This document shows, piece after piece, positions 1-64,000 of a DNA stretch of 64,000 nt. The notes beneath the pieces were generated by a model. The model was given only the letters and a program-made list of their open reading frames with translations, was not told the DNA's origin and searched no databases. Every line of letters begins with the position of its first letter. Position 1 is the first letter of the stretch. A program made the position numbers and the translations under genes. This DNA is from Mumia flava (lineage in GTDB: Bacteria; Actinomycetota; Actinomycetes; Propionibacteriales; Nocardioidaceae), in contig NZ_PGEZ01000001.1 of assembly GCF_002797495.1 (NCBI RefSeq), positions 1,364,001 through 1,428,000 on the forward strand, in the 5' to 3' direction.

Positions 1-672
1 GACGGCTTCGGTGAACACGTCCTCCTCCTCGATCCCGAGCAGCTCGGCGGCGTGCTCCTGGGTGGCGGGGTAGGTCTCGTGCGGGAGCAGCGCGTAGACG
101 CGTGACCACGCGGAGTCGTCCTTCTCGCGCAGCGCCGGCGGCAGGTCGAGGACGAGCGCCTGCATCCCGGTGAGACCGAGCAGCGTGTCGGCGAACGCGC
201 GGTACGCGAGCGTGGCCTGGGTCGCCGACAGCCCGGAGCGGGCGATCGTGCTGATCAGCAGCTCGACGATCTCGCGCTCGGCCCGCTCGCCGGTGGTCCT
301 GCCGAGCGCCAGCGCGATCACCGACGGGAAGCGGGTCGCGCTCTCCCACGAGCACGCCGCGAACGTGCGCAGCACGTCCTGCCACGACGCGTCGTCGTCC
401 GTACGGCGCCGGGCCTCCTCGACCACCCACGCGGCGACGCGGTCGTTCACCGCGAGCATGAGGTCGTCCTTGTCGCGGAAGTGCCGGTAGACCGCGGTCC
501 CGTCGACCCCCAGCTCCTCGCCGAGGCGGCGCATCGACAGCGCCGCCGTGCCCTCGCGCATCACCAGGTCGAACGCCGTGTCGACGATCGCCTCGGGCCG
601 CAGGGACGGAGGTCGTCCCCGCCCTCGCTTGCGCCCTCCCGCGGTCTCGGCCGGCATGGGCTGCTGTGCCAC
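1..672 (-). CDS. TetR-family transcriptional regulator (partial, C-terminus outside window)
   Basis: About 224 residues lie in the window and the C-terminus runs off the left edge. After a basic N-terminal stretch comes a canonical TetR helix-turn-helix: LSMRRLGEELGVDGTAVYRH, followed by FRDKDDLMLAV. The helical ligand-binding domain follows. The GTG at 672 is chosen because AGGAGG lies 7 nt upstream; an ATG at 657 is the alternative. The gene is divergent from the amidohydrolase/ABC operon, with 98 bp between the starts, so it probably represses that operon and itself in response to the imported compound. The ligand cannot be read from sequence. Confidence 0.9.
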   Translation of the reverse strand, partial: MAQQPMPAETAGGRKRGRGRPPSLRPEAIVDTAFDLVMREGTAALSMRRLGEELGVDGTAVYRHFRDKDDLMLAVNDRVAAWVVEEARRRTDDDASWQDVLRTFAACSWESATRFPSVIALALGRTTGERAEREIVELLISTIARSGLSATQATLAYRAFADTLLGLTGMQALVLDLPPALREKDDSAWSRVYALLPHETYPATQEHAAELLGIEEEDVFTEAV

Positions 673-714
673 GTCGCCCCCTCCTGACTCGTCCGTGCTC
701 GAAAAGACTAGGCG

Positions 715-738
715 GTCAATTTAATCATCACTGTTGAC
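715..738. promoter_or_regulatory. Candidate TetR operator in the divergent intergenic region
   Basis: An inverted pair GTCAA (715-719) and TTGAC (734-738) flanks an AT-rich centre, which stands out in this GC-rich DNA. It overlaps the -35 box of the rightward promoter, so a bound repressor would block it. This is inferred from position and symmetry only. Confidence 0.4.
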
Positions 739-762
739 AGCACCGTTGCGGAAGGGTTTGAT
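734..762 (+). promoter_or_regulatory. Near-consensus promoter giving a leaderless mRNA
   Basis: TTGACA (734-739), a 17-nt spacer and TTTGAT (757-762) are seen. Only 8 nt separate the -10 box from the ATG at 771, and no Shine-Dalgarno is present. Transcription therefore probably begins at or next to the start codon. Leaderless mRNAs are common in actinobacteria. Confidence 0.7.
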
Positions 763-770
763 CATCTCCC

Positions 771-2462
771 ATGAACCACGACCAGCACGGCACGGACGCC
801 CGTACGGACGTCCGCGTCTTCCGCAACGGGACCGTCTTCACCGCCGACGCCGCCGGCTCGCTCGCCTCCGCCGTCGCCGTCGAGGACGGCCGGGTCGTCG
901 CCGTCGGAGGCGACGTGGAGATCGCGCCCTATCGGAAGCGCGCCGCCGAGGTCGTCGACCTCGACGGCCGGATGCTGCTCCCCGGCTTCACCGACGCCCA
1001 CGCCCACCCGCCCAGCGGCGGCCTGGAGCGCATCCGGTGCGACCTCACCGCGGCGACCACGCTCGACGAGGTCACCGAGACGATCGGCGCGTACGCCGCG
1101 GCGCACCCCGACGCCGAGTGGATCCTCGGCGGCGGCTGGTCGATGAGCACCTTCCCCGGCGGTACGCCGACTCGCGACCTGCTCGACCGGCTCGCGCCGG
1201 GCCGCCCGGTCGCTCTGCCGAACCGCGACCACCACAGCACCTGGGCCAGCACCCGCGCGCTCGAGATCGCCGGCGTCACCGCGGACACCCCGGACCCCGC
1301 CGACGGCCGGATCGAGCGTGACGCCGACGGCGTCCCGACCGGCCTGCTGCACGAGGGCGCGGCCCGGCTGCTCGACCCCTACCTGCCGGCCACGTCCGAG
1401 GCCGAGTGGGACGCTGCCCTCGACGCGGCTCAGCGCTACCTGCACTCGGTCGGCGTCGTCGGCTGGCAGGATGCGATGGTCGACGTCGGCGGCGACGCAC
1501 CCGCCGGCCACGAGGCGTACCTGCGCGCCGACGCCGCAGGCCGCCTCACCGCACGCGTACGAGGCGCGCTGTGGTGGCCGCGCGAGACCACGCTCGACGC
1601 GATCGCCGAGCAGGTCGAGCGCTTCGCCAAGATCCGCGCCGCCACCTCGGCCGCGAGCGACCGCTACCGCACCGACGCGGTCAAGGTGATGCAGGACGGC
1701 GTCGCCGAGACGTTCACCGCGGCGCTGCTCGACCCGTACCTCGACCGGTGCGGGTGCCCCGGCAGCAACCACGGGATCAGCTTCTTCGCGCCCGAGGTGC
1801 TGCGCGCGAGCGTGTCCGCGCTGGACGCCGCCGGGTTCCAGGTGCACTTCCACGCGCTCGGCGACCGTGCGGTCCGCGACGTGCTCGACGCCGTCGAGCA
1901 CGCCCGCACCACCAACGGCGCCTCCGACCGGCGTCACCACCTCGCCCACCTCCAGGTGGTCCACCCCGACGACCTCCCGCGGTTCCGGACGCTCGGCGCG
2001 ACGGCGAACCTCCAGGCGCTCTGGGCCGCCCACGAGCCGCAGATGGACGAGCTCACGATCCCGTACCTCGGGAGCGAGCGCGCCGGCTGGCAGTACCCGT
2101 TCGGCGACCTGCTGCGGGCCGGCGCGCCGCTCGCGATGGGCAGCGACTGGCCCGTCAGCAGCGCCGACCCGATCGAGGCGATCCACGTCGCCGTCAACCG
2201 CGTCGCGCCGCAGGCTCCGCCGGGCACCCCGGCGCTCGGCGACCAGCAGGACCTCCCGCTCGCCGTCGCCCTGCGGGCCTACACGGCCGGGTCGGCCCAC
2301 GTGAACGGCCTCGGGGACCGCGTCGGCACCATCCGCACCGGCGCGTACGCCGACCTGGTGGTGCTCGACCGCGACCCGTTCGCGAACGACCCCGATCGGA
2401 TCGCCGAGGCCCGGGTCCACCGCACCTACGTCGACGGCCGGGAGGTGCATCGTGTCGATTGA
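771..2462 (+). CDS. Amidohydrolase family 3 (YtcJ/NfdA-like) metal-dependent hydrolase
   Basis: This 563-residue protein has the layout of the amidohydrolase superfamily: a small N-terminal beta-sandwich (FRNGTVFTADA), then a metallo-TIM barrel. HAH at residues 77-79 follows LPGFTDA. HFHALGD lies near residue 360, HHLAHLQ near 390 and the catalytic-aspartate motif GSDWPVS near 457. The C-terminus returns to the composite domain (GAYADLVVLDRDPF). Family members cleave N-substituted formamides, amides or cyclic C-N bonds; the substrate here is unknown. It is first in a tight operon with a peptide-type ABC transporter and an esterase, which suggests it degrades what the transporter brings in. 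Its stop overlaps the next start. Confidence 0.88.
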   Translation: MNHDQHGTDARTDVRVFRNGTVFTADAAGSLASAVAVEDGRVVAVGGDVEIAPYRKRAAEVVDLDGRMLLPGFTDAHAHPPSGGLERIRCDLTAATTLDEVTETIGAYAAAHPDAEWILGGGWSMSTFPGGTPTRDLLDRLAPGRPVALPNRDHHSTWASTRALEIAGVTADTPDPADGRIERDADGVPTGLLHEGAARLLDPYLPATSEAEWDAALDAAQRYLHSVGVVGWQDAMVDVGGDAPAGHEAYLRADAAGRLTARVRGALWWPRETTLDAIAEQVERFAKIRAATSAASDRYRTDAVKVMQDGVAETFTAALLDPYLDRCGCPGSNHGISFFAPEVLRASVSALDAAGFQVHFHALGDRAVRDVLDAVEHARTTNGASDRRHHLAHLQVVHPDDLPRFRTLGATANLQALWAAHEPQMDELTIPYLGSERAGWQYPFGDLLRAGAPLAMGSDWPVSSADPIEAIHVAVNRVAPQAPPGTPALGDQQDLPLAVALRAYTAGSAHVNGLGDRVGTIRTGAYADLVVLDRDPFANDPDRIAEARVHRTYVDGREVHRVD

Positions 2463-3414
2463 CCGCGCCACCTGGGCGTTCGTCGCGCGCCGGCTGATCA
2501 CGCTCGTCGTCACGCTGTTCGTCGCGAGCGTCCTGATCTACGGCAGCTTCGCGCTCGCGCCCGGCGACCCGGCGACGCTGCTCGTCGGCGGGTCGAAGCC
2601 GAACCCGGAGACCCTCGCCGCGATCCGCGCCGAGTACCACCTCGACGATCCGGTCTGGGTGCAGTACGGCCACTGGCTGCACGGGTTCGTGACCGGCGAC
2701 CTCGGTCGGTCGATGGTCTACCGCTCCGACGTCACCGCGCTGCTCGGCGCCCGGGTCGTGAACTCCCTGTTCCTCGTCGCCTACGCCGGGGCGCTGATCG
2801 TGCTCGCCGGTGTCGGGCTCGGCCTGCTGGCCGCCCTGTCGCGCCGCAGCGTGGACCGCGCCGTCACGGTCGGGACCAGCGTCGCGATGGCCTCACCCAC
2901 GTTCGTCACCGCGATCCTGCTGATCTGGCTGTTCGCCACACAGGTCTCCTGGCTCCCCGTGTTCGGCTCCGGCACCGGGTTCCTCGGACGGCTCGAGCAC
3001 CTCACCCTGCCGGCGATCGCCCTCGCGCTGTCCTACCTCGCCTACGTCGCCCGGGTCTCGCGCACCGCGGTCCGCGCCGAGCTCGCCTCCGAGCACGTCG
3101 ACACCGCCACCGCGCGCGGGCTCCCCCGGCGGACGATCGTCCGCCGGCACGTCCTGCGCAACGCCGCCGCCCCGATCCTCACCGTCTCCGGGATCATGCT
3201 CGCCGGTCTCTTCGCCGGCACCGCGATCGCCGAGCAGGCCTTCGGCGTCAACGGCCTCGGCTCGCTGCTCGTCGACAGCGCCGCCAAGCAGGACATGGCG
3301 GTCGTGATGGCGATCTCGATGTTCCTCGTGACCGCGTTCGTCGTCGTCAACACCGTCGTCGACGTCGTCACCGCCGCCCTCGACCCGCGGATCGCCCCCG
3401 GAGGTCGCTCATGA
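2452..3414 (+). CDS. ABC transporter permease, DppB/OppB type
   Basis: The 320-residue inner-membrane permease shows an N-terminal signal-anchor segment (LITLVVTLFVASVLIYGSF). The motif ALAPGDPATLLVGG is typical of DppB proteins. Five further hydrophobic segments surround the EAA loop region (EHVDTATARGLPRRTIVRRH) that contacts the ATPases. The GTG at 2452 is preceded by GGAGG and overlaps the amidohydrolase stop by 11 nt, indicating translational coupling. It should pair with the next permease to form the channel of a dipeptide/oligopeptide/nickel-class importer. Confidence 0.93.
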   Translation: MSIDRATWAFVARRLITLVVTLFVASVLIYGSFALAPGDPATLLVGGSKPNPETLAAIRAEYHLDDPVWVQYGHWLHGFVTGDLGRSMVYRSDVTALLGARVVNSLFLVAYAGALIVLAGVGLGLLAALSRRSVDRAVTVGTSVAMASPTFVTAILLIWLFATQVSWLPVFGSGTGFLGRLEHLTLPAIALALSYLAYVARVSRTAVRAELASEHVDTATARGLPRRTIVRRHVLRNAAAPILTVSGIMLAGLFAGTAIAEQAFGVNGLGSLLVDSAAKQDMAVVMAISMFLVTAFVVVNTVVDVVTAALDPRIAPGGRS

Positions 3415-4280
3415 GCCACGCCCTCGCCCGCAGGCTTCCCGCACTCCGGGGGGTGCGTCGCCGGACCGGCCGGCCCGACCTGCTGCTGATCGCCGCGGCC
3501 GTGGTGATCACGGCGACGCTCCTCGTGGCGGTCGCCGCGCCGCTGATCGCGCCGTACGGCCCGTACGAGGTCGACCCGACCGCCGTCTTCGCCTCGCCGT
3601 CGCCGCAGCACTGGCTCGGCACCGACGATCTCGGCCGCGACATCTTCTCCCGGATCCTGTACGGCGCGCGGCTGACGCTGGCCGGGCCCGCTCTGGTCAC
3701 CGTGCTGGTCGGACTGATCGGGACCGTCCTCGCGATCGCCTCGGCCTGGTTCGGCGGCGCGGTCGACAACGTGATCACCCGGGCGCTCGACGTGGTCCTC
3801 GCGTTCCCCGGCCTGATCCTCGCGATCATCGCCGCGGCCGTGCTCGGCACCGGGTTCGCCGTGCCCGTGCTGTTCATCTCGATCGCCTACGTCCCGGTGT
3901 TCGCCCGCGTGGTGCGCTCGGCGGCGCAGCGCGAGATGGGCATGCCGTACGTCGCGGCGCTGCGGATCTCCGGGGCCTCGCCGTGGACGATCTGCGTCCG
4001 CCACGTCGTCCCCAACCTCCTGCCGCTGATCGTCGTGCAGTCCACCGTCGGCTTCGGCTACGCCCTGCTCGACCTGGCCGCGATCTCGTTCCTCGGGCTC
4101 GGACTCCAGCCGCCGACCGCGGAGTGGGGCCTGATGATCGCGAACGGCAAGTCCGCGATCCTCTCCGGCTTCCCGCAGCAGTCCCTGTTCGCCGCGATCG
4201 CCGTGGTCGTCGTCGTGGTCGCCGTCAACATCCTCGGCGAGCGCCTCGCCGAGCGCTTCGGGATCGAGGAGCAGGCATGA
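3411..4280 (+). CDS. ABC transporter permease, DppC/OppC type
   Basis: This 289-residue permease has the DppC N-terminal pattern: one membrane segment, then a periplasmic stretch ending HWLGTDDLGRDIFSRILYGAR, a family hallmark. Further membrane helices and an EAA loop (YVAALRISGASPWTICVRH) follow. The ATG overlaps the preceding stop (ATGA), and GGAGG lies just upstream. It is the heterodimer partner of the DppB-like protein. Confidence 0.94.
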   Translation: MSHALARRLPALRGVRRRTGRPDLLLIAAAVVITATLLVAVAAPLIAPYGPYEVDPTAVFASPSPQHWLGTDDLGRDIFSRILYGARLTLAGPALVTVLVGLIGTVLAIASAWFGGAVDNVITRALDVVLAFPGLILAIIAAAVLGTGFAVPVLFISIAYVPVFARVVRSAAQREMGMPYVAALRISGASPWTICVRHVVPNLLPLIVVQSTVGFGYALLDLAAISFLGLGLQPPTAEWGLMIANGKSAILSGFPQQSLFAAIAVVVVVVAVNILGERLAERFGIEEQA

Positions 4281-5297
4281 GCGCCACGGGCCGCACCGAA
4301 CCGCTGCTGCGCATCGACGACCTCGCCGTCGACCTCGACACCGCCGACGGACCGCGGCCGCTGCTGCACGGCGTGAGCCTCGAGGTGGCGGCCGGCGAGG
4401 CGTTCGGCCTCGTGGGCGAGTCCGGGTCGGGCAAGTCGCTCACGGCCCGCTCGGTGATCCGGCTGCTGGGGCCGACGATGCGGACCCGCGGCCGGGTGCT
4501 CGTCGACGGTGACGACGTCACCGCGATGCGTCCCGCTGCGCTGCGCCGGCTGCGCTCGCGCGAGGTCGGCATGATCTTCCAGGACCCCAAGGCGCACATC
4601 AACCCGGTCCGGACCGTCGGCGACTTCCTCTGCGAGGCGATGGTCACCAACGGCCGTACGCCTCGCCGCGATGCCGAGGGACGCGCCACGGCGCTGCTGA
4701 CCGAGGTCGGCATCGGCGACGCCGCCCGCCGGATGCGTCAGCACCCGCACGAGCTGTCCGGCGGACTGCTCCAGCGCGTGATGATCGCGTCGGTCCTCGC
4801 CGTCGAGCCGCGGCTGATCCTCGCCGACGAGCCGACCACCGCCCTCGACGTCACCACCCAGGAGGAGGTGATGGCGATCCTCGGCGAGCAGCAGCGCGAG
4901 CGCGGCCTCGCGATGCTGTTCATCACCCACGACCTCGAGCTCGCCTCGGCGGTCTGCGACCGGATCGGTGTGATGTACGCGGGCCGGGTCGCCGAGACCC
5001 TCCCCGCCTCGGCCCTCGGCAGCGCCGAGCGCCACCCGTACACCCGGGGTCTCCTCGCCGCCCGACCGTCGCTGGACGGACCGCGCGAGGGGCTCCGCGC
5101 CATCCCGGGCCGCCCGCTCCCGGCGTACGAGGCGGGCGACGGGTGCGCGTTCGCCGACCGGTGCGCCCACGTACGGCCGCCGTGCCACGAGTCGCGGCCA
5201 CCGCTGCGCCCGTACGGCGCGAGCGAGGTCGCCTGTCACCGGACCGAGGTCCTCGGGGAGCACCCACCGCTGTCCGACCGCGAGGAGGTGGCCGCCG

Positions 5298-5305
<8 letters not shown>
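4277..5305 (+). CDS. ABC transporter ATP-binding protein, DppD/OppD type
   Basis: The 342-residue ATPase has Walker A GESGSGKS, a Q-loop (MIFQDP), the signature LSGGLLQR and Walker B LILADEP with the D-loop TALDV. The C-terminal oligopeptide-transporter extension is complete: HPYTRGLLAARPS, then a cysteine-containing tail (GCAFADRCAHVRPPC) that in some relatives binds an Fe-S cluster. The ATG at 4277 overlaps the dppC-like stop as ATGA. An in-frame extension to 3983 lies inside the permease gene and is not real. It energises import together with the following ATPase. Confidence 0.93.
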
Positions 5306-6166
<861 letters not shown>

Positions 6167-6170
<4 letters not shown>

Positions 6171-6682
6171 CCGCCACGACCGAGACCACCTGGACCCCTG
6201 GACCGGACGACCCGCCGCTGGTCACGCCGACGCTCGAGTTCGCCTTCGAGGCGCGCGTCGCCTGCGAGCCCCCGAAGCGGATCGGGCACGGGGCGGGCGA
6301 CGAGCTCGTGTTCGTCCCGATCGTGGGCGGCACTGTCGCGGGCCCGCTGCTCGACGGCCGGGTCCTCCCCGGCGGCGGCGACTGGTCGATCACCCGCGGT
6401 CCGCGGGTCTGCGAGCTCGATGCGCGCTACCTGATCGAGTCCGACGACGGCACCGTGATCGACATCGTCAACCGCGGCTTCTACGCCGCGGACCCCTCGG
6501 TGATCGAGCGTTCGCAGCGGGGCGAGGACGTCCCCACCAGCGAGTACTACTTCCGCACCCAGCCCGTCTTCCGTACCGACGCCCCAGCCCACGCGTGGCT
6601 GTCGGAGACGGTCTTCGTCGGCTGGGCGTACGACGACCTGCGCAACGGCCAGGTCTGCATCCGCTTCTTCGCCGTCCGCTGA
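6167..6682 (+). CDS. DUF3237 family protein
   Basis: This 171-residue soluble protein fits DUF3237, a beta-barrel family of unknown biochemical role often found with aromatic-catabolism or hydrolase genes. Visible family features are an N-terminal ..LEFAFEARV strand, GTVAGPLLDGRVLPGGGDW, and a centre with LIESDDGTVIDIVNRGFY. The C-terminus is DLRNGQVCIRFFAVR. The ATG at 6167 overlaps the DppF-like stop. Its position between the transporter and the esterase suggests a part in processing the imported compound. No catalytic residues can be assigned. Confidence 0.78.
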
Positions 6683-6696
6683 GGAGGACCACCGAG

Positions 6697-8364
6697 ATGA
6701 TCGACTACCTGCACGTCCCGCCGTCGCCCGTGCCCGACGACGCCACCCAGGTGATGGTCCGGATGCGCGACGGCGTCCGCCTCGCCACCGACGTCTACCT
6801 GCCCGACGGCCCCGACGCGGACACCGAGCCCGGCCCGACGATCCTCGTCCGCCTCCCGTACGACAAGAACGGCGACTACACCCACATCCCGGTCGTCGCC
6901 CGGTACATGGTCGGCCGCGGCTACCGCGTCGTCGCCCAGGACGTCCGCGGCAAGTTCCGCTCCGAGGGCGAGACGCTGCTCTTCGTCAACGAGGTCGAGG
7001 ACGGCTACGACACTATCGAGTGGATCACCCGCCAGCCCTGGTCCGACGGCGACGTCGCGATGTGGGGCGACTCCTACTACGGCTACACCCAGTGGGCCGC
7101 GGTCTCCAGTCGGCACCCCGCGCTCAAGGCGATCGCGCCCCGGGTGACCGGGACGCGGCTCGGCGAGCTCCCCGAGCCGGTCGACGAGTCCGGCGCGATG
7201 GAGGTCGAGATGGGCGTCCACCGCCTGTACCCGACCACGTTCTTCCAGTCGAACGACGTCTACCTCTGGATGCCGGACTGGTCCCGGCGCCCGTACACGG
7301 ACAACGTCGAGGACTTCTTCGCGACCGTGGGGCACCGCTCGGTCTCGTACGACCAGTGGGCGCCCGGCCACGAGGTGCGGCTGCGGCGGTTCCGGCACGG
7401 CCACCCGTTCGACGCCAACCCGATCCCCGTGCTCCAGACGATCGGCTGGTGGGACAACATCGCGCCGCAGCAATGGTCCGACGTCCGCGAGCTCGAGGCC
7501 CGTCCCGGCTGGGCGAACCAGCACTACCTGCTGATCGACGTGATCGACCACGAGTTCAACAACCTGGCCGAGGCCGGCCGTGGTCGGGAGCGGACACCGG
7601 AGGAGATCGAGAAGTCGCTCGGCGAGTACCTCGACCCGGCGCTGGACTTCTTCGACGTCTTCGTGCGCGGGCTCGGCTCCGCGGCCGACCTCCCCAAGGT
7701 GCGGTACGCCGTGGCGCACGCCGACGGGTTCCGCGAGACGACGGCCTGGCCGCCGCCCGGGGTCGAGACGGTGGCGCTGGCGCTCGGGGCGGACGGGAGC
7801 CTGGGTGCGGACGGGAGCCTGGGCGCGGACAGCACCGAGCCGTACGAGCTCGCCTGGACCCACGACCCCGACGCCCTCGTGCCGTCGCCGGTGATGAACG
7901 CGTTCGGGTTCCTCCAGGAGTACCCCGACGAGCGCGGCCTCGCCGACCGCGACGACGTGCTGACTTTCGACGGGGCCCCGGTGGTCGCCGACCGCGAGTA
8001 CGTCGGGGGTTGTCGCTTCACGGGCACCGTGTCGACGTCCGGCCCGACGATGGACGTCTTCGTGCGCCTCCTCGACGTCGAGCCGGACGGCGCCGCGCAC
8101 CTGATCACCCGCGGCCAGGTCCACCTGCCCACGTTCGACGGACCACGCCGCGTCGACATCGACCTCGGCCAGCTGGGCTACCGCCTGCGCGCTGGCCACC
8201 GGCTGCGCGTCCACGTGGCCAGCAGCGACTTCCCGGAGTTCGTGCCGCAGCCCGGCACCGGCGAGCACCCCTGGACCGCGGTCGACGTGCGGACCAACCA
8301 CCAGACCCTCGTCGTCGGCGGCCCCGACGGCGCACGGCTCCACCTCGACGTCCTCCCCACCTGA
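6697..8364 (+). CDS. CocE/NonD family serine hydrolase
   Basis: The 555-residue protein resembles cocaine esterase and X-Pro dipeptidyl-peptidase-like hydrolases. The alpha/beta-hydrolase domain has ARYMVGRGYRVVAQDVRGKF followed by the nucleophile elbow MWGDSYYG with Ser126. A C-terminal jelly-roll domain includes CRFTGTVSTSGPTMDVFVRL and GHRLRVHVASSDFP. Members hydrolyse esters or acyl-amide bonds. A near-perfect threefold GADGSL repeat at about 7791-7832 sits in a linker before the jelly roll. The ATG at 6697 is preceded by GAGGAGG. Substrate unknown; context links it to the amidohydrolase. Confidence 0.88.
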   Translation: MIDYLHVPPSPVPDDATQVMVRMRDGVRLATDVYLPDGPDADTEPGPTILVRLPYDKNGDYTHIPVVARYMVGRGYRVVAQDVRGKFRSEGETLLFVNEVEDGYDTIEWITRQPWSDGDVAMWGDSYYGYTQWAAVSSRHPALKAIAPRVTGTRLGELPEPVDESGAMEVEMGVHRLYPTTFFQSNDVYLWMPDWSRRPYTDNVEDFFATVGHRSVSYDQWAPGHEVRLRRFRHGHPFDANPIPVLQTIGWWDNIAPQQWSDVRELEARPGWANQHYLLIDVIDHEFNNLAEAGRGRERTPEEIEKSLGEYLDPALDFFDVFVRGLGSAADLPKVRYAVAHADGFRETTAWPPPGVETVALALGADGSLGADGSLGADSTEPYELAWTHDPDALVPSPVMNAFGFLQEYPDERGLADRDDVLTFDGAPVVADREYVGGCRFTGTVSTSGPTMDVFVRLLDVEPDGAAHLITRGQVHLPTFDGPRRVDIDLGQLGYRLRAGHRLRVHVASSDFPEFVPQPGTGEHPWTAVDVRTNHQTLVVGGPDGARLHLDVLPT

Positions 8365-8378
8365 CGCCCGCTTCCGAT

Positions 8379-8411
8379 GGTCGAGGCGCCCGCGAGCGGG
8401 CGATCGAGACC
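8379..8411. repeat. Imperfect palindromic intergenic repeat (GGTCTCGATC...CCTCGACC family)
   Basis: GGTCGAGGCGCCCGC pairs imperfectly with GCGGGCGATCGAGACC over a short GAG loop. The reverse complement matches the element beginning at 21759 (GGTCTCGATC ... CCTCGACC). It lies between the esterase and the binding-protein gene and may stabilise or terminate part of the mRNA. Confidence 0.6.
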
Positions 8412-8445
8412 CACCCGATCGACCCTTCCACGACAGGAGACCCTG

Positions 8446-10089
8446 ATGCGTACCCGAACCCGCCTGGTGGCGCTCGGCGCGATCGCCGCGCTGGCCGCCA
8501 CCGGCTGCAGCGGCAGCGACGGAGGTGGCGGCGACTCCACCGCCTCCGGCGACGTCACGCTCGTCGAGACCACCGATGCCGGCACCGAGCCCGTCGACCA
8601 CGTCACGTGGGGCCTGCCGAATGGCGAGCCGACCACGCTGGACCCCGCCAAGGCCGGCGCGGAGTCGGAGAGCTCCGTCGTCGCGAACCTGTGCGAGGGT
8701 CTGCTCCAGCTGCAGCCCGACTTCTCGCTGGCACCCGGTCTGGCGACGTCGGCGGACTGGACCGACGACACGACGTTCGTGATCGATCTCGATCCCGACG
8801 CGACGTTCTGGAACGGCAACCCGGTCACGCCGGCCGACGTCCTGTACACCTTCCAGCGCCACCTCGACCCGGCGACTCAGAGCGTCTACGGGCCCGCGTT
8901 CATGGCGATGAAGGACATGAAGCAGACCGGCCCCAACCAGGTCACGCTGACCTTCGAGACCCCCGACGCGCAGTTCCGCAACACCCTCGCCGGCGGCACC
9001 GGGATGATCGTCGAGGCCGCGTACGCCAAGAAGGCCGGCGCCGCCTTCGGCACGCCTGACGGCGGCCTGATGTGCACCGGCCCGTTCCAGCTCGAGTCGT
9101 GGGAGGCGGGCGAGTCGGTCACGTTGCGTGCGTACGACGGCTACCGCGGGGGCGCGCCGCTGGTCTCCGAGCTGGAGTTCCGCTTCGTCGCCGACTCGTC
9201 GACCCTGACCTCGGCGCTGATGAGCGGCGACATCGACGGTGCGTACCAGCCTCCGGTCCAGAGCTCGCAGACGTTGTCCGACAGCGGCGTCGGCACCCTG
9301 TACGTCGGGCCGAGCACCGCGTCGGCCAGCTTCGGGCCGGCGTCGGAGACCGGTCCGGCGGCGGATCCGCGGGTGCGTCAGGCTCTCGATCTCGCGATCG
9401 ACAAGAACCTCTACGTCAAGAACGTCCTGCGCGGGCTGGGTGAGCCGCTGAAGACGTTCACCCCGCCGCTGGTGTGGGAGGGCGACCCGGCGGCCGACAC
9501 GTACCGCGCGGGCTACGACGCCCTGCCCGACAACAGCGAGCCCGATCTCGACGCGGCGAAGAAGCTGATCGCCGACGCCGGGGCCGACGGTGCGTCGCTG
9601 GTCTTCGCGATCGCGGCCGGTGACCAGCAGAGTCTGCAGACGGTGCAGTTCGTGCAGGCCGCAGGCGAGGAGCTCGGGCTCGACATCGCGATCGAGCAGC
9701 TCCAGCCGACCGAGTTCTCCTCGTTCTTCTACGACCCGTCGAAGCGCGAGGGCATCGACTTCGTCGCGACCACCGGGTACGTCGAGGTGCCCGGCGCGCT
9801 GTACTACTCGCCGATGTTCGTCCTGCCGGGCGGACTGTTCAACTGGTCCGGCTACTCCGACCCGCAGGTCTCGAAGCTGATGGGCGAGGCCAGCGCGACC
9901 ACGGACCCGGAGGTGACCGCGCAGAAGTTCGTCGAGGCGCAGGCGATCTTCAACGAGGCGAAGCTCCAGGTCTCGCTCGGCCAGTCGTACTCGCGGCTGT
10001 TCCTGCGCGAGGGCCTGACCGGCGCCCCGGCGTCGTTCGCCTACATCAGCACCCCCTGGGCCGCACAGCTCGGCGGCACGTCCTCCTGA
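8446..10089 (+). CDS. ABC transporter substrate-binding lipoprotein, family 5 (DppA/OppA-like)
   Basis: The 547-residue protein starts with a lipoprotein signal peptide (MRTRTRLVALGAIAALAATG) and a cysteine at residue 21, then a Gly/Ser linker. The mature part follows family 5 binding proteins: VTWGLPNGEPTTLDPAKAGAE near the start, VIDLDPDATFWNGNPVTPAD, and ADPRVRQALDLAIDKNLYVK. It captures the solute outside the membrane for the DppBCDF-like importer. The ATG at 8446 is preceded by CAGGAGA. It is last in the operon, after the catabolic genes, which is less usual than a first position. Confidence 0.92.
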   Translation: MRTRTRLVALGAIAALAATGCSGSDGGGGDSTASGDVTLVETTDAGTEPVDHVTWGLPNGEPTTLDPAKAGAESESSVVANLCEGLLQLQPDFSLAPGLATSADWTDDTTFVIDLDPDATFWNGNPVTPADVLYTFQRHLDPATQSVYGPAFMAMKDMKQTGPNQVTLTFETPDAQFRNTLAGGTGMIVEAAYAKKAGAAFGTPDGGLMCTGPFQLESWEAGESVTLRAYDGYRGGAPLVSELEFRFVADSSTLTSALMSGDIDGAYQPPVQSSQTLSDSGVGTLYVGPSTASASFGPASETGPAADPRVRQALDLAIDKNLYVKNVLRGLGEPLKTFTPPLVWEGDPAADTYRAGYDALPDNSEPDLDAAKKLIADAGADGASLVFAIAAGDQQSLQTVQFVQAAGEELGLDIAIEQLQPTEFSSFFYDPSKREGIDFVATTGYVEVPGALYYSPMFVLPGGLFNWSGYSDPQVSKLMGEASATTDPEVTAQKFVEAQAIFNEAKLQVSLGQSYSRLFLREGLTGAPASFAYISTPWAAQLGGTSS

Positions 10090-10100
10090 CCGTCCCCACC

Positions 10101-10170
10101 GACCGCGATTTGTCGAGTTGCGGAGCAAACTCGGATGCAGAATCCGACCGGAACTCGACGAATCGCGGTC
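10101..10170. repeat. Large nested inverted repeat between convergent genes
   Basis: Arms 10101-10119 (GACCGCGATTTGTCGAGTT) and 10152-10170 pair at 18 of 19 positions. Inside are two smaller hairpins: TTGC-GGA-GCAA, and TCGGAT (10131-10136) with ATCCGA (10142-10147). The whole folds as a three-way junction. It lies between the binding-protein gene and the YhgE-like gene, which converge, so it may terminate both. It has no T-tract. Confidence 0.75.
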
Positions 10171-10181
10171 GGGAGGGTGGG

Positions 10182-12248
10182 TCAGGCGGGGGCGGGGGCA
10201 GGTGCGAGCGGGACCTGGCGGCGCTTCTTCACGACCGCGACCGCGAGCAGGCCCGCCGCCAGCGTCCAGATCACCAGGACGGAGACCGAGGCCAGGACGG
10301 ACATCACCTCGCCGCCGGCGACGAGCCGGCTCGCTCCGTTCACGAACGCCGTCAGCGGCATCACGGCGTTCAGCGACTGCAGCGGCTCCGGCGCCGTCTC
10401 CAGCGGCAGCACGTTGCTCAGCGCCGCGAGCTGGAGTGCCAGCAGCAGCACGAGCACGGCGACGCCGGCGCCGCCGAGCGCGAGCCGCACCGCGAAGGCG
10501 ACCACCGTGAACGCCACCGCCGCGAGCCCGCACAGCAGCGCGAGCGGCAGCGTCGACGCCGTGCTCGGGTGCAGCAGCACGACGGCCACCATCACCGCCA
10601 CCGCCTGAACCACCGCGAGCCCCAGGACCGGCGCCGCCATCGTGAGCGCGATCCGACGCGAGGCGACCGGAGCCAGCCCGTCGCGCCGGATCGCCGCCGG
10701 GTCCACGGTCTGCACGCTCACCAGAGCGGCCAGCCACAGCACCGCACCGAGGATCGCGCCGAGCAACCACCCGTTGCCGTGCTCGGCGTGCTCGACCGTG
10801 CTCGTCAGGACCACCGGTTCGCTGACCACGTCGGCGAGCGCGGTCTGCTGCGCCGAGCCGTACGTCGGGATCTGCGCCGCCTCCTGCGCGAGCCCGTCGC
10901 TGAGCTGGTGCGCACCGTCGTCGACCTGGCCGGCGCTCGACGCCAGCGTGGTGGCCCCCGAGGCGAGCGAGGCACCGCCCTCGGCCGAGCTCTGCGCACC
11001 GTCGGCGAGCTCACCGGACGCACGGGCCGCATCGACGGCACCGCTCGCCACCTCGCCCGCACCCGAGGCCAGTCTCTCCGCGCCTTCGCTCAGCCGCCCC
11101 CCGGCGGCATCCAGCCTGCCGGCGCCGCGCGCGAGCCGTGCCTGCCCGTCGGCCAACCGTACGGCGCCGCCGGCGACGCGGTTCGTCGCGCGGGCCAGAC
11201 CCTCGGTCGCCCGCTCGGACAGACGCGTTCCTCCCTCGACCACCAGCGCCCGTGTACGAGCCCGACCGAGTCGCGTGCAGAACCGGACCGTGGCACCGGC
11301 GGCCCGGCAGTCGCGCCGCAGCTGCTGGAGCTGCTCGGCGAGCAGACGTGCACGGTCGGCGAGCAGCGTCTCGCCTTCGGCGACCAGGCCGGCGCCGCGA
11401 GCGATCTCGTCCGACGCCGTCGCCAGGCCCGAGCCGCCGGTCGACAGCCGGTCGGCGCTGAGCGCGATCCGACCAGCGCCCGCGTCCAACGAGGCGGCAC
11501 CGGCCGCGACACCACGCGCCCCGACCGCGGTGGCCGACGCGCCGCTCGACACCGCGTCGACCCCTGTGCTCAGCTCGGCCGCTCCGGTCGCGAGCTGGTC
11601 GAGGCCGCTCGCGAGGCTCTCGGCACCGTCGGCCAGCTCGTCGGCACCGTCGGCGAGCTGCTCCGTGCCGGCTGCGAGCTGCGCCGCCCCCTGCGCCGCC
11701 TGCTTGTTCGACTTCGCGATCTGGTTGAACCCGGCGTACACGTTCGTCAGGTAGCCCTCGGTGCTCTGTCGCCCCAGGGAGCGCGCGGCGGCGTCCGCGA
11801 TCTGAGCGCTGAGGTACGGCGTGCTGACGCTCGCGGCGGCGTTCCCGACCAGGGTGAGCGCGCCCTGCTCGGGATCGTCGGTGCCGGTCGACAGGATCGC
11901 CTTCGAGAAGTCGGACGGGATCGTCAGCACGGCGTAGTAGCGCCCGGTCCGCAGCCCCTCGTCGGCGTCGGTCGCGTCGGTCAGGATCCAGTCGAGGTCC
12001 GGGGCGGAGGTGGTCGGGTCGGTCAGCGACGCCGTCAGCGCCCGACCGGCCGCCATCGGCTGCGGGTCGGTGATGATGATGTCGCCGTTGACCACCGCCA
12101 CCGGGATCCGGTCAACCCGGTCCACCCGGTCGGACGTCGACCAGACCAGGACCGCGGCCGCGGCGAGCGGCAGCAGCACCCCGACGGCGAGCACCCGGAT
12201 CCACGTCGCCCGCCGTCCCCCGCGTCGTACGGCACGCCGCTCGCTCAT
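10182..12248 (-). CDS. YhgE/Pip family membrane protein
   Basis: The 688-residue protein has one N-terminal membrane helix (VLAVGVLLPLAAAAVLVW). A YhgE/Pip extracellular domain follows (IPVAVVNGDIIITDPQPMAAG, and YYAVLTIPSDFSKAIL with VNVYAGFNQ-like sequence). A long series of LAxGAxxLxxGA heptad-like repeats comes next. Five or six membrane segments at the C-terminus resemble ABC-2 transporter permeases. Relatives include the lactococcal phage infection protein and EsaA-like proteins. Its ATG overlaps the MMPL stop by ATGA, so the two form an operon. A role in envelope export with MMPL is inferred. Confidence 0.85.
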   Translation of the reverse strand: MSERRAVRRGGRRATWIRVLAVGVLLPLAAAAVLVWSTSDRVDRVDRIPVAVVNGDIIITDPQPMAAGRALTASLTDPTTSAPDLDWILTDATDADEGLRTGRYYAVLTIPSDFSKAILSTGTDDPEQGALTLVGNAAASVSTPYLSAQIADAAARSLGRQSTEGYLTNVYAGFNQIAKSNKQAAQGAAQLAAGTEQLADGADELADGAESLASGLDQLATGAAELSTGVDAVSSGASATAVGARGVAAGAASLDAGAGRIALSADRLSTGGSGLATASDEIARGAGLVAEGETLLADRARLLAEQLQQLRRDCRAAGATVRFCTRLGRARTRALVVEGGTRLSERATEGLARATNRVAGGAVRLADGQARLARGAGRLDAAGGRLSEGAERLASGAGEVASGAVDAARASGELADGAQSSAEGGASLASGATTLASSAGQVDDGAHQLSDGLAQEAAQIPTYGSAQQTALADVVSEPVVLTSTVEHAEHGNGWLLGAILGAVLWLAALVSVQTVDPAAIRRDGLAPVASRRIALTMAAPVLGLAVVQAVAVMVAVVLLHPSTASTLPLALLCGLAAVAFTVVAFAVRLALGGAGVAVLVLLLALQLAALSNVLPLETAPEPLQSLNAVMPLTAFVNGASRLVAGGEVMSVLASVSVLVIWTLAAGLLAVAVVKKRRQVPLAPAPAPA

Positions 12249-15031
12249 CGAACCTCCTCGCCGGCCCGCACGGACGTGCGGACCCCCTCGTCGGCCGGGC
12301 GCTCGGCTCCGACCCGGTCGAGCACGACCACCGTGACCCCCTCGTTCGCCAGGGCCGCCGCGAACGCCAGCTCCGCTCCGGCGTCCCGGGCGGCCGGTGG
12401 ACGGCCGTACAGCACGAGCACGTGCGACCCCGACGCCACCGCGCAGGCCGCCTGCGCGACGACGGTCGGATCGACCCCCGGCGCCACGGAGCCGAGGCGC
12501 GCGGCCACCTGCCCGCTGCGCTCGGTGAACGCGCGCCGACCCCGCCGCGTCAGGGCGGCGAGGCGTGACCGGTCACGGACGACGTCGGAGGCCGTACGGT
12601 CGGTGCCGTCGCTCGCGGCCGCGTGCCCGGTCGCCGCGAGATCGAGGGCCGCCGCACGGCGACTGACCTCCTCGCGCTGCTCGGGAAGCAGCTGCTCGGC
12701 GACGGCCAGACTGCCCGCCCGTGCGCCGGCACGGCCCGTCAGCACCATCGCCAGCGCCCGGTCGTCGGCCTCCGCGGCGAGCGGCAGCCGGACGACCTCG
12801 CCGGGCCGCGCCGTGATCTCGACCGGAGCCGCACCGTCCGTGACCACCAGGCCCCGCGCCAGCACGGCGACCTGCCCGTGCTCGTCCTGCCACGCGTCGA
12901 GCTCGACCTTGCGGTGCAGCACGGCGCCCTCGACGTCGACGTCGGGCAACCGCCGCTCCAGCCACGCCGGCAGCCACCACGCCGCGTGGCGCAGCAGGAC
13001 CATCACCGCAGGCACCAGGGTCATCCGGACCACGAAGGCATCGACGAGCACCCCGACGGCCAGACCGAACGCGATCGGCTTGATCGTCGACGTACCACCG
13101 GGAACGAACGCGACGAACACGCTCGTCATGATCAACGCGGCTGCGGTCACCACCCGCGCGCTGGAGCAGAACCCGCGGACCACGGCGCCACGCGGGTCGC
13201 CCGTACGGGCGTAGTCCTCCCGCATCGACGAGACGAGGAACATCTCGTAGTCCATCGCCAGCCCGAACAGCACGCCCATCAGGAAGATCGGGAGGAAGCT
13301 CACGACCGGCCCGGCCTCCTCGCCGGTCAGTCCGCTGAGCCAGCCCCACTGGAATGCCACGACGACGACGCCGAACGCGACGCCGACCGAGATCAGGTAG
13401 CCGGCCGTCGCCTTGATCGGCACCGCGATCGACCGGAAGACGAGCATCAGGAGGATCAGCGACAGCCCGATCACGATGCAGGCGAACGGCAGCATCGCCC
13501 CACCGAGCCGCGCGGACACGTCGATGTTGATCGCGGTCTGACCGGTCACGAGGATGTCGTGCACGCCGTAGGTCTGCTCCCACCCGGGACTGTCGTCGCG
13601 CAGCCGCTGGACGAGGGCCTCCGTCGACGGCGCGGTCTGGCCCGCTTCCGGGATCGCCTGGATCAGCGCCGTGTCACCGTCGGCGTTGGGCGTGGCCTGG
13701 GTGACCGCGACGACGCCGGAGACCCCGGCGACCGCGGCCGCGAGCTCGTTCACGGTCTTCTTCGGGTCGTCGCTCGTGATCACGTCGCCGGTCACCGTCA
13801 GCGGCGCGTTGTACCCCTCACCGAACGCTGCCGTGATCGCGTCGTAGGTCTGGCGCGCGTTGCTCGACTCGGGTGCCGTGCTGTTGTCGGGCAGCGCGAG
13901 ATCCAGGTCCGCCGCGGGGCGCGCAGCCACGACCGCAGCCAGCAGCACGACGACGATCGTCACCGCCGGCACCCGGGTCGCGATCCCGACCCACCGCCGC
14001 GCGACGACGGCCGAGGCAGCCCCGCCGGCCCGCGCCTTGCGCCTCGGACGCAGCCGCTCACCGAGCAGGAGCGCGACCGCCGGGAGCAGGGTGAGCGCGA
14101 TCGAGACGGCGAACGCCACCGCGATCGCCGCCGCCACCCCCATCGCGGTCAGCACCGGGATCCGCGCGACCGCCAGCCCGAGCAGCGCGATGACGACGGT
14201 CGCTCCTGCGAACATCACCGCGATCCCGGCCGTCGCGAGCGAGCGCCGCATCGCCTCAGTGGTCGGCAGGCCCTCGGCGAGGTGGCCGCGGTAGCGGGAC
14301 AGGAGGAACAGCGCGTAGTCGATCCCGACCGCCAGCCCGAGCATCTCGGCGAGCGTCGACGCGCTGCTGGACACCGATGTCACCGACGAGGCCAGGACGA
14401 TCACGCTGATCGTCGTGAGGACACCGAGCAGCGAGCCGACGATCGGCATCCCCGCCGCGAGGAGGGAGCCGAACGTGATCGACAGGATCACGAGCGAGAC
14501 CAGCAGCCCCAGCAGCTCGGGGATCCGGCTGGTCTCGACGTCCGGGTCGTACGCGTCGCCGCCGACGTCGGTCGTGATCCCCGCCCCGGCCGGTGGGCTC
14601 GCAGCGTCCACGACGGCGTCCAGCGTGGCCTGCGACGGCTTCTCCGCGGCGAAGCGCAGCTGACCCAGCGCGGCCCGGCCGTCGGAGGAGACCACCCGGA
14701 AGTTCTTCGCCAGCGGGCTGGTGAACGTGACGCCGGGGACGTCGTCGATCCGCGACGAGATCCGGTTCACCACGGGAGCCGCAGGGGCCTGCGCGATGCG
14801 CCCGGTGGCGACGGTGAAGAGGACCTGGCCGTCCGTGCCGGTGATGTCGAACCGCTCGTCGAGCAGGTCCTTGCCCTCCTGGGACGGTGTCCCGGGCACG
14901 GTGAACTCGTTGTCGTAGTCCGAGCCGAGCGCGGTCGCCCCGCCGGCGACGAGCGCGAGCACCAGCAGCCAGCCGCCGACGAAGGCACCGCGGTGGCGGG
15001 CGATGGCGCCGCCGAGCCGGTACAGCAGCAT
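12245..15031 (-). CDS. MMPL family RND transporter
   Basis: The roughly 928-residue protein has the MMPL layout: one N-terminal helix (FVGGWLLVLALVAGGATAL), an extracellular domain, five helices (including AVGIDYALFLLSRYR), a second extracellular domain and five more helices (GLAMDYEMFLVSSMRED). The paired GIDYA and AMDYE motifs carry the acidic proton-relay residues. About 220 residues follow the last helix, including ASGSHVLVLYGRPPAARDAG, and do not match the core; their role is unknown. MMPL proteins export lipids or other hydrophobic molecules. ATG 15031 starts the typical MLLYRLGGAIARHRG; GTG 15037, with a better-placed GGGGG, is an alternative. Confidence 0.9.
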   Translation of the reverse strand: MLLYRLGGAIARHRGAFVGGWLLVLALVAGGATALGSDYDNEFTVPGTPSQEGKDLLDERFDITGTDGQVLFTVATGRIAQAPAAPVVNRISSRIDDVPGVTFTSPLAKNFRVVSSDGRAALGQLRFAAEKPSQATLDAVVDAASPPAGAGITTDVGGDAYDPDVETSRIPELLGLLVSLVILSITFGSLLAAGMPIVGSLLGVLTTISVIVLASSVTSVSSSASTLAEMLGLAVGIDYALFLLSRYRGHLAEGLPTTEAMRRSLATAGIAVMFAGATVVIALLGLAVARIPVLTAMGVAAAIAVAFAVSIALTLLPAVALLLGERLRPRRKARAGGAASAVVARRWVGIATRVPAVTIVVVLLAAVVAARPAADLDLALPDNSTAPESSNARQTYDAITAAFGEGYNAPLTVTGDVITSDDPKKTVNELAAAVAGVSGVVAVTQATPNADGDTALIQAIPEAGQTAPSTEALVQRLRDDSPGWEQTYGVHDILVTGQTAINIDVSARLGGAMLPFACIVIGLSLILLMLVFRSIAVPIKATAGYLISVGVAFGVVVVAFQWGWLSGLTGEEAGPVVSFLPIFLMGVLFGLAMDYEMFLVSSMREDYARTGDPRGAVVRGFCSSARVVTAAALIMTSVFVAFVPGGTSTIKPIAFGLAVGVLVDAFVVRMTLVPAVMVLLRHAAWWLPAWLERRLPDVDVEGAVLHRKVELDAWQDEHGQVAVLARGLVVTDGAAPVEITARPGEVVRLPLAAEADDRALAMVLTGRAGARAGSLAVAEQLLPEQREEVSRRAAALDLAATGHAAASDGTDRTASDVVRDRSRLAALTRRGRRAFTERSGQVAARLGSVAPGVDPTVVAQAACAVASGSHVLVLYGRPPAARDAGAELAFAAALANEGVTVVVLDRVGAERPADEGVRTSVRAGEEVR

Positions 15032-15135
15032 GGACACGGCGCGACCCCCCGTCCCTCCGCGCACGTCAGCGAGGCCTGCCTCGATCATGCACGGCGGGGA
15101 CCGGGGGGTCGCCGGGTTTTGCAGAGCGCCGGAGC

Positions 15136-15546
15136 TCAGCCTTCGGTGGTGGCGACCAGCCGCGGACGACGGTCCTGGTCGGGATCCATCACGGCAGCCA
15201 TCCGGTGGTACGCCGCGCCCTCGCGGTGGCGGGACTGGCGATCGAGCGTGAGACCGAGGGCGACGTGCGCCCAGCCGCTGGTGGGCTCCAGCTCGACCAG
15301 CCGGCGGAACGCGTCCTCGGCCGGCCCGAGCAGCGCAGCCGCGAAGTACGAGCGTCCGAGCAGCTCCCAGGCCGCGGCGTTCGCGGGCTCGGCCTCGACG
15401 ACGTCGGTCAGCATCCGCGCCGCGTCGCGCGGGAAGCGCTGCGCGAGCAGGTCCTCGGCGGTGCGGAATCGGTCGTACAGCGACATCTCGGAGATCATCG
15501 CGTCGGTGAAGATCGGCTTCATCCCGAGCTCGCGGAAGCTGGTCAT
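15136..15546 (-). CDS. Tetratricopeptide-repeat protein
   Basis: The 136-residue protein consists of about three TPR units. The clearest are AWELLGRSYFAAALLGPAED and AHVALGLTLDRQSRHREGAA. It should be cytosolic and mediate protein contacts. The ATG at 15546 has AGGAGG 8 nt upstream, preferred to a GTG at 15555. Small TPR proteins with the N-terminal pattern MKPIFTDAMISEMSLYDRF are familiar in related actinobacteria, but I know no specific function. Confidence 0.82.
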   Translation of the reverse strand: MTSFRELGMKPIFTDAMISEMSLYDRFRTAEDLLAQRFPRDAARMLTDVVEAEPANAAAWELLGRSYFAAALLGPAEDAFRRLVELEPTSGWAHVALGLTLDRQSRHREGAAYHRMAAVMDPDQDRRPRLVATTEG

Positions 15547-15642
15547 CTGGGGCACCTCCTCAGGGCGTCGTACCCCACAACGGTCGCGCGCCGCCGCCCA
15601 TTCCCGAGGCTGCCACGCCGGGCGACTCCGGCGCGGACGCGA

Positions 15643-16440
15643 TCAGGTGATGTCGCGCCGCAGCGTGGTGAACCGGCCGACCAGCGCGAACACCACGCCG
15701 TACGCCAGGAACACGAGCGCACCGGGCAGCCGCCCGAGCACATCGCCGGACGACCCGAACGACGCGTAGGTGCTCGCGCCGACCAGGGCCTCGGACGCGG
15801 CGCCGGGGAGGAACTGTGCGGCGGACGCGAGGCTGTCCACCGCACTCAGCCCCACGCGCACGATCGGCTCGACGAACTGCGTGAACGCGAGCACGACCAC
15901 GATCGCCGCGACCTGGTTGGTGATCAGGGTGCCGACCCCGACGCCGACGAACGCCCAGACCGCGAGCGCGACGACCGAGAGCAGGACGGGGACGATCACG
16001 TCGGACGAGCCCAGGAACGCGCCGTCCCCCTGCCACGCGAGGATCGGGGCCCCGACCGCGACGGTCGACAGCGTCCCGACGAGGCCGAAGACGAGCCCGA
16101 TCAGCAGCGCGACGACGACCTTGGCGCTCAGGAACACCGAGCGGCGCGGCTCGGCCAGCAGCGACGGCGTGATCGTCTGGTACCGGAACTCCCCGGTCAT
16201 CGCGAGCGCACCCGCGAGCAGCGGGAAGACGTAGCCGAGGCCGTTGCCGATCGAGTAGACGGTGGTCGCAGCCTCGACGCCGGTGAGCGGCACCGCCCCC
16301 TGCTGCTCGGGCGCGACGGTCAGCGAGAACCCGAGCACCGCCGCGAGGAACGCCATGTAGGCGGCCATCACGAGCAGGAGGATCCACCACATCCGGGTCG
16401 ACGTCCACTTGCGCAGCTCGGCGCGGATCGCGGTGCTCAT
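15643..16440 (-). CDS. ABC-2 type transporter permease
   Basis: The 265-residue protein has six hydrophobic segments, starting with WWILLLVMAAYMAFLAAVLG. The motif MTGEFRYQTITPSLLAEPRR is typical of ABC-2 permeases of the exporter class. Its ATG overlaps the ATPase stop (ATGA). Together they form an ABC exporter of the antibiotic/multidrug type; cargo unknown. Confidence 0.9.
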   Translation of the reverse strand: MSTAIRAELRKWTSTRMWWILLLVMAAYMAFLAAVLGFSLTVAPEQQGAVPLTGVEAATTVYSIGNGLGYVFPLLAGALAMTGEFRYQTITPSLLAEPRRSVFLSAKVVVALLIGLVFGLVGTLSTVAVGAPILAWQGDGAFLGSSDVIVPVLLSVVALAVWAFVGVGVGTLITNQVAAIVVVLAFTQFVEPIVRVGLSAVDSLASAAQFLPGAASEALVGASTYASFGSSGDVLGRLPGALVFLAYGVVFALVGRFTTLRRDIT

Positions 16441-17348
16441 GCCGCCACCTCCTCGTGCTCGTCGGCCGGTCCGCCGGTCCGGGTCAGCTCCAGGAACACA
16501 TCCTCGAGCTCGACGACCCGCTGCGTCAGTGCGTGCAGCTCCAGGCCCGCGGCGAAGGCGGCCGCGCCGACCTCGGCTGCCGTGACGCCGTCGACGTCGA
16601 ACCCGGCCCCGTGCTCGGTGGCGCTCCACCGCCTCCCGGAGAGCAGCCGCGCGAGCCCGTCGCGGTCCGGGGAGACGACCTCCACGCTGCGTGACGCCTG
16701 CTCCGCCAGCTCCTCGAGCGACGAGGCGTGGACCATCCGTCCGCCGGCGATGATGACGACGTCGTCCACGCTCTGCTGGACCTCCGACAGGACGTGGCTG
16801 GAGACCAGGACGGTCCGGCCCTCGGCGGCGAAGTACCGCAGCAGCTCACGCAGCCACCGGATGCCGCCCGGGTCGAGCCCGTTGGCCGGCTCGTCGAGGA
16901 TCAGCACCGGGGGGTCACCGAGCAGCGTCGTCGCGAGCCCGAGACGCTGCCGCATCCCGAGCGAGAAACCGCCGACGCGCCGCTTCCTGGCCTCGGCGAG
17001 CCCGACCATCTCGAGCACCTCGTCGCAGCGGGCATCGGACACCCCGACGTGGGGCGCGTAGACCCGCAGGTGGTCGCGCGCCGTCCGACCGGGGTGGAAG
17101 CTCGCCGCCTCGAGCGCGGCACCGACCACACGGCCCGGGTCGTCGATCTGGTCGTACGTCCGACCGTCGATCGTGGCGCTGCCCGAGGTCGGCGTGACCA
17201 GGCCGAGCAGCATCCTCAGGGTGGTGGTCTTGCCGGCGCCGTTCGGTCCGAGGAAGCCGGTGACGGCGCCCGGGCGGACCGAGAACGAGAGGTCGTCCAC
17301 CGCCCGCACGGGCCCGAAGGTCTTGGTGAGGTTCGCGATCTCGATCAT
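16437..17348 (-). CDS. ABC transporter ATP-binding protein (DrrA/CcmA-type exporter)
   Basis: The 303-residue ATPase shows Walker A GPNGAGKTTTL, Q-loop region, signature SLGMRQRLG and Walker B LILDEPANGLDP. A C-terminal extension of about 90 residues follows (VEVVSPDRDGLARLL). This layout is typical of exporters that work with a separate ABC-2 permease, here the next gene. The ATG at 17348 begins MIEIANLTKTFGPVRAV; an open extension upstream lacks coding character and overlaps the divergent gene. Confidence 0.92.
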   Translation of the reverse strand: MIEIANLTKTFGPVRAVDDLSFSVRPGAVTGFLGPNGAGKTTTLRMLLGLVTPTSGSATIDGRTYDQIDDPGRVVGAALEAASFHPGRTARDHLRVYAPHVGVSDARCDEVLEMVGLAEARKRRVGGFSLGMRQRLGLATTLLGDPPVLILDEPANGLDPGGIRWLRELLRYFAAEGRTVLVSSHVLSEVQQSVDDVVIIAGGRMVHASSLEELAEQASRSVEVVSPDRDGLARLLSGRRWSATEHGAGFDVDGVTAAEVGAAAFAAGLELHALTQRVVELEDVFLELTRTGGPADEHEEVAA

Positions 17349-17403
17349 CGCGCCCCACGCTATCGGACGGTCAGCGGGCCCTCGGCACTCGCTAGAGTCC
17401 AGC

Positions 17404-17976
17404 ATGCGCTCCTGGGAACCGCCGACCGAGCCGGTGTACGAGTCCACGCCCGTCGGGACGGACCGGAGTGATCCGAGCGATGATCGCGACGGCGGTCGGT
17501 CGCCGGCGCGGCACGTCGTCGGCGTCCTCATCGGCGTTCTCGCAACGCCCGTCGCTCTCGTGGCGATCGACTGGGCGCTGCACCAGCGGAACTACGCGCT
17601 GGGCAGGCTGACGGGCACGCGGTCGGCAGACTGGCACGCCGCACCGGAGACGTTCCTGCTCGTCGCCCTCGCCGCAACCGTGCTCCTCGGTGTCTCCGCC
17701 GCGGGCCGGATCTCGTGGCTGTGCCCCGCCGTCGCCGGGATGCTGTACGGGGTGGTGCCGTCGCTGGTCCTGGTCGTCGCGGATCCGCGGTGGTTGTTCG
17801 AGCAGATCACCCGGCTCCCGGAGCCGCTCTACGACTTCCCGTTCGTCAACGTCGTCTACTACGGCTTCGTGGTCTACCCGCTGCTCGCGGCGCTGCTGCT
17901 CGGGGCCTACCGGCGCCCACACCGAGCCCCCGAGGAGCCTCAGCCGCCTGAGGAGCGGCGCTGGTCGATCGCGTAG
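17404..17976 (+). CDS. Small integral membrane protein of unknown function
   Basis: The 190-residue protein has an acidic/polar N-terminus of about 35 residues and then four hydrophobic segments: GVLIGVLATPVALVAIDWAL, LLVALAATVLLGVSAAG, AGMLYGVVPSLVLVVA and VVYYGFVVYPLLAALLLGAY. I do not recognise the family. TAGAGT ends 5 nt before the ATG and there is no Shine-Dalgarno, so the message may be leaderless. Its last 37 nt overlap the 3' end of rlmB on the other strand. Confidence 0.72.
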   Translation: MRSWEPPTEPVYESTPVGTDRSDPSDDRDGGRSPARHVVGVLIGVLATPVALVAIDWALHQRNYALGRLTGTRSADWHAAPETFLLVALAATVLLGVSAAGRISWLCPAVAGMLYGVVPSLVLVVADPRWLFEQITRLPEPLYDFPFVNVVYYGFVVYPLLAALLLGAYRRPHRAPEEPQPPEERRWSIA

Positions 17977-18890
17977 AGAGCGATCCCGGCGGCGACGCCG
18001 GCGTTGAGCGACTCGAGGTTCGAGGCCATCGGGATCGACACCCGGACGTCGCAGGTCTCGGAGACCAGCCGCGACAGGCCCTTGCCCTCGCTGCCGACGA
18101 CGAGCACGAGCGGCCCCTCCGCCAGGTCGAGGTCCGGCAGCGCCACCTCCCCGTCGGCGGCCAGTCCGGCGATCATGAGTCCCTCGGCGGCGTACGCCTT
18201 GAGCTGACGGGTCAGGTTCGTCGCCCGCGCCACCGGGACGCGCGCGGCCGCGCCGGCCGAGGTCTTCCACGCCGACGCGGTCATGCCGGCGGCCCGCCGC
18301 TCCGGGACGACGACGCCGTGCGCGCCGAACCCGGAGGCGCTGCGCACGATCGCGCCGAGGTTGCGCGGGTCGGTGATCGAGTCGAGGACGACGATCAGCG
18401 GGTCCTCGCCCCGCTCGCGGGCGGTCTCGAGGAAGTCGTCCGGGTGCGCGTACTCGTACGGAGGGAGCTTCGCGGCGACGCCCTGGTGCACCGCCCGGTC
18501 GGTGAAGCGGTCCAGCTCGGGCTTGCTGACCTCGAGCACGGACAGACGCTTGTCGACCGCGAGGGCGAAGATCTCACGGACCCGGTCGTCGCGGTCGATC
18601 CCCTCGGCGACGTAGAGCGACGCGATCGGGATGTCCGCGCGCAGCACCTCGAGCACGGAGTTGCGCCCGGCGGCCCACTCGGCCTCGTCGCCGCGCTTCT
18701 TGCGCGGGGCCGGAGGGCGGCGCTTCTCGGCGGCCTTGGCCATCTTGTACGCCTTGTGGTTCGGCCGCTCGGCCGCCTTCGGGGTGGGGCCCTTGCCCTC
18801 CAGGCCGCGGCGGCGCTGTCCGCCGGACCCGACGTTGGCTCCCTTGCGCGACTTGTTCATCGCGCCCTTGCGCTGGCTGTTGCCGGCCAT
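17940..18890 (-). CDS. rlmB: 23S rRNA (guanosine-2'-O-)-methyltransferase RlmB (SpoU/TrmH family)
   Basis: The 316-residue protein has a basic disordered N-terminus of about 65 residues typical of actinobacterial RlmB. The substrate-binding domain (AAGRNSVLEVLRADIPIASL) and the SPOUT knot domain follow. Motif 1 is DSITDPRNLGAIVRSA, motif 2 VLVVGSEGKGLSR and motif 3 IPMASNLESLNAGVAAGI. The family methylates the ribose of G2251 in the 23S rRNA peptidyl-transferase loop. Its ATG overlaps the cysS stop by 1 nt (TGATG), so the pair is co-translated. cysS-rlmB is a conserved actinobacterial pair. Confidence 0.94.
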   Translation of the reverse strand: MAGNSQRKGAMNKSRKGANVGSGGQRRRGLEGKGPTPKAAERPNHKAYKMAKAAEKRRPPAPRKKRGDEAEWAAGRNSVLEVLRADIPIASLYVAEGIDRDDRVREIFALAVDKRLSVLEVSKPELDRFTDRAVHQGVAAKLPPYEYAHPDDFLETARERGEDPLIVVLDSITDPRNLGAIVRSASGFGAHGVVVPERRAAGMTASAWKTSAGAAARVPVARATNLTRQLKAYAAEGLMIAGLAADGEVALPDLDLAEGPLVLVVGSEGKGLSRLVSETCDVRVSIPMASNLESLNAGVAAGIALYAIDQRRSSGG

Positions 18891-20338
18891 CAGTCCTCGC
18901 TCCCGGATGCTGCGCCGACGGACCAGCGTGGTCCCGACGGCGTGTCCTCGACCTCGACGCCCGCGGCCTTGAGCTGGTCGCGGACCCGATCGGCGGTCGC
19001 GAAGTCGCGCGCGGCGCGGGCCTCGGCGCGTTGGTCGAGCAGTGCGTCCACCAGCGTACCGAGCGCCTCACGCTCCGCCCCGGAGTCGGCGTCGGCGCCC
19101 GCCCACGTCGGCGACAGCGGATCGAGCCCGAGCACGTCGAGCATCCTGCGGACCGAGGTGACGAGCGTACGCAGGGCGACGGTGTCCACGTCGGCGGCGG
19201 CGAGCAGCTTGTTGCCCTCGCGGATCGCGTCCTGGACCACCGCGAGTGCCGCCGGCACCGCGAGGTCGTCGTCCATCGCGGTCGCGAACGCGTCGGACAC
19301 CGCACCCTCCGCGTCGGCGAGGTCGCGCGGAGCACCGGACGCCTCGCTCGCACGCCGTACGAACGCCTCGATCCGTCCGAACGCCGTCGCGGCCTCGGCG
19401 AGCGCCGCCTCGGAGTAGTCGATCACCGACCGGTAGTGGGCCGCGACCAGGTAGTAACGCACGTCGATCGGCCGGAACCGCTTCACGACCTCGCTGACCA
19501 GCAGGGAGTTGCCGACCGACTTGCTCATCTTCTCGCCGCCGATGCGCAGGAGCTGGTTGTGCATCCAGCTCGCCGCGAAGTCGAGCCCGGCCGCGCGCGC
19601 CTGGGCGAGCTCGTTCTCGTGGTGGGGGAAGCGCAGGTCCAGACCGCCGCCGTGGATGTCGAAGGCGGGACCGAGGTACTTCGTCGCCATCGCCGTGCAC
19701 TCGATGTGCCACCCGGGCCGGCCGGGACCCCACGGCGACGGCCAGGCGGCGGTCCCCGGCTCATCGGCCTTGTGGCCCTTCCAGAGCGCGAAGTCGCGCG
19801 GGTCGCGCTTGCCCCGGGGGTCGGCGTCACCGGCGTCGAGCATGTCGTCCAGCCGCTGCCGCGACAGCTCGCCGTAGTCCGGCCAGCTGCGCACGTCGAA
19901 GTACACGTCCCCCGACCCGTCCGGGGCGACGTAGGCGTGCCCACGCTCGATCAGCGTCTCGACCAGCCCCACGATCTCGGGGATGTGGCCGGTCGCGCGT
20001 GGCTCGTACGTCGGCGGCAGGCAGCCGAGCACGTCGTACGCCGCGTGCAGCGCGCGCTCGTTCGCGTACGCGACGGCCCACCACGGCCGATCCTCCTCGG
20101 ACTGCTTCGCGAGGATCTTGTCGTCGATGTCGGTGACGTTCGCGACCAGGGTGACCGCGTAGCCCTCGTGGGTCATCCACCGCCGCAGCACGTCGAAGAC
20201 CACCTCCTTGCGGATGTGGCCGAGGTGCGGCGGACCCTGGACGGTGAGACCGCAGTGGTAGATCCCGACCGCGCCGGGGGCGATCGGGACGAAGTCGCGG
20301 ACCTGCATCGTCGCGGAGTCGTAGAGGCTCAGTGTCAC
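18890..20338 (-). CDS. cysS: Cysteinyl-tRNA synthetase
   Basis: The 482-residue class Ia synthetase charges tRNA-Cys. Visible are the zinc cysteine at residue 29 ([15 protein letters not shown], containing the HIGH variant HLGH), WHIECTAMA and the [18 protein letters not shown] block. KMSKS occurs in [15 protein letters not shown], and a DALR-like anticodon region is present. CGLTVQ replaces the commoner CGPTVY. GTG 20338 starts [14 protein letters not shown]; codons upstream look non-coding. It is not MshC, which lacks the C-terminal domain. Confidence 0.93.
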
Positions 20339-20468
20339 CCGTCCAGCGTAGTGGAGCCGGGCCACCGGCCCCGGCCCGCGGACGGACGGGCGGCGCGACG
20401 AGCGGTTCGGGGCGCGGGAGCCGCCCGGTCGTGCTTACAGTCGTGCCCTGCGAGCGAGGAGGGTGCGG

Positions 20469-21755
20469 ATGCGGGGACTGGTGATCGGCGCAGCCGGGAC
20501 CGTGGCGGCCACGGTGCTGACCGCACCTGCCGCCGCAGCTACGACAGCGGCGGACACGACCGCCGCCACCCGTGCGGCCGCCCCCGCCGCGGTGAGCGCC
20601 TCCGGCGGTGCCCGGGTCTCGTCTGCCCGCTGGCGCGGCGCGGGCCTGCGGGCCGGCTCGGGCCGCGGCTGGGCCGTCCGTGCCGGCGCGGTGCGCATCA
20701 CCCGGCCGACGTCGCGGGTCCGCACCGGCGGCCGGACGTACGACCGGGTGCGCTGGACGTCGCCCTGGGCGAAGGTCGGCTTCGGCGCCGGCGAGGTGAT
20801 CGCCTCGTGGACCGCCGTGACTCCCCGGCGGACCTGGATCTCCGTCTCGGTGAAGGTCCGCACCGCCGACGGCAGGACCGGATCGTGGGACCAGGTCGCG
20901 CGGTGGGCCCATACCGGAAAGGCGATCGACCGCCGTTCGGGTCGGGCGCAGCGCGACGATCTCGCGCGACTGGTGACGGACGTCGTGAAGACCCGCGGCG
21001 GTGCCCGCGCCCGGGGGTGGCGGATCCGCGTCGACCTGCACCGCCCGGCGGGCAGCTCGGCGACGCCGCGGCTGACCTCGGTCGGGGCGGTGGCCTCCGT
21101 ACGCGCCCGCGCCGCACGCGCCACGTCGACCCCGCGGCGCGCGAGCCGGGTCGCGCTGACCGTGCCGCGGTACTCGCAGATGCTGCACCGCGGCACGTAC
21201 GGCCAGTGGGGCGGTGGCGGAGCCGCCTGGTGCTCGCCGACCTCGACCGCGATGGTCCTGCGGGCGCAGGGCCGCGGGCCGAAGCCCCGGGCCTACGCCT
21301 GGGTCCGCCGCGACGTGCCGCAGCGCTTCGTCGTCCACGCCGCGCGCGGGACGTACGACCACCGCTACCGCGGGACCGGGAACTGGCCGTTCAACACCGC
21401 CTACGCGGGCTCGTACGGCACCGACGCGTTCGTGACCCGGCTGACCTCCTTGCGGCAGGCCGAGGCGTTCGTACGGGCCGGGATCCCGCTGGTGCTGTCG
21501 ATCCGCTTCGGCGCCGGTGAGCTCGCCGGCGCGCCGATCTCGTCGACCGCCGGCCACCTCGTGGTGCTCCGCGGGTTCACGGCGTCCGGTGACGCGCTGG
21601 TCAACGACCCCGCCGCCCGACGGCGCTCGGGCGTCGACCGGCGCTACCGCCGCGACCAGCTCGAGCGCGCGTGGCTGCGCGGCAGCGGCGGCACGACCTA
21701 TGTCGTCCGTACGCCGGGCCGCTCCCTGCCGCCGCTTCCCGGCCACCGGTGGTGA
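20469..21755 (+). CDS. Secreted C39-like cysteine peptidase
   Basis: The 428-residue protein has a signal peptide (VIGAAGTVAATVLTAPAAAA). A region of about 200 residues resembles the N-terminal half of actinobacterial C39_2 peptidases. The catalytic domain follows, with QWGGGGAAWCSPTSTAMVL (Cys255), AGHLVVLRGF (His near 362) and VNDPAA supplying the Asn/Asp. It is probably an extracytoplasmic papain-fold peptidase or amidase; the target is unknown. AGGAGG lies 6 nt before ATG 20469. The protein is rich in Arg and Ala. Confidence 0.85.
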   Translation: MRGLVIGAAGTVAATVLTAPAAAATTAADTTAATRAAAPAAVSASGGARVSSARWRGAGLRAGSGRGWAVRAGAVRITRPTSRVRTGGRTYDRVRWTSPWAKVGFGAGEVIASWTAVTPRRTWISVSVKVRTADGRTGSWDQVARWAHTGKAIDRRSGRAQRDDLARLVTDVVKTRGGARARGWRIRVDLHRPAGSSATPRLTSVGAVASVRARAARATSTPRRASRVALTVPRYSQMLHRGTYGQWGGGGAAWCSPTSTAMVLRAQGRGPKPRAYAWVRRDVPQRFVVHAARGTYDHRYRGTGNWPFNTAYAGSYGTDAFVTRLTSLRQAEAFVRAGIPLVLSIRFGAGELAGAPISSTAGHLVVLRGFTASGDALVNDPAARRRSGVDRRYRRDQLERAWLRGSGGTTYVVRTPGRSLPPLPGHRW

Positions 21756-21758
21756 CCG

Positions 21759-21898
21759 GGTCTCGATCGTCGCTCCGCTCCGCCTCGACCAGCGGAAGGG
21801 ACGTCCTCCGCTCCGCCTCGACCAGCGGAAGGGACGTCCTCCGCTCCGCCTCGACCAGCGGAAGGGACGTCCTCCGCTCCACCTCGACCACCGCACGG
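21759..21898. repeat. 33-bp tandem repeat array seeded from a palindromic repeat
   Basis: GGTCTCGATC (21759-21768) and CCTCGACC (to 21790) form one palindromic element. Its right half then expands into three identical 33-bp units at 21776-21808, 21809-21841 and 21842-21874, and a diverged partial fourth from 21875. Each unit begins CGCTCCGCCTCGACCAGCGG. The perfect identity of the units implies recent duplication. It lies between the C39 peptidase gene and ispF. Confidence 0.9.
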
Positions 21899-21929
21899 GC
21901 GCACGAGCGGGATCGGCGATGATGGGGCC

Positions 21930-22427
21930 GTGACCTCCCCAGACGTCCCCCGGGTCGGCATCGGCACCGACGTGCACGCGTACGACGCGTCCCGCCCCAT
22001 GTGGTGCGCCGGCCTGCACTGGCCCGACGAGCCTCAGGGACTGGCCGGCCACTCCGACGGCGACGTCGTCGCCCACGCCGTCTGCGACGCGGTGCTGTCG
22101 GCCGCGGGCCTCGGGGACCTCGGCAGCCAGTACGGCACGACCGACCCCCGCTGGTCGGGCGCGTCCGGGGTGGTGTTCCTCGCCGAGACGGCGCGGCGGG
22201 TGCGGGCGGCCGGGTACGCCATCCAGAACGCCTCGGTCCAGCTGATCGCGTCGCGGCCGAAGGTCGGGACGCGGCGCAGCGAGGCCGAGGCGGTCCTGTC
22301 GGAGGCGCTGGGTGCTCCGGTGTCGGTCGCCGGGACCACCACCGACGGCCTCGGGCTCACCGGACGTGGCGAGGGCGCGGCCGCGATCGCCACCGCTCTC
22401 GTGACCGCCGTCAGCTCCGGGTCGTGA
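21930..22427 (+). CDS. ispF: 2-C-methyl-D-erythritol 2,4-cyclodiphosphate synthase
   Basis: The 165-residue MEP-pathway enzyme converts CDP-ME 2-phosphate to ME-cyclodiphosphate for isoprenoid synthesis. [11 protein letters not shown] supplies the metal ligands Asp14 and His16. [15 protein letters not shown] supplies the third, His49. [18 protein letters not shown] and [14 protein letters not shown] are the other family blocks. GTG 21930 is the start. ispF usually follows ispD in the carD-ispD-ispF set; here ispD is absent and a nirD-like gene lies between carD and ispF. The last 17 nt overlap that gene. Confidence 0.95.
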
Positions 22428-22764
22428 TGCAGACCTCGACGTAGCCGTTGACCACCCGGACCGGGTACGTCGCGAGCTTCGTCATCGGGTCGTCGACGCT
22501 CACGCCGGTCGCGAGGTCGAACAGCTCCCGTCCGGCGGGGGCGGCCAGCAGGGCGCGGCCGTCGCGGTGGATCACGAGGCCGCGCGCCATCGTCTGCGTC
22601 CCGGCGTACGGGTCGCGGTTGCCCACGGCGTACAAGGTCCGCTCGGCGGTCCGGAACAGCGCCACCTGCTTGCCGCGGACCAGGGCGGACACTCCGATGC
22701 CGACGACGAGCTCACCCGCGTCGCAGACCTTGACCCAGGTCGCCACCCCGCTCGACGTCGCCAT
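22411..22764 (-). CDS. NirD-like Rieske-fold protein (nitrite reductase small-subunit family)
   Basis: The 117-residue protein has a Rieske fold without the Cys/His cluster ligands, as is normal for Nir[20 protein letters not shown] is near the start, followed by [11 protein letters not shown] and RGLVIHRDG, with [15 protein letters not shown] at the C-terminus. NirD is the small partner of assimilatory NAD(P)H nitrite reductase NirB, which is not in this window. TACCGT lies 6 nt before the ATG and could give a leaderless message. Its tail overlaps ispF. Confidence 0.85.
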
Positions 22765-22841
22765 GCCGTGACGGTAAGCAGCGCGCGTTTCGGGCGGATT
22801 ACGCTACGCAACGCCCGTGCAAACAGAATCGCACACGGACA

Positions 22842-22881
22842 ACGGCCGAGCCGCCTCCCCTACGGGAAGCGGCTCGGCCGT
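22842..22881 (-). terminator. Hairpin terminator after carD
   Basis: ACGGCCGAGCCGC and GCGGCTCGGCCGT form a 13-bp perfect stem with short extra pairing around a CTA centre. It begins about 30 nt after the carD stop, without a strong T-tract, as is common in high-GC actinobacteria. Confidence 0.8.
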
Positions 22882-22912
22882 CGAGCCCGGACGTCGGTGT
22901 CCGGAGAGGTGA

Positions 22913-23398
22913 TCAGGACGCGAGAACCTCGTCGAGCAGGGTCTCCGCCTTGTCCTCGTTGGTGTTCTCCGCCAGTGCCAGCTCGGAGACGAGGATCTGC
23001 CGAGCCTTCGCGAGCATCCGCTTCTCGCCGGCCGACAGCCCTCGGTCCCGCTCACGCCGCCAGAGGTCACGGACGACCTCCGCGACCTTCATCACGTCAC
23101 CGGAGTGGAGCTTCTCGAGATTCGCCTTGTAGCGACGCGACCAGTTCGTCGGCTCCTCCGCGTGCTCGGCGCGAAGAACCCCGAAGACCCGGTCCAGCCC
23201 GTCCTTGTCCACGACGTCGCGGACCCCGACCAGATCGAGGTTGCACGCCGGGACCCGGACCACGAGGTCGTTCTGAGCGACGATGCGCAGAACGAGGTAC
23301 TGACGTTCCTCGCCCTTGATCGTGCGCGTCTCGATGTCCTCGATGACGGCGGCACCATGATTGGGGTAGACAACCGTTTCGCCAACAGTGAAAGTCAT
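22913..23398 (-). CDS. carD: CarD-family RNA-polymerase-binding transcription regulator
   Basis: The 161-residue protein matches mycobacterial CarD in length and order. A Tudor-like RNAP-interaction domain ([20 protein letters not shown], then [20 protein letters not shown]) precedes a helical DNA-binding domain. That domain has [17 protein letters not shown] with the conserved Trp, and [17 protein letters not shown]. CarD stabilises the open complex at many promoters, including rRNA. A TAGACT -10 box on this strand lies at 23426-23431, and AAAGGG is 10 nt before the ATG. Confidence 0.96.
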
Positions 23399-23686
23399 AT
23401 GTCCATAGCCCTTTCTTAGGTGACCAGTCTAACACGTCCGCCAACCGGTCGCTTCAGCGTTTGTGCAGGTCAGAGGCCGAATCGTGACTTGACAAAGGCC
23501 CGCGGAAGTGGCAGTCGGGCATGTGCCCACCTCCGTCCGGCGGCCTCCGACGGCGCCGAACGCCGTCCTCCGACGACACCGCAGGACGGGTTGAGCGAGC
23601 CCCTCCGGGCGACCTCGTCGAACATCGGCGACCGCCCGCGGATACGCTGTGCTCGTCGTCCGTGTCGTCCACGAAAGGGTCGAGCT

Positions 23687-24307
23687 GTGCTCACTCGTCC
23701 GCGCCGCGTCGCCGCCGCGCTCGCCGTCGCCAGCATCGCTGTCGTCGCCTCGGGCTGCGGGACCGGATTCAACGCTCAGACCAACGCGGTCTACCAGGCG
23801 GGTGTCGGCACGAACAACCGGTCGGCCGACGTCGACCTGCTCAACGTGCTCTTCGTGCAGAACGACGACGGCAGCGCCACGCTCTCGGCCGGGCTGGTCA
23901 ACCAGACCCGCGACCGCGACACCCTGCTGTCAGTCGAGGCCGTCACGCTCGCCGGGACCCCGGTGGACGTCACGATGGACAAGACGGTCCCGGTCGCACC
24001 GCTGCGGCTGACCACGCTGGGGACGAAGACCCAGGTCCTGATCGACGGCGACCTGAGCGCCGGGCAGTTCCTGGACCTCACGTTCACCTTCGAGAACGCC
24101 GGCACCGTCGAGGTCCAGGCCCCGATCGTGCTCCGCGTCCCGCTCTACGACTCCGTCGCCGAGCCGCCGGCACCCGCGGAGGACGCCGAGGCGACCGCGG
24201 AGGAGGAAGCCGCGGCCGTCGAGGAGGAGGCCGCCGCCGAGCAGGAGGCCGAGGCCGCGGAGGACGACGCCCCGACCGAGGAAGAGGACACCCCGCAGGA
24301 GCGCTGA
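23687..24307 (+). CDS. Actinobacterial lipoprotein (DUF461-like), acidic C-terminus
   Basis: The 206-residue protein has a lipoprotein signal (AAALAVASIAVVASGC, Cys25). An immunoglobulin-like beta domain of about 130 residues follows, with NRSADVDLLNVLFVQNDDGS and LVNQTRDRDTLLSVEAVTL. The tail of about 45 residues is almost only Glu, Ala and Asp. GTG 23687 has AAAGGG 7 nt upstream. A lipoprotein of this type next to carD and the pho regulators is conserved in actinobacteria. A copper-chaperone-like (PCuAC-related) fold is possible but not shown. Divergent from carD across 288 bp. Confidence 0.8.
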   Translation: MLTRPRRVAAALAVASIAVVASGCGTGFNAQTNAVYQAGVGTNNRSADVDLLNVLFVQNDDGSATLSAGLVNQTRDRDTLLSVEAVTLAGTPVDVTMDKTVPVAPLRLTTLGTKTQVLIDGDLSAGQFLDLTFTFENAGTVEVQAPIVLRVPLYDSVAEPPAPAEDAEATAEEEAAAVEEEAAAEQEAEAAEDDAPTEEEDTPQER

Positions 24308-24317
24308 CCGCCTGCGG

Positions 24318-25112
24318 TCAGCTCACCTCGGAGCGCAGCCAGGCGATGTCGTCGACCACGGCGTCGCCGTGCGTCTCGCAGATCACCGGCGCGCCGGCCG
24401 CGCCGACCACGTCGGCCAGGACCTGGGCGGGGATCTCTCCGCTCGTCAGGTGCGTGTGCCGGTCCGCTCCGGAGTCGAAGGCGTCACGGCTGTTGTTGCA
24501 GTGGACGAGATCGATGCGCCCCGTGATCGCGGTGACCTTCTCGACCACGTCCTCCAGCGCGATGCCGCCCGCCCAGGCGTGACACGTGTCGAGGCAGAAG
24601 CCCCACCCCTCGGCGCCGTCACCGGCCTGGATCGCCTCCCAGGTCCGCGCGATCCGGTCGAGGCGGCGCGCCATCGACCAGTCGCCGCCCGCGGTGTTCT
24701 CGAGGAGCACCGGGACCTTCGCGTCGATCGCGTCGACGCACTTGCGCCAGCTGTCGAACCCGCGCTCGAGGTCCGCCTCGGCGTCGACGTACCCACCGTG
24801 CACCACGACCCCGCTCGCGCCGATCTCGGCCGCACCGTCGACGGCGTTCTGGATCAGCTTGCGGCTCGGGATCCGGACACGGTTGTTCATGCTCGCCACG
24901 TTGATGGGGTACGGGGCGTGCACGTAGACGGGCAGGTCCCGCTCCGCGAAACCGTCGCGGAGCCCCTCAGCCCCACCGGGGAACGTGTACTTCGGCCACT
25001 TCCAGCTCTGCGGGTCGCCGAGGAAGATCTGGACCACGTCCGCGCCGACGCGCTCGGCGTCGGTGAACGGGTCGTCGGAGCTGACGTGCGTGCCGATCCG
25101 GACGGTGCTCAT
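24318..25112 (-). CDS. nfo: Deoxyribonuclease IV (AP endonuclease, endonuclease IV family)
   Basis: The 264-residue TIM-barrel enzyme cuts DNA 5' of abasic sites. Family signatures include [60 protein letters not shown] and the zinc-ligand block [32 protein letters not shown] and PVICETHGD complete the metal site. It converges with the lipoprotein gene, 10 nt apart. GTG 25115 just upstream is an alternative start. Confidence 0.9.
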
Positions 25113-25132
25113 CACCCCACCCTAGGGCCGGC

Positions 25133-25813
25133 TCAGACCTCGAACTTGTAGCCGAGCCCGCGGACCGTGACCAGCGTGCGCGGCTTCGACGGGTCGTCCT
25201 CGATCTTGGACCGCAGACGCTTGACGTGGACGTCCAGCGTCTTGGTGTCCCCGACGTAGTCCGACCCCCACACCCGGTCGATCAGCTGCCCCCGTGTGAG
25301 AACCCGGCCGACGTTGCGCAGGAAGAGCTCCAGCAGCTCGAACTCCTTGAGCGGCAGGCGCACCTCCGTACCGCCGACCGTGACGACGTGCCGGTCGACG
25401 TCCATGCGCACCTTGCCGACCTCGAGCGTCGCCGAGGAGAGCTCCTCCGGCTCCACCCCCCGGCGCAGCACCGCCCGGATCCGCGCCACGAGCTCGCGCG
25501 GGCTGTACGGCTTGGTGACGTAGTCGTCGGCGCCGAGCTCGAGCCCCACGACCTTGTCGACCTCCGAGTCCTTCGCCGAGACCATGATCACCGGGACGTT
25601 CGAGGTCGCCCGCAACCGCCGGCACACCTCCGTACCCGAGGTGCCCGGAAGCATCAGGTCGAGCAGCACGATGTCCGCGCCGTTGCGCTCGAACTCGTCC
25701 AGCGCCGCGGTCCCGTCGGTCGCGATCTGGACGTCGAACCCTTCCTTGCGCAGGACGTACGAGAGCGCATCGATGTAGCTCTCTTCGTCCTCGACGACGA
25801 GTACTCGGGTCAC
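25133..25813 (-). CDS. regX3: Response regulator RegX3/PhoP (OmpR/PhoB family)
   Basis: The 226-residue protein has a receiver domain with acidic pocket VVEDEE, phospho-acceptor Asp52 (IVLLDLMLPG) and SAKDSEVDKV. A linker leads to a winged-helix DNA-binding domain (PLKEFELLELFLRNVGRVLT, VDVHVKRLRSKIED-like and VRGLGYKFEV). It controls the phosphate-starvation regulon by binding PHO boxes. Its GTG overlaps the senX3 stop (GTGA). The PHO box at 27156-27209 upstream of senX3 suggests autoregulation. Confidence 0.95.
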   Translation of the reverse strand: MTRVLVVEDEESYIDALSYVLRKEGFDVQIATDGTAALDEFERNGADIVLLDLMLPGTSGTEVCRRLRATSNVPVIMVSAKDSEVDKVVGLELGADDYVTKPYSPRELVARIRAVLRRGVEPEELSSATLEVGKVRMDVDRHVVTVGGTEVRLPLKEFELLELFLRNVGRVLTRGQLIDRVWGSDYVGDTKTLDVHVKRLRSKIEDDPSKPRTLVTVRGLGYKFEV

Positions 25814-27111
25814 GGACGGACCTCCTGGGTCGGGCGGACCGGCGCGATGCCGGGGACGGTGCGGACGTGGTGGGCGGCCCGGCCGGCCTCGGCGGCCGGA
25901 CCGTCGGCTTCGCCGCCCGCGGGCGGGGGCGTCTCGCCGGACCCCTCGGCGTCGGAGCCCTCGGCGTCCTCGCGGGTCCTGGCAGCGGCCGGCAGGACGA
26001 GGGTGAAGGACGATCCCTCACCGGGCTCGCTCCAGACCTCGACCGAGCCGCCGTGGCTCGCCGCGACGTGCTTCACGATCGACAGCCCGAGACCGGTGCC
26101 GCCGGTCGAGCGGGAGCGCGCCGGGTCCACCCGGTAGAACCGCTCGAAGATCCGCTCCAGCTCCGGCGCCGGGATGCCGATCCCCTGGTCACGGACCGTC
26201 ACCTGGACGTCCTCGTCGTGGTGCTCGGCGACGACCGAGACGTGGGTCCGCTCGGGGGAGTACGCGACGGCGTTCTCCACCAGGTTGTTCAGCGCCTGGA
26301 GCAGCTGGGAAGGGTCGCCCAGGACGTAGAGCTCGTCGTCGCACCGCATCGCGATGTCGATCCCGCGCAGCTCGGCGTCCGTGCCGTTCGCCTCGACCGA
26401 CGCCCGCACGAGACGCGCGACGTCGACCTCCTGCGGCTCGTCGACCAGGTCGTCGCCCTGCAGCCGGGACAGCTCGATGATCTGCTGGACCAGCCGGGTC
26501 AGACGCTCGCCCTCGCGCTGCATCCGCCCGGCGAACCGTACGACCGCTTCCGGGTCGTCGTGCGCCTCCGCAACCGCCTCGGCGAGCAGGTTCAGGGCGC
26601 CGACGGGGGTCTTCAGCTCGTGGCTCACGTTCGCGACGAAGTCGCGGCGGATCCGCTCGACGTGCCGCTCGCGGGTGCGGTCGTCGACGAGCACGACCAC
26701 CAGGCGCGAGGTGAGAGGCGCGACGCGCACGAGCACGTGCCGCTGGCGGCGGTGGCCGAGCCTCAGCACGATCTCGTCCTCACGGACCTGCCCGTCGCGA
26801 CGAACCTGCCGGACCAGCTCGCGCATGGCCGGGTTCTCGAGGCGGGTGTCCTGCACCAGGCCCATCGCGTGCGCCGGTGCCGACGCCTTCACCACCCGCT
26901 CGGCCGCGTCGACGATCACGGCCGACGAGCGCAGCACGGACAGCACCGCGACGGCGCCGACCGGGACCTCCGGCTCGGGCTGCGGTGGGACGATCGTCTG
27001 TGCTCGTTCGCTGTAGCGCCACGCGTAGGCCACCCCGGCGCCCAGGAGCAGGCCGAAGGCGGCCCCGAAGACGAAAGCGACGTTCGGGTCCACAACACCG
27101 ATCGTACGCAC
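25810..27111 (-). CDS. senX3: Sensor histidine kinase SenX3/PhoR
   Basis: The 433-residue kinase has an N-terminal helix (VAFVFGAAFGLLLGAGVAYAW), a PAS-like region, and the H-box VANVSHELKTPVGAL. N-box NNLVENAVAYSPE, G1 DQGIGIP and G2 GGTGLGLSIVKHVAASHG complete the catalytic core. About 65 residues rich in Glu, Gly, Pro and Ala follow the ATPase domain, longer than in typical SenX3. It phosphorylates RegX3 under phosphate limitation and is held off by PhoU and the Pst system in studied relatives. GTG 27111 is chosen; GTG 27093 is also possible. Confidence 0.93.
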   Translation of the reverse strand: MRTIGVVDPNVAFVFGAAFGLLLGAGVAYAWRYSERAQTIVPPQPEPEVPVGAVAVLSVLRSSAVIVDAAERVVKASAPAHAMGLVQDTRLENPAMRELVRQVRRDGQVREDEIVLRLGHRRQRHVLVRVAPLTSRLVVVLVDDRTRERHVERIRRDFVANVSHELKTPVGALNLLAEAVAEAHDDPEAVVRFAGRMQREGERLTRLVQQIIELSRLQGDDLVDEPQEVDVARLVRASVEANGTDAELRGIDIAMRCDDELYVLGDPSQLLQALNNLVENAVAYSPERTHVSVVAEHHDEDVQVTVRDQGIGIPAPELERIFERFYRVDPARSRSTGGTGLGLSIVKHVAASHGGSVEVWSEPGEGSSFTLVLPAAARTREDAEGSDAEGSGETPPPAGGEADGPAAEAGRAAHHVRTVPGIAPVRPTQEVRP

Positions 27112-27155
27112 ACCGCACGCACCCGCCCGAACTCACCAAGGCGTGACCCGGGCCG

Positions 27156-27209
27156 GTTCGCCCAGTGTTCACCATGCGTTCACCACAGGTCCCGGGTGGT
27201 TCACCCGGG
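27156..27209. promoter_or_regulatory. PHO box (RegX3/PhoP binding site) between senX3 and phoU
   Basis: Three directly adjacent 11-nt units are seen: GTTCGCCCAGT (27156), GTTCACCATGC (27167) and GTTCACCACAG (27178). After 10 nt comes a fourth, GTTCACCCGGG (27199). They match the actinobacterial PHO-box unit G(G/T)TCAYYYR. CCCGGGTGGTTCACCCGGG (27191-27209) is also a dyad. The position between divergent kinase and phoU genes matches the site known in Streptomyces. Confidence 0.9.
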
Positions 27210-27226
27210 GTGCGTACGGTCGTCGC

Positions 27227-27874
27227 ATGCGTGACTCCCTCGATGATCAGCTCGATGCGCTCGACGCCGACCTGGTGGCGATGACCACCGCGGTCCGGTT
27301 CTCGCTCGCGCGCGCGAGCGCTGCACTGCTCGAGGGCGACATCGAGGCCGGCGAGCTCGTGATCAGCGGCGACACGGTGATCGATGCAGCCCGCGAGTCC
27401 TGCGAGGCCGATGCGTTCTCGCTGCTCGCCACCCAGCAGCCCGTCGCCTCGGACCTGCGCCGAGTCGTGGCCGGGATCCGGATCGCCGGTGACCTGGAAC
27501 GGATCGGCGACCTCGCCGTGCACGTCGCCAAGCTCGCGCGGATGCGCGCTCCGGAGCCCGCCGTCCCCGAGACGGCGCGCGTGATGGTCGCGCAGATGGC
27601 CAGCGTGGCCGAGGGCATGCTCGAGTCCGTCGCGATCGTGCTCGGCACCCACGACCTCGATGCCGCCGTCGCGCTGCTCACCCAGGACGACGAGCTCGAC
27701 GGCCTGTACCGCTCGACCTTCCGCCGCCTGCTGAGCGACCAGTGGCCGCACGGCGTCGAGACCGCGGTCGACATCGCGCTGCTCGCCCGCTACTACGAGC
27801 GCACCGGCGACCACGCCGTCTCGATCGCACGCCGGATCGTCTACCAGGTCACCGGCGAGGTCCCGCTGGGGTGA
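27227..27874 (+). CDS. phoU: Phosphate signalling protein PhoU
   Basis: The 215-residue protein is built of two three-helix PhoU repeats. Each carries the acidic metal-binding motif: RIAGDLERIGDLAVHVAKLA in the first and RYYERTGDHAVSIARRIVY in the second. PhoU links the Pst transporter to the SenX3-type kinase and represses the phosphate response when phosphate is plentiful. Its ATG lies 18 nt after the last PHO-box unit, so it is probably transcribed under RegX3 control. Divergent from senX3. Confidence 0.95.
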   Translation: MRDSLDDQLDALDADLVAMTTAVRFSLARASAALLEGDIEAGELVISGDTVIDAARESCEADAFSLLATQQPVASDLRRVVAGIRIAGDLERIGDLAVHVAKLARMRAPEPAVPETARVMVAQMASVAEGMLESVAIVLGTHDLDAAVALLTQDDELDGLYRSTFRRLLSDQWPHGVETAVDIALLARYYERTGDHAVSIARRIVYQVTGEVPLG

Positions 27875-27881
27875 GGAGCGG

Positions 27882-27958
27882 GCGGTCGAGCCGGCGCGTG
27901 GGGCGCCCGTGCGTACACCGGGAGTCCACGCGGGCGATCCGCGCGTCGCCTCGACCGC
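27882..27958. terminator. Long inverted repeat between convergent phoU and TauE genes
   Basis: GCGGTCGAG at 27882-27890 pairs with CTCGACCGC ending at 27958, and the arms extend with CGCG. The loop is about 40 nt and itself GC-rich. It could act as a bidirectional terminator. The CTCGACC arm resembles the palindromic family at 8379 and 21759. Confidence 0.5.
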
Positions 27959-27984
27959 CTGCTTCTTCGCGCTGTGTGACGCGG

Positions 27985-28794
27985 TCAGCCCATGCCGAGG
28001 ATCGTGTAGAGCGCGACCAGGCCGAGCACCACGATGCATCCGCGCAGCAGCACCGGTGAGAGCCGGCGGCCGACCTGCGCCCCGACAGCGCCCCCGATCA
28101 GCGACCCGGCGGCGACGAGCCCCACGGCGAGCCAGTCCAGGTGGTGGCGTCCGCCGCCGAAGGTCGAGACCACGATGTAGGTGCTCGCGGAGACCACGTT
28201 CACCACGAGCACCAGGACGTTCTTCAGCGCGTTCACCCGCTGGAGCGCCTGCGGCAGCAGGATCCCGAGGAGCGCGAGCAGCAGGATCCCCTGCGCGGCG
28301 GCGAAGTAGCCGCCGTAGACGCCGCACCCCAGCACCGTGACGAGCACGAGCGCCCTGCGCCCGGATCCCATCGCCTCGATGCTCGGGGCGTCGGCTCCGG
28401 CGGCCTCGCGCCGTGCCTTCAACCAGCGCTGCAGCGGGGGCTGCACGACGACCAGCACGAGCGCCAGCACGATCAGGACCGGGACGATCGTGATGAACGC
28501 GTCCTCGGGGAGCGTCAGCAGCAGGAACGCGCCGATCAGCGACCCGACGAGCGAGGCCGGCACCAGCGTCCGTACGAGGCGGGCCTGCCCCGCGAGTTCG
28601 CGGCGGTACCCGAACGACCCCGTGATGTTGCCCGGGACGAGGCCCACCGCGTTGCTCATCGTCGCCGTCACCGGCGGGACGCCGAACGCCACGAGCGTCG
28701 GGAAGGTGACCAGGGTCCCCGACCCGACGATCGTGTTGATCACGCCCGCGCCGACACCCGCGAGCAGGACCAGCACCATCTCCACGACCGACAC
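27985..28794 (-). CDS. TauE/SafE family permease
   Basis: The 269-residue membrane protein shows eight hydrophobic segments and both halves of the family pattern. The first half has LLAGVGAGVINTIVGSGTLV and VTATMSNAVGLVPGNITGSF; the second has GCGVYGGYFAAAQGILLLAL. The family moves sulfite, sulfonates or related small organic anions out of or into the cell. GTG 28794 is the best fit to family length; GTG 28785 and ATG 28779 are possible. No clear ribosome binding site is seen. Confidence 0.87.
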   Translation of the reverse strand: MSVVEMVLVLLAGVGAGVINTIVGSGTLVTFPTLVAFGVPPVTATMSNAVGLVPGNITGSFGYRRELAGQARLVRTLVPASLVGSLIGAFLLLTLPEDAFITIVPVLIVLALVLVVVQPPLQRWLKARREAAGADAPSIEAMGSGRRALVLVTVLGCGVYGGYFAAAQGILLLALLGILLPQALQRVNALKNVLVLVVNVVSASTYIVVSTFGGGRHHLDWLAVGLVAAGSLIGGAVGAQVGRRLSPVLLRGCIVVLGLVALYTILGMG

Positions 28795-28867
28795 AGCGAA
28801 GAACGGTACGCGACGCGGCGTCGCGGACCGTCCCCGGTCCCGGGCCCCGGCGCTCGCCGGCCCCGGC

Positions 28868-29614
28868 TCAGCGGCCCTGGTTGGCGACCGCGGCGGCGGC
28901 CTCCTCGGCGGCCTCCGGATCGAGGTAGCGCCCACCGGTGACGACCGGGCGCATCGCGTCGTCGAGCTGGTAGTGCAGCGGGATCCCGGTCGGGATGTTG
29001 AGGCCGACGACCGCCTCCTCGCTCATGCCGTCCAGGTGCTTGACCAGCGCGCGCAACGAGTTGCCGTGCGCGACCACGAGCACGGTGCCGTGGGTCCGCA
29101 GGTCCGGGACGATCGCGTCGTACCAGTACGGCAGCATTCGATCGAGCACGTTCTTCAGGGCCTCGGTGCGCGGGCGAGCCTCCGGCGGCAGCGCCGCGTA
29201 CCGCGGGTCGTCGAACTGGCTGAACTCTGCATCCACGTCGAGCTCGGGCGGCGGCGTGTCGTACGAGCGCCGCCACTGCATGAACTGCTCCTCGCCGAAC
29301 TCCTCCAGCGTGGCCTTCTTGTCCTTGCCCTGCAGCGCGCCGTAGTGCCGCTCGTTGAGGCGCCACGACCGGCGGACCGGGATCCAGTGGCGGTCGATCC
29401 CGTCGAGGGTGATCTGGGCGGTCCGGATGGCGCGGCGCAGCAGGGAGGTGTGCAGCACCTCCGGAAGCAGACCCGCGTCGCGGATCAGCGGTGCGGCGGC
29501 CTCGGCCTCCGCGACGCCCTGCTCGTTCAGGTCGACGTCCACCCACCCGGTGAACAGGTTCTTGGCGTTCCACTCGCTGTGGCCGTGACGCAGCAGCACG
29601 AGGTCGTAGGTCAT
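28868..29614 (-). CDS. gpmA: 2,3-bisphosphoglycerate-dependent phosphoglycerate mutase
   Basis: The 248-residue glycolytic enzyme interconverts 3- and 2-phosphoglycerate. [20 protein letters not shown] contains the phosphohistidine at position 10. [30 protein letters not shown] and [19 protein letters not shown] carry the remaining catalytic residues. The length matches actinobacterial GpmA. It lies close to mshA and the pho genes, as in other actinobacteria. Confidence 0.96.
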
Positions 29615-29816
29615 GGGCCCAGCCTAGCGACGGCGACGGCGGTCCCCGGACGGCGACATCGGGTGGACACCGGGCCGCCACACCGTCGTCACGAGCGGCC
29701 TGGAGACTGGGCACGTCGGCCGGTCGCACGACGCGGTCTCTCCCCCGCGTCCGGCGGCGTCCCAGAGGATGCCCCTAGCGCCGCCGGCACTCACCGCGAA
29801 CGAGGAGACGTTCGAC

Positions 29817-30764
29817 ATGTCCATCCCCCTGATCGACCTCAGCGCGTGGCGCGCCGGGACCCCCGACCAGCGCGCAGCCGTGGCCGGGAGCGTCGACGAG
29901 GCGCTGCGTACGTCCGGGTTCCTGCTGCTCGCGGGACACGGTGTGCCGCCCGCGCTGCGCACCGACCTGCGCGCCGCCGCGTCGGCGTTCTTCGCCCTGC
30001 CCACCGACGTCCGGTCGCGCTACCGGACCGAGGTGGGCGGCCGCGGCTGGATCCCGTCGGGTGCGGAGGCGAACGCCTTCGTGGACCAGCCGCCCGGACC
30101 CGCCGACCTGAAGGAGACCTGGACGGCCGGGTGGGACGGCCCCGACACCCCGGACGACCCCGACTGGTTCGCTCCGAACGTGTGGCCCGTCGAGCTGCCC
30201 GACCTCGAGCACCTCGCGGCCGACTACACCACGCGGATGCGGCTGCTGGCCGGCGAGCTGGTCTCGGTGTTCGCGACCGCGCTCGGGCTGCCGGACCGCT
30301 GGTTCACCGACCGGAGCGGGCAGGCGCCGCACTCCTTCAACGTCAACCGCTACCCGTCGCTGCGCGAGACCGGAGCCGCGGCCGAAGGACAGTACCGCGT
30401 GGCGCCGCACACCGACTTCGGGATGGTGACGATCCTCGACCGCCAGCCCGGGTACGGCGGGCTGCAGGTCGAGATCGACGGCACCTGGGTCGACGCCCCG
30501 TACGTCGAGGACGCGTTCACGATCAACATCGGCGACCTGCTCGCCCGCTGGGTCGGCGACCGCTGGCGCTCGACCCGGCACCGGGTGCTGCCACCGCCGG
30601 CCGACGACGCCGACGAGGAGCTGGTCTCGCTGATCTACTTCTTCGAGGCGGACCTCGACGCCGTGGTCGAGCCGCTCGGACCCCCGCACGGCGGGCCGAG
30701 CTGGTATCCGCCGGTGACGACGCGGCAGTACCTCGAGGCACGCTTCGCCGCGATCACGGTCTGA
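29817..30764 (+). CDS. 2-oxoglutarate/Fe(II)-dependent oxygenase, isopenicillin-N-synthase family
   Basis: The 315-residue protein has the DIOX N-terminal domain (IPLIDLSAWRAGTPDQ, GFLLLAGHGVPPALR) and the jelly-roll core. Iron ligands are His198 and Asp200 in VAPHTDFGMVTIL, and His255 in WRSTRHRVLPPP. FNVNRYPSLRETG and FTINIGDLLARWVGDRW are typical family blocks. AGGAG lies 9 nt before ATG 29817. This family oxidises diverse small molecules; the substrate is unknown and no biosynthetic cluster surrounds it. A palindromic repeat follows the gene. Confidence 0.88.
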   Translation: MSIPLIDLSAWRAGTPDQRAAVAGSVDEALRTSGFLLLAGHGVPPALRTDLRAAASAFFALPTDVRSRYRTEVGGRGWIPSGAEANAFVDQPPGPADLKETWTAGWDGPDTPDDPDWFAPNVWPVELPDLEHLAADYTTRMRLLAGELVSVFATALGLPDRWFTDRSGQAPHSFNVNRYPSLRETGAAAEGQYRVAPHTDFGMVTILDRQPGYGGLQVEIDGTWVDAPYVEDAFTINIGDLLARWVGDRWRSTRHRVLPPPADDADEELVSLIYFFEADLDAVVEPLGPPHGGPSWYPPVTTRQYLEARFAAITV

Positions 30765-30782
30765 GACCCCGCGCGGGCCGGT

Positions 30783-30827
30783 GGTGCGTGGTGACGGACG
30801 CACGAGCCCGATCCGTCACCCCGCACC
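30783..30827. repeat. Palindromic repeat, GTGACGGA family, copy A
   Basis: GGTGCGTGGTGACGGA (30783-30798) and TCCGTCACCCCGCACC (30812-30827) pair at 15 of 16 positions around a 13-nt loop. It lies after the oxygenase stop and can act as a terminator or mRNA 3' stabiliser. It shares its core with copies at 31905, 38494 and 39578. Confidence 0.8.
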
Positions 30828-30866
30828 GCCCACGGCTCCTCGCCGTTCAGCCGAGCGCGGAACGGG

Positions 30867-30895
30867 CTGACCTCCCGGCCGCGGCGGGGCAGACT
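30867..30895 (+). promoter_or_regulatory. Promoter of the epimerase-like gene, leaderless type
   Basis: CTGACC (30867-30872), 17 nt and CAGACT (30890-30895) are seen, with only 6 nt before the ATG at 30902. No Shine-Dalgarno is present. Confidence 0.5.
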
Positions 30896-30901
30896 CGAGC
30901 C

Positions 30902-31897
30902 ATGAGGCTGCTCGTGCTGGGAGGGACCCACCACGTCGGACGCGCCGTCGTCGAGGCGGCGCTGTCCCGCGGTGACGACGTGACGACCGTGACCCGCGGG
31001 ACGAGCGGGCCGCCGGCCGTCGGCGCCACCGCCCGTACGGCCGACCGCACGGTGGCCGGCTCGCTCGAGGCCGCCCTCCGCGGCGAGCGTTGGGACGCCG
31101 TGATCGACACGTGGTCGGGCGCGCCGAGCGTCGTCCGGACGAGCGCACGGCTGCTGGCCGACCGCGCCGGCTGGTACGGGTACGTGTCGAGCCGCTCGGT
31201 GTACGCGTGGCCGATCCCGTCCGGCGCCGACGAGACCGCCCCCGTGGTCGCCGGAGACCCGGACGACACGCGGGAGGAGGACTATGCGGCGGCGAAGCGG
31301 GGTGGTGAGCTCGCCGCCCTCGACTCCTTCGGCGATCGCGCGCTGCTCGCCCGCGCCGGCCTGATCCTCGGTCCGTACGAGTACGTCGGCCGGCTGCCGT
31401 GGTGGCTCGAGCGGATCGCCCGCGGCGGTCCGACGCTCGCTCCCGGACCGCCGGACCGTCCCCTGCAGTACGTGGACGCACGCGACCTCGCCGCGTGGAT
31501 GCTCGACGAGGCGGACCGCGGCGCGGGAGGCGCCGTCGACACCGTCAGTCCGCCCGGACACAGCACGATCGGTGAGCTGCTCGAGGCCTGCGTCGCCGTC
31601 ACCGGGTCCGGCGCCGAGCTGCGCTGGTCGCCGCCGGACGTGCTGGCGGACGCGGGGATCAGCGGCTGGACCGATCTCCCGGTGTGGGTGCCGCCGACCG
31701 GGGAGCTCGCGAGCCTGCACGACGGCGACACCGCGCTGGCGGCGTCGCGCGGGCTGCGGTGCCGACCCGCCCCCGAGACCGTCACGGACACCTGGGCGTG
31801 GCTCCGGACGGAGGGGATGCCGACGTGGACCGGACGGTCGCCGGTCGGTCTGGCGCCGGAGACCGAGGCCGCCGTGCTCGCGCGCCTGCGAGACTGA
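30902..31897 (+). CDS. NAD-dependent epimerase/reductase-like protein (atypical extended SDR)
   Basis: The 331-residue protein has a Rossmann fold with GGTHHVGRAVVEAAL as the nucleotide-binding glycine motif. The usual YxxxK is represented by DYAAAKRGGELA. LILGPYEYVGRLPWWLERI and RPLQYVDARDLAAWMLDEAD follow the pattern of isoflavone-reductase-like or NAD-dependent epimerase proteins. Substrate unknown. Its promoter suggests a leaderless message. A double palindromic repeat lies immediately after its stop. Confidence 0.83.
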   Translation: MRLLVLGGTHHVGRAVVEAALSRGDDVTTVTRGTSGPPAVGATARTADRTVAGSLEAALRGERWDAVIDTWSGAPSVVRTSARLLADRAGWYGYVSSRSVYAWPIPSGADETAPVVAGDPDDTREEDYAAAKRGGELAALDSFGDRALLARAGLILGPYEYVGRLPWWLERIARGGPTLAPGPPDRPLQYVDARDLAAWMLDEADRGAGGAVDTVSPPGHSTIGELLEACVAVTGSGAELRWSPPDVLADAGISGWTDLPVWVPPTGELASLHDGDTALAASRGLRCRPAPETVTDTWAWLRTEGMPTWTGRSPVGLAPETEAAVLARLRD

Positions 31898-31904
31898 CCG
31901 GCAC

Positions 31905-32031
31905 ATCCGTCACAGCGCACCGCACGCGTGCCCACCTGCAGATCGGTGCGCGGTGACGGACCAGCACGGGCCGCATCCGTCACAGGTCACCGCTCACGGG
32001 GGCGGCGGCAGATCGGTGACCTGTGACGGAT
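31905..32031. repeat. Palindromic repeat, GTGACGGA family, compound copy B
   Basis: The first dyad is ATCCGTCACAGCGCACCG (31905-31922) with CGGTGCGCGGTGACGGA (31944-31960). The second is perfect over 17 bp: ATCCGTCACAGGTCACC (31975-31991) with GGTGACCTGTGACGGAT (32015-32031). CAGATCGGTG precedes two of the arms. It fills the space between the convergent epimerase and YbjN genes. Confidence 0.88.
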
Positions 32032-32043
32032 CCGGCGTCCGCG

Positions 32044-32556
32044 TCAGTCGCTCGGCTCCCGCTCGAGCAGATGCCGGAACGCCTCCAGGTTGCGCGTCGA
32101 CTCGCCGCGCGAGATCCGCCAGTCCCACTCGCGCTTGATCGACGTCGCGAACCCGAGCTCGAGCAGCGTGTTGAACGAGTCGTCCGAGTAGGTGAGCACC
32201 GACCCGAGGATCCGGTCGATCTCGTCGGCGTCCACCGCGTGCAGCGGCATCCGGCCGTCGAGGTAGATGTCACCGGCGCTGTCCACCGCGAACGCCACCG
32301 CGTACATCCGCAGGTTGCGCTCCAGCATCCAGCGGTAGACCGCCTCGTGGTTCTCGTCGGGGCGACGGGCGACGAACGCGTGGATCCCGAGCGCGTGATC
32401 GCCGACTTCCAGCCGGCAGGTCGTGGTCAGCTTCCGGGTGCCGGGCAGCGTCACCTCGAACACCCCGGGCCGGAACTCGGTGTGCTCCAGCTCGCTGGCC
32501 GCGAGCGCCGAACGGATCTCGGCGGCCGCGCGTGCGGCGACGTCGTGGTCGTTCAC
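32044..32556 (-). CDS. YbjN domain-containing protein
   Basis: The 170-residue protein has the YbjN/secretion-chaperone-like alpha-beta fold. LTTTCRLEVGDHALGIHAFV, MLERNLRMYAVAFAVDSAGDIYL (read as a family block) and DRILGSVLTYSDDSFNTLLELG are visible. The cellular role is unknown. A YbjN gene next to mshA and near gpm is conserved in actinobacteria. It is read after mshA with a 49-nt gap. Confidence 0.85.
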   Translation of the reverse strand: MNDHDVAARAAAEIRSALAASELEHTEFRPGVFEVTLPGTRKLTTTCRLEVGDHALGIHAFVARRPDENHEAVYRWMLERNLRMYAVAFAVDSAGDIYLDGRMPLHAVDADEIDRILGSVLTYSDDSFNTLLELGFATSIKREWDWRISRGESTRNLEAFRHLLEREPSD

Positions 32557-32605
32557 CGGAACTCCTTCGTACGTCGGGGTGCGCCGGACGGACCGACACC
32601 GGTCG

Positions 32606-33883
32606 CTACTGGCCGACCGCCTGCGGCAGCGCGTACAGCCGGTGGGAGGCGTCGGCGTAGACCTCGAGGGTACGCTCGGCGGTCACCTCCCAGCCGAACC
32701 GCGACGCGTGCCGGACCGCCGCTGACGACATCGAGGGGTGCAGCCCCGGCTCGTCGAGCACGCGGACGAACGCGTCGGCGTAGTCGCTCGGGTCGTGCCC
32801 GTCGACCAGCAGCCCGCTGAGCCCGTCGTGCACCGCCGTCGTCAGCCCACCGACGCGCGCCGCGACGACCGGCGTCCCGCAGGCCTGCGCCTCGATCGCG
32901 ACCAGACCGAACGACTCGTTGTAGGACGGGACGCACACCAGCGACGCCGCCGCGTACCAGAGGGCGAGCTGATCCTGAGCGACCGGCGGCACGAACCGTA
33001 CCCGGTCCGCGATGCCCAGCCGCGCGGCCAGCTCGACGAGCGCGGTCGGGCGCTCCAGCCCGGAGCCGGACGGGCCACCGACCACCGCGACGACCGTGCG
33101 GTCCCGCCGGCCACCGTGGATCATCCGGGCCGCGGCCTCGAGCACCACGTCGGGCGCCTTCAGCGGCTGGATCCTCCCGGCGAACAGGATCACGTCCGCG
33201 TCGTCGTCGAGGCCCAGCTCCCGACGTGCCTCCGGCCGCGGCCGCGGCCGGAACCGGTCGAGATCGACGCCGGGGTGGACCACCTCGACCTGGTCGGCCC
33301 CGGCGCCGTAGAGCTCGACGAGCTGGCGGGCCTCGTCCTGGGTGTTCGCGATCAGCCGGTCCGAGCACTCGACGAGCTGCTGCTCCCCGGCGACCCGACC
33401 GACCGGCTCCGCACAGTCGCCCGCGGCGAGGTACGCGTTCTTCACCTTCGCCATCGTGTGCATCGAGTGCACGAGCGGGACGCCCCAGCGATCGCGCGCG
33501 ACCATCCCGACCTGACCCGAGAGCCAGTAGTGGGAGTGCACGGCGTCGAACCAGCCCGCCGGGTGGCTCGCCTCGACCCGAAGCACGTCACGCACGAACG
33601 TGCACATCTGGGAGGGGAGCGCGTGCTTGTCGAGATTCTCGAACGGCCCGGCCGCGACGTGGCGGACCAGCACCCCCGGCAGCGCCTCGACGATCGGCGG
33701 CTGCGACGAGGACGTGGCGCGGGTGAAGATCTCCACCTCCACCGACCGAGCGGCGAGGCGGCGGGCCAGCTCGAGGACGTAGACGTTCATCCCTCCGGCG
33801 TCGCCGTCACCGGGCTGCTCGAGCGGAGAGGTGTGCGCAGAGAGCATGGCGACACGGCGGACGGGGGACGACACGGCCTCCAT
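32606..33883 (-). CDS. mshA: D-inositol-3-phosphate glycosyltransferase MshA
   Basis: The 425-residue GT4 enzyme makes the first step of mycothiol synthesis, joining GlcNAc to inositol 3-phosphate. [20 protein letters not shown] begins the donor/acceptor loop with the following [12 protein letters not shown]. Other blocks are [54 protein letters not shown] and the C-terminal [23 protein letters not shown] 33883 is preferred because upstream codons overlap the divergent gene. A CRP-like site lies 20 nt upstream. Confidence 0.96.
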
Positions 33884-33903
33884 CCTAGGCAGAGCCCCAC
33901 AGG

Positions 33904-33919
33904 TGTGATCCGGGTCACG
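33904..33919. promoter_or_regulatory. Candidate Crp/GlxR-type site between mshA and the SDR gene
   Basis: TGTGATCCGGGTCACG matches TGTGA-N6-TCACA at nine of ten defined positions. It sits in the 64-bp gap between two divergent starts and could serve either. Function is inferred. Confidence 0.45.
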
Positions 33920-33947
33920 CGCGACTCGGTCGTGGGAGCATCGGGAC

Positions 33948-34709
33948 ATGACCGAGCACTCCAGCGACGAGGCGCGCACCGCCGTGGTGACCGGCGCGAG
34001 CAGCGGGATCGGGGAAGCCACCGCGCGCAGGCTCGCCGACGCGGGCTACCGGGTCGTGTGCGCCGCGCGTCGCACCGACCGGATCGAGGCGCTCGCCACT
34101 GAGATCAGCGGGGTCGCGGTGCGGTGCGACGTGACCGACCCGGACGACGTCGCACGCCTGGCCGAGGCGGTCGGCGAGCGCCTCGACGTGCTCGTGAACA
34201 ACGCCGGTGGTGCGTTCGGTCAGGAGCCGATCGACCGCACCGACCCCGACGACTGGTCGCGGATGTACGACCTGAACGTGCTCGGGACGCTGCGTGTCAC
34301 CCAGGCGCTCCTGCCGGCGCTGCGCGCCGGCGGTGCCGGCACCGTGCTGAACGTCGGCTCGATCGCCGGGCACCTCGCGTACGAGGGGGGCGCCGGCTAC
34401 ACCGCGGCGAAGCACGGCGTCGCGATGATCACCGAGACGCTGCGCCTGGAGCTCAACGGCGAGCCCGTCCGCGTCACGGAGATCGCGCCCGGCATGGTGC
34501 AGACCGACGAGTTCTCGCTCGTGCGCTTCGGCGGCGACGCGCAGCGCGCCGACGCGGTGTACGCCGGGGTCCCCGAGCCGCTGAGCGCCGACGACGTCGC
34601 CGACGCGATCGCGTGGATGATCACCCGGCCGCAGCACGTGAACGTCGACCTGCTGGTCCTCAAGCCGCTCGCCCAGGCGGCGCCGTGGAAGGTCGCACGC
34701 GAGGGCTGA
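33948..34709 (+). CDS. Short-chain dehydrogenase/reductase (YdfG-like)
   Basis: The 253-residue classical SDR has the cofactor motif [26 protein letters not shown], the catalytic serine in [10 protein letters not shown] and [19 protein letters not shown] after the second strand favours [21 protein letters not shown] resembles YdfG/serine-dehydrogenase-type members acting on hydroxy acids. The exact substrate is not known. GGGAG lies 9 nt before the ATG. Confidence 0.9.
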
Positions 34710-34710
34710 A

Positions 34711-34799
34711 GGCCGCGCACCTCTCAGCGGGGCGGGCTGCACGCTCTCGGTGGGTGGGCTGCACGCCCTCAGTGGGCGGGCTGCATGCTCTCAGTGCGG
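34711..34799. repeat. 22-bp tandem repeat between convergent SDR and MFS genes
   Basis: Three units start at 34734, 34756 and 34778, with consensus GGGCTGCACGCTCTCRGTGG plus two bases. A diverged fourth copy precedes them (34711-34733). The stop codon of the MFS gene lies inside the last unit. The period is two DNA helical turns. Confidence 0.85.
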
Positions 34800-36383
34800 T
34801 GGGGCGACGGGCGCCGTCGCGCTCTCCCCCGTCCCCGTCTCCGGCTCGTCGTCGAGCAGGTGCGCCTCTTCCTTGCGGCGGGGCAGGAACGCAACCGGGA
34901 TCAGCGTGATCGCGATCAGGGCGAGCCCCACCCAGAACGTCTGGGCGAACGCGTCCGCGCCCTCGCTCAGGAGCGCGTCCACGGCCGCCTGGCCGCCGAT
35001 CTGGTCGATCAGGGACGGGTCCTGCCAGGTCTCGACGACGGCGTACCAGAGCCGCTGCGGCGGCAGCGCGTTCGTCAGGATCACGGACATCACGGCGACG
35101 CCGACCGAGCTGCCGATCTGCTGGTTGATGTTGATGAGCGTCGTGCCGCGAGCGACCTCGTGGTTCGTCAGGGTCTTCAGGGCCGAGGTGAACATCGGCA
35201 TCATCGTCGCGCCCATCCCCAGTCCCATCACGAACAGCGCCGCGCAGATCTTCCAGATGTCGGTGTCCGACTCGATCTGGGTGAGCGGGAACATCCCGAG
35301 CAGGATCAGCGCGAAGCCGAACGGGACGATCCGCCCGACCGGCATCCGGTCGACGAGGCGCCCCGCGATCGGCATCGTCACCATCGCACCGAGGCCCTGG
35401 GGCGCGACCAGCAGCCCTGCCTGGAGGACGGACTCCCCGCGGACCTGCTGGAAGTACGTCGGGACGAGCAGCAGGCTCCCGAAGAACGCCACGACGAACA
35501 GGAACATGACGATCACCGAGAGCGTCAGGTTGCGGTTGCGGAACAGCCGCAGGTCCAGCAGCGGGTGCTCGGGCCGGAACGAGTGGAACACGAAGGCGAC
35601 GATCAGCAGCGCGCCGACGAGCATCGAGACCCAGACCCGCGGCGCCGCGAAGGTGCCCTCCTCCGGGATCGACGAGACCCCGAAGAGGAAGACGGCCAGG
35701 CCCGGCGAGAGCAGCAGCATCCCGAGGAAGTCGAAGGACTCCGACGGCGTCGGGCGGTCCGACGGCAGCACCATCAACGAGTAGATCACGGCGGCGACGC
35801 CGATCGGCAGGTTGATCAGGAAGATCCAGTGCCAGCTCGCGATCTCGATCAGCCAGCCGCCGAGGATCGGACCCAGGATCGGCCCGAGGAGCATCGGGAT
35901 CCCCATGACGGCCATCAGACGACCGATCCGGTGCGGCCCCGCGGCGCGGGTCATGATCGTCATGCCGAGCGGCATGATCATGCCGCCGCCCAGGCCCTGG
36001 ACGACCCGGAACGCGATCAGCTGGTTGATGTCCGACGCCAGCGCGCACAGCACGGAGCCGAGCGTGAACAGCGAGATCGCGGCGACGTACAGGCGCTTGG
36101 TCCCGAACCGGTCGGCCGCCCACCCCGTCAGCGGGATCACGGTCGCGAGCGCGAGCGTGTAGGCGGTCACGGTCCAGGCGACGTGGCTGTACTCCAGAGG
36201 CTCGGTCGCGGAGCCGAACTCCTCCTGGAACGTCGGCAGCGCGACGTTGACCACGGTGATGTCGAGGATCGACATGATCACGCCGATGATCACGGCACCG
36301 GCGATCTTCAGCACGGCGGCGTCGATGTGATCGGGCAGCTCGTCGGTCGATCCTCGCGTGGTCGGGTCCTGCGGTCCGGTCAT
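34791..36383 (-). CDS. MFS drug exporter, DHA2 (EmrB/QacA) family
   Basis: The 530-residue protein has 14 hydrophobic segments. Motif C-type and antiporter signatures include SILDITVVNVALPTF, WTVTAYTLALATVIPLTGWA, QGLGGGMIMPLGMTIM and GPILGPILGGWLIE. Family members are proton-coupled drug exporters. GGAGG precedes ATG 36383 by about 10 nt. It is divergent from typA; CCCACCG (around 36447) and CGGTGGG (around 36471) form a weak dyad in the promoter region. No dedicated regulator adjoins it. Confidence 0.92.
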   Translation of the reverse strand: MTGPQDPTTRGSTDELPDHIDAAVLKIAGAVIIGVIMSILDITVVNVALPTFQEEFGSATEPLEYSHVAWTVTAYTLALATVIPLTGWAADRFGTKRLYVAAISLFTLGSVLCALASDINQLIAFRVVQGLGGGMIMPLGMTIMTRAAGPHRIGRLMAVMGIPMLLGPILGPILGGWLIEIASWHWIFLINLPIGVAAVIYSLMVLPSDRPTPSESFDFLGMLLLSPGLAVFLFGVSSIPEEGTFAAPRVWVSMLVGALLIVAFVFHSFRPEHPLLDLRLFRNRNLTLSVIVMFLFVVAFFGSLLLVPTYFQQVRGESVLQAGLLVAPQGLGAMVTMPIAGRLVDRMPVGRIVPFGFALILLGMFPLTQIESDTDIWKICAALFVMGLGMGATMMPMFTSALKTLTNHEVARGTTLININQQIGSSVGVAVMSVILTNALPPQRLWYAVVETWQDPSLIDQIGGQAAVDALLSEGADAFAQTFWVGLALIAITLIPVAFLPRRKEEAHLLDDEPETGTGESATAPVAPPH

Positions 36384-36596
36384 GACGCGCCCGCCTCCGT
36401 CCTGGCGCCCCCCGTGGGCATCCTCATCGAGACTGACACCTCCCACCGACAGAAGTCATCGGAATTTGCGGTGGGCGAACAGTCCGCGCGGGGTGCGCGG
36501 AGGATCGCTCGGTAGACTGGGAGGCGTCTGAGCGCGCGGAGGCCTCTCTCGGCCCCGGCACGCGCACCAACTCACGCAAGGATCGTCGATCTCGCC

Positions 36597-38471
36597 ATGC
36601 CCATCCGCACCGACCTCCGCAACGTCGCGATCGTCGCGCACGTCGACCACGGCAAGACCACCCTGGTCGACGCGATGCTGCGTCAGCAGGGCGCCTTCTC
36701 CGAGCACGGCGAGGTGGCCGACCGGGTGATGGACTCCGGCGACCTGGAGCGCGAGAAGGGCATCACCATCCTCGCGAAGAACACCGCGGTCTCCTACGTC
36801 GGACCCGGTGCGCCCGACGGCGGCGTCACGATCAACATCATCGACACTCCCGGCCACGCGGACTTCGGCGGCGAGGTGGAGCGCGGCCTGTCGATGGTCG
36901 ACGGCGTCGTCCTGCTGGTCGACGCCTCGGAGGGCCCGCTGCCGCAGACCCGGTTCGTGCTCCGCAAGGCGCTGCACGCGAAGATGCCGGTCGTTCTCGT
37001 CGTGAACAAGGTCGACCGGCCGGACGCGCGCATCTCCGAGGTCGTCGACGAGACGTACGAGCTGTTCATGGACCTGCTCGACGACTCGACCGACGCCGAC
37101 GCCCTGGACTTCCCGGTCGTGTACGCGTCGGCGAAGGCGGGCCGGGCGTCCCTGGAGCAGCCGACCGACGGCGGTCTGCCGGACAGCGAGGACCTGGAGC
37201 CGCTGTTCACCACGATCCTGGACACCGTCCCCGCGCCGACCTACACCGAGGACGCGCCGCTCCAGGCCCACGTCACGAACCTCGACGCCTCGCCGTTCCT
37301 CGGACGCCTCGCGCTGATCCGGGTCCACGAGGGCACGCTGCGCAAGGGCGGTCAGGTCTCGTGGTGCAAGCGCGACGGCTCGGTCGAGCGCGTCAAGATC
37401 ACCGAGCTGCTCAAGACCGAGGCGCTCGAGCGGGTCCCCGCCGAGTCCGCCGGCCCCGGCGACATCGTCGCGGTCGCGGGGATCCCGGAGATCATGATCG
37501 GCGAGACCCTCGCGGATGCGGAGGACCCGCAGCCGCTCCCGCTGATCACCGTCGATGAGCCGGCGATCTCGATGACGATCGGCACGAACACCTCACCGCT
37601 CGCCGGTCGCGAGAAGGGGACGAAGGTCACCGCGCGGCTGGTCAAGGACCGTCTGGACCGCGAGCTGGTCGGCAACGTGTCGATCCGGGTGCTCCCGACC
37701 GAGCGCCCGGACGCCTGGGAGGTCCAGGGCCGCGGCGAGCTGGCGCTGGCGATCCTGGTCGAGCAGATGCGCCGCGAGGGCTACGAGCTGACCGTCGGGA
37801 AGCCCGAGGTCGTCACGCGGGTCGTCGACGGCAAGGTGCACGAGCCCGTCGAGCGGCTCACGATCGACTGCCCGGAGGAGTACCTCGGCACCGTGACGCA
37901 GCTCCTCGCCGTCCGCAGGGGCCGGATGGAGCAGATGACGAACCACGGCACCGGCTGGGTCCGGATGGAGTTCCTCGTCCCGGCGCGCGGCCTGATCGGC
38001 TTCCGGACGGAGTTCCTCACCGACACCCGCGGCACCGGCATCGCGCACCACGTGTTCGAGGGGTACGAGCCGTGGCTCGGCGACATCTCGACGCGTCCGA
38101 CCGGCTCGCTGGTCGCGGACCGCGCCGGCGCCGCGTCGTCGTACGCGATGACGAGTCTGCAGGAGCGCGGCGTGATGTTCGTCGAGCCGACGACCGAGGT
38201 GTACGAGGGCATGATCGTCGGCGAGAACAGCCGTGACGACGACATGGACGTCAACATCACCAAGGAGAAGAAGCAGACGAACGTCCGCTCCTCCACCGCC
38301 GACAACTTCGAGAAGCTGATCCCGCCGAAGAAGCTGTCGCTGGAGCAGAGCCTGGAGTTCTGCCGCTCCGACGAGTGCGTCGAGGTCACCCCCTCGGCCG
38401 TACGGATCCGCAAGGTGATCCTGGACGCGGGGGAGCGCGCCCGCGCGTCCCGCCGCGGTCCCCGCGCCTGA
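36597..38471 (+). CDS. typA: Ribosome-associated GTPase TypA/BipA
   Basis: The 624-residue translational GTPase has G1 AHVDHGKTTLVDAML, switch region EREKGITI, G3 IIDTPGHADFGGEVE and G4 VVNKVDRPDARI. EF-G-like domains III and V follow, and the TypA-specific C-terminal domain includes RGLIGFRTEFLTDTRGTG and KKQTNVRSSTADNFEKL. It assists 50S assembly and stress translation. TAGACT at 36512-36517 is a likely -10 box about 80 nt upstream. A palindromic repeat follows the stop. Confidence 0.96.
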   Translation: MPIRTDLRNVAIVAHVDHGKTTLVDAMLRQQGAFSEHGEVADRVMDSGDLEREKGITILAKNTAVSYVGPGAPDGGVTINIIDTPGHADFGGEVERGLSMVDGVVLLVDASEGPLPQTRFVLRKALHAKMPVVLVVNKVDRPDARISEVVDETYELFMDLLDDSTDADALDFPVVYASAKAGRASLEQPTDGGLPDSEDLEPLFTTILDTVPAPTYTEDAPLQAHVTNLDASPFLGRLALIRVHEGTLRKGGQVSWCKRDGSVERVKITELLKTEALERVPAESAGPGDIVAVAGIPEIMIGETLADAEDPQPLPLITVDEPAISMTIGTNTSPLAGREKGTKVTARLVKDRLDRELVGNVSIRVLPTERPDAWEVQGRGELALAILVEQMRREGYELTVGKPEVVTRVVDGKVHEPVERLTIDCPEEYLGTVTQLLAVRRGRMEQMTNHGTGWVRMEFLVPARGLIGFRTEFLTDTRGTGIAHHVFEGYEPWLGDISTRPTGSLVADRAGAASSYAMTSLQERGVMFVEPTTEVYEGMIVGENSRDDDMDVNITKEKKQTNVRSSTADNFEKLIPPKKLSLEQSLEFCRSDECVEVTPSAVRIRKVILDAGERARASRRGPRA

Positions 38472-38493
38472 GGCCGGCCCCGTACCCGCAGGT

Positions 38494-38542
38494 CGGTGGG
38501 CTGTGACGGATACGCACCCCTGCTATCCGTCACAGCACACCG
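38494..38542. repeat. Palindromic repeat, GTGACGGA family, copy C
   Basis: CGGTGGGCTGTGACGGATA (38494-38512) and TATCCGTCACAGCACACCG (38524-38542) pair at 18 of 19 positions around an 11-nt loop. A further degenerate half-unit (CAGATCGGTGCGG) follows from 38559. It lies between the convergent typA and DUF559 genes and supplies the 3' end of the latter. Confidence 0.88.
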
Positions 38543-39501
38543 CCCAGGGCCCTCGCTGCAGATCGGTGCGGTACGACGGACGGCGGCGGTGCGAACAGGG
38601 ACCGCCATCGCGCTCCGAACTCGGGAGCCGGACCCGCGTATCCCTGCGCGACCAGCTCGTCGTACACGTGCCGCACGACAGCCCGCGGCTGGCGCAGCAT
38701 GGCGTTGGTGATCTGGACGTACTGAACTCTGTTGCGACGGAACCGCCCGTACCGGCTGATGTCCGAGTTGAACTGCTCGTCGTCGCTCGCGTGCTGACGG
38801 CCCTCGTACTCGACGACCAGCAGGAAGTCACGGAACAGCAGGTCGACGCACCCCATCCACCGTCCCCCGACGACGAGGTCGACGTTGACCTCGGGAACCG
38901 GCAGCCCGGCTGCGACGAGGATCACGCGGAGCTCCGACTCCTTCGGCGAGCGCGCCCGCGCGTCCAACCACGGCACCACCCGCAGGATCCGGCCGGCCCC
39001 CGGTCGCCATCGGTCCTCGAGGGCCATCGAGGCGATCTGCTCGGCGGTGGCGTGCCCGCGATGCAGGAGGAAGTCGCCGAGCACGACCAGGTCGAGCAGC
39101 CGACGGGTGTGGCCCGCGCACACGTAGGCGGCGTACGGCGCGACTCCCACGCCGTCGAGCGGCGGCATGGCCTTCGTCCGGTGGACCATGACGCCGTCGA
39201 GGTCGAGGTGGAGGTCGGTGTCCACGAGGAACCGTACGGGCCCCGGCGGTCCGGCCTGGACGCCCAGGAGACGCAGCCGTGACTCGTGACTGACGGCGAC
39301 GTCCGGACCGACTGCCAGCATCGCCGCCCGTACGACGTCGCAACCGGTCATCTCGTGCCCGGACGGCACCCAGACGCGCGGATGCAGGCGTCGGAACCGC
39401 GGCGGCCGGATCACGTGCGACGGCAGGCCCGCCGCGGTCGCCTCGTCGCGGGAGAACGGGCGACCGGCGAGGGCGTCGGGGAGCGGGATCGGCGCTGGCA
39501 T
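38530..39501 (-). CDS. DUF559-type endonuclease-like protein
   Basis: The 323-residue protein has an N-terminal region resembling the AbiEi-like/winged part of actinobacterial DUF559 proteins (FSRDEATAAGLPSHVIRPPR, VWVPSGHE). The C-terminal Vsr/PD-(D/E)xK-like domain has ESELRVILVAAGLPVPEVN, MGCVDLLF and LLVVEYEGRQH, which place the acidic residues of the fold. A nuclease activity is inferred; the role is unknown. Its final residues are encoded by palindromic-repeat DNA. ATG 39501 is tentative since no Shine-Dalgarno is visible. Confidence 0.78.
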   Translation of the reverse strand: MPAPIPLPDALAGRPFSRDEATAAGLPSHVIRPPRFRRLHPRVWVPSGHEMTGCDVVRAAMLAVGPDVAVSHESRLRLLGVQAGPPGPVRFLVDTDLHLDLDGVMVHRTKAMPPLDGVGVAPYAAYVCAGHTRRLLDLVVLGDFLLHRGHATAEQIASMALEDRWRPGAGRILRVVPWLDARARSPKESELRVILVAAGLPVPEVNVDLVVGGRWMGCVDLLFRDFLLVVEYEGRQHASDDEQFNSDISRYGRFRRNRVQYVQITNAMLRQPRAVVRHVYDELVAQGYAGPAPEFGARWRSLFAPPPSVVPHRSAARALGGVL

Positions 39502-39577
39502 GCCGACGAGCGTGGCGTACGGAGCGGGGTGGTGGTGGCGCCCGAACTCGGCCTGTGGAGAACGCCGCGCCATCCTC

Positions 39578-39660
39578 CACAGGTCACCGCACTGCACCGC
39601 CGCTCCCCAGCGGTGACCTGTGACGGATGGCGGGCCTCGTTATCCGTCACGGCGCACCGA
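39578..39660. repeat. Palindromic repeat, GTGACGGA family, compound copy D
   Basis: CACAGGTCACCGC (39578-39590) pairs perfectly with GCGGTGACCTGTG (39610-39622). The latter overlaps CGGTGACCTGTGACGGAT (39611-39628), which pairs with ATCCGTCACGGCGCACCG (39643-39660) at 15 of 18 positions. GATCTGC follows, as in other copies. The two folds are mutually exclusive because they share an arm. Confidence 0.85.
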
Positions 39661-39689
39661 TCTGCGGGATAACGGTCGCGGGATCACGG

Positions 39690-40343
39690 TCAGAGCACGC
39701 CGCGGGGGCGGAGCTGGACGCTGATCCGCGGTCCGACTGCCTTGGCGGTCTTCGGGATCGCGTGCTCCCAGGTGCGCTGACACGTCCCGCCCATCACCGC
39801 CAGGTCACCGCTGCCGAGCGCGTACGCACGCGAGGCGCCGCCGCCGGCAGGGCGGAGCAGCAGCCGACGGGGCGACCCCAGGGAGACGATCGCGACCATC
39901 GTGTCCGCCGAGCGGCCGCGTCCGATCCGGTCGCCGTGCCAGGCGACCGAGTCGCGCCCGTCGCGGTAGAGGCACAGCCCCGCCGTGGCGAACCGCTCGC
40001 CGAGCTCGGCCTCGTAGTGGTCGCTCAGCTGCTCGCGCATCCGCTCGACCGCCGGGTGCGGCCACGGCTGCTGCTCCCCGTAGAAGGCGAGCAGTCGCGG
40101 CACGGCGACCGTCCGGTCGTACATCGGCCGCTCGTCGGCCCGCCACGGCACCGAGGCGTGAAGATGCTCGAACAGGGCGCCCGCGCCGTCGACCCAGCGC
40201 GGCAGCACGTCCAGCCAGGCCCCGCGCCCGAGCTCGTGCCGCACCAGTGCCTGCCTGAGCGGGCCGAGCGACGGCTCGGCAGCGGTGTCGAGCAGCGACG
40301 CCTGGTACGGGGACGCGCGGTACGGAGCGGACACGGGACCCAT
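39690..40343 (-). CDS. AlkB-like alkylation-damage repair dioxygenase
   Basis: The 217-residue 2-oxoglutarate/Fe(II) oxygenase has HGD (His136, Asp138) in VAWHGDRIGRG and the distal ligand His194 in TWEHAIPKT. Arg206 in GPRISVQLRP binds 2-oxoglutarate. Related AlkB proteins remove 1-methyladenine and 3-methylcytosine lesions oxidatively. ATG 40343 is chosen because GGGG precedes it and ATG 40358 lies inside a perfect SOS box. That box indicates LexA control. SOS-type induction of an AlkB homologue is worth noting. Confidence 0.88.
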   Translation of the reverse strand: MGPVSAPYRASPYQASLLDTAAEPSLGPLRQALVRHELGRGAWLDVLPRWVDGAGALFEHLHASVPWRADERPMYDRTVAVPRLLAFYGEQQPWPHPAVERMREQLSDHYEAELGERFATAGLCLYRDGRDSVAWHGDRIGRGRSADTMVAIVSLGSPRRLLLRPAGGGASRAYALGSGDLAVMGGTCQRTWEHAIPKTAKAVGPRISVQLRPRGVL

Positions 40344-40356
40344 CGTACCCCAGATC

Positions 40357-40374
40357 ATCGAACAGGTGTTCGAT
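40357..40374 (-). promoter_or_regulatory. LexA (SOS) box upstream of the AlkB-like gene
   Basis: ATCGAACAGGTGTTCGAT is an 18-bp perfect palindrome that matches the actinobacterial LexA consensus TCGAAC-N4-GTTCGA. It lies 13 nt upstream of the chosen ATG at 40343. Confidence 0.88.
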
Positions 40375-40380
40375 GCTGGT

Positions 40381-40734
40381 CTACTCCTCCGGCCTCGACA
40401 CCTGGACCAGCAGCGCGACCGCCAGGAGCAGGACGGCCCAGATCCAGAGTCCGACGACCACGCCGATGCCCGCCACCGCGAGGTAGAAGGCGACCTTCGC
40501 GAACGTCCGCGGGACCGGCGCCAGGCGGTGGCTCGAGGTCGGGGCCATCCAGCGGCCCCACACCCAGCCGGCCACGCCGACCAGCGCGACCGCGAGGAGC
40601 AGCGACAGTGCCACCGTCTCCCCGAGCGACCACCCGGCCGCCGCGAGCAGCGCGAGGGCGGCGAGCTCGCAGGCGAGAGCGAGCAGGTCGAGCAGCCCGA
40701 CGCGCGCCGGCGCTCCCCGACGCTCGTCCGTCAC
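40381..40734 (-). CDS. DUF2568 (YrdB-like) membrane protein
   Basis: The 117-residue protein has four hydrophobic segments: LLDLLALACELAALALLAAA, TVALSLLLAVALVGVAGWVW, FAKVAFYLAVAGIGVVVGLW and IWAVLLLAVALLVQV. GRWMAPTSSHRL between them is a family feature. Function unknown. GTG 40734 follows the DUF2516 stop by 10 nt; an ATG at 40785 inside that gene is an alternative. Confidence 0.75.
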   Translation of the reverse strand: MTDERRGAPARVGLLDLLALACELAALALLAAAGWSLGETVALSLLLAVALVGVAGWVWGRWMAPTSSHRLAPVPRTFAKVAFYLAVAGIGVVVGLWIWAVLLLAVALLVQVSRPEE

Positions 40735-40744
40735 GGCGCTGCGG

Positions 40745-41035
40745 TCACCGACGCCCGCCTGCCTGCTGGAGCGCAGGACGGGCATCGGCCAGGTAGACGA
40801 GCGACGCGACGGTGCCGACCAGGTTCAGGAGGCTGATCGGTGCCCAGATCAGCAGGTTCGCGAGCAGCGACAACCCGAGCACGATCAGCCAGAACGGCTT
40901 CGTCTGCTTGTCGGCGGCCACGTACGCCTGCGGGCTCCGCGACACGGCGTCGACGAAGGCGAAGCCCTTGATGACGAGCAGGACCAGAGTGATGAGCAGC
41001 TCGATGCTGTTCTGCACCGCGAAGAGATCGAACAC
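40745..41035 (-). CDS. DUF2516 family membrane protein
   Basis: The 96-residue protein has three hydrophobic segments (IELLITLVLLVIKGFAFVDA, WLIVLGLSLLANLLIW, LNLVGTVASLVYLADARP). It matches the protein encoded next to hbhA in mycobacteria. Function unknown. A strong terminator separates it from the hbhA-like gene, so it may have its own promoter. Confidence 0.85.
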   Translation of the reverse strand: MFDLFAVQNSIELLITLVLLVIKGFAFVDAVSRSPQAYVAADKQTKPFWLIVLGLSLLANLLIWAPISLLNLVGTVASLVYLADARPALQQAGGRR

Positions 41036-41075
41036 GTCACGAGACTATCCGAGTCCCCGGCCCCCGGGACACGAC

Positions 41076-41109
41076 GAGGCCGGACCGACGCCGTGGTCGG
41101 TCCGGCCTC
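41076..41109 (-). terminator. Terminator after the hbhA-like gene
   Basis: GAGGCCGGACCGAC (41076-41089) and GTCGGTCCGGCCTC (41096-41109) form a perfect 14-bp stem with a 6-nt loop, 12 nt after the hbhA-like stop. Confidence 0.88.
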
Positions 41110-41121
41110 GATCGTGCGCGG

Positions 41122-41823
41122 TCAGCCCTCCGTCGCGGACGAGCCGGTCGCCTTCTTCGCCGGGGTCGCCTTCTTCGCGGTCGCCTTCTGGGCCGGGGCG
41201 GCCTTCTTGGCGGGGGCGGCCTTCTTCGCGGTCGCCTTCTTCGCCGGAGCCTTCTTGGCGGGGGCCTTCTTGGCGGGGGCCGCCTTCTTCGCGGTCGCCT
41301 TCTTCGCCGGGGCCTTCTTCGCCGGGGCCTTCTGCGCCGGAGCCTCCGCCTTGGGGGCGGCCGACGGTGCGGGGGCCTTCTTGGCCGGCGCGGGCTGCGG
41401 GGTCGGCGCCTCCGCCTTCGCGGCCGGCGTGGGCTCGGCCGTCCTGCCGACCACCGGGGCAGCTGCGACGGCACCGGCGGCCGTCTTCTTCGCGGTCGCG
41501 AGGAGCTCGACGAGGAGGTCCTTGACCTCGTCGGTCAGGCCGTCGACCTTGGTCTCGAGCTCGGAGCGGACCTCGTCGAGGTCGAACTCCTTGGCCTTGC
41601 CGACCAGCTCGGCGTACAGGGCCCCGGCCTGGCCGGGCAGCGCCTTCGCGTCGGTCTCGATCTTCTTCTGCAGCTCGTCGAGGTCGAGCTCCTTGAGCTG
41701 ACCGAGCAGCGCGACCGCGGTGGTCTGCGCCTGGCCGGCGAGCTGCGTCGCGACCGTCGGCAGGGTCTTCACGGTCTCGGGAAGCGCCATGACCTGCTTG
41801 GTGATGGTGTCGGAGATGCTCAT
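41122..41823 (-). CDS. HbhA-like/histone-like lysine-rich protein
   Basis: The 233-residue protein has a helical, probably coiled-coil N-terminal half (LGQLKELDLDELQKKIETDA, LDEVRSELETKVDGLTDEVK) with an LDEL/LDEV repeat. The long Pro-Ala-Lys tail is built from PAKKA, PAKKAP and TAKKA units, like mycobacterial heparin-binding hemagglutinin or H1-like proteins. It could bind nucleic acid, polyanions or the cell surface. Its ATG overlaps the XRE stop by ATGA, so both are one operon, matching mycobacterial Rv0474-hbhA order. Confidence 0.83.
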   Translation of the reverse strand: MSISDTITKQVMALPETVKTLPTVATQLAGQAQTTAVALLGQLKELDLDELQKKIETDAKALPGQAGALYAELVGKAKEFDLDEVRSELETKVDGLTDEVKDLLVELLATAKKTAAGAVAAAPVVGRTAEPTPAAKAEAPTPQPAPAKKAPAPSAAPKAEAPAQKAPAKKAPAKKATAKKAAPAKKAPAKKAPAKKATAKKAAPAKKAAPAQKATAKKATPAKKATGSSATEG

Positions 41824-42233
41824 GGGGTGAACTCCTGGTTCTCCGGGGCGGTGCCCGGTTCGTCGATGTCAGGGGCGCCGGCCACGTCGCCGACGAACGA
41901 GCGGTAGATCTCGAGCAGCGCTCGTCGCTGCCCGGCGTCCAGCCGCGGGTCGAGGTTGATCGCGGCCTCCACGCCGGTCTGCGGTGACTCGTCCGGGTCG
42001 AGCAGGCCTGCCTGCACGTAGAGCGACTCGGCCGAGATGCGCAGCGCCTTGGCGATCTGCTGGAGCACGTCGGCGGAGGGTCGGCGCAGCCCGCGCTCGA
42101 TCTGGCTCAGGTAGGGGTTGGAGACGCCGGTGAGGTCGGCGAGCTGCCGCAACGACAGCTGCGCCTGGCTCCGCTGGTCGCGCAGGTAGCCTCCGAGGTC
42201 TCCCACGGTCTTTCCCACGCTCAGCTTGGCCAT
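41820..42233 (-). CDS. XRE-family transcriptional regulator
   Basis: The 137-residue protein has a single helix-turn-helix of the lambda-repressor type (LSLRQLADLTGVSNPYLSQI, then ERGLRRPSADVLQQIAKALR). A C-terminal region of about 60 residues follows. It precedes hbhA and is the counterpart of Rv0474. ATG 42233 begins MAKLSVGKTVGDL with GGAGG close upstream. A dyad-rich TTGCAAGC cluster 10-40 nt upstream is the likely operator for autoregulation. Confidence 0.88.
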   Translation of the reverse strand: MAKLSVGKTVGDLGGYLRDQRSQAQLSLRQLADLTGVSNPYLSQIERGLRRPSADVLQQIAKALRISAESLYVQAGLLDPDESPQTGVEAAINLDPRLDAGQRRALLEIYRSFVGDVAGAPDIDEPGTAPENQEFTP

Positions 42234-42242
42234 GCCTCCAGT

Positions 42243-42272
42243 GTGCTTGCAGTTGCAAGCAAGAGCAAGCAC
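42243..42272 (-). promoter_or_regulatory. Candidate autoregulatory operator of the XRE-hbhA operon
   Basis: GTGCTTGC (42243-42250) pairs with GCAAGCAC (42265-42272). Nested inside is the perfect dyad GCTTGCA-GT-TGCAAGC (42245-42260). GCAAGCA is thus present as direct and inverted copies. AT-rich for this genome and unrelated to coding. Confidence 0.6.
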
Positions 42273-42328
42273 CTCGCTAGCAACGTGGCGGAGATCACGG
42301 CCGCTCGGAATCGTCGCGGTCGGGCGGG

Positions 42329-42358
42329 TGATTGTTCTGATTGTCGCGTGACACAATC
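42329..42358 (+). promoter_or_regulatory. Promoter/operator region of cysC (leaderless type)
   Basis: TGATTG (42329-42334), a 17-nt spacer and CACAAT (42352-42357) precede the GTG at 42365 by 7 nt, with no Shine-Dalgarno. TGATTGT occurs twice at a 9-bp spacing, and GATTGT (42339-42344) forms a dyad with ACAATC (42353-42358), which may be an operator. Confidence 0.45.
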
Positions 42359-42364
42359 GGGTTC

Positions 42365-43522
42365 GTGACCGATCAGCAGTGGACCCCCGGCGCCCGCGGG
42401 CTGGCCGACCTCGAGCTCGTCATGCTCGACGCCTGGCCGACCGACCGGCCGCTCGAGCTCGACCTCCCCGCGGACCTCAGCGGCCCCGTCGAGCTTCTCG
42501 ACCCCGAAGGCCTCCCGCTCGCCGTCCACGACCGCAGCGACGGCAGCACCACCGTCCTCACCACCCCGCAGTACGGCCCGTTCCGTCGCTACCACCTGTC
42601 CCCTGCGCAGGTCCGCGATGCAGTCCCGAACGGCTTCGCCGTCCTCGTCGACCGGCCGCTGACCACCGACGACGTCGCTTCGATCACCGCCGAGGAGACG
42701 CGCAGCGGCCGCCAGGTCGTGCTGCTCGTGACGACCGGACCCGACCCGCGCCGTACGGTCACGGCCCCTGCCCTCGTCCGGGCCACGCTGGCCGCACTGC
42801 CGGGCCGGGCCACCGTCGCGGTCGCGCTCGCCGCGCGCGACGACGAGACCGACGACGCAGCGCTGCGCCGAGCGGTCGCCGCTCGCTACGCCGACGAGGT
42901 GATCGACCTCCCCGGGACCGGGTCGCTCGACGATGCCGTCGCAGCGATCGTCGACGCCGACGTCCCGCCGCTCGACGAGCGCGGTCTCGTCGTCTTCTTC
43001 ACCGGCCTGTCCGGCTCCGGCAAGTCCACGCTCGCCCGCGCGCTGTACGACCGGGTGCTCGAGGAGGGTCGCCGGACCGTCACCTCGCTCGACGGCGACG
43101 TGGTCCGTCACCACCTGAGCAAGGGTCTCGGGTTCTCCAAGGAGGACCGCGAGACCAACATCGCCCGGATCGGCTGGGTGGCCGCCGAGATCGCGCGGCA
43201 CCACGGGCTCGCGATCTGTTCGCCGATCGCGCCGTTCGACTCCACCCGCAAGCAGGTCCGCGCCATGGCCGAGGGGGCCGGTGCGACGTTCGCTCTGGTC
43301 CACGTCGCGACGCCGCTGGAGGAGTGCGAGCGGCGCGACCGCAAGGGCCTGTACGCGAAGGCGCGAGCGGGCCAGATCCCCGAGTTCACCGGCATCTCCT
43401 CGCCGTACGAGGTCCCGGACGACGCCCTGGTCGCGGTCGACACGACCGGCCGCACCATCGAGGACGCCCTCACCGACGTGGTCGACGCGCTGATCGACGC
43501 CGGGGTCTGGAGGACCGCATGA
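42365..43522 (+). CDS. cysC: Adenylylsulfate kinase with N-terminal ATP-sulfurylase-like extension
   Basis: The 385-residue protein has a C-terminal APS kinase domain from about residue 200. It shows P-loop FTGLSGSGKST (near 213-221), LDGDVVRHHLSKGLGFSKED, RETNIARIG and LYAKARAGQIPEFTGISSPY. It converts APS to PAPS. The first 190 residues (DPEGLPLAVHDRSDG, NGFAVLVDRPLTTDDVASIT) resemble the PUA-like N-terminal part of Sat-type ATP sulfurylases but lack its catalytic domain. Similar fusions occur in actinobacteria. It heads an operon with TauE, YhhN, cysD and cysN. Confidence 0.88.
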   Translation: MTDQQWTPGARGLADLELVMLDAWPTDRPLELDLPADLSGPVELLDPEGLPLAVHDRSDGSTTVLTTPQYGPFRRYHLSPAQVRDAVPNGFAVLVDRPLTTDDVASITAEETRSGRQVVLLVTTGPDPRRTVTAPALVRATLAALPGRATVAVALAARDDETDDAALRRAVAARYADEVIDLPGTGSLDDAVAAIVDADVPPLDERGLVVFFTGLSGSGKSTLARALYDRVLEEGRRTVTSLDGDVVRHHLSKGLGFSKEDRETNIARIGWVAAEIARHHGLAICSPIAPFDSTRKQVRAMAEGAGATFALVHVATPLEECERRDRKGLYAKARAGQIPEFTGISSPYEVPDDALVAVDTTGRTIEDALTDVVDALIDAGVWRTA

Positions 43523-44496
43523 ACGAGATCCTCACCCTCTCCGCGCTGTCGATCCTCGTCGTCAGCTTCGGTGTCGGCATCGTCGTCGGACTGACCGGCA
43601 TGGGCGGCGGTGCGCTGATGACGCCGGCCCTCATCTTCCTCGGCGTCAACCCGACCGCGGCGGTCGCGAACGACCTCGTCGCCGCCGCCGCGAACAAGTC
43701 GGTCGGCGCCGTCGTGCACGCCCGGGAGGGTTCCCCGAACCTCCGCCTCGCCGCCTGGCTGATCGTGGGGTCTGTCCCGACCGCGGCCGCCGGCGCGTTC
43801 ATCATCGACGCGGTCGGCACCGACGAGAGCCAGACCACGTTCGTCAAGACGGCGATCGGCTGCGCCCTCATCTTCACCGCGGTGACCTACACCCTGCGGA
43901 TGTACCTCGGCATGCGCGCCGCCGCCCGCGGCGTCGTCGCCGGTGACACCGACCCCGCCGTACGGCCGATCCCGACACTGATCGTCGGCGCCGTCGGCGG
44001 GCTGCTGGTGGGGATCACCTCGGTCGGGTCGGGCTCGCTGATCATGGTCGCGCTCCTGCTGCTCTACCCGACCCTGTCGGCCGTCCGCCTGGTCGGCACC
44101 GACCTCGTGCAGGCCGTCCCCCTCGTGATGTCCGCCGCGATCACGCACGTGATCGTGTCCGGCGTCGACGTCGGCGTCCTGGTCCCGCTGATCGTCGGAG
44201 GCATGCCCGGGACGTTCCTCGGCGCCCGGATCGCCAACCGCGTCCCGCAGGCGGTCGTACGGCGCGGCATCGTCATCGTGCTGAGCCTCACCGGCCTCAC
44301 GCTCCTCGGCGTGCCGCCGGTCGCGATCGGCCTCATCGCCGCCGGCCTGGTCATCCTGGGCCCGGTCGTCTGGGCGCTGGTCCGCGAGCAGGTGAACCGA
44401 CCGGTCCCCGCGGCAGACTCCGCTGACGGACCCGCCGAGTCGGCACCACAGCGTTCGGGCTCGTCCGGCGGCTCACCGGGCGACCACGGTGCGTAG
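43519..44496 (+). CDS. TauE/SafE family permease of the sulfate-activation operon
   Basis: The 325-residue membrane protein has about nine hydrophobic segments and both halves of the family pattern. GIVVGLTGMGGGALMTPALI and GGLLVGITSVGSGSLIMVAL are the paired motifs. A polar tail of about 35 residues ends it. Its ATG overlaps the cysC stop (ATGA). Linked to cysC and cysDN, it probably moves sulfate, sulfite or a related oxyanion. Confidence 0.9.
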   Translation: MNEILTLSALSILVVSFGVGIVVGLTGMGGGALMTPALIFLGVNPTAAVANDLVAAAANKSVGAVVHAREGSPNLRLAAWLIVGSVPTAAAGAFIIDAVGTDESQTTFVKTAIGCALIFTAVTYTLRMYLGMRAAARGVVAGDTDPAVRPIPTLIVGAVGGLLVGITSVGSGSLIMVALLLLYPTLSAVRLVGTDLVQAVPLVMSAAITHVIVSGVDVGVLVPLIVGGMPGTFLGARIANRVPQAVVRRGIVIVLSLTGLTLLGVPPVAIGLIAAGLVILGPVVWALVREQVNRPVPAADSADGPAESAPQRSGSSGGSPGDHGA

Positions 44497-45148
44497 CCCC
44501 TGGCTGGTCGCGTTCCTCGCCGCGTCGGCGATCCACCTCGTGCTGGTCGCCACCGACGCGGGGATCGCCGACTCCGTGACCAAGGCGCTGCTGATGCCGC
44601 TGCTGGCGGCGTGGGTCGTGAGCGTACGCGGCCCTCGGCTGCTGGTCGCCGCGCTGCTGCTCTCGTGGGTCGGCGACGTCGCGCTCGAGATCGACGGCGC
44701 CTTCCTGGTCGGGATGGCGGGCTTCGCCGCCGCGCACGTCTGCTACATCACGTGGTTCGTCCGGGCCGGCGCTCTGGACGTCCTGAGAAGGCGCTGGTGG
44801 ATCGCCGCCGGCGGTCTCGTGGTGTGGGCCGGCGTCCTCGCGGCCCTGTGGGCACCGCTCGGCGAGCACGAGCCGGCCCTGCGGATCCCGATCGCGCTCT
44901 ACGCGCTGCTGCTCACCGCGACGGCCGTGACCGCCCTCGCGTACAGTCCGCTCGCGGGCGTCGGAGGCGTGCTGTTCCTGCTCTCCGATACGCTGATCGC
45001 ACTCGACCTCGCCCACGTCGGTCCCTCGGAGACCGGCCTCGCGGTGATGATCACGTACCTGGCCGCCCAGCTGCTGCTGGCGACCGGGATCACACGCGCA
45101 AACGTCCAGCACCCGGCTGGCTTGGGCGCTGAGCAGATGGCTCGATAG
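44489..45148 (+). CDS. YhhN family membrane protein (lysoplasmalogenase-like)
   Basis: The 219-residue protein has about eight hydrophobic segments. It carries the YhhN pattern: SVTKALLMPLLAAWVV, LLLSWVGDVALEIDGAFLVG with the conserved acidic residues, and LFLLSDTLIALDLAHVG. Relatives in animals (TMEM86) cleave the vinyl-ether bond of lysoplasmalogen; bacterial function is unclear. GTG 44489 overlaps the TauE gene by 8 nt. Why it sits in a sulfate-assimilation operon is not evident. Confidence 0.87.
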   Translation: MRSPWLVAFLAASAIHLVLVATDAGIADSVTKALLMPLLAAWVVSVRGPRLLVAALLLSWVGDVALEIDGAFLVGMAGFAAAHVCYITWFVRAGALDVLRRRWWIAAGGLVVWAGVLAALWAPLGEHEPALRIPIALYALLLTATAVTALAYSPLAGVGGVLFLLSDTLIALDLAHVGPSETGLAVMITYLAAQLLLATGITRANVQHPAGLGAEQMAR

Positions 45149-45151
45149 GAT
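45122..45151 (+). promoter_or_regulatory. Candidate internal promoter for cysDN
   Basis: TTGGGC (45122-45127), 18 nt and TAGGAT (45146-45151) overlap the end of the YhhN gene. cysD starts about 50 nt later, so cysDN may be transcribed separately as well. Confidence 0.45.
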
Positions 45152-45205
45152 GGCCGCTGCTTCTCAGGACGCTCAGAACCCCCAGGTATGACGGGAGACC
45201 CCCTG

Positions 45206-46117
45206 GTGACGCCCATGCACGACTACCGACTCAGCCAGCTGGACCAGCTGGAAGCCGAGTCGATCCACATCTTCCGCGAGGTCGCGGCGGAGTTCGAGCG
45301 GCCTGTCCTGCTGTTCTCCGGCGGCAAGGACTCGATCGTGATGCTGCGGCTCGCCGAGAAGGCGTTCTACCCCGCGCGCGTCCCGTTCCCGGTCATGCAG
45401 GTGGACACCGGCTTCGACTTCCAAGAGGTGCTCGACACCCGTGACTCCTGGGTCGACCGCCTGGGAGTCCGGATGATCGTCGCCTCGGTCGACCAGGCGA
45501 TCGCCGACGGCATCGTCGTCGACGACGGCAAGACCACCCGCAACCGCCTCCAGATCGGCACCCTGCTGAACGCCATCGAGGAGGAAGGCTTCACCGCCGC
45601 CTTCGGTGGCGGCCGCCGCGACGAGGAGAAGGCCCGCGCCAAGGAGCGCGTCTACTCCCACCGCGACGAGTTCGGCCAGTGGGACCCGAAGAACCAGCGT
45701 CCCGAGCTGTGGAGCCTCTACAACGGCCGCATCGCCGAGGGCGAGCACATGCGGATCTTCCCGCTGTCGAACTGGACCGAGCTCGACGTGTGGCACTACA
45801 TCCACCGCGAGCAGATCGAGATCCCGTCGATCTACTACGCGCACAAGCGCGAGGTCTTCGAGCGCGACGGCATGCTGCTGTCGTACGGCGACCACGCGAC
45901 GCTGAAGAGCGGCGAGACCGTCGAGGAGCGCCTGGTGCGCTTCCGCACGGTCGGCGACATGACGCTCACCGGCTGCGTGGAGTCCTCCGCGGCGACGACG
46001 GCCGAGATCATCGACGAGATCGCGATCGCCCGTGTCACCGAGCGCGGCGCGACCCGCGGTGACGACCGGTTCAGCGAGGCGGCCATGGAAGACCGCAAGA
46101 AGGAGGGCTACTTCTGA
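45206..46117 (+). CDS. cysD: Sulfate adenylyltransferase subunit 2
   Basis: The 303-residue PP-loop ATPase is the catalytic adenylyltransferase subunit making APS from sulfate and ATP. The PP-loop is PVLLFSGGKDSIVML, followed by VDTGFDFQEVLDTRDSWVDR, AAFGGGRRDEEKARAKER and WTELDVWHYIHREQIEIP. GTG 45206 has GGGAG 8 nt upstream and gives normal length; ATG 45188 and ATG 45215 are alternatives. cysN follows with a 1-nt overlap. Confidence 0.95.
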   Translation: MTPMHDYRLSQLDQLEAESIHIFREVAAEFERPVLLFSGGKDSIVMLRLAEKAFYPARVPFPVMQVDTGFDFQEVLDTRDSWVDRLGVRMIVASVDQAIADGIVVDDGKTTRNRLQIGTLLNAIEEEGFTAAFGGGRRDEEKARAKERVYSHRDEFGQWDPKNQRPELWSLYNGRIAEGEHMRIFPLSNWTELDVWHYIHREQIEIPSIYYAHKREVFERDGMLLSYGDHATLKSGETVEERLVRFRTVGDMTLTGCVESSAATTAEIIDEIAIARVTERGATRGDDRFSEAAMEDRKKEGYF

Positions 46118-47406
46118 TGACCGCCCCCGTCACCGACGCCCCGGAGACCCTCGACGAGTCGCGGATGGACCTGCTGCGGTTCGCCACCGCCGGCTCCGTG
46201 GACGACGGCAAGTCGACCCTGATCGGCCGGCTGCTGCTCGACTCGAAGGCGATCTTCGAGGACCAGCTCGAGGCGGTCGAGGCCACCTCGCAGTCCAAGG
46301 GCTACGACTACACCGATCTCGCCCTGCTGACCGACGGTCTGCGCTCCGAGCGCGAGCAGGGCATCACGATCGACGTCGCGTACCGCTACTTCGCGACCCC
46401 GCGGCGCAAGTTCATCATCGCCGACACCCCGGGTCACGTTCAGTACACCCGCAACATGGTCACCGGCGCCTCCACGGCCGACCTCGGTCTGGTGCTCGTC
46501 GACGCCCGCTCCGGGCTGACCGAGCAGAGCCGCCGCCACGCCGTGATCCTCTCCCTGCTGCGGGTCCCGCACCTGGTGCTCGCGGTCAACAAGATGGATC
46601 TCGTCGACTACGACGAGGACACCTTCAACAAGATCCGCGACGAGTTCGACACCTTCGCCGCCAAGCTCGCGATCCCGGACCTCACGGTGATCCCGATCTC
46701 GGCGCTCAAGGGCGACAACGTCGTGACCCGCTCCGAGGCCATGCCGTGGTACCAGGGCACCTCGCTCCTGCACCACCTGGAGAACGTCCACGTCGCCTCC
46801 GACCGCGACCTGGTCGACACCCGCTTCCCCGTGCAGTACGTGGTGCGTCCGAAGTCGGACGAGTTCCACGACTACCGCGGCTACGCGGGCCAGGTCGCCG
46901 GCGGCGTGCTGAAGCCGGGCGACGAGGTCCAGGTGCTCCCCAGCGGCTTCACCTCGAAGATCGCCGGGATCGACCTGCACGAGCAGTCGATCGACGAGGC
47001 CTTCCCGCCGATGTCGGTCACCGTGCGGCTCACCGACGACCTCGACGTCAGTCGCGGCGACATGATCTGCCGTCCCCAGAACGCGCCGACGCCCACCCAG
47101 GACATCGACGCGATGGTCTGCTGGATGACGAACCAGCCGCTGCGTCCTCGCCAGAAGCTGGCCATCAAGCACACCACCCGCAACGCGCGGGCGATGGTCA
47201 AGGACCTCCAGTACCGGCTCGACATCAACACGCTGCACCGCGACCTCGACACCCAGGAGCTGGGCCTGAACGAGATCGGGCGCGTGAAGCTGCGGACGAC
47301 CGCGCCGCTGTTCGTCGACGCCTACGAGAAGAACCGCACCACGGGTTCGTTCATCCTGATCGACGAGGCCACGGGTGTGACCGTCGGCGCCGGGATGATC
47401 CTCTGA
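46117..47406 (+). CDS. cysN: Sulfate adenylyltransferase subunit 1 (GTPase)
   Basis: The 429-residue EF-Tu-like GTPase drives APS formation by CysD. G1 is TAGSVDDGKSTLIGRLL, then EREQGITIDVAYRYF, G3 IADTPGHVQYTRNMVTG and G4 VNKMDLVDYDE. Two beta-barrel domains follow. It is not fused to CysC, which is encoded separately upstream. The ATG overlaps the cysD stop by one base. A strong terminator lies 24 nt after its stop. Confidence 0.95.
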   Translation: MTAPVTDAPETLDESRMDLLRFATAGSVDDGKSTLIGRLLLDSKAIFEDQLEAVEATSQSKGYDYTDLALLTDGLRSEREQGITIDVAYRYFATPRRKFIIADTPGHVQYTRNMVTGASTADLGLVLVDARSGLTEQSRRHAVILSLLRVPHLVLAVNKMDLVDYDEDTFNKIRDEFDTFAAKLAIPDLTVIPISALKGDNVVTRSEAMPWYQGTSLLHHLENVHVASDRDLVDTRFPVQYVVRPKSDEFHDYRGYAGQVAGGVLKPGDEVQVLPSGFTSKIAGIDLHEQSIDEAFPPMSVTVRLTDDLDVSRGDMICRPQNAPTPTQDIDAMVCWMTNQPLRPRQKLAIKHTTRNARAMVKDLQYRLDINTLHRDLDTQELGLNEIGRVKLRTTAPLFVDAYEKNRTTGSFILIDEATGVTVGAGMIL

Positions 47407-47430
47407 CGCCGTCGATCTGACGCACGACGT

Positions 47431-47467
47431 ACGAAGGGCCGGGACCACTGTGGTCCCGGCCCTTCGT
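47431..47467 (+). terminator. Terminator after cysN
   Basis: ACGAAGGGCCGGGACCA (47431-47447) and TGGTCCCGGCCCTTCGT (47451-47467) form a perfect 17-bp stem with a CTG loop. The flanks TACG and CGTT make it suitable for either direction. Confidence 0.92.
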
Positions 47468-47481
47468 CGTTCCCAAGTCCG

Positions 47482-47569
47482 CTCGCGAGTCAGTCCTGGC
47501 GCACTCGCGAGTCGTTGCGGGCGCACTCGCGAGTCGCTGCGGGCGGGGTCGCGAGTCGCTGCGGGCGGT
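47482..47569. repeat. 22-bp tandem repeats, left cluster (CTCGCGAGTC cores)
   Basis: The cores CTCGCGAGTC start at 47482, 47504, 47526 and 47548 (the last GTCGCGAGTC), exactly 22 bp apart. They are separated by GYTGCGGGCG-type spacers. No coding signal is seen. The cluster lies just beyond the cysN terminator. Confidence 0.9.
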
Positions 47570-47589
47570 CCCGATTCCCCAGCGCGCTC

Positions 47590-47745
47590 GACGTACGCGC
47601 CTGCGTTTGGTCCACGCTGACGTACATGCCTGCGAACCACACCCCGAGCGAGCTCAGTTGCAGGCCCGTTCGTCACCCACGGCGCAGCAGGTACGGACGT
47701 GCCTGCGCTTGGTACGCGGAGGTGCCTCGCATGCAGGCACCTGGG
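47590..47745. other. Gene-free mosaic of CCTGCG repeats between the two 22-bp clusters
   Basis: ACGTACGCGCCTGCG (47591) recurs as ACGTACATGCCTGCG (47620) and ACGTGCCTGCG (47697). The first and third are followed by TTTGGT and CTTGGT. AGGTGCCT (around 47720) pairs with AGGCACCT (around 47735) around CGCATGC. The stretch has no credible gene; with the clusters on both sides about 450 bp are non-coding. Confidence 0.7.
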
Positions 47746-47790
47746 TCGATCACGGTGCAATCGCCACGCGCGACCCGACCCGCCCTACGT

Positions 47791-47847
47791 GACTCGCGAC
47801 CCCGCCATGCGCGACTCGCGACCCCGCCATGCGCGACTCGCGAGGGT
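47791..47847. repeat. 22-bp tandem repeats, right cluster (inverted relative to left cluster)
   Basis: The cores GACTCGCGAC/G start at 47791, 47813 and 47835, again 22 bp apart, with the spacer CCCGCCATGCGC. The unit is the reverse complement of the left-cluster unit, so the clusters face each other across about 220 bp. It ends 13 bp before the manA stop. Confidence 0.9.
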
Positions 47848-47859
47848 CGGGCGGCGGGG

Positions 47860-49011
47860 TCAGGCGGTCGGCGAGTAGGCCTGGACGACGGTCCCGGCGC
47901 CGCGGACGCGGACCGTGCCTTCGTCGGCGGCGACGTAGCAGGCGTGACCGCGCCGCAGCGACATCCGATCGTCGTCCGTCAGGACCTCGGCCTCGCCCTC
48001 CGTGCACAGCACGAGCCGATGGCCGGACCCGGGCACGACCCGATCGGTGTCACCGACGGCGTCGACGAACGACAGCGCGAACTCGCTCACCGGCGGGAGA
48101 TACTCACGCACGCCCGCGGAGACCTTCGGCGCCACGCGATAGGCGTCAGCCATCCCGCGGCGGACGCAGGCCGCGAGCGCGACCGGCTCGACGTGCTTGT
48201 CGGTCAGCCCGGCGCGCAGCACGTTGTCCGACGAGGCCATCACCTCGACGCAGGTGCCCGACAGGTAGGCGTGCAGCACGCCCTCCTCGACCAGCGCGGC
48301 CTCGCCGGGCTCGAGCCGGACGCGGTTCAGCAGGAGGCCCATCAGCACCCCGGGATCGCCCGGGTGGTGCGCCGCCAGCTCGAGCACGGTCTCGTACGCC
48401 CGGTCGAGGTCGGCGTCCTCCGCGACCCGGGTGGCGCACTCCTGGACCAGGGCCCCGATCTCCTCGACGCTCGGACGGGTCTCCGGATCGACCAGCCGGC
48501 CCACCATCCGCGCCAGGCCGGGGAAACCCGGGTCACCGCGCAGCTCGGCGTGCAATCGGACGGCGAGCGGGTTGATGAGACCGCCGAGGACCTGCCAGAC
48601 CTTGGCCGTCGGCCGGAAGGCGACGAGCCCCTCGAACACAGTCAGGGCGACGACCATCTCGGGCTTGTGGTGCGGGTCCTTGAACACGCGGGCCGGGTCG
48701 TCGAGCGCCACCCCGGCGGCCTCCTCGCGCGCGTACCCCACGCGGGCCGTCGGCGTGTCGGGGTGCACCTGCAGGGACAGCGGCGCATCGACCGCGAGGA
48801 CCTTCAGGAGGTACGGGAGGCCGTCGCCGACGACCTCGCGCAGGCCACGCGTCGTGCCGTCGGTCCCGACGACCTCGCTCGCGCCGAGGCGGTGTGTGCC
48901 GACCCACAGCTCGGCCCACGGCCGACCGTCGGGCTCGACGCCGAGCAGGGTCGGCAGCGCATCGTGGGAGCCCCACGCGTAGTGCTGCACCACCGTCCGC
49001 AGCTCGTGCAC
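47860..49011 (-). CDS. manA: Mannose-6-phosphate isomerase, class I
   Basis: The 383-residue cupin enzyme interconverts mannose 6-phosphate and fructose 6-phosphate. WAELWVGTHRLGAS, LPYLLKVLAVDAPLSLQVHP with the zinc ligands, VFKDPHHKPEMVVALTVFEG and GVLHAYLSGTCVEVMASSDN follow family order. GTG 49011 has AAGGGG 7 nt upstream. Read after the helicase gene with a 4-nt gap. Confidence 0.94.
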   Translation of the reverse strand: MHELRTVVQHYAWGSHDALPTLLGVEPDGRPWAELWVGTHRLGASEVVGTDGTTRGLREVVGDGLPYLLKVLAVDAPLSLQVHPDTPTARVGYAREEAAGVALDDPARVFKDPHHKPEMVVALTVFEGLVAFRPTAKVWQVLGGLINPLAVRLHAELRGDPGFPGLARMVGRLVDPETRPSVEEIGALVQECATRVAEDADLDRAYETVLELAAHHPGDPGVLMGLLLNRVRLEPGEAALVEEGVLHAYLSGTCVEVMASSDNVLRAGLTDKHVEPVALAACVRRGMADAYRVAPKVSAGVREYLPPVSEFALSFVDAVGDTDRVVPGSGHRLVLCTEGEAEVLTDDDRMSLRRGHACYVAADEGTVRVRGAGTVVQAYSPTA

Positions 49012-49015
49012 GCGA

Positions 49016-50854
49016 TCACCCCTTGCGTCGTCGCGGCGTCCTCGCCGAACGTACCGGGCCGCGGCTGCCGCTGTCACCGGAACGCCCGCCGCCGCGGCGG
49101 TCGGACCCGTAACGGTCGCCACCCCGGTGACCACCGTCACGCGAAGACCCCCCGCGGTACGGCCCCGAGCGGCGCGGACCACGGTCGCGCTCGAGGTGGA
49201 TGAGGTTGCCGCCGATCCGGGTGCGGCTGAGCGCGGACTCCGTCCCGCTGGGCAGCGGGTCGGGCAGCTCGACCAGCGAGTGGTCGTAGCGGATCGAGAT
49301 GTTGCCGAAGTCGCCGCGCCCGAGACCGCCCTCGTTCGCGAGCGCCCCCATGATCGACTTCGGGGTGACGCGCTGGCGCTTGCCGACGGCGAGCCGGTAG
49401 ACGGCCATGCCGTCCGGCGTCGGGCGGGTCGGACGCTCGCGGTCGCCGTCGCGGTCGCGACCCTTGCGACCGCCGTCACGATCGTGACCCTTGCGGTCGG
49501 TCACCACGATGTCGTCGGACGGGTCGAGCAGGAACTTCGTGCCCTCGTGCGCCTGCACCGCCAGCGCGGCGGCGACGTCGAGCGGGTCGACGCCGGTCTC
49601 GCGGGCGTACTCGCTGAGCAGGCCGCGGAACTGGTGCACGTCCTTGCTGGACAGGGCCGAGGTGATCGCACCCTGGAACTTCGTGACGCGGCTGGCGTTG
49701 ACCTGCTCGGCCGTGGGGATGTCCATCGGCGTCACCGGCTGGCCGGTGGTCCGCTCGATCACGCCGAGCAGCCGACGCTCGCGCGGCGTCACGAAGAGCA
49801 CGGCGTCGCCGGCGCGGCCGGCCCGGCCGGTGCGGCCGATCCGGTGGACGTACGCCTCGGGGTCGTGCGGGATGTCGTAGTTGACGACCAGGCTGATCCG
49901 GTCGACGTCGAGGCCGCGGGCGGCGACGTCGGTCGCGACCAGGATGTCGAGGGTGCCGCCCTTCAGCGCGTTGACCGTGCGCTCGCGCTGCGCCTGGACC
50001 AGGTCGCCGTTGATCGCGGCGGCGCTGTGGCCGTACGCGCGGAGCTGCTCGGCAAGCTCCTCGGTGGCCGACTTGGTCCGGACGAAGACGATGACGCCGT
50101 CGTGGTTCTCGACCTCGAGGAAGCGGTTGAGCGCGTCGAGCTTGCGGAAGTGCGGGACGAGCAGCCAGCGCTGGCGCACGTTGGTCGCGCTCAGCGTCTC
50201 CGACTTGACCTTCACCTCGATCGGATCCGTGAGGTAGGTGTCGGCGATCCGTCGGATCGTGGGCGGCATCGTCGCGGAGAACAGCGCGACCTGCTTGCTG
50301 TCCGGGGTGTCGGCGAGGATCCGCTCGACGTCGTCGGCGAAGCCCATCTTGAGCATCTCGTCGGCCTCGTCGAGCACCAGGTGGCTGATCCGCGACAGGT
50401 CGAGGCGGCCGCGCTCCAGGTGGTCGATCACGCGACCCGGGGTCCCCACGACGACGTGCGCGCCCTTGCGGAGCCCGGCGAGCTGCTCGGTGTAGCCGGC
50501 GCCGCCGTAGACCGGGACCACCCGCAGGCCGGGCACGTGCTTCGCGTACGACTCGAACGCCTCGGAGACCTGGAGCGCGAGCTCGCGGGTCGGGGCGAGC
50601 ACGATCGCCTGGGTCTCCGCGCGGTCCACGTCGACGCCGGAGAGCACCGGCAGCGCGAACGCAGCGGTCTTGCCGGTCCCGGTCTGCGCCATGCCGATGA
50701 TGTCGTGGCCGTCGAGCAGCGGCGGGATCGCCTCGCCCTGGATCGGGGACGGGGACTCGTACCCCAGGTCGTCGAGGGCAGCCAGCAGCCGCTCGTCAGC
50801 GAGGATGTCGGCGAAGGAGAGCGTGGGCGCGTCGAGGGCGGCGTCAGAAGTCAT
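49016..50854 (-). CDS. DEAD-box ATP-dependent RNA helicase (DeaD/CsdA-type)
   Basis: The 612-residue helicase has Q-motif GYESPSPIQGEAIPPLL, motif I AQTGTGKT, Ia PTRELALQV, II VLDEADEML, III SATMP and VI HRIGRTGRAGRAG. A DbpA/CsdA-type RNA-binding domain follows (AVYRLAVGKRQRVTPKSIMG, IRYDHSLVELPD). The tail is rich in Arg, Gly and Asp. It acts in ribosome assembly, mRNA turnover or cold response in relatives. The RG-rich linkers are long. Confidence 0.93.
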   Translation of the reverse strand: MTSDAALDAPTLSFADILADERLLAALDDLGYESPSPIQGEAIPPLLDGHDIIGMAQTGTGKTAAFALPVLSGVDVDRAETQAIVLAPTRELALQVSEAFESYAKHVPGLRVVPVYGGAGYTEQLAGLRKGAHVVVGTPGRVIDHLERGRLDLSRISHLVLDEADEMLKMGFADDVERILADTPDSKQVALFSATMPPTIRRIADTYLTDPIEVKVKSETLSATNVRQRWLLVPHFRKLDALNRFLEVENHDGVIVFVRTKSATEELAEQLRAYGHSAAAINGDLVQAQRERTVNALKGGTLDILVATDVAARGLDVDRISLVVNYDIPHDPEAYVHRIGRTGRAGRAGDAVLFVTPRERRLLGVIERTTGQPVTPMDIPTAEQVNASRVTKFQGAITSALSSKDVHQFRGLLSEYARETGVDPLDVAAALAVQAHEGTKFLLDPSDDIVVTDRKGHDRDGGRKGRDRDGDRERPTRPTPDGMAVYRLAVGKRQRVTPKSIMGALANEGGLGRGDFGNISIRYDHSLVELPDPLPSGTESALSRTRIGGNLIHLERDRGPRRSGPYRGGSSRDGGHRGGDRYGSDRRGGGRSGDSGSRGPVRSARTPRRRKG

Positions 50855-50967
50855 AACCGCCCAAGTCTAGGACCGTATCGGTCCCGATCACGAATCGTAA
50901 CCCTGTGATCTGCGCGTCCTTCACCGACCCCTGGGCGGAGTGCGCGCCGTCGTCGCGTCCGGGACGC

Positions 50968-51981
50968 TCAGAGGGTGGGCCGGACGTGCAGCCCGACCTC
51001 GGGGTCGACCAGCACCTCCTGGGCCGCCGGGACCCCGTCGGCGAGCAGCGTCGCCTCGGGGTCGACGTTGCGCTTGACGACGCCGAGGGCGACCGGGCCG
51101 AGCTCGTGGTGGCGTGCGGTGGAGCCGACGAACCCGACCCGGCGTCCGTCGAGCGTCACCTCGGCACCGTGCTCGGGGAGGTGCTCCGCCGACCCGTCGA
51201 GCAGCAGCAGGACAGCCCGCCGCGGCGGCCGACCGAGGTTGTGGATCCGCGCCACGGTCTCCTGGCCGCGGTAGCAGCCCTTGACCAGGTGGACGGCTCG
51301 GAGCGCGTCCGGCGAGCCGCTGCTCGCGTCGTACGTCCAGCCGTACTCGTTCGGGATCGACTTCTCGTCCAGGTCCAGGCCCGGACGCGGGACACCGGCG
51401 GCGATCCGCAGCGCCTCGTACGCCCAGGTCCCGGCCGGCTCGCCGTACGTCGCGGGCGCGTCCGGCAGGGCTGCTCGCTCGATCACGGCGAACCGCTGGC
51501 CCGCGAGCCCGAGGACCGCGTGGTCAGCGGTCACGTCGCGGACCTCGACCCGCATCATGAACCGCATCGAGTCCAGGAACGCGGCCAGCGCCGCCCCGGC
51601 TCCCGGCTCCGTGTGCGCGAGGAAGGTCTCGCCGTCGTCGACGCCGACGAACGCGTGCTCGACGCGGCCCTGCGGCGACAGCAGCAGCGCCCGGGTCTCG
51701 ACCCCGGGCTCGAGGCCCTCGAAGACCTGGGTCGTCAGGGAGTGCAGCCAGCCCAGGCGGTCCGGCCCGCTGATCGCGACCACGTCGCGGTGCGACAGGT
51801 CGACGAAGCCCTCGCCGGCCTCGAGCCGGCGCTGCTCGGCCGCGATCGCGCCGTAGTGGGCGGCCACGCCGGCGTCGAGCGCCTCGCCCTCGACGGCGCC
51901 GGGCCGGTCGAGCAAGGGACTGCGGTAGGCGGGCGGCTGCCCGCCGCTGCTGGTCTCGGTGGTCTCGGTGGTCTCAGACAC
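50968..51981 (-). CDS. ygfZ: Folate-binding YgfZ/GcvT-like protein (Fe-S and tRNA maintenance)
   Basis: The 337-residue protein has a GcvT-like fold (GFVDLSHRDVVAISGPDRLG, WLHSLTTQVF) and the YgfZ signature HLVKGCYRGQETVARIHNLG. The family binds folate and supports Fe-S enzymes and tRNA thiomethylation. The first 15 residues are a low-complexity [10 protein letters not shown] tail. Its start overlaps the end of the nitrobindin-like gene by 8 nt. Confidence 0.92.
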   Translation of the reverse strand: MSETTETTETSSGGQPPAYRSPLLDRPGAVEGEALDAGVAAHYGAIAAEQRRLEAGEGFVDLSHRDVVAISGPDRLGWLHSLTTQVFEGLEPGVETRALLLSPQGRVEHAFVGVDDGETFLAHTEPGAGAALAAFLDSMRFMMRVEVRDVTADHAVLGLAGQRFAVIERAALPDAPATYGEPAGTWAYEALRIAAGVPRPGLDLDEKSIPNEYGWTYDASSGSPDALRAVHLVKGCYRGQETVARIHNLGRPPRRAVLLLLDGSAEHLPEHGAEVTLDGRRVGFVGSTARHHELGPVALGVVKRNVDPEATLLADGVPAAQEVLVDPEVGLHVRPTL

Positions 51982-52483
51982 GCTTGAGCTGCCCCCACAG
52001 GTGTGACTGCATCGGCTGGTCCATGGCCGCCATGTCGATCGCGTACATCAGGTCGCCCTCGACCAGGCCGTACATCCGCTGGCCGGCGACGTACTCCTTG
52101 GCCGTGCTCGTGCGGGCGACCGCGTCGGTCGCGAGCGTCAGGCGGGGACCGTCGGCCTCGCCGTAGTAGATCTCGGTGATGCCCGTCGGATGGGCGAGCA
52201 CGAGCTCGACCGGCCCCTTCGCGGCCTCGAGCGGGCCTGCGGGGCGGAGGAACCCGGTCTCCAGCGCCCCCGGGCGGACCCGCTCGCCGGACTCGTCGGT
52301 CACCCAGGTCCGGCTGAAGTAGTGCAGGAACGGGCGGCCGTCGTGCGCGAAGGCGACCTCCTGCTCGAAGCCGAACGCGTCGATGGTCGGGTAGTCGCCT
52401 CGCCCGTTGCCGTGCCACTGCCCCAGCAGCCAGGCCAGGCCCAGGAGGTCGGGATGGAGGTCCTCGGGGATCTCGAACGGCAT
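51974..52483 (-). CDS. Nitrobindin-like heme-binding beta-barrel protein (FABP-like, DUF1794)
   Basis: The 169-residue protein carries the nitrobindin signature [20 protein letters not shown]. The C-terminal [10 protein letters not shown] provides the expected heme-coordinating histidine. Homologues bind ferric heme and can isomerise peroxynitrite. The gene is translationally coupled to ygfZ, an association seen across actinobacteria. Confidence 0.87.
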
Positions 52484-52540
52484 GCGTCGAGTCTACGGGG
52501 CGCTGTGACGCCCGGACCTGCCTCCGAGACAATGACCGCC

Positions 52541-53002
52541 ATGCGCGCAGTGGTCTCCAGGGTCGGCTCGGCGTCGGTGACGGTCGACGGCGAGGTCGTC
52601 GGCTCCTTCGACGGTCCCGGCCTGCTCGTGCTGCTCGGAGTCACCCACGACGACGGTCCGGACGAGGCCCGATCGCTCGCGGCCAAGATCTGGACCCTGC
52701 GGATCATGCGCGACGAGCGGTCCGCCGCCGATCTCGGAGCGCCGGTGCTCGTCGTGAGCCAGTTCACGCTGTACGCGGACGTCCGCAAGGGACGGCGCCC
52801 GTCGTGGGGCTCGGCGGCACCGGGGGCGGTCTCGGAGCCGCTGTACGAGGCGTTCTGCGGGTTCCTGGGCGATCTGGGCGCCCAGGTGAGCCGCGGGATC
52901 TTCGGCGCCGACATGGCGGTCTCGTCGGTCAACGACGGGCCCGTGACCCTGGTGGTGGACACCGCCGAGCTCTCCCGGTCGGGAACGTCACCTGGGACTT
53001 GA
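52541..53002 (+). CDS. dtd: D-aminoacyl-tRNA deacylase
   Basis: The 153-residue enzyme removes D-amino acids mischarged onto t[33 protein letters not shown] and [20 protein letters not shown] are visible. The chirality-proofreading motif is [12 protein letters not shown] (family NxGPVT). ATG 52541 begins at the usual MRAVV; ATG 52532 is a 3-residue-longer alternative. Confidence 0.94.
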
Positions 53003-53031
53003 GCGTTCGATGAGGCAGAATGGGACGAATC

Positions 53032-53058
53032 GCAGCCTCGCGGGACGCTCGAGGCTGC
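53032..53058 (+). terminator. Hairpin between dtd and the LCP gene
   Basis: GCAGCCTC (53032-53039) pairs with GAGGCTGC (53051-53058) over an 11-nt loop. It may end dtd transcription or structure the LCP leader; no T-tract follows. Confidence 0.55.
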
Positions 53059-53081
53059 CGTCGTGCTGAACAGGGAGCTTG

Positions 53082-54188
53082 ATGAGCGAGTACGAAGGCG
53101 CCGGGAAGCGCCGCGCGGAGAAGTCGCGCGGCTGGTTCCGTCGGCACTGGGTGGCCACGCTCGTCGCCTCGGTCCTGTCCGTCGTCGTGCTCGCCACCAG
53201 CGCGTACGCCATCGGAATGATGAACAGCCTCGGTGACATCGACCGGATCGACTCGACCGGGACGATCAAGGAGGAGACCCGCCCCGACCCCGCTCCGGGC
53301 GAGGCCCTCAACATCCTCGTCCTCGGCGCAGACGCCGAGTCCGACAACAACAACAACTCCTCGTCGATCGCGGAGAGCATGGCCGAACCGGAGTGGCCGG
53401 TCGGCTCCCACCGCAGCGACACGATCATGATCGCCCACATCTCCGCGGACCGGAAGCACGTCTCGGTCGTCTCGATCCCGCGCGACTCCTACGTGCCGAT
53501 CTACGACGAGACCGGCACCGAGATGGGCTACAACAAGATCAACGCCGCCTTCTCCGACTACGGTCCGGCGGGCGCGATCTCGACGGTCGAGAACCTCACC
53601 GACGTCCGCCTCGACCACATGGTGATCATGGACTGGGACGGCTTCAAGGACATGACCGAAGCGGTCGGTGGTGTCCGGGTCTACATCCCGTCGACGTTCT
53701 ACGACTCCTCCCAGGACATCACCTGGGAGGAGGGCTGGCAGAACCTCGAGGGCACCAAGGCCCTGAAGTACGTTCGGACGCGCTACGGGCTCACCGACGG
53801 TGACTTCGGCCGAATCGAGCGCCAGCAGAACTTCATCCGCCTGGTCCTCAAGAAGATGATCAGCCCGGAGAACACCCGCAACCCCATCACGCTCCAGCGC
53901 ACCGTCAACTCGGTCGCCGAGAACATGACGATCGACGAGGACTTCACCAACTCCGACCTCATGGGGCTGGCTTTCGCGCTCCGAGGCATCCAGGTCGACG
54001 ACGTCAACTTCCTCACCGCCCCGCTGGCGGAGCCCTCGATCAGCGAGACTGCCGAGGGCATGAGCATCGTCAACCTCGACGAGGAGAAGGGCGAGGAGCT
54101 ATACACGCTCCTCAAACGAGACCGGATCCAGAAGTACCTGAAGCAGAACCCGGACGCCGAGCTCGGCGACACCAAGGAGATCGACTGA
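53082..54188 (+). CDS. LytR-CpsA-Psr (LCP) family cell-wall glycopolymer ligase
   Basis: The 368-residue protein has a basic cytoplasmic N-terminus, one membrane anchor (WVATLVASVLSVVVLATSAY) and the extracytoplasmic LCP catalytic domain. Conserved blocks are ILVLGADAES, GSHRSDTIMIAHISADRKHV, VVSIPRDSYV, YNKINAAFS, KALKYVRTRYGL and DFGRIERQQNFIRLVLKK. LCP enzymes attach polymers such as arabinogalactan or teichoic acids to peptidoglycan. GGGAG precedes ATG 53082. The gene uses more AAG and AAC codons than its neighbours. Confidence 0.94.
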   Translation: MSEYEGAGKRRAEKSRGWFRRHWVATLVASVLSVVVLATSAYAIGMMNSLGDIDRIDSTGTIKEETRPDPAPGEALNILVLGADAESDNNNNSSSIAESMAEPEWPVGSHRSDTIMIAHISADRKHVSVVSIPRDSYVPIYDETGTEMGYNKINAAFSDYGPAGAISTVENLTDVRLDHMVIMDWDGFKDMTEAVGGVRVYIPSTFYDSSQDITWEEGWQNLEGTKALKYVRTRYGLTDGDFGRIERQQNFIRLVLKKMISPENTRNPITLQRTVNSVAENMTIDEDFTNSDLMGLAFALRGIQVDDVNFLTAPLAEPSISETAEGMSIVNLDEEKGEELYTLLKRDRIQKYLKQNPDAELGDTKEID

Positions 54189-54231
54189 CCGTCGGTCGTC
54201 CCCTGGCTCGCGGCGGTCGCTCTGCCATGAC

Positions 54232-54269
54232 GGAGGCCCTCGCCCGACCGCAGTCGGACGAGGGCCTCC
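54232..54269. terminator. Bidirectional terminator between LCP and DUF1416 genes
   Basis: GGAGGCCCTCGCCCGAC and GTCGGACGAGGGCCTCC form a 17-bp stem with one mismatch and a short loop. The genes converge here. Confidence 0.88.
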
Positions 54270-54284
54270 GCACCCCCCGGTTCG

Positions 54285-54590
54285 TCAGGCCGCGCTGACC
54301 GCGACCTCGACGTCCACCGGCACCCCGCGCTGCGCCTGGACCGTGCGGTCCGTCGGCGTCACCCGCGGAGCGAGCGTGCGCAGCGTCCACTCACCGGGCG
54401 CTGCGAAGAACCGGAACTGCCCCGTCGCCGAGGTCGGAACCTCGGCGGTGAACTCCCCGGTGGCGTCGAGCAGGCGCACGTACGCGTTGCCGACGGGCTC
54501 ACCGTCGAGCGTCACGATCCCCTGGATCACCGTCTCCTTGTCGACGTCGACGCCGTCGAGGCTGGGGCCGCCCTTGGTCGCACCGCACAT
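54285..54590 (-). CDS. DUF1416 protein (SseC-like)
   Basis: The 101-residue protein is the conserved partner of actinobacterial rhodaneses (sseC next to cysA2 in mycobacteria). MCGATKGGPSLDGVDVDKET with the N-terminal MCGA cysteine and a beta-rich body (GIVTLDGEPVGNAYVRLLDA, GEWTLRTLAP) are visible. It probably works with the sulfurtransferase 3 nt upstream; the reaction is unknown. Confidence 0.9.
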   Translation of the reverse strand: MCGATKGGPSLDGVDVDKETVIQGIVTLDGEPVGNAYVRLLDATGEFTAEVPTSATGQFRFFAAPGEWTLRTLAPRVTPTDRTVQAQRGVPVDVEVAVSAA

Positions 54591-54593
54591 GGC

Positions 54594-55442
54594 TCAGGCC
54601 TCCCCGGGCTCGTCGCCGAGCGCGACCGGGACGCCGATCAGCGAGCCGTACTCGGTCCAGGAGCCGTCGTAGTTCTTCACGTTGCCGACCTCGAGCAGCT
54701 CCTGCAGCACGAACCAGGTGTGCGAGGAGCGCTCGCCGATGCGGCAGTACGCGATGGTGTCCTTGCTGCGGTCCAGCCCGGCCTCGGCGTACAGCTCCTC
54801 GAGCTCGGCGTTGCTCCGGAACGTGCCGTCGTCGTTGGCCGCCTTGCTCCACGGGACGTTGCCGGCGGTCGGGATGTGGCCCGCGCGCTGCGCCTGCTCC
54901 TGCGGGAGGTGCGCCGGGGCGAGCAGCCGACCGGCGAACTCGTCGGGGCTGCGGACGTCGATCAGGTTCTGGGTGCCGATCGCGGCGACGACCTCGTCGC
55001 GGAACGCGCGGATCGAGGTGTCCTGCTCCTGGGCGGTGTACTGCGTCGCCTCGCGGGTCGGGACCTCGGCGACGAGCTCGCGGCTGTCGAGCTCCCACTT
55101 CTTGCGCCCGCCGTCGAGCAGCTTGACGTCGGCGTGGCCGTAGAGCGTGAAGTACCAGTAGGCGTAGGCGGCGAACCAGTTGTTGTTGCCGCCGTACAGG
55201 ACGACGGTGTCGTCGTTGGAGATGCCCCGCTCCGACAGCAGCGCCTCGAACTGGGCCTTGTTGACGAAGTCGCGACGGACCGGGTCCTGGAGGTCTTCCT
55301 TCCAGTCCAGCTTGATCGCGCCGGCGATGTGGCCCTTGTCGTAGGCGGTGGTGTCCTCGTCGACCTCGACGAGGACGACGGTCGGGTCGGAGAGGTGCTC
55401 CTCGACCCACTCAGCGGTGACGAGCGCGGACTCGCGGCTCAT
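54594..55442 (-). CDS. Thiosulfate sulfurtransferase (rhodanese, SseA/CysA-like)
   Basis: The 282-residue protein has two rhodanese domains. The N-terminal one is inactive (AGAIKLDWKEDLQDPVRRDF, YGGNNNWFAAYAYWYF). The C-terminal one carries the active-site loop AYCRIGERSSHTWFVL, where Cys accepts sulfane sulfur. It transfers sulfur from thiosulfate or a related donor. It forms an operon with DUF1416 downstream and DUF4395 upstream, behind a cysteine-containing leader peptide. Confidence 0.94.
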   Translation of the reverse strand: MSRESALVTAEWVEEHLSDPTVVLVEVDEDTTAYDKGHIAGAIKLDWKEDLQDPVRRDFVNKAQFEALLSERGISNDDTVVLYGGNNNWFAAYAYWYFTLYGHADVKLLDGGRKKWELDSRELVAEVPTREATQYTAQEQDTSIRAFRDEVVAAIGTQNLIDVRSPDEFAGRLLAPAHLPQEQAQRAGHIPTAGNVPWSKAANDDGTFRSNAELEELYAEAGLDRSKDTIAYCRIGERSSHTWFVLQELLEVGNVKNYDGSWTEYGSLIGVPVALGDEPGEA

Positions 55443-55533
55443 GGTGACCTCCAGGGTGGTGGTGATTCGGTGATGGGTGTGGACGGTGGGCGGCGGACCG
55501 CCTCGGGGTGGTTCTGTTCGGACCTGCCCGGCC

Positions 55534-56037
55534 TCAGGTCTGCGCCGGGGCGATCCGGCGCAGGATCAGGTACAGCTCGCAGCCGAGGCAGAAGCCGACG
55601 GACGCGTTGAGCAGGGCGGCGGCGAGCGCGAAGCCGACGGCGACGGCTGCGACCCCCGACGCGCCCACGAGGAGCCCGCCGAGCGCGATCACGGCGAACG
55701 TGGCGCCGACGCCCTGCGCGAACCGCGGTCCGCGCGCGTCCTCGAGCTCCCTCGCCGCTCCGAGACGCGGACGGACGAGCCGCGCGTACAGCCAGCCGTA
55801 CGGCGTCCTGCTCGGCCCGAGCGTCGCGCCGAGCAGGAAGACAGCGGCCTGGAACGCGACCAGCGCGATCCCGGCCCGCGACTCGAGCAGCACCAGCGCT
55901 GCCGCCAGGACGACCGACGTGATCACGGCGGCGAGCCGCTGACCGCGCGGGTCGACGAGCAGCTGCCCGGACGGGGCGGACTGGCCCGGCTCACGCTCGG
56001 GCGAGCGCAGGTCGGCCGGGGCCGAGGGGTTCGACAT
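55534..56037 (-). CDS. DUF4395 membrane protein
   Basis: The 167-residue protein has a polar N-terminus, four hydrophobic segments and the DUF4395 pattern (LVDPRGQRLAAVITSVVLAA, then LNASVGFCLGCELYLILRRI with a CLGC pair near the C-terminus). The cysteine pair and neighbours (thioredoxin-like, rhodanese) suggest a thiol or sulfur-transfer role at the membrane. GGAG lies 5 nt before the ATG. Confidence 0.87.
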   Translation of the reverse strand: MSNPSAPADLRSPEREPGQSAPSGQLLVDPRGQRLAAVITSVVLAAALVLLESRAGIALVAFQAAVFLLGATLGPSRTPYGWLYARLVRPRLGAARELEDARGPRFAQGVGATFAVIALGGLLVGASGVAAVAVGFALAAALLNASVGFCLGCELYLILRRIAPAQT

Positions 56038-56091
56038 GGAGACTCCAGGCGCAGAACGGTGCCGCGGATCGCGGCGGGGACGAGGGTTCGT

Positions 56092-56172
56092 TCAGCGCAT
56101 TCGACACAGCGCGGAGCGGACGCGGCAGTGATCGACTGCGCGCCGCTTCGTCAGCAGGGTCGTGTGGAGCAT
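56092..56172 (-). CDS. Short leader peptide (26 residues) upstream of the DUF4395-rhodanese operon
   Basis: The 26-codon frame begins MLHTTLLTKRRAVDHCRV and ends SALCRMR, with cysteines at positions 16 and 23. It resembles the small LTRRRxVDLxRxxSxLC-type leader peptides found before sulfur-metabolism genes in actinobacteria. Its ATG lies 7 nt after TACTGT and has no Shine-Dalgarno, as expected for a leaderless uORF. It ends 54 nt before DUF4395. It probably senses cysteine supply through ribosome stalling; this is inferred. Confidence 0.75.
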   Translation of the reverse strand: MLHTTLLTKRRAVDHCRVRSALCRMR

Positions 56173-56179
56173 GGGAGCA

Positions 56180-56208
56180 ACAGTAGGCGCCACCCTGGCC
56201 GCGGTCAC
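56180..56208 (-). promoter_or_regulatory. Promoter of the leader peptide/DUF4395/rhodanese operon
   Basis: On this strand GTGACC (56208-56203), a 17-nt spacer and TACTGT (56185-56180) are seen, 7 nt before the leader-peptide ATG at 56172. Confidence 0.6.
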
Positions 56209-56240
56209 GTCAGCGTCCCGAATCGTGAGATACACGTCCA

Positions 56241-56711
56241 TCATTCGGGACGGGTGCTTCCGAGCGCATCCAGGAGGCGCCCGGTCTCGTCGCTGCGCGG
56301 GACGCCGGCGACCCGTCCCACGACCGTCCCGCGAGCGTCGAGCACGAACGTCGTCGGCGTCCGCCGGACATCGAGGCGCCGCACCAGATCGAGGTGCGAC
56401 TCGGCATCCACGTCGCGATGAACGACGCCGGGCCGCTCCGCCGCCAGCTGACCGAGGACGACCCGTGCGCCCCGGCACGGAGCACAGAATGCCGACGAGA
56501 ACTGCACCAGCGTCGCCGCCGCCCCCAGCTCACCGCCGAGCTCGTCCGCGGTCAGCACCTCGGCTGCCGACGCCTGCGCAGCCGGCGCGCCCGAGCGTAC
56601 GGGCTGCTGCTCGACGGTCGACCGGACCCGTCCGTCCGTGCGGCGGCGCACGACGGCGAACGCCCCCGCGAACGCGAGGACGAGCAGAAGGACCACGACA
56701 CCGATCGGCAC
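56241..56711 (-). CDS. Membrane-anchored thioredoxin-like protein (ThiX-like)
   Basis: The 156-residue protein has an N-terminal membrane anchor (VVVLLLVLAFAGAFAVV), a linker, and a thioredoxin fold with active site FCAPC in LVQFSSAFCAPCRGARVVL. The cis-proline is in VRRTPTTFVLDARG. It is probably an envelope disulfide or sulfur-transfer oxidoreductase. The neighbour order (rhodanese, DUF1416, thioredoxin, membrane protein, glnR) matches mycobacteria. GTG 56711 is the likely start. Confidence 0.87.
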   Translation of the reverse strand: MPIGVVVLLLVLAFAGAFAVVRRRTDGRVRSTVEQQPVRSGAPAAQASAAEVLTADELGGELGAAATLVQFSSAFCAPCRGARVVLGQLAAERPGVVHRDVDAESHLDLVRRLDVRRTPTTFVLDARGTVVGRVAGVPRSDETGRLLDALGSTRPE

Positions 56712-56746
56712 CCCTCCAGCCTACGGACCGGGCCGAAGCCCCGGTC

Positions 56747-57529
56747 TCAGACCAGACCGACCACCGAGACCGCGAACACCACCGGACCGCTCAGCGCCAC
56801 CGGCAGCACACAGCCGATCGCCCACCGACCCGGCGGCAAGGCGCCCCACCGCTCGCCGGCCGCCACCCCCAGCCGGGCGGACGCGGCGACCGCAGCGAGC
56901 GCACCGGCCCCGAGCGCGACCGGCAGACCCTCGGAGGCCGCCACCACGACGCCGGCGAGGGCGGCCGCGGTCACCAGCCAGAACGCCACGTACCCCCGTC
57001 GTCCCAGCACGAGGACGACCACACAGAGCACCGCCCCGACGACCAACGGCGCAGGACGGGACCCGGCGGCGGCGAGCCAACCGCACGCCAGGACAGCGAG
57101 AACCCCGCACAGGAGGGTGTCGGCGAGCGCCGGGACCGTCCCCGCCACCGGCCGGGAGAGCCGGGTGACGAACGACACGATCACGAGCACACCCAGGCCG
57201 ACACCGGCGCCCGCGAGCGACCCGCTGCCGGCAACGCGTACGTGTCCCGCCGCGCCGTCGAGGACGGACGGCGCCAGGGTCGTCGCGAGCGTCACCGCAC
57301 CGGCGGTCACGACGGGCAGCGCCTTGTCCGGCCGTACGACGAACGCCCGCTCCTCCCACGGTCGCGGTGCGAAGGCCGCGAGCGCCTGGACGCCGAGCAG
57401 GACGACCGCCAGGGCGAGCTCGCCGAAGCGAGACGCCGCGGCCAGGGCCACCACCAGCAGCGCGGCGACCAGCCGGGGCGCGACCTGGACGAGGAGAGGT
57501 GCGCGCGCCTCCTCACGGACCCGGCTCAC
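56747..57529 (-). CDS. Polytopic membrane protein of unknown function
   Basis: The 260-residue protein has seven or eight hydrophobic segments, for example LVAALLVVALAAASRFGELA, AGVGLGVLVIVSFVTRL and GYVAFWLVTAAALAGVVVAA. It has few charged residues outside the N-terminus. I do not recognise the family. A membrane protein in the same place precedes thiX in mycobacteria. Its GTG overlaps the MoaD-like stop (GTGA), so the genes are coupled. Confidence 0.75.
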   Translation of the reverse strand: MSRVREEARAPLLVQVAPRLVAALLVVALAAASRFGELALAVVLLGVQALAAFAPRPWEERAFVVRPDKALPVVTAGAVTLATTLAPSVLDGAAGHVRVAGSGSLAGAGVGLGVLVIVSFVTRLSRPVAGTVPALADTLLCGVLAVLACGWLAAAGSRPAPLVVGAVLCVVVLVLGRRGYVAFWLVTAAALAGVVVAASEGLPVALGAGALAAVAASARLGVAAGERWGALPPGRWAIGCVLPVALSGPVVFAVSVVGLV

Positions 57530-57924
57530 CGGGGCACGGCCGAACCTGATCCCCCGACGGACAGGACATCGGGCCGCACCTGCGACCCGGCAGCACCCGA
57601 AACTTCCGAGCTGTGTCGACCGTCGCCTCCCGCGAAGGGCGGCAACAGCTCGACGGTCGCCCCTGGCGGGACGTCGACGGTCTCGGGGTCGGCTCCGCCG
57701 ACCGGCTGCTCGCCGACCAGGACCGAGCAGATCTCGAGCACGCGCGTGAACCGGTCGTTGCCGCTGTGCAACGCGCGCACCGCACCGAGCACCTGCGCGA
57801 CCGACCCCGCCTCGACGTGATCCACCTCACGTCCTGCGGCGGCCCGAGCGGCAGCCCAGTAGCGCACCATGACGGCGTCGCTGCGAGCAGCGTCACGGTT
57901 ACCGGTTGGTGATGCGTCGGACAC
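57526..57924 (-). CDS. MoaD/ThiS-family sulfur-carrier-like protein with C-terminal extension
   Basis: The 132-residue protein has the ubiquitin-like MoaD fold: VMVRYWAAARAAAGREVDHV, VLGAVRALHSGND and LLPPFAGG. In carriers the final GlyGly (here 99-100) must be the C-terminus to form a thiocarboxylate. Here 32 further residues follow (DGRHSSEVSG to the end). Either it is trimmed or it is no longer a carrier. CACAAT ends 7 nt before GTG 57924, suggesting a leaderless message; ATG 57870 is an alternative start. Confidence 0.8.
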   Translation of the reverse strand: MSDASPTGNRDAARSDAVMVRYWAAARAAAGREVDHVEAGSVAQVLGAVRALHSGNDRFTRVLEICSVLVGEQPVGGADPETVDVPPGATVELLPPFAGGDGRHSSEVSGAAGSQVRPDVLSVGGSGSAVPR

Positions 57925-57937
57925 ATGCCCTATTGTG
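57906..57937. promoter_or_regulatory. Overlapping divergent promoters for glnR (+) and the MoaD-like operon (-)
   Basis: On the plus strand TTGGTG (57906-57911), 19 nt and TATTGT (57931-57936) point to glnR. On the minus strand CACAAT (57937-57932) lies 7 nt before GTG 57924. The -10 boxes overlap on the sequence TATTGTG, so only one can be used at a time. Confidence 0.55.
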
Positions 57938-57949
57938 GGGGAAGCAATG

Positions 57950-57980
57950 AAGCCCTGGGTTACAGCCCTGGGCTTTTTTT
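57950..57980 (+). terminator. Intrinsic terminator inside the glnR 5' leader (attenuator candidate)
   Basis: AAGCCCTGGG (57950-57959) and CCCTGGGCTT (57966-57975) form a 10-bp stem with one T-T mismatch and loop TTACAG. Seven T residues follow (57974-57980). It lies about 10-40 nt downstream of the inferred start site and 21 nt before the glnR ATG. Such a T-tract is rare in this GC-rich window. Confidence 0.85.
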
Positions 57981-58001
57981 GTACCCAGGAAAGGTTCCCT
58001 G

Positions 58002-58769
58002 ATGTCCACCTTGCTCCTGCTGACCCCGAGCACGCAGTCCTCGATCGAGGTCCTGCCTGCTCTGGCGCTGCTCCCGCACCAGGTCAAGATCCTCCCGCCC
58101 GAGGCGAGCGCCCTGCTCGACGCACCGTCGTGCGATGCGGTGCTGATCGACGGCCGCACCGACCTGGCCCAGGCGCGCGGCCTGACCCGCCTGCTCAAGA
58201 CCACCGGGGTCGACGCGCCCCTCGTGCTGATCGTGACGGAGGGCGGCCTCGCCGTCGTCGCCGCCGACTGGGGCATGGACGACGTGATCCTCACCGCCGC
58301 CGGGCCGGCGGAGGTCGAGGCCCGGCTGCGGCTGGCGATCGGACGCGTCTCGGCCGAGGTGGGGAACGCCCCCGACGCCCACGTGATCAAGTCCGGCGGC
58401 CTCACCGTCGACGACGTCACGTACACCGCGAAGCTCGACGGCCGCTCGCTCGACCTCACGTTCAAGGAGTTCGAGCTGCTCAAGTTCCTCGCGCAGCACC
58501 CGGGCCGGGTCTTCACCCGCCAGCAGCTGCTGCAGGAGGTCTGGGGCTACGACTACTTCGGCGGTACGCGCACCGTCGACGTGCACGTCCGCCGGTTGCG
58601 CGCGAAGCTCGGGCCGGACAACGAGACCCTGATCGGCACCGTCCGCAACGTCGGGTACCGCTTCGTCGCGCAGAGCCGCGACGGGCGCCGCGAGACGAGC
58701 GAGTCCGGCGCGCGCTCCGAGGCCGAGGCCACCGACGAGAGCGAACGAGCCGCAGCCCTGCGCCGCTGA
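58002..58769 (+). CDS. glnR: GlnR-type nitrogen response regulator (OmpR family, atypical receiver)
   Basis: The 255-residue protein has a degenerate receiver domain, with Asp50 in [17 protein letters not shown] but without the usual acidic pocket. A winged-helix follows ([50 protein letters not shown]). GlnR is an orphan regulator with no kinase that controls nitrogen-assimilation genes. The Glu/Ser/Arg-rich tail is variable. The position next to the rhodanese/thioredoxin set and mshD matches mycobacteria (Rv0818). AGGAAAGG precedes the ATG. Confidence 0.93.
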
Positions 58770-58786
58770 GGTCGTCGCAGACCGGT

Positions 58787-58812
58787 CCCGGAGCAGCGCC
58801 CGCTGCCCCGGG
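58787..58812 (+). terminator. Terminator after glnR
   Basis: CCCGGAGCAGC (58787-58797) and GCTGCCCCGGG (58802-58812) form an 11-bp stem with one mismatch and a 4-nt loop, 18 nt after the glnR stop. Confidence 0.75.
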
Positions 58813-58886
58813 ATAGGCCTGTGCTTGGATCGGGGTGGCCGGACCCACCCCGTGACGCGACGCTCGGACGTCGGTGAAGGAGCCCG

Positions 58887-60335
58887 ATGACCAGACGCCA
58901 CACTGCCTCCGACCTGATCGAGCTCGTCCTCGACCCCGGCTCGTTCACCTCCTGGGACAGCCCGATCGACATCGCGCGCTGGCCCGAGGCGTACCGCCGC
59001 GAGCTCGAGCGGGCGCGCGAGCGCTCGGGTCGCGACGAGTCGGTGATCACGGGCCGAGCGACCGTACGGGGTCGGCCGGTCGCAGTCGTCGCGAGCGAGT
59101 TCCGGTTCCTGGCCGGGTCGATCGGTGAGGACGCCGGGCGCCGGATCACCTCCGCGGTCCGACGCGCCACCGCCGAGCGGATCCCGGTGCTCGTCACCAC
59201 CGCGTCCGGCGGGACCCGGATGCAGGAGGGGACGCCGGCGTTCGTCCACATGGTCGACATCTCGCAGGCGATCATGGACCACAAGGCGGAAGGTCTCCCG
59301 TACCTCGTCCATCTCGGGCACCCGACGACGGGCGGCGTGTTCGCGTCGTGGGGCTCGCTCGGCCACGTCACCGTCGCCGACCCCGGCGCCCTGGTCGGGT
59401 TCCTCGGACCGAAGGTGTACGAGGTCCTCAACGGCGTCCCGTTCCCCGAGGGAGTGCAGGTCGCCGAGAACCTCGCGCACCACGGGATCATCGACGCCGT
59501 GGTCGCTGCCGAGCACCTGCCCGACCTGGTCGAGCGGGTCCTCAGCGTCCTGCTCGACGGCCCGCAGCAGCCGGCGCTGGACCGGCGCGAGCCGGCGGTG
59601 GGCGCGGCGCTCGAGCCCTGGGCCGCGATCGAGACCACCCGGGCCGAGACCCGCATCGGCGTGCGCGACGTGCTGCGCCTCGGTGGCGCGGACACGATCC
59701 GCCTGCAGGGCACCGACGAGGGCGAGCGCGACAGCGCCATGATCGTGGCGCTCACGCGGCTCGACGGCGAGCCCTGCGTCGTGATCGGTCAGGACCGCAA
59801 GGCGCAGCGGGCCGCGCCGATGGGTCCCGGCGCGCTGCGCGAGGCGCGTCGCGGCATGCGCCTCGCGAACGAGCTCCGGCTGCCGCTCGTGTCGTTCATC
59901 GACACGCCCGGCGCCGAGCTGTCGAAGCAGGCCGAGGAGGGCGCGATCGCCGGCGAGATCGCGCGGTGCATCGCGTCGATGTCGACGATGACCGTGCCGA
60001 CCGTCTCCGTGCTCCTGGGCGAGGGCTGCGGCGGCGGGGCGCTCGCCCTGTTCCCGGCCGACGTCGTGGTCGCTGCACAGTCCTCCTGGCTGTCCCCGCT
60101 GCCGCCCGAGGGCGCGTCCGCGATCGTGCACGGCGATGCGGACCACGCCGCGGAGATGGCTCGGGCCCAACGGGTGTCGGCACCGGACCTCTACGCCGCG
60201 GGGAAGGTGCAGGTGCTCGTCGAGGAGCGGCCCGCCGACGCGGAGGACGGCATCGACCTCGCCCGCGCGATCGCGGCCGAGGCGGCGCACCAGGTCCGGA
60301 TCCTGCTCGAGAAGACCGGGAGGCCGCAGCGATGA
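58887..60335 (+). CDS. Acetyl-/acyl-CoA carboxylase carboxyltransferase, fused beta-alpha (AccD-AccA-like)
   Basis: The 482-residue protein joins both carboxyltransferase halves. The beta half has VVASEFRFLAGSIGEDAGRR, VTTASGGTRMQEGTPAFVHM and HPTTGGVFASWGSLGHV. The alpha half has RRGMRLANELRLPLVSFIDT, PGAELSKQAEEGAIAGEIAR and LLGEGCGGGALALFP. It transfers carboxyl from carboxybiotin to acetyl- or another acyl-CoA for malonyl-CoA supply. No zinc ribbon is seen. GAAGGAG precedes the ATG. It is coupled to mshD (ATGA). Confidence 0.9.
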   Translation: MTRRHTASDLIELVLDPGSFTSWDSPIDIARWPEAYRRELERARERSGRDESVITGRATVRGRPVAVVASEFRFLAGSIGEDAGRRITSAVRRATAERIPVLVTTASGGTRMQEGTPAFVHMVDISQAIMDHKAEGLPYLVHLGHPTTGGVFASWGSLGHVTVADPGALVGFLGPKVYEVLNGVPFPEGVQVAENLAHHGIIDAVVAAEHLPDLVERVLSVLLDGPQQPALDRREPAVGAALEPWAAIETTRAETRIGVRDVLRLGGADTIRLQGTDEGERDSAMIVALTRLDGEPCVVIGQDRKAQRAAPMGPGALREARRGMRLANELRLPLVSFIDTPGAELSKQAEEGAIAGEIARCIASMSTMTVPTVSVLLGEGCGGGALALFPADVVVAAQSSWLSPLPPEGASAIVHGDADHAAEMARAQRVSAPDLYAAGKVQVLVEERPADAEDGIDLARAIAAEAAHQVRILLEKTGRPQR

Positions 60336-61180
60336 GCACCACCGATCCGCGCCTGGCGCTCGCCGACGCCGTCGCCGACGCCGATGGCGTCGCGCCGCTC
60401 AACGAGGCGAGCCGGATCGCGATCGCCGCCGGTGAGGAGCCCCGGGTCGACCGGCTGCTCGCGGACGACAACTCCGGGACACCGCACGCGCTGGCGTACG
60501 CGCCCGGCGACGCACCCGTCGAGCTCTGCGTACGGCCCGACCGGCGCGGGGCCGGCGTCGGGACGGCGCTCGTGCGTGACCTGCTCGATGCCGGCGAGGA
60601 CGCGTTCTGGGCGCACGGCGATCTCGACCCCGCTCGCGCGATCGCGTCGGCCGTCGGCCTGCACGCGGCCCGGACGCTGCTCGTGCTGAGTCGCGACGCG
60701 GACGAGCCTCTCCCGCCCGAGCAACCGCTGGAGGGCACGACGCTGCGCACCTGGCGCGAGACCGACCGCGACGAGCTGATCGCGGTGAACGCACGCGCGT
60801 TCGCCGACCACGCGGAGCAGGGCGCGATGGACTCCGCCGACCTGGCGGCTCGGATGGCGCAGGAGTGGTTCGACCCCGCCGGGCTGTTCGTCGCGGAGCG
60901 CGACGGGCGTGTCGTCGGGTTCCACTGGACGAAGGTCGATCCTGACGCGCACACGGCCGACGGCCGTGGGGTCGGCGAGGTCTACGTCGTCGGGGTCGAC
61001 CCTGGGGCCCAGGGCGGCGGGCTCGGGAAGGCCCTCACGCTGCGCGGTCTGCACCACCTGGTCGGGCTGGGCCTCGGGCGGATCGACCTCTACGTCGAGG
61101 GCGACAACACGCCTGCCCTCGCGACGTACTACGGGCTCGGTTTCTCCGAGACCGCCCGTGACGTGCTGTACGCCCGCTGA
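60332..61180 (+). CDS. mshD: Mycothiol synthase (acetyltransferase MshD)
   Basis: The 282-residue protein has two GNAT domains. The N-terminal one (ELCVRPDRRGAGVGTALVRD) is degenerate. The C-terminal one has FHWTKVDPD, GEVYVVGVDPGAQGGGLGKA, LTLRGLHHL and DLYVEGDNTPALATYYGLGF. It acetylates Cys-GlcN-Ins to finish mycothiol, the thiol whose first step is made by MshA in this window. Its ATG overlaps the carboxyltransferase stop. Confidence 0.95.
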   Translation: MSTTDPRLALADAVADADGVAPLNEASRIAIAAGEEPRVDRLLADDNSGTPHALAYAPGDAPVELCVRPDRRGAGVGTALVRDLLDAGEDAFWAHGDLDPARAIASAVGLHAARTLLVLSRDADEPLPPEQPLEGTTLRTWRETDRDELIAVNARAFADHAEQGAMDSADLAARMAQEWFDPAGLFVAERDGRVVGFHWTKVDPDAHTADGRGVGEVYVVGVDPGAQGGGLGKALTLRGLHHLVGLGLGRIDLYVEGDNTPALATYYGLGFSETARDVLYAR

Positions 61181-61197
61181 CGCCGGCGGTCGGCCGG

Positions 61198-62250
61198 TCA
61201 GGCGCCGTGCAGCGCGCGACGCAGCGCGCGGGCCGTGCGGCGCATCGCGGCCGGTGCGGCGCGCCCGAGGCCCACCATGTTCGCGAAGGAGTGGATCAGC
61301 CCGTCCTCGCACACGTGCTCGACCGGCACGCCGGCGCCGGCCAGCGCGGCTGCGTACTCGTCACCCTCGTCGCGGAGCGGGTCGAACCCGGCGGTCACGA
61401 CGTACGCGGGCGGCAGCCCCTCGAGCTTGCCGTGCAGCGGAGAGAGTCGCGGGTCGCCGAGGTCCGCGCCCTCCGGGACGTACGAGGCCTTGGCGAGGTC
61501 CATGAAGTCGCCGGTCAGGAAGTAGCCGCGGCCGAAGGTCGCACGTGACGCCCGCTCCTCGGCGAGGTCGACGACGGGGTAGATCAGGAGCTGGTACGCG
61601 GGGACGCGCAGGCCACGCGTCGCCACCGCGTGCTGGGCGACCACCGTCGCCAGGTTGCCCCCGGCGGAGTCGCCGCCGACCGCGACGCGTGCGCGGTCGA
61701 CCCCCAGCCCCTCGGCGTTGGCGAGCACCCACTGGTAGCCGGCGATGCAGTCCTCGACCGCCGCGGGGTACGGGTGCTCCGGCGCGAGCCGGTAGTCGAC
61801 CGCGACGACCCGGACGCCGGCCTGCTCGGCCAGGAACCGGCACACCGCGTCGTGCGAGTCGAGCCCGCCGTACACGAATCCGCCACCGTGGAAGAAGACC
61901 AGGGCGGGGCCGCGCTCGCGCAACCCGCGCGGGACGTAGCAGCGCACCCCCAGATGGCCGCCAGGACCGTCGATCACGCGGTCCCAGACGGCTCCGATCG
62001 GCTGGATTCCGCCCACCTCCCGGCTGCCCGCCACGATCGCCCGCCGCCCTGCCGGCACCGGGAGGGACTCCACCGGCGGGGCGTCGATCTCCATCAGACG
62101 CAGCAGGAGCTTCATCTCCGGCTCCAGCGTGCGCCCGTCGCGTACGACCGGTGGGCCGGCCATCCGGGCGAGGGCACCGGGCGGGAGCCGGAACAGGCCC
62201 CGCAGGGCGCGCGATCGGGCGTTGCTGAGGCGATCGGGGGTCTCGCTCAT
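61198..62250 (-). CDS. Alpha/beta hydrolase, hormone-sensitive-lipase family esterase
   Basis: The 350-residue enzyme has the oxyanion-hole motif [12 protein letters not shown] near residue 120. The nucleophile is in [15 protein letters not shown] near 195. The acid is in [14 protein letters not shown] and the histidine in [28 protein letters not shown] is another family hallmark. It hydrolyses short acyl esters; the physiological substrate is unknown. It converges with mshD (17 nt apart) and is divergent from ppk. Confidence 0.93.
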
Positions 62251-62292
62251 GCGCGGCACCGTAGCGGATCCCGCCGCCGCCGTGGCCCGATC

Positions 62293-62328
62293 GGGCGATC
62301 CGGCGGGCGATCCGGCGGGCGATCCGGC
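62293..62328. repeat. 12-bp tandem repeat (three perfect units) upstream of ppk
   Basis: GGGCGATCCGGC occurs at 62293, 62305 and 62317 without change. It sits between the divergent esterase and ppk starts, immediately before the PHO-box-like units. Confidence 0.9.
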
Positions 62329-62329
62329 T

Positions 62330-62351
62330 GGACACCTCTCGTTCACGATTA
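62330..62351 (+). promoter_or_regulatory. PHO-box-like site upstream of ppk
   Basis: Two adjacent 11-nt units, GGACACCTCTC (62330-62340) and GTTCACGATTA (62341-62351), resemble the units of the phoU PHO box. They end 17 nt before the ppk ATG. ppk is a known PhoP target in Streptomyces. Confidence 0.55.
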
Positions 62352-62368
62352 CGTGCGACGATGCCGAC

Positions 62369-64000
62369 ATGGCCGAAGAACACGGTGCGCAGCCGACCGC
62401 GGTGCTGTCCGAGGACGTTCCGACCTCGCCGGACTCCTTCGACGTCGACCCGCCGTTCGACCCGCGGTTCGACGACCTCCCGGACGACCGCTTCACCGAC
62501 CGGGAGCTGAGCTGGCTGGCGTTCAACCAGCGTGTGCTCGAGCTGGCCGAGGACGCATCGGTGCCGCTGCTCGAGCGGGTCCGGTTCTGCGCGATCTTCT
62601 CCAGCAACCTCGACGAGTTCTTCATGGTCCGCATCGCCGGTCTGAAGCGACGCATCACTGCCGGCCTGGCCTCCCGGCGACCCAGTGGCATCAGCCCGCG
62701 GGAGGTCTGGTCGGACTCGCTCGACTCCGCCCGCACGCTCATGCTCCGCCAGAGCGCGCTCTTCGGTGAGCTGACGGGCCGGCTCGCCGAGCACGAGATC
62801 GAGCTGCTGCACTGGTCCGACCTCGACGAGGGCGAGCGCGCCCGGGCCTCGGAGCTGTTCACGGAGCGCGTGTTCCCCGTCCTCACCCCGTTGGCGGTCG
62901 ATCCCGCGCATCCCTTCCCGTACATCTCGGGGCTGTCGCTCAACCTCGCCGTCGTGATGCGCAACCCGGCGACGTCCAAGTCGCACTTCGCCCGGGTCAA
63001 GGTGCCGCCGATCTTCGAGCGCTGGGTCACGGTCGGGCCGCAGCGGTTCGTGCCGCTGGAGGAGGTGATCGCCGCCCACCTGTCCGCGCTCTTCCCCGGG
63101 ATGGAGATCGAGGCCCACCACTTCTTCCGTGTCACCCGCAACGAGGACCTCGAGGTGGAGGAGGACGACGCCGAGAACCTCCTGCAGGCGTTGGAGAAGG
63201 AGCTGCTGCGCCGCAAGTTCGGCCCGCCCGTGCGGCTCGAGGTCGCCGAGGACATGGCCGACCACGTGCTCGACCTGCTCGTCTCCGAGCTCGACATCTC
63301 CCACGCCGAGGTGTTCCGGCTGCCGTCTCCGCTGGACATGGCGAGCCTGTTCCAGATCGCGGACCTCGATCGCCCCGAGCTCTCCTACGACCCGTTCGTC
63401 CCGGCGACCCATCCGGACCTCGCCGAGGTCGAGTCGTCCAGCCCGGCCGACATGTTCACGGCGCTGCGCGAGCGCGACGTGCTCCTGCACCATCCGTACG
63501 ACTCGTTCGCGACCAGCGTGCAGCGCTTCGTCGAGCAGGCGGCCGCCGACCCGAACGTCCTGGCGATCAAGCAGACGCTCTACCGCACCTCCGGCGACTC
63601 GCCGATCGTCGACTCGCTGATCGACGCCGCCCGGGCAGGCAAGCAGGTGCTGGTGCTGGTCGAGATCAAGGCCCGCTTCGACGAGCAGGCCAACATCCGC
63701 TGGGCCCGCAAGCTGGAGCGTGCCGGGTGTCACGTCGTGTACGGGCTGCTGGGGCTGAAGACGCACTGCAAGCTGTGCCTGGTCGTGCGTGACGAGCCGG
63801 ACGGCCTGCGCCGCTACGCCCACGTCGGCACCGGCAACTACAACCCCAAGACCGCGAGGATGTACGAGGACCTCGGACTGCTCACCTCCGACCCTCGGAT
63901 CGCCGACGACCTCACCGACCTCTTCAACAACCTCTCCGGCTACTCCCGGCGCGAGTCCTACCGCGAGCTCCTGGTCGCCCCGGCCCGGCTGCGACCCGGG
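62369..64000 (+). CDS. ppk: Polyphosphate kinase PPK1 (partial, C-terminus outside window)
   Basis: At least 544 residues are present. The order is PPK1: N-terminal domain ([40 protein letters not shown]), head domain, then catalytic domains. [28 protein letters not shown] carrying the autophosphorylated histidine, and [20 protein letters not shown] with the second histidine are visible. It makes polyphosphate from ATP reversibly at the membrane. An acidic N-terminal extension of about 45 residues precedes the core. The PHO-box-like site suggests RegX3 control. Confidence 0.95.

Follow-up and report, generated by a model that had tools for sequence, protein, structure and literature searches.

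Introduction

Intrinsic terminators located in leaders (attenuators) generally consist of a GC-rich stem and a U tract, placed between the promoter and the start codon and oriented with the gene. In pyrG-type attenuation, which operates in Gram-positive bacteria, the terminator is close to the start site and almost no RNA precedes it. Conserved leader RNAs of Streptomyces and its relatives are also represented in Rfam by Actino-pnp and similar cis-elements. The element that we describe here in the leader of glnR resembles each of these systems in part: it has the same architecture and orientation as attenuators in general, it shares with the pyrG type the near absence of upstream RNA, and like Actino-pnp it is a conserved leader RNA of Streptomyces and related genera.

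In Streptomyces and its relatives, nitrogen assimilation is governed by GlnR, which also influences the production of antibiotics. A review of GlnR covers the mapping of the start site in 1991 and several regulators that bind the promoter (PMC10704036); the word "leader" was not found in its text, and this review, like the papers examined, explains glnR expression in terms of regulators that bind the promoter. A terminator conserved within the leader of glnR, if true, would add a further layer of control. No report of the element was found in the literature searched, which was mainly open-access and without supplements, and an earlier report is possible. In the Term-seq study of S. clavuligerus a 3′ end had to lie at least 70 bp past the start site to be counted as premature (PMC8269248), a limit that places the glnR element outside that class of premature ends.

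The glnR Locus and Its Leader Hairpin

The window, that is, the whole 64-kb stretch of Mumia DNA that was analysed, carries glnR at 58002..58769 on the forward strand. Its product, the global nitrogen response regulator, was recognised by PF21695 GlnR_1st (E 2.1e-43) and PF00486, and its nearest solved chains are 8hig and 8hih. The start codon is the ATG at 58002, and AGGAAAGG (57987..57994, +) is, from its sequence, the likely ribosome-binding site. The promoter has the −10 hexamer TATTGT (57931..57936, +), which fits TANNNT, the consensus of mapped Streptomyces −10 elements (PMC6742748, PMC8780764), and from which transcription would start at about 57943.

Several features were observed upstream of this promoter. 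A CACATG box (57922..57927, +), noted by eye in a comparison of the upstream sequences, lies 3 nt upstream of the −10, and CAYRTG-like boxes (catgtgggcTATTCT) recur class-wide a few nt 5′ of the glnR −10s; such a box may belong to the promoter, or its conservation may partly reflect the start codon of the gene on the opposite strand. The sequence GGTTACCGGTTGGTGAT at 57898-57914 is mostly retained in the sister species and resembles a GlnR or PhoP box. The divergent gene (57526-57924, −) looks MoaD/ThiS-like by eye, and a 115-residue piece of it gave no match in Pfam or NCBIfam.

Between the promoter and glnR, on the same strand, the RNA folds into a hairpin at 57949..57976 (GAAGCCC-U-GGGU-UACA-GCCC-U-GGGCUUU) of −17.1 kcal/mol, with a z of −3.7 relative to dinucleotide shuffles. 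The stem has 11 pairs in total, 7 + 4 flanking a single U·U mismatch, with a UACA loop, and it covaries in relatives. The U7 tract (57974..57980, +), whose U-rich character is conserved in relatives, is the predicted 3′ end of a short leader RNA, near 57980. The leader thus contains the two components of an intrinsic terminator, a stable GC-rich stem-loop and a U-rich tract directly 3′ of the stem, in the position of an attenuator. The earlier note had located both the hairpin and the T7 correctly, but the 10-bp stem that it described in fact has 11 pairs and is interrupted by the mismatch. The T7 is the sole run of at least six T or A within the window, where 0.01 runs of seven or more are expected, and GGGCTTTTTTT has a single occurrence in the 4.4-Mb Mumia genome. 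It also holds, as the note had said, that nothing upstream on the forward strand needs termination, because the neighbouring gene is on the opposite strand.

Scanned with a generic terminator search, the window gave no more sites than its shuffles did, and a pattern search for generic Streptomyces terminators performed no better than its reversed control. Since the generic scan showed no excess, the case for the glnR element rests on the comparison across genomes.

Occurrence of the Element in Other Genomes

The hairpin was found in the glnR leaders of Mumia, Aeromicrobium, other Nocardioidaceae, and Streptomyces, and also in those of Sinosporangium and Planotetraspora (Streptosporangiaceae), Jiangella, Haloactinopolyspora, and Kribbella. 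Many Nocardioides, whose glnR leaders are short, lack it, and some Aeromicrobium leaders retain the hairpin with a tail of only 2–4 U; the element is therefore dispensable.

A covariance model, R1, was trained on leaders from families other than that of the window and run on 296 genomes, giving 66 matches at E < 2e-4, with one match in most of the matching genomes. Of these, 61 were placed relative to glnR, 53 in fetched sequences and 8 by coordinates (all except G190, G228, G245, G252, and G269), and every one immediately precedes the gene in the same orientation. R1 also detects Kribbella and one Nocardioidaceae leader (L011), both outside its training set. Among the weaker matches, 17 were fetched; L170 (E 0.003) proved to be another leader of glnR, and the other 16 had no glnR nearby, several weak matches away from glnR resembling ordinary terminators with a similar tail (GGGTCCTTCTGTCGTTTTT). 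When the genome of the window itself was searched with a second model, R2, the glnR leader was the sole match (E 9.7e-9; the next, 0.56). R2 has only 6 pairs because the Nocardioidaceae alignment A2, from which it derives, is off by one in places.

The U-rich tail was examined in the same leaders. The 10 nt after the stem contain 5.4 U in the Streptomyces-type group and 4.7 U in the Nocardioidaceae group, while successive stretches past the tail contain 1.0–2.1 U per 10, the T frequency being 14%. Tails with at least 4 U are present in 38 of the 43 representatives, and the richness is restricted to the 3′ side, with a mean of 5.1 U per 10 versus 2.5 A per 10 on the 5′ side. In the Streptomyces-type group U occupies position 8 in 25/25 representatives and position 9 in 23/25. 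In mapped intrinsic terminators of Streptomyces, 3-4 of the first 10 nt are U (PMC12207403).

The same place and strand, the covarying stem described below, and the U-rich tail, recurring in many genera, strongly support the assignment, made already in the earlier note, of the terminator-like hairpin to glnR itself and not to another gene as a stray terminator.

Pairing in the RNA

The all-lineage MAFFT alignment A1 misregistered the groups, and two group alignments together with a swap test were used instead. In alignment A4, 94.7% of the cells pair and 8 of the 13 pairs show changes on both sides, counts that lean towards the model because its structure guided the alignment. None of 500 shuffles attained these values, and sliding the partners strongly weakened the signal. 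For the swap test, which is independent of the model, 43 stems were cut by hand and each 5′ half was combined with 3′ halves from other genomes: own halves folded better (combined z −10.7, 0/5000; z −5.9 in Nocardioidaceae and −6.1 in the other group), z values that overstate the evidence since related sequences are not independent. At the fourth pair, 18 of the 43 representatives have C-G, 21 have A-U, and 2 have G-C, a variation among lineages that is hard to explain without pairing.

These data bear on two other explanations of the element. According to one, the DNA would be an inverted repeat at about +5 to +35 bound by a repressor or activator, and PhoP, AfsR, MtrA, and ScbR have indeed been reported at the glnR promoter of S. 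coelicolor (PMC10704036, PMC6988585); compensatory changes in the lower stem, one-sided bulges, and the one-sided U-richness point instead to RNA, and we take a DNA operator to be highly improbable. According to the other, a functionless GC-rich hairpin would lie next to a T run by chance, as could be expected from the lack of excess over shuffles in the generic scan and from the many Nocardioides without the element. Against the R1 matches upstream of glnR, the covariation, the swap test, and the U-rich tail, a chance origin is hardly credible.

The Terminal Loop and the Rest of the Leader

In the Streptomyces-type element the loop is fixed at six bases, of which the fourth is always G, and the pairs that close it are invariant too; simple termination does not need such a loop. 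GGGC-loop-GCCC hairpins were also seen near glnR in some further families, with weak model scores (mostly E 0.04–0.4). Both observations would be in line with a terminated RNA of about 40 nt that works in trans, by itself or through its loop, as a small RNA; most Nocardioidaceae, including Mumia, do not retain the loop, and we consider this function very unlikely.

Three further candidates were tried and rejected. A leader peptide could begin at the ATG at 57947, but this ATG is missing in the sister species L003 and L004, and the frame stays open to 58816. The pairing of CCUGGG with CCCAGG, which in Mumia might act as an antiterminator or sequester the Shine-Dalgarno sequence, is likewise missing in the sister species. 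Extension of the stem by pairing of the 5′ flank with the tail was no better than in swapped sequences (z −0.8 and 0.0).

Other features of these leaders are lineage specific. Several Streptomyces (L080, L085, L103, and L108) have a short ORF starting MG(K/E)R just upstream of glnR, whose end apparently overlaps the start of glnR in the sequence ATGA, and this arrangement suggests that it is translationally coupled to glnR. Six leaders of family f21 (L194, L201, L210, L219, L234, and L235) share a conserved block of another kind, GTTTCATGCCCATGACGGTCGTGAGAC, and close to the ribosome-binding site they have GGGTCGACGCTGCCCC.

Distance between the Promoter and the Stem

TANNNT was present in 42 of the 43 representative glnR leaders, being missing in L081, and it lies 6–13 nt from the stem, with Kribbella as an exception at 29. 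When the distance is taken from the hexamer to the core of the stem, 18 of the 19 leaders in the window's family have 13 nt and L027 has 12; in other families the usual value is 9 nt. Judging from the −10, transcription should start about 2–6 nt from the stem in most leaders, so that almost no RNA would precede the stem in which an aptamer or antiterminator could form.

A stem that begins so near the inferred start of transcription and keeps a nearly fixed spacing from the −10 is also what would be expected of a 5′-end stabiliser, a hairpin that shields the mRNA from 5′-end-dependent RNases and has no role in termination. In some leaders the 5′ flank can pair with the tail (UAUGCAA/UUGCAUA in L009), which would suit this function, but the swapped sequences extended equally well, as given above, and the conserved U-rich tail would be superfluous in a stabiliser. 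On balance, a stabiliser seems unlikely.

Proposed Mechanism

The leader element is probably an intrinsic terminator, located close to the glnR promoter, that ends a share of the transcripts after about 40 nt. RNA polymerase would begin about 6 nt 5′ of the stem, as deduced from the −10, and the hairpin would fold upon leaving the polymerase; at the U-rich tail, some polymerases would release an RNA of about 40 nt and others would read through into glnR. Such partial termination would lower, and probably tune, the level of GlnR, and many glnR transcripts in many actinobacteria may be cut short before the gene. The analysis establishes the hairpin, the U-rich tail, the covariation, the nearly fixed spacing from the −10, and the association with glnR; that polymerases terminate in the cell, and in what proportion, is inferred, and read-through may respond to a signal, conceivably nitrogen. 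Such a signal, if there is one, would act more likely through factors for elongation or termination, the initial bases of the RNA, or the loop of the hairpin than through an upstream antiterminator.

It is also conceivable, though improbable, that the first 45 nt of the transcript form a class-wide RNA switch on GlnR, in which a protein or RNA would read the terminal loop (GGGC, six bases with the invariant fourth G, GCCC) and so choose between termination and read-through, with no aptamer, peptide, or antiterminator.

Comparison with Known Systems

Leader attenuators in general differ from the glnR leader, in which the stem begins only a few nt past the point where transcription would start and neither an aptamer nor a T-box, a leader peptide, or an antiterminator pairing was found. 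Unlike in the pyrG type, no common G run with a following C is apparent at the start of the glnR leaders, and their 5′ bases vary between genera. In contrast to Actino-pnp and similar cis-elements, the glnR element matches no Rfam family, the search giving none above the gathering threshold. By comparison with these systems, the glnR element is probably a further leader terminator, and its position is unusual.
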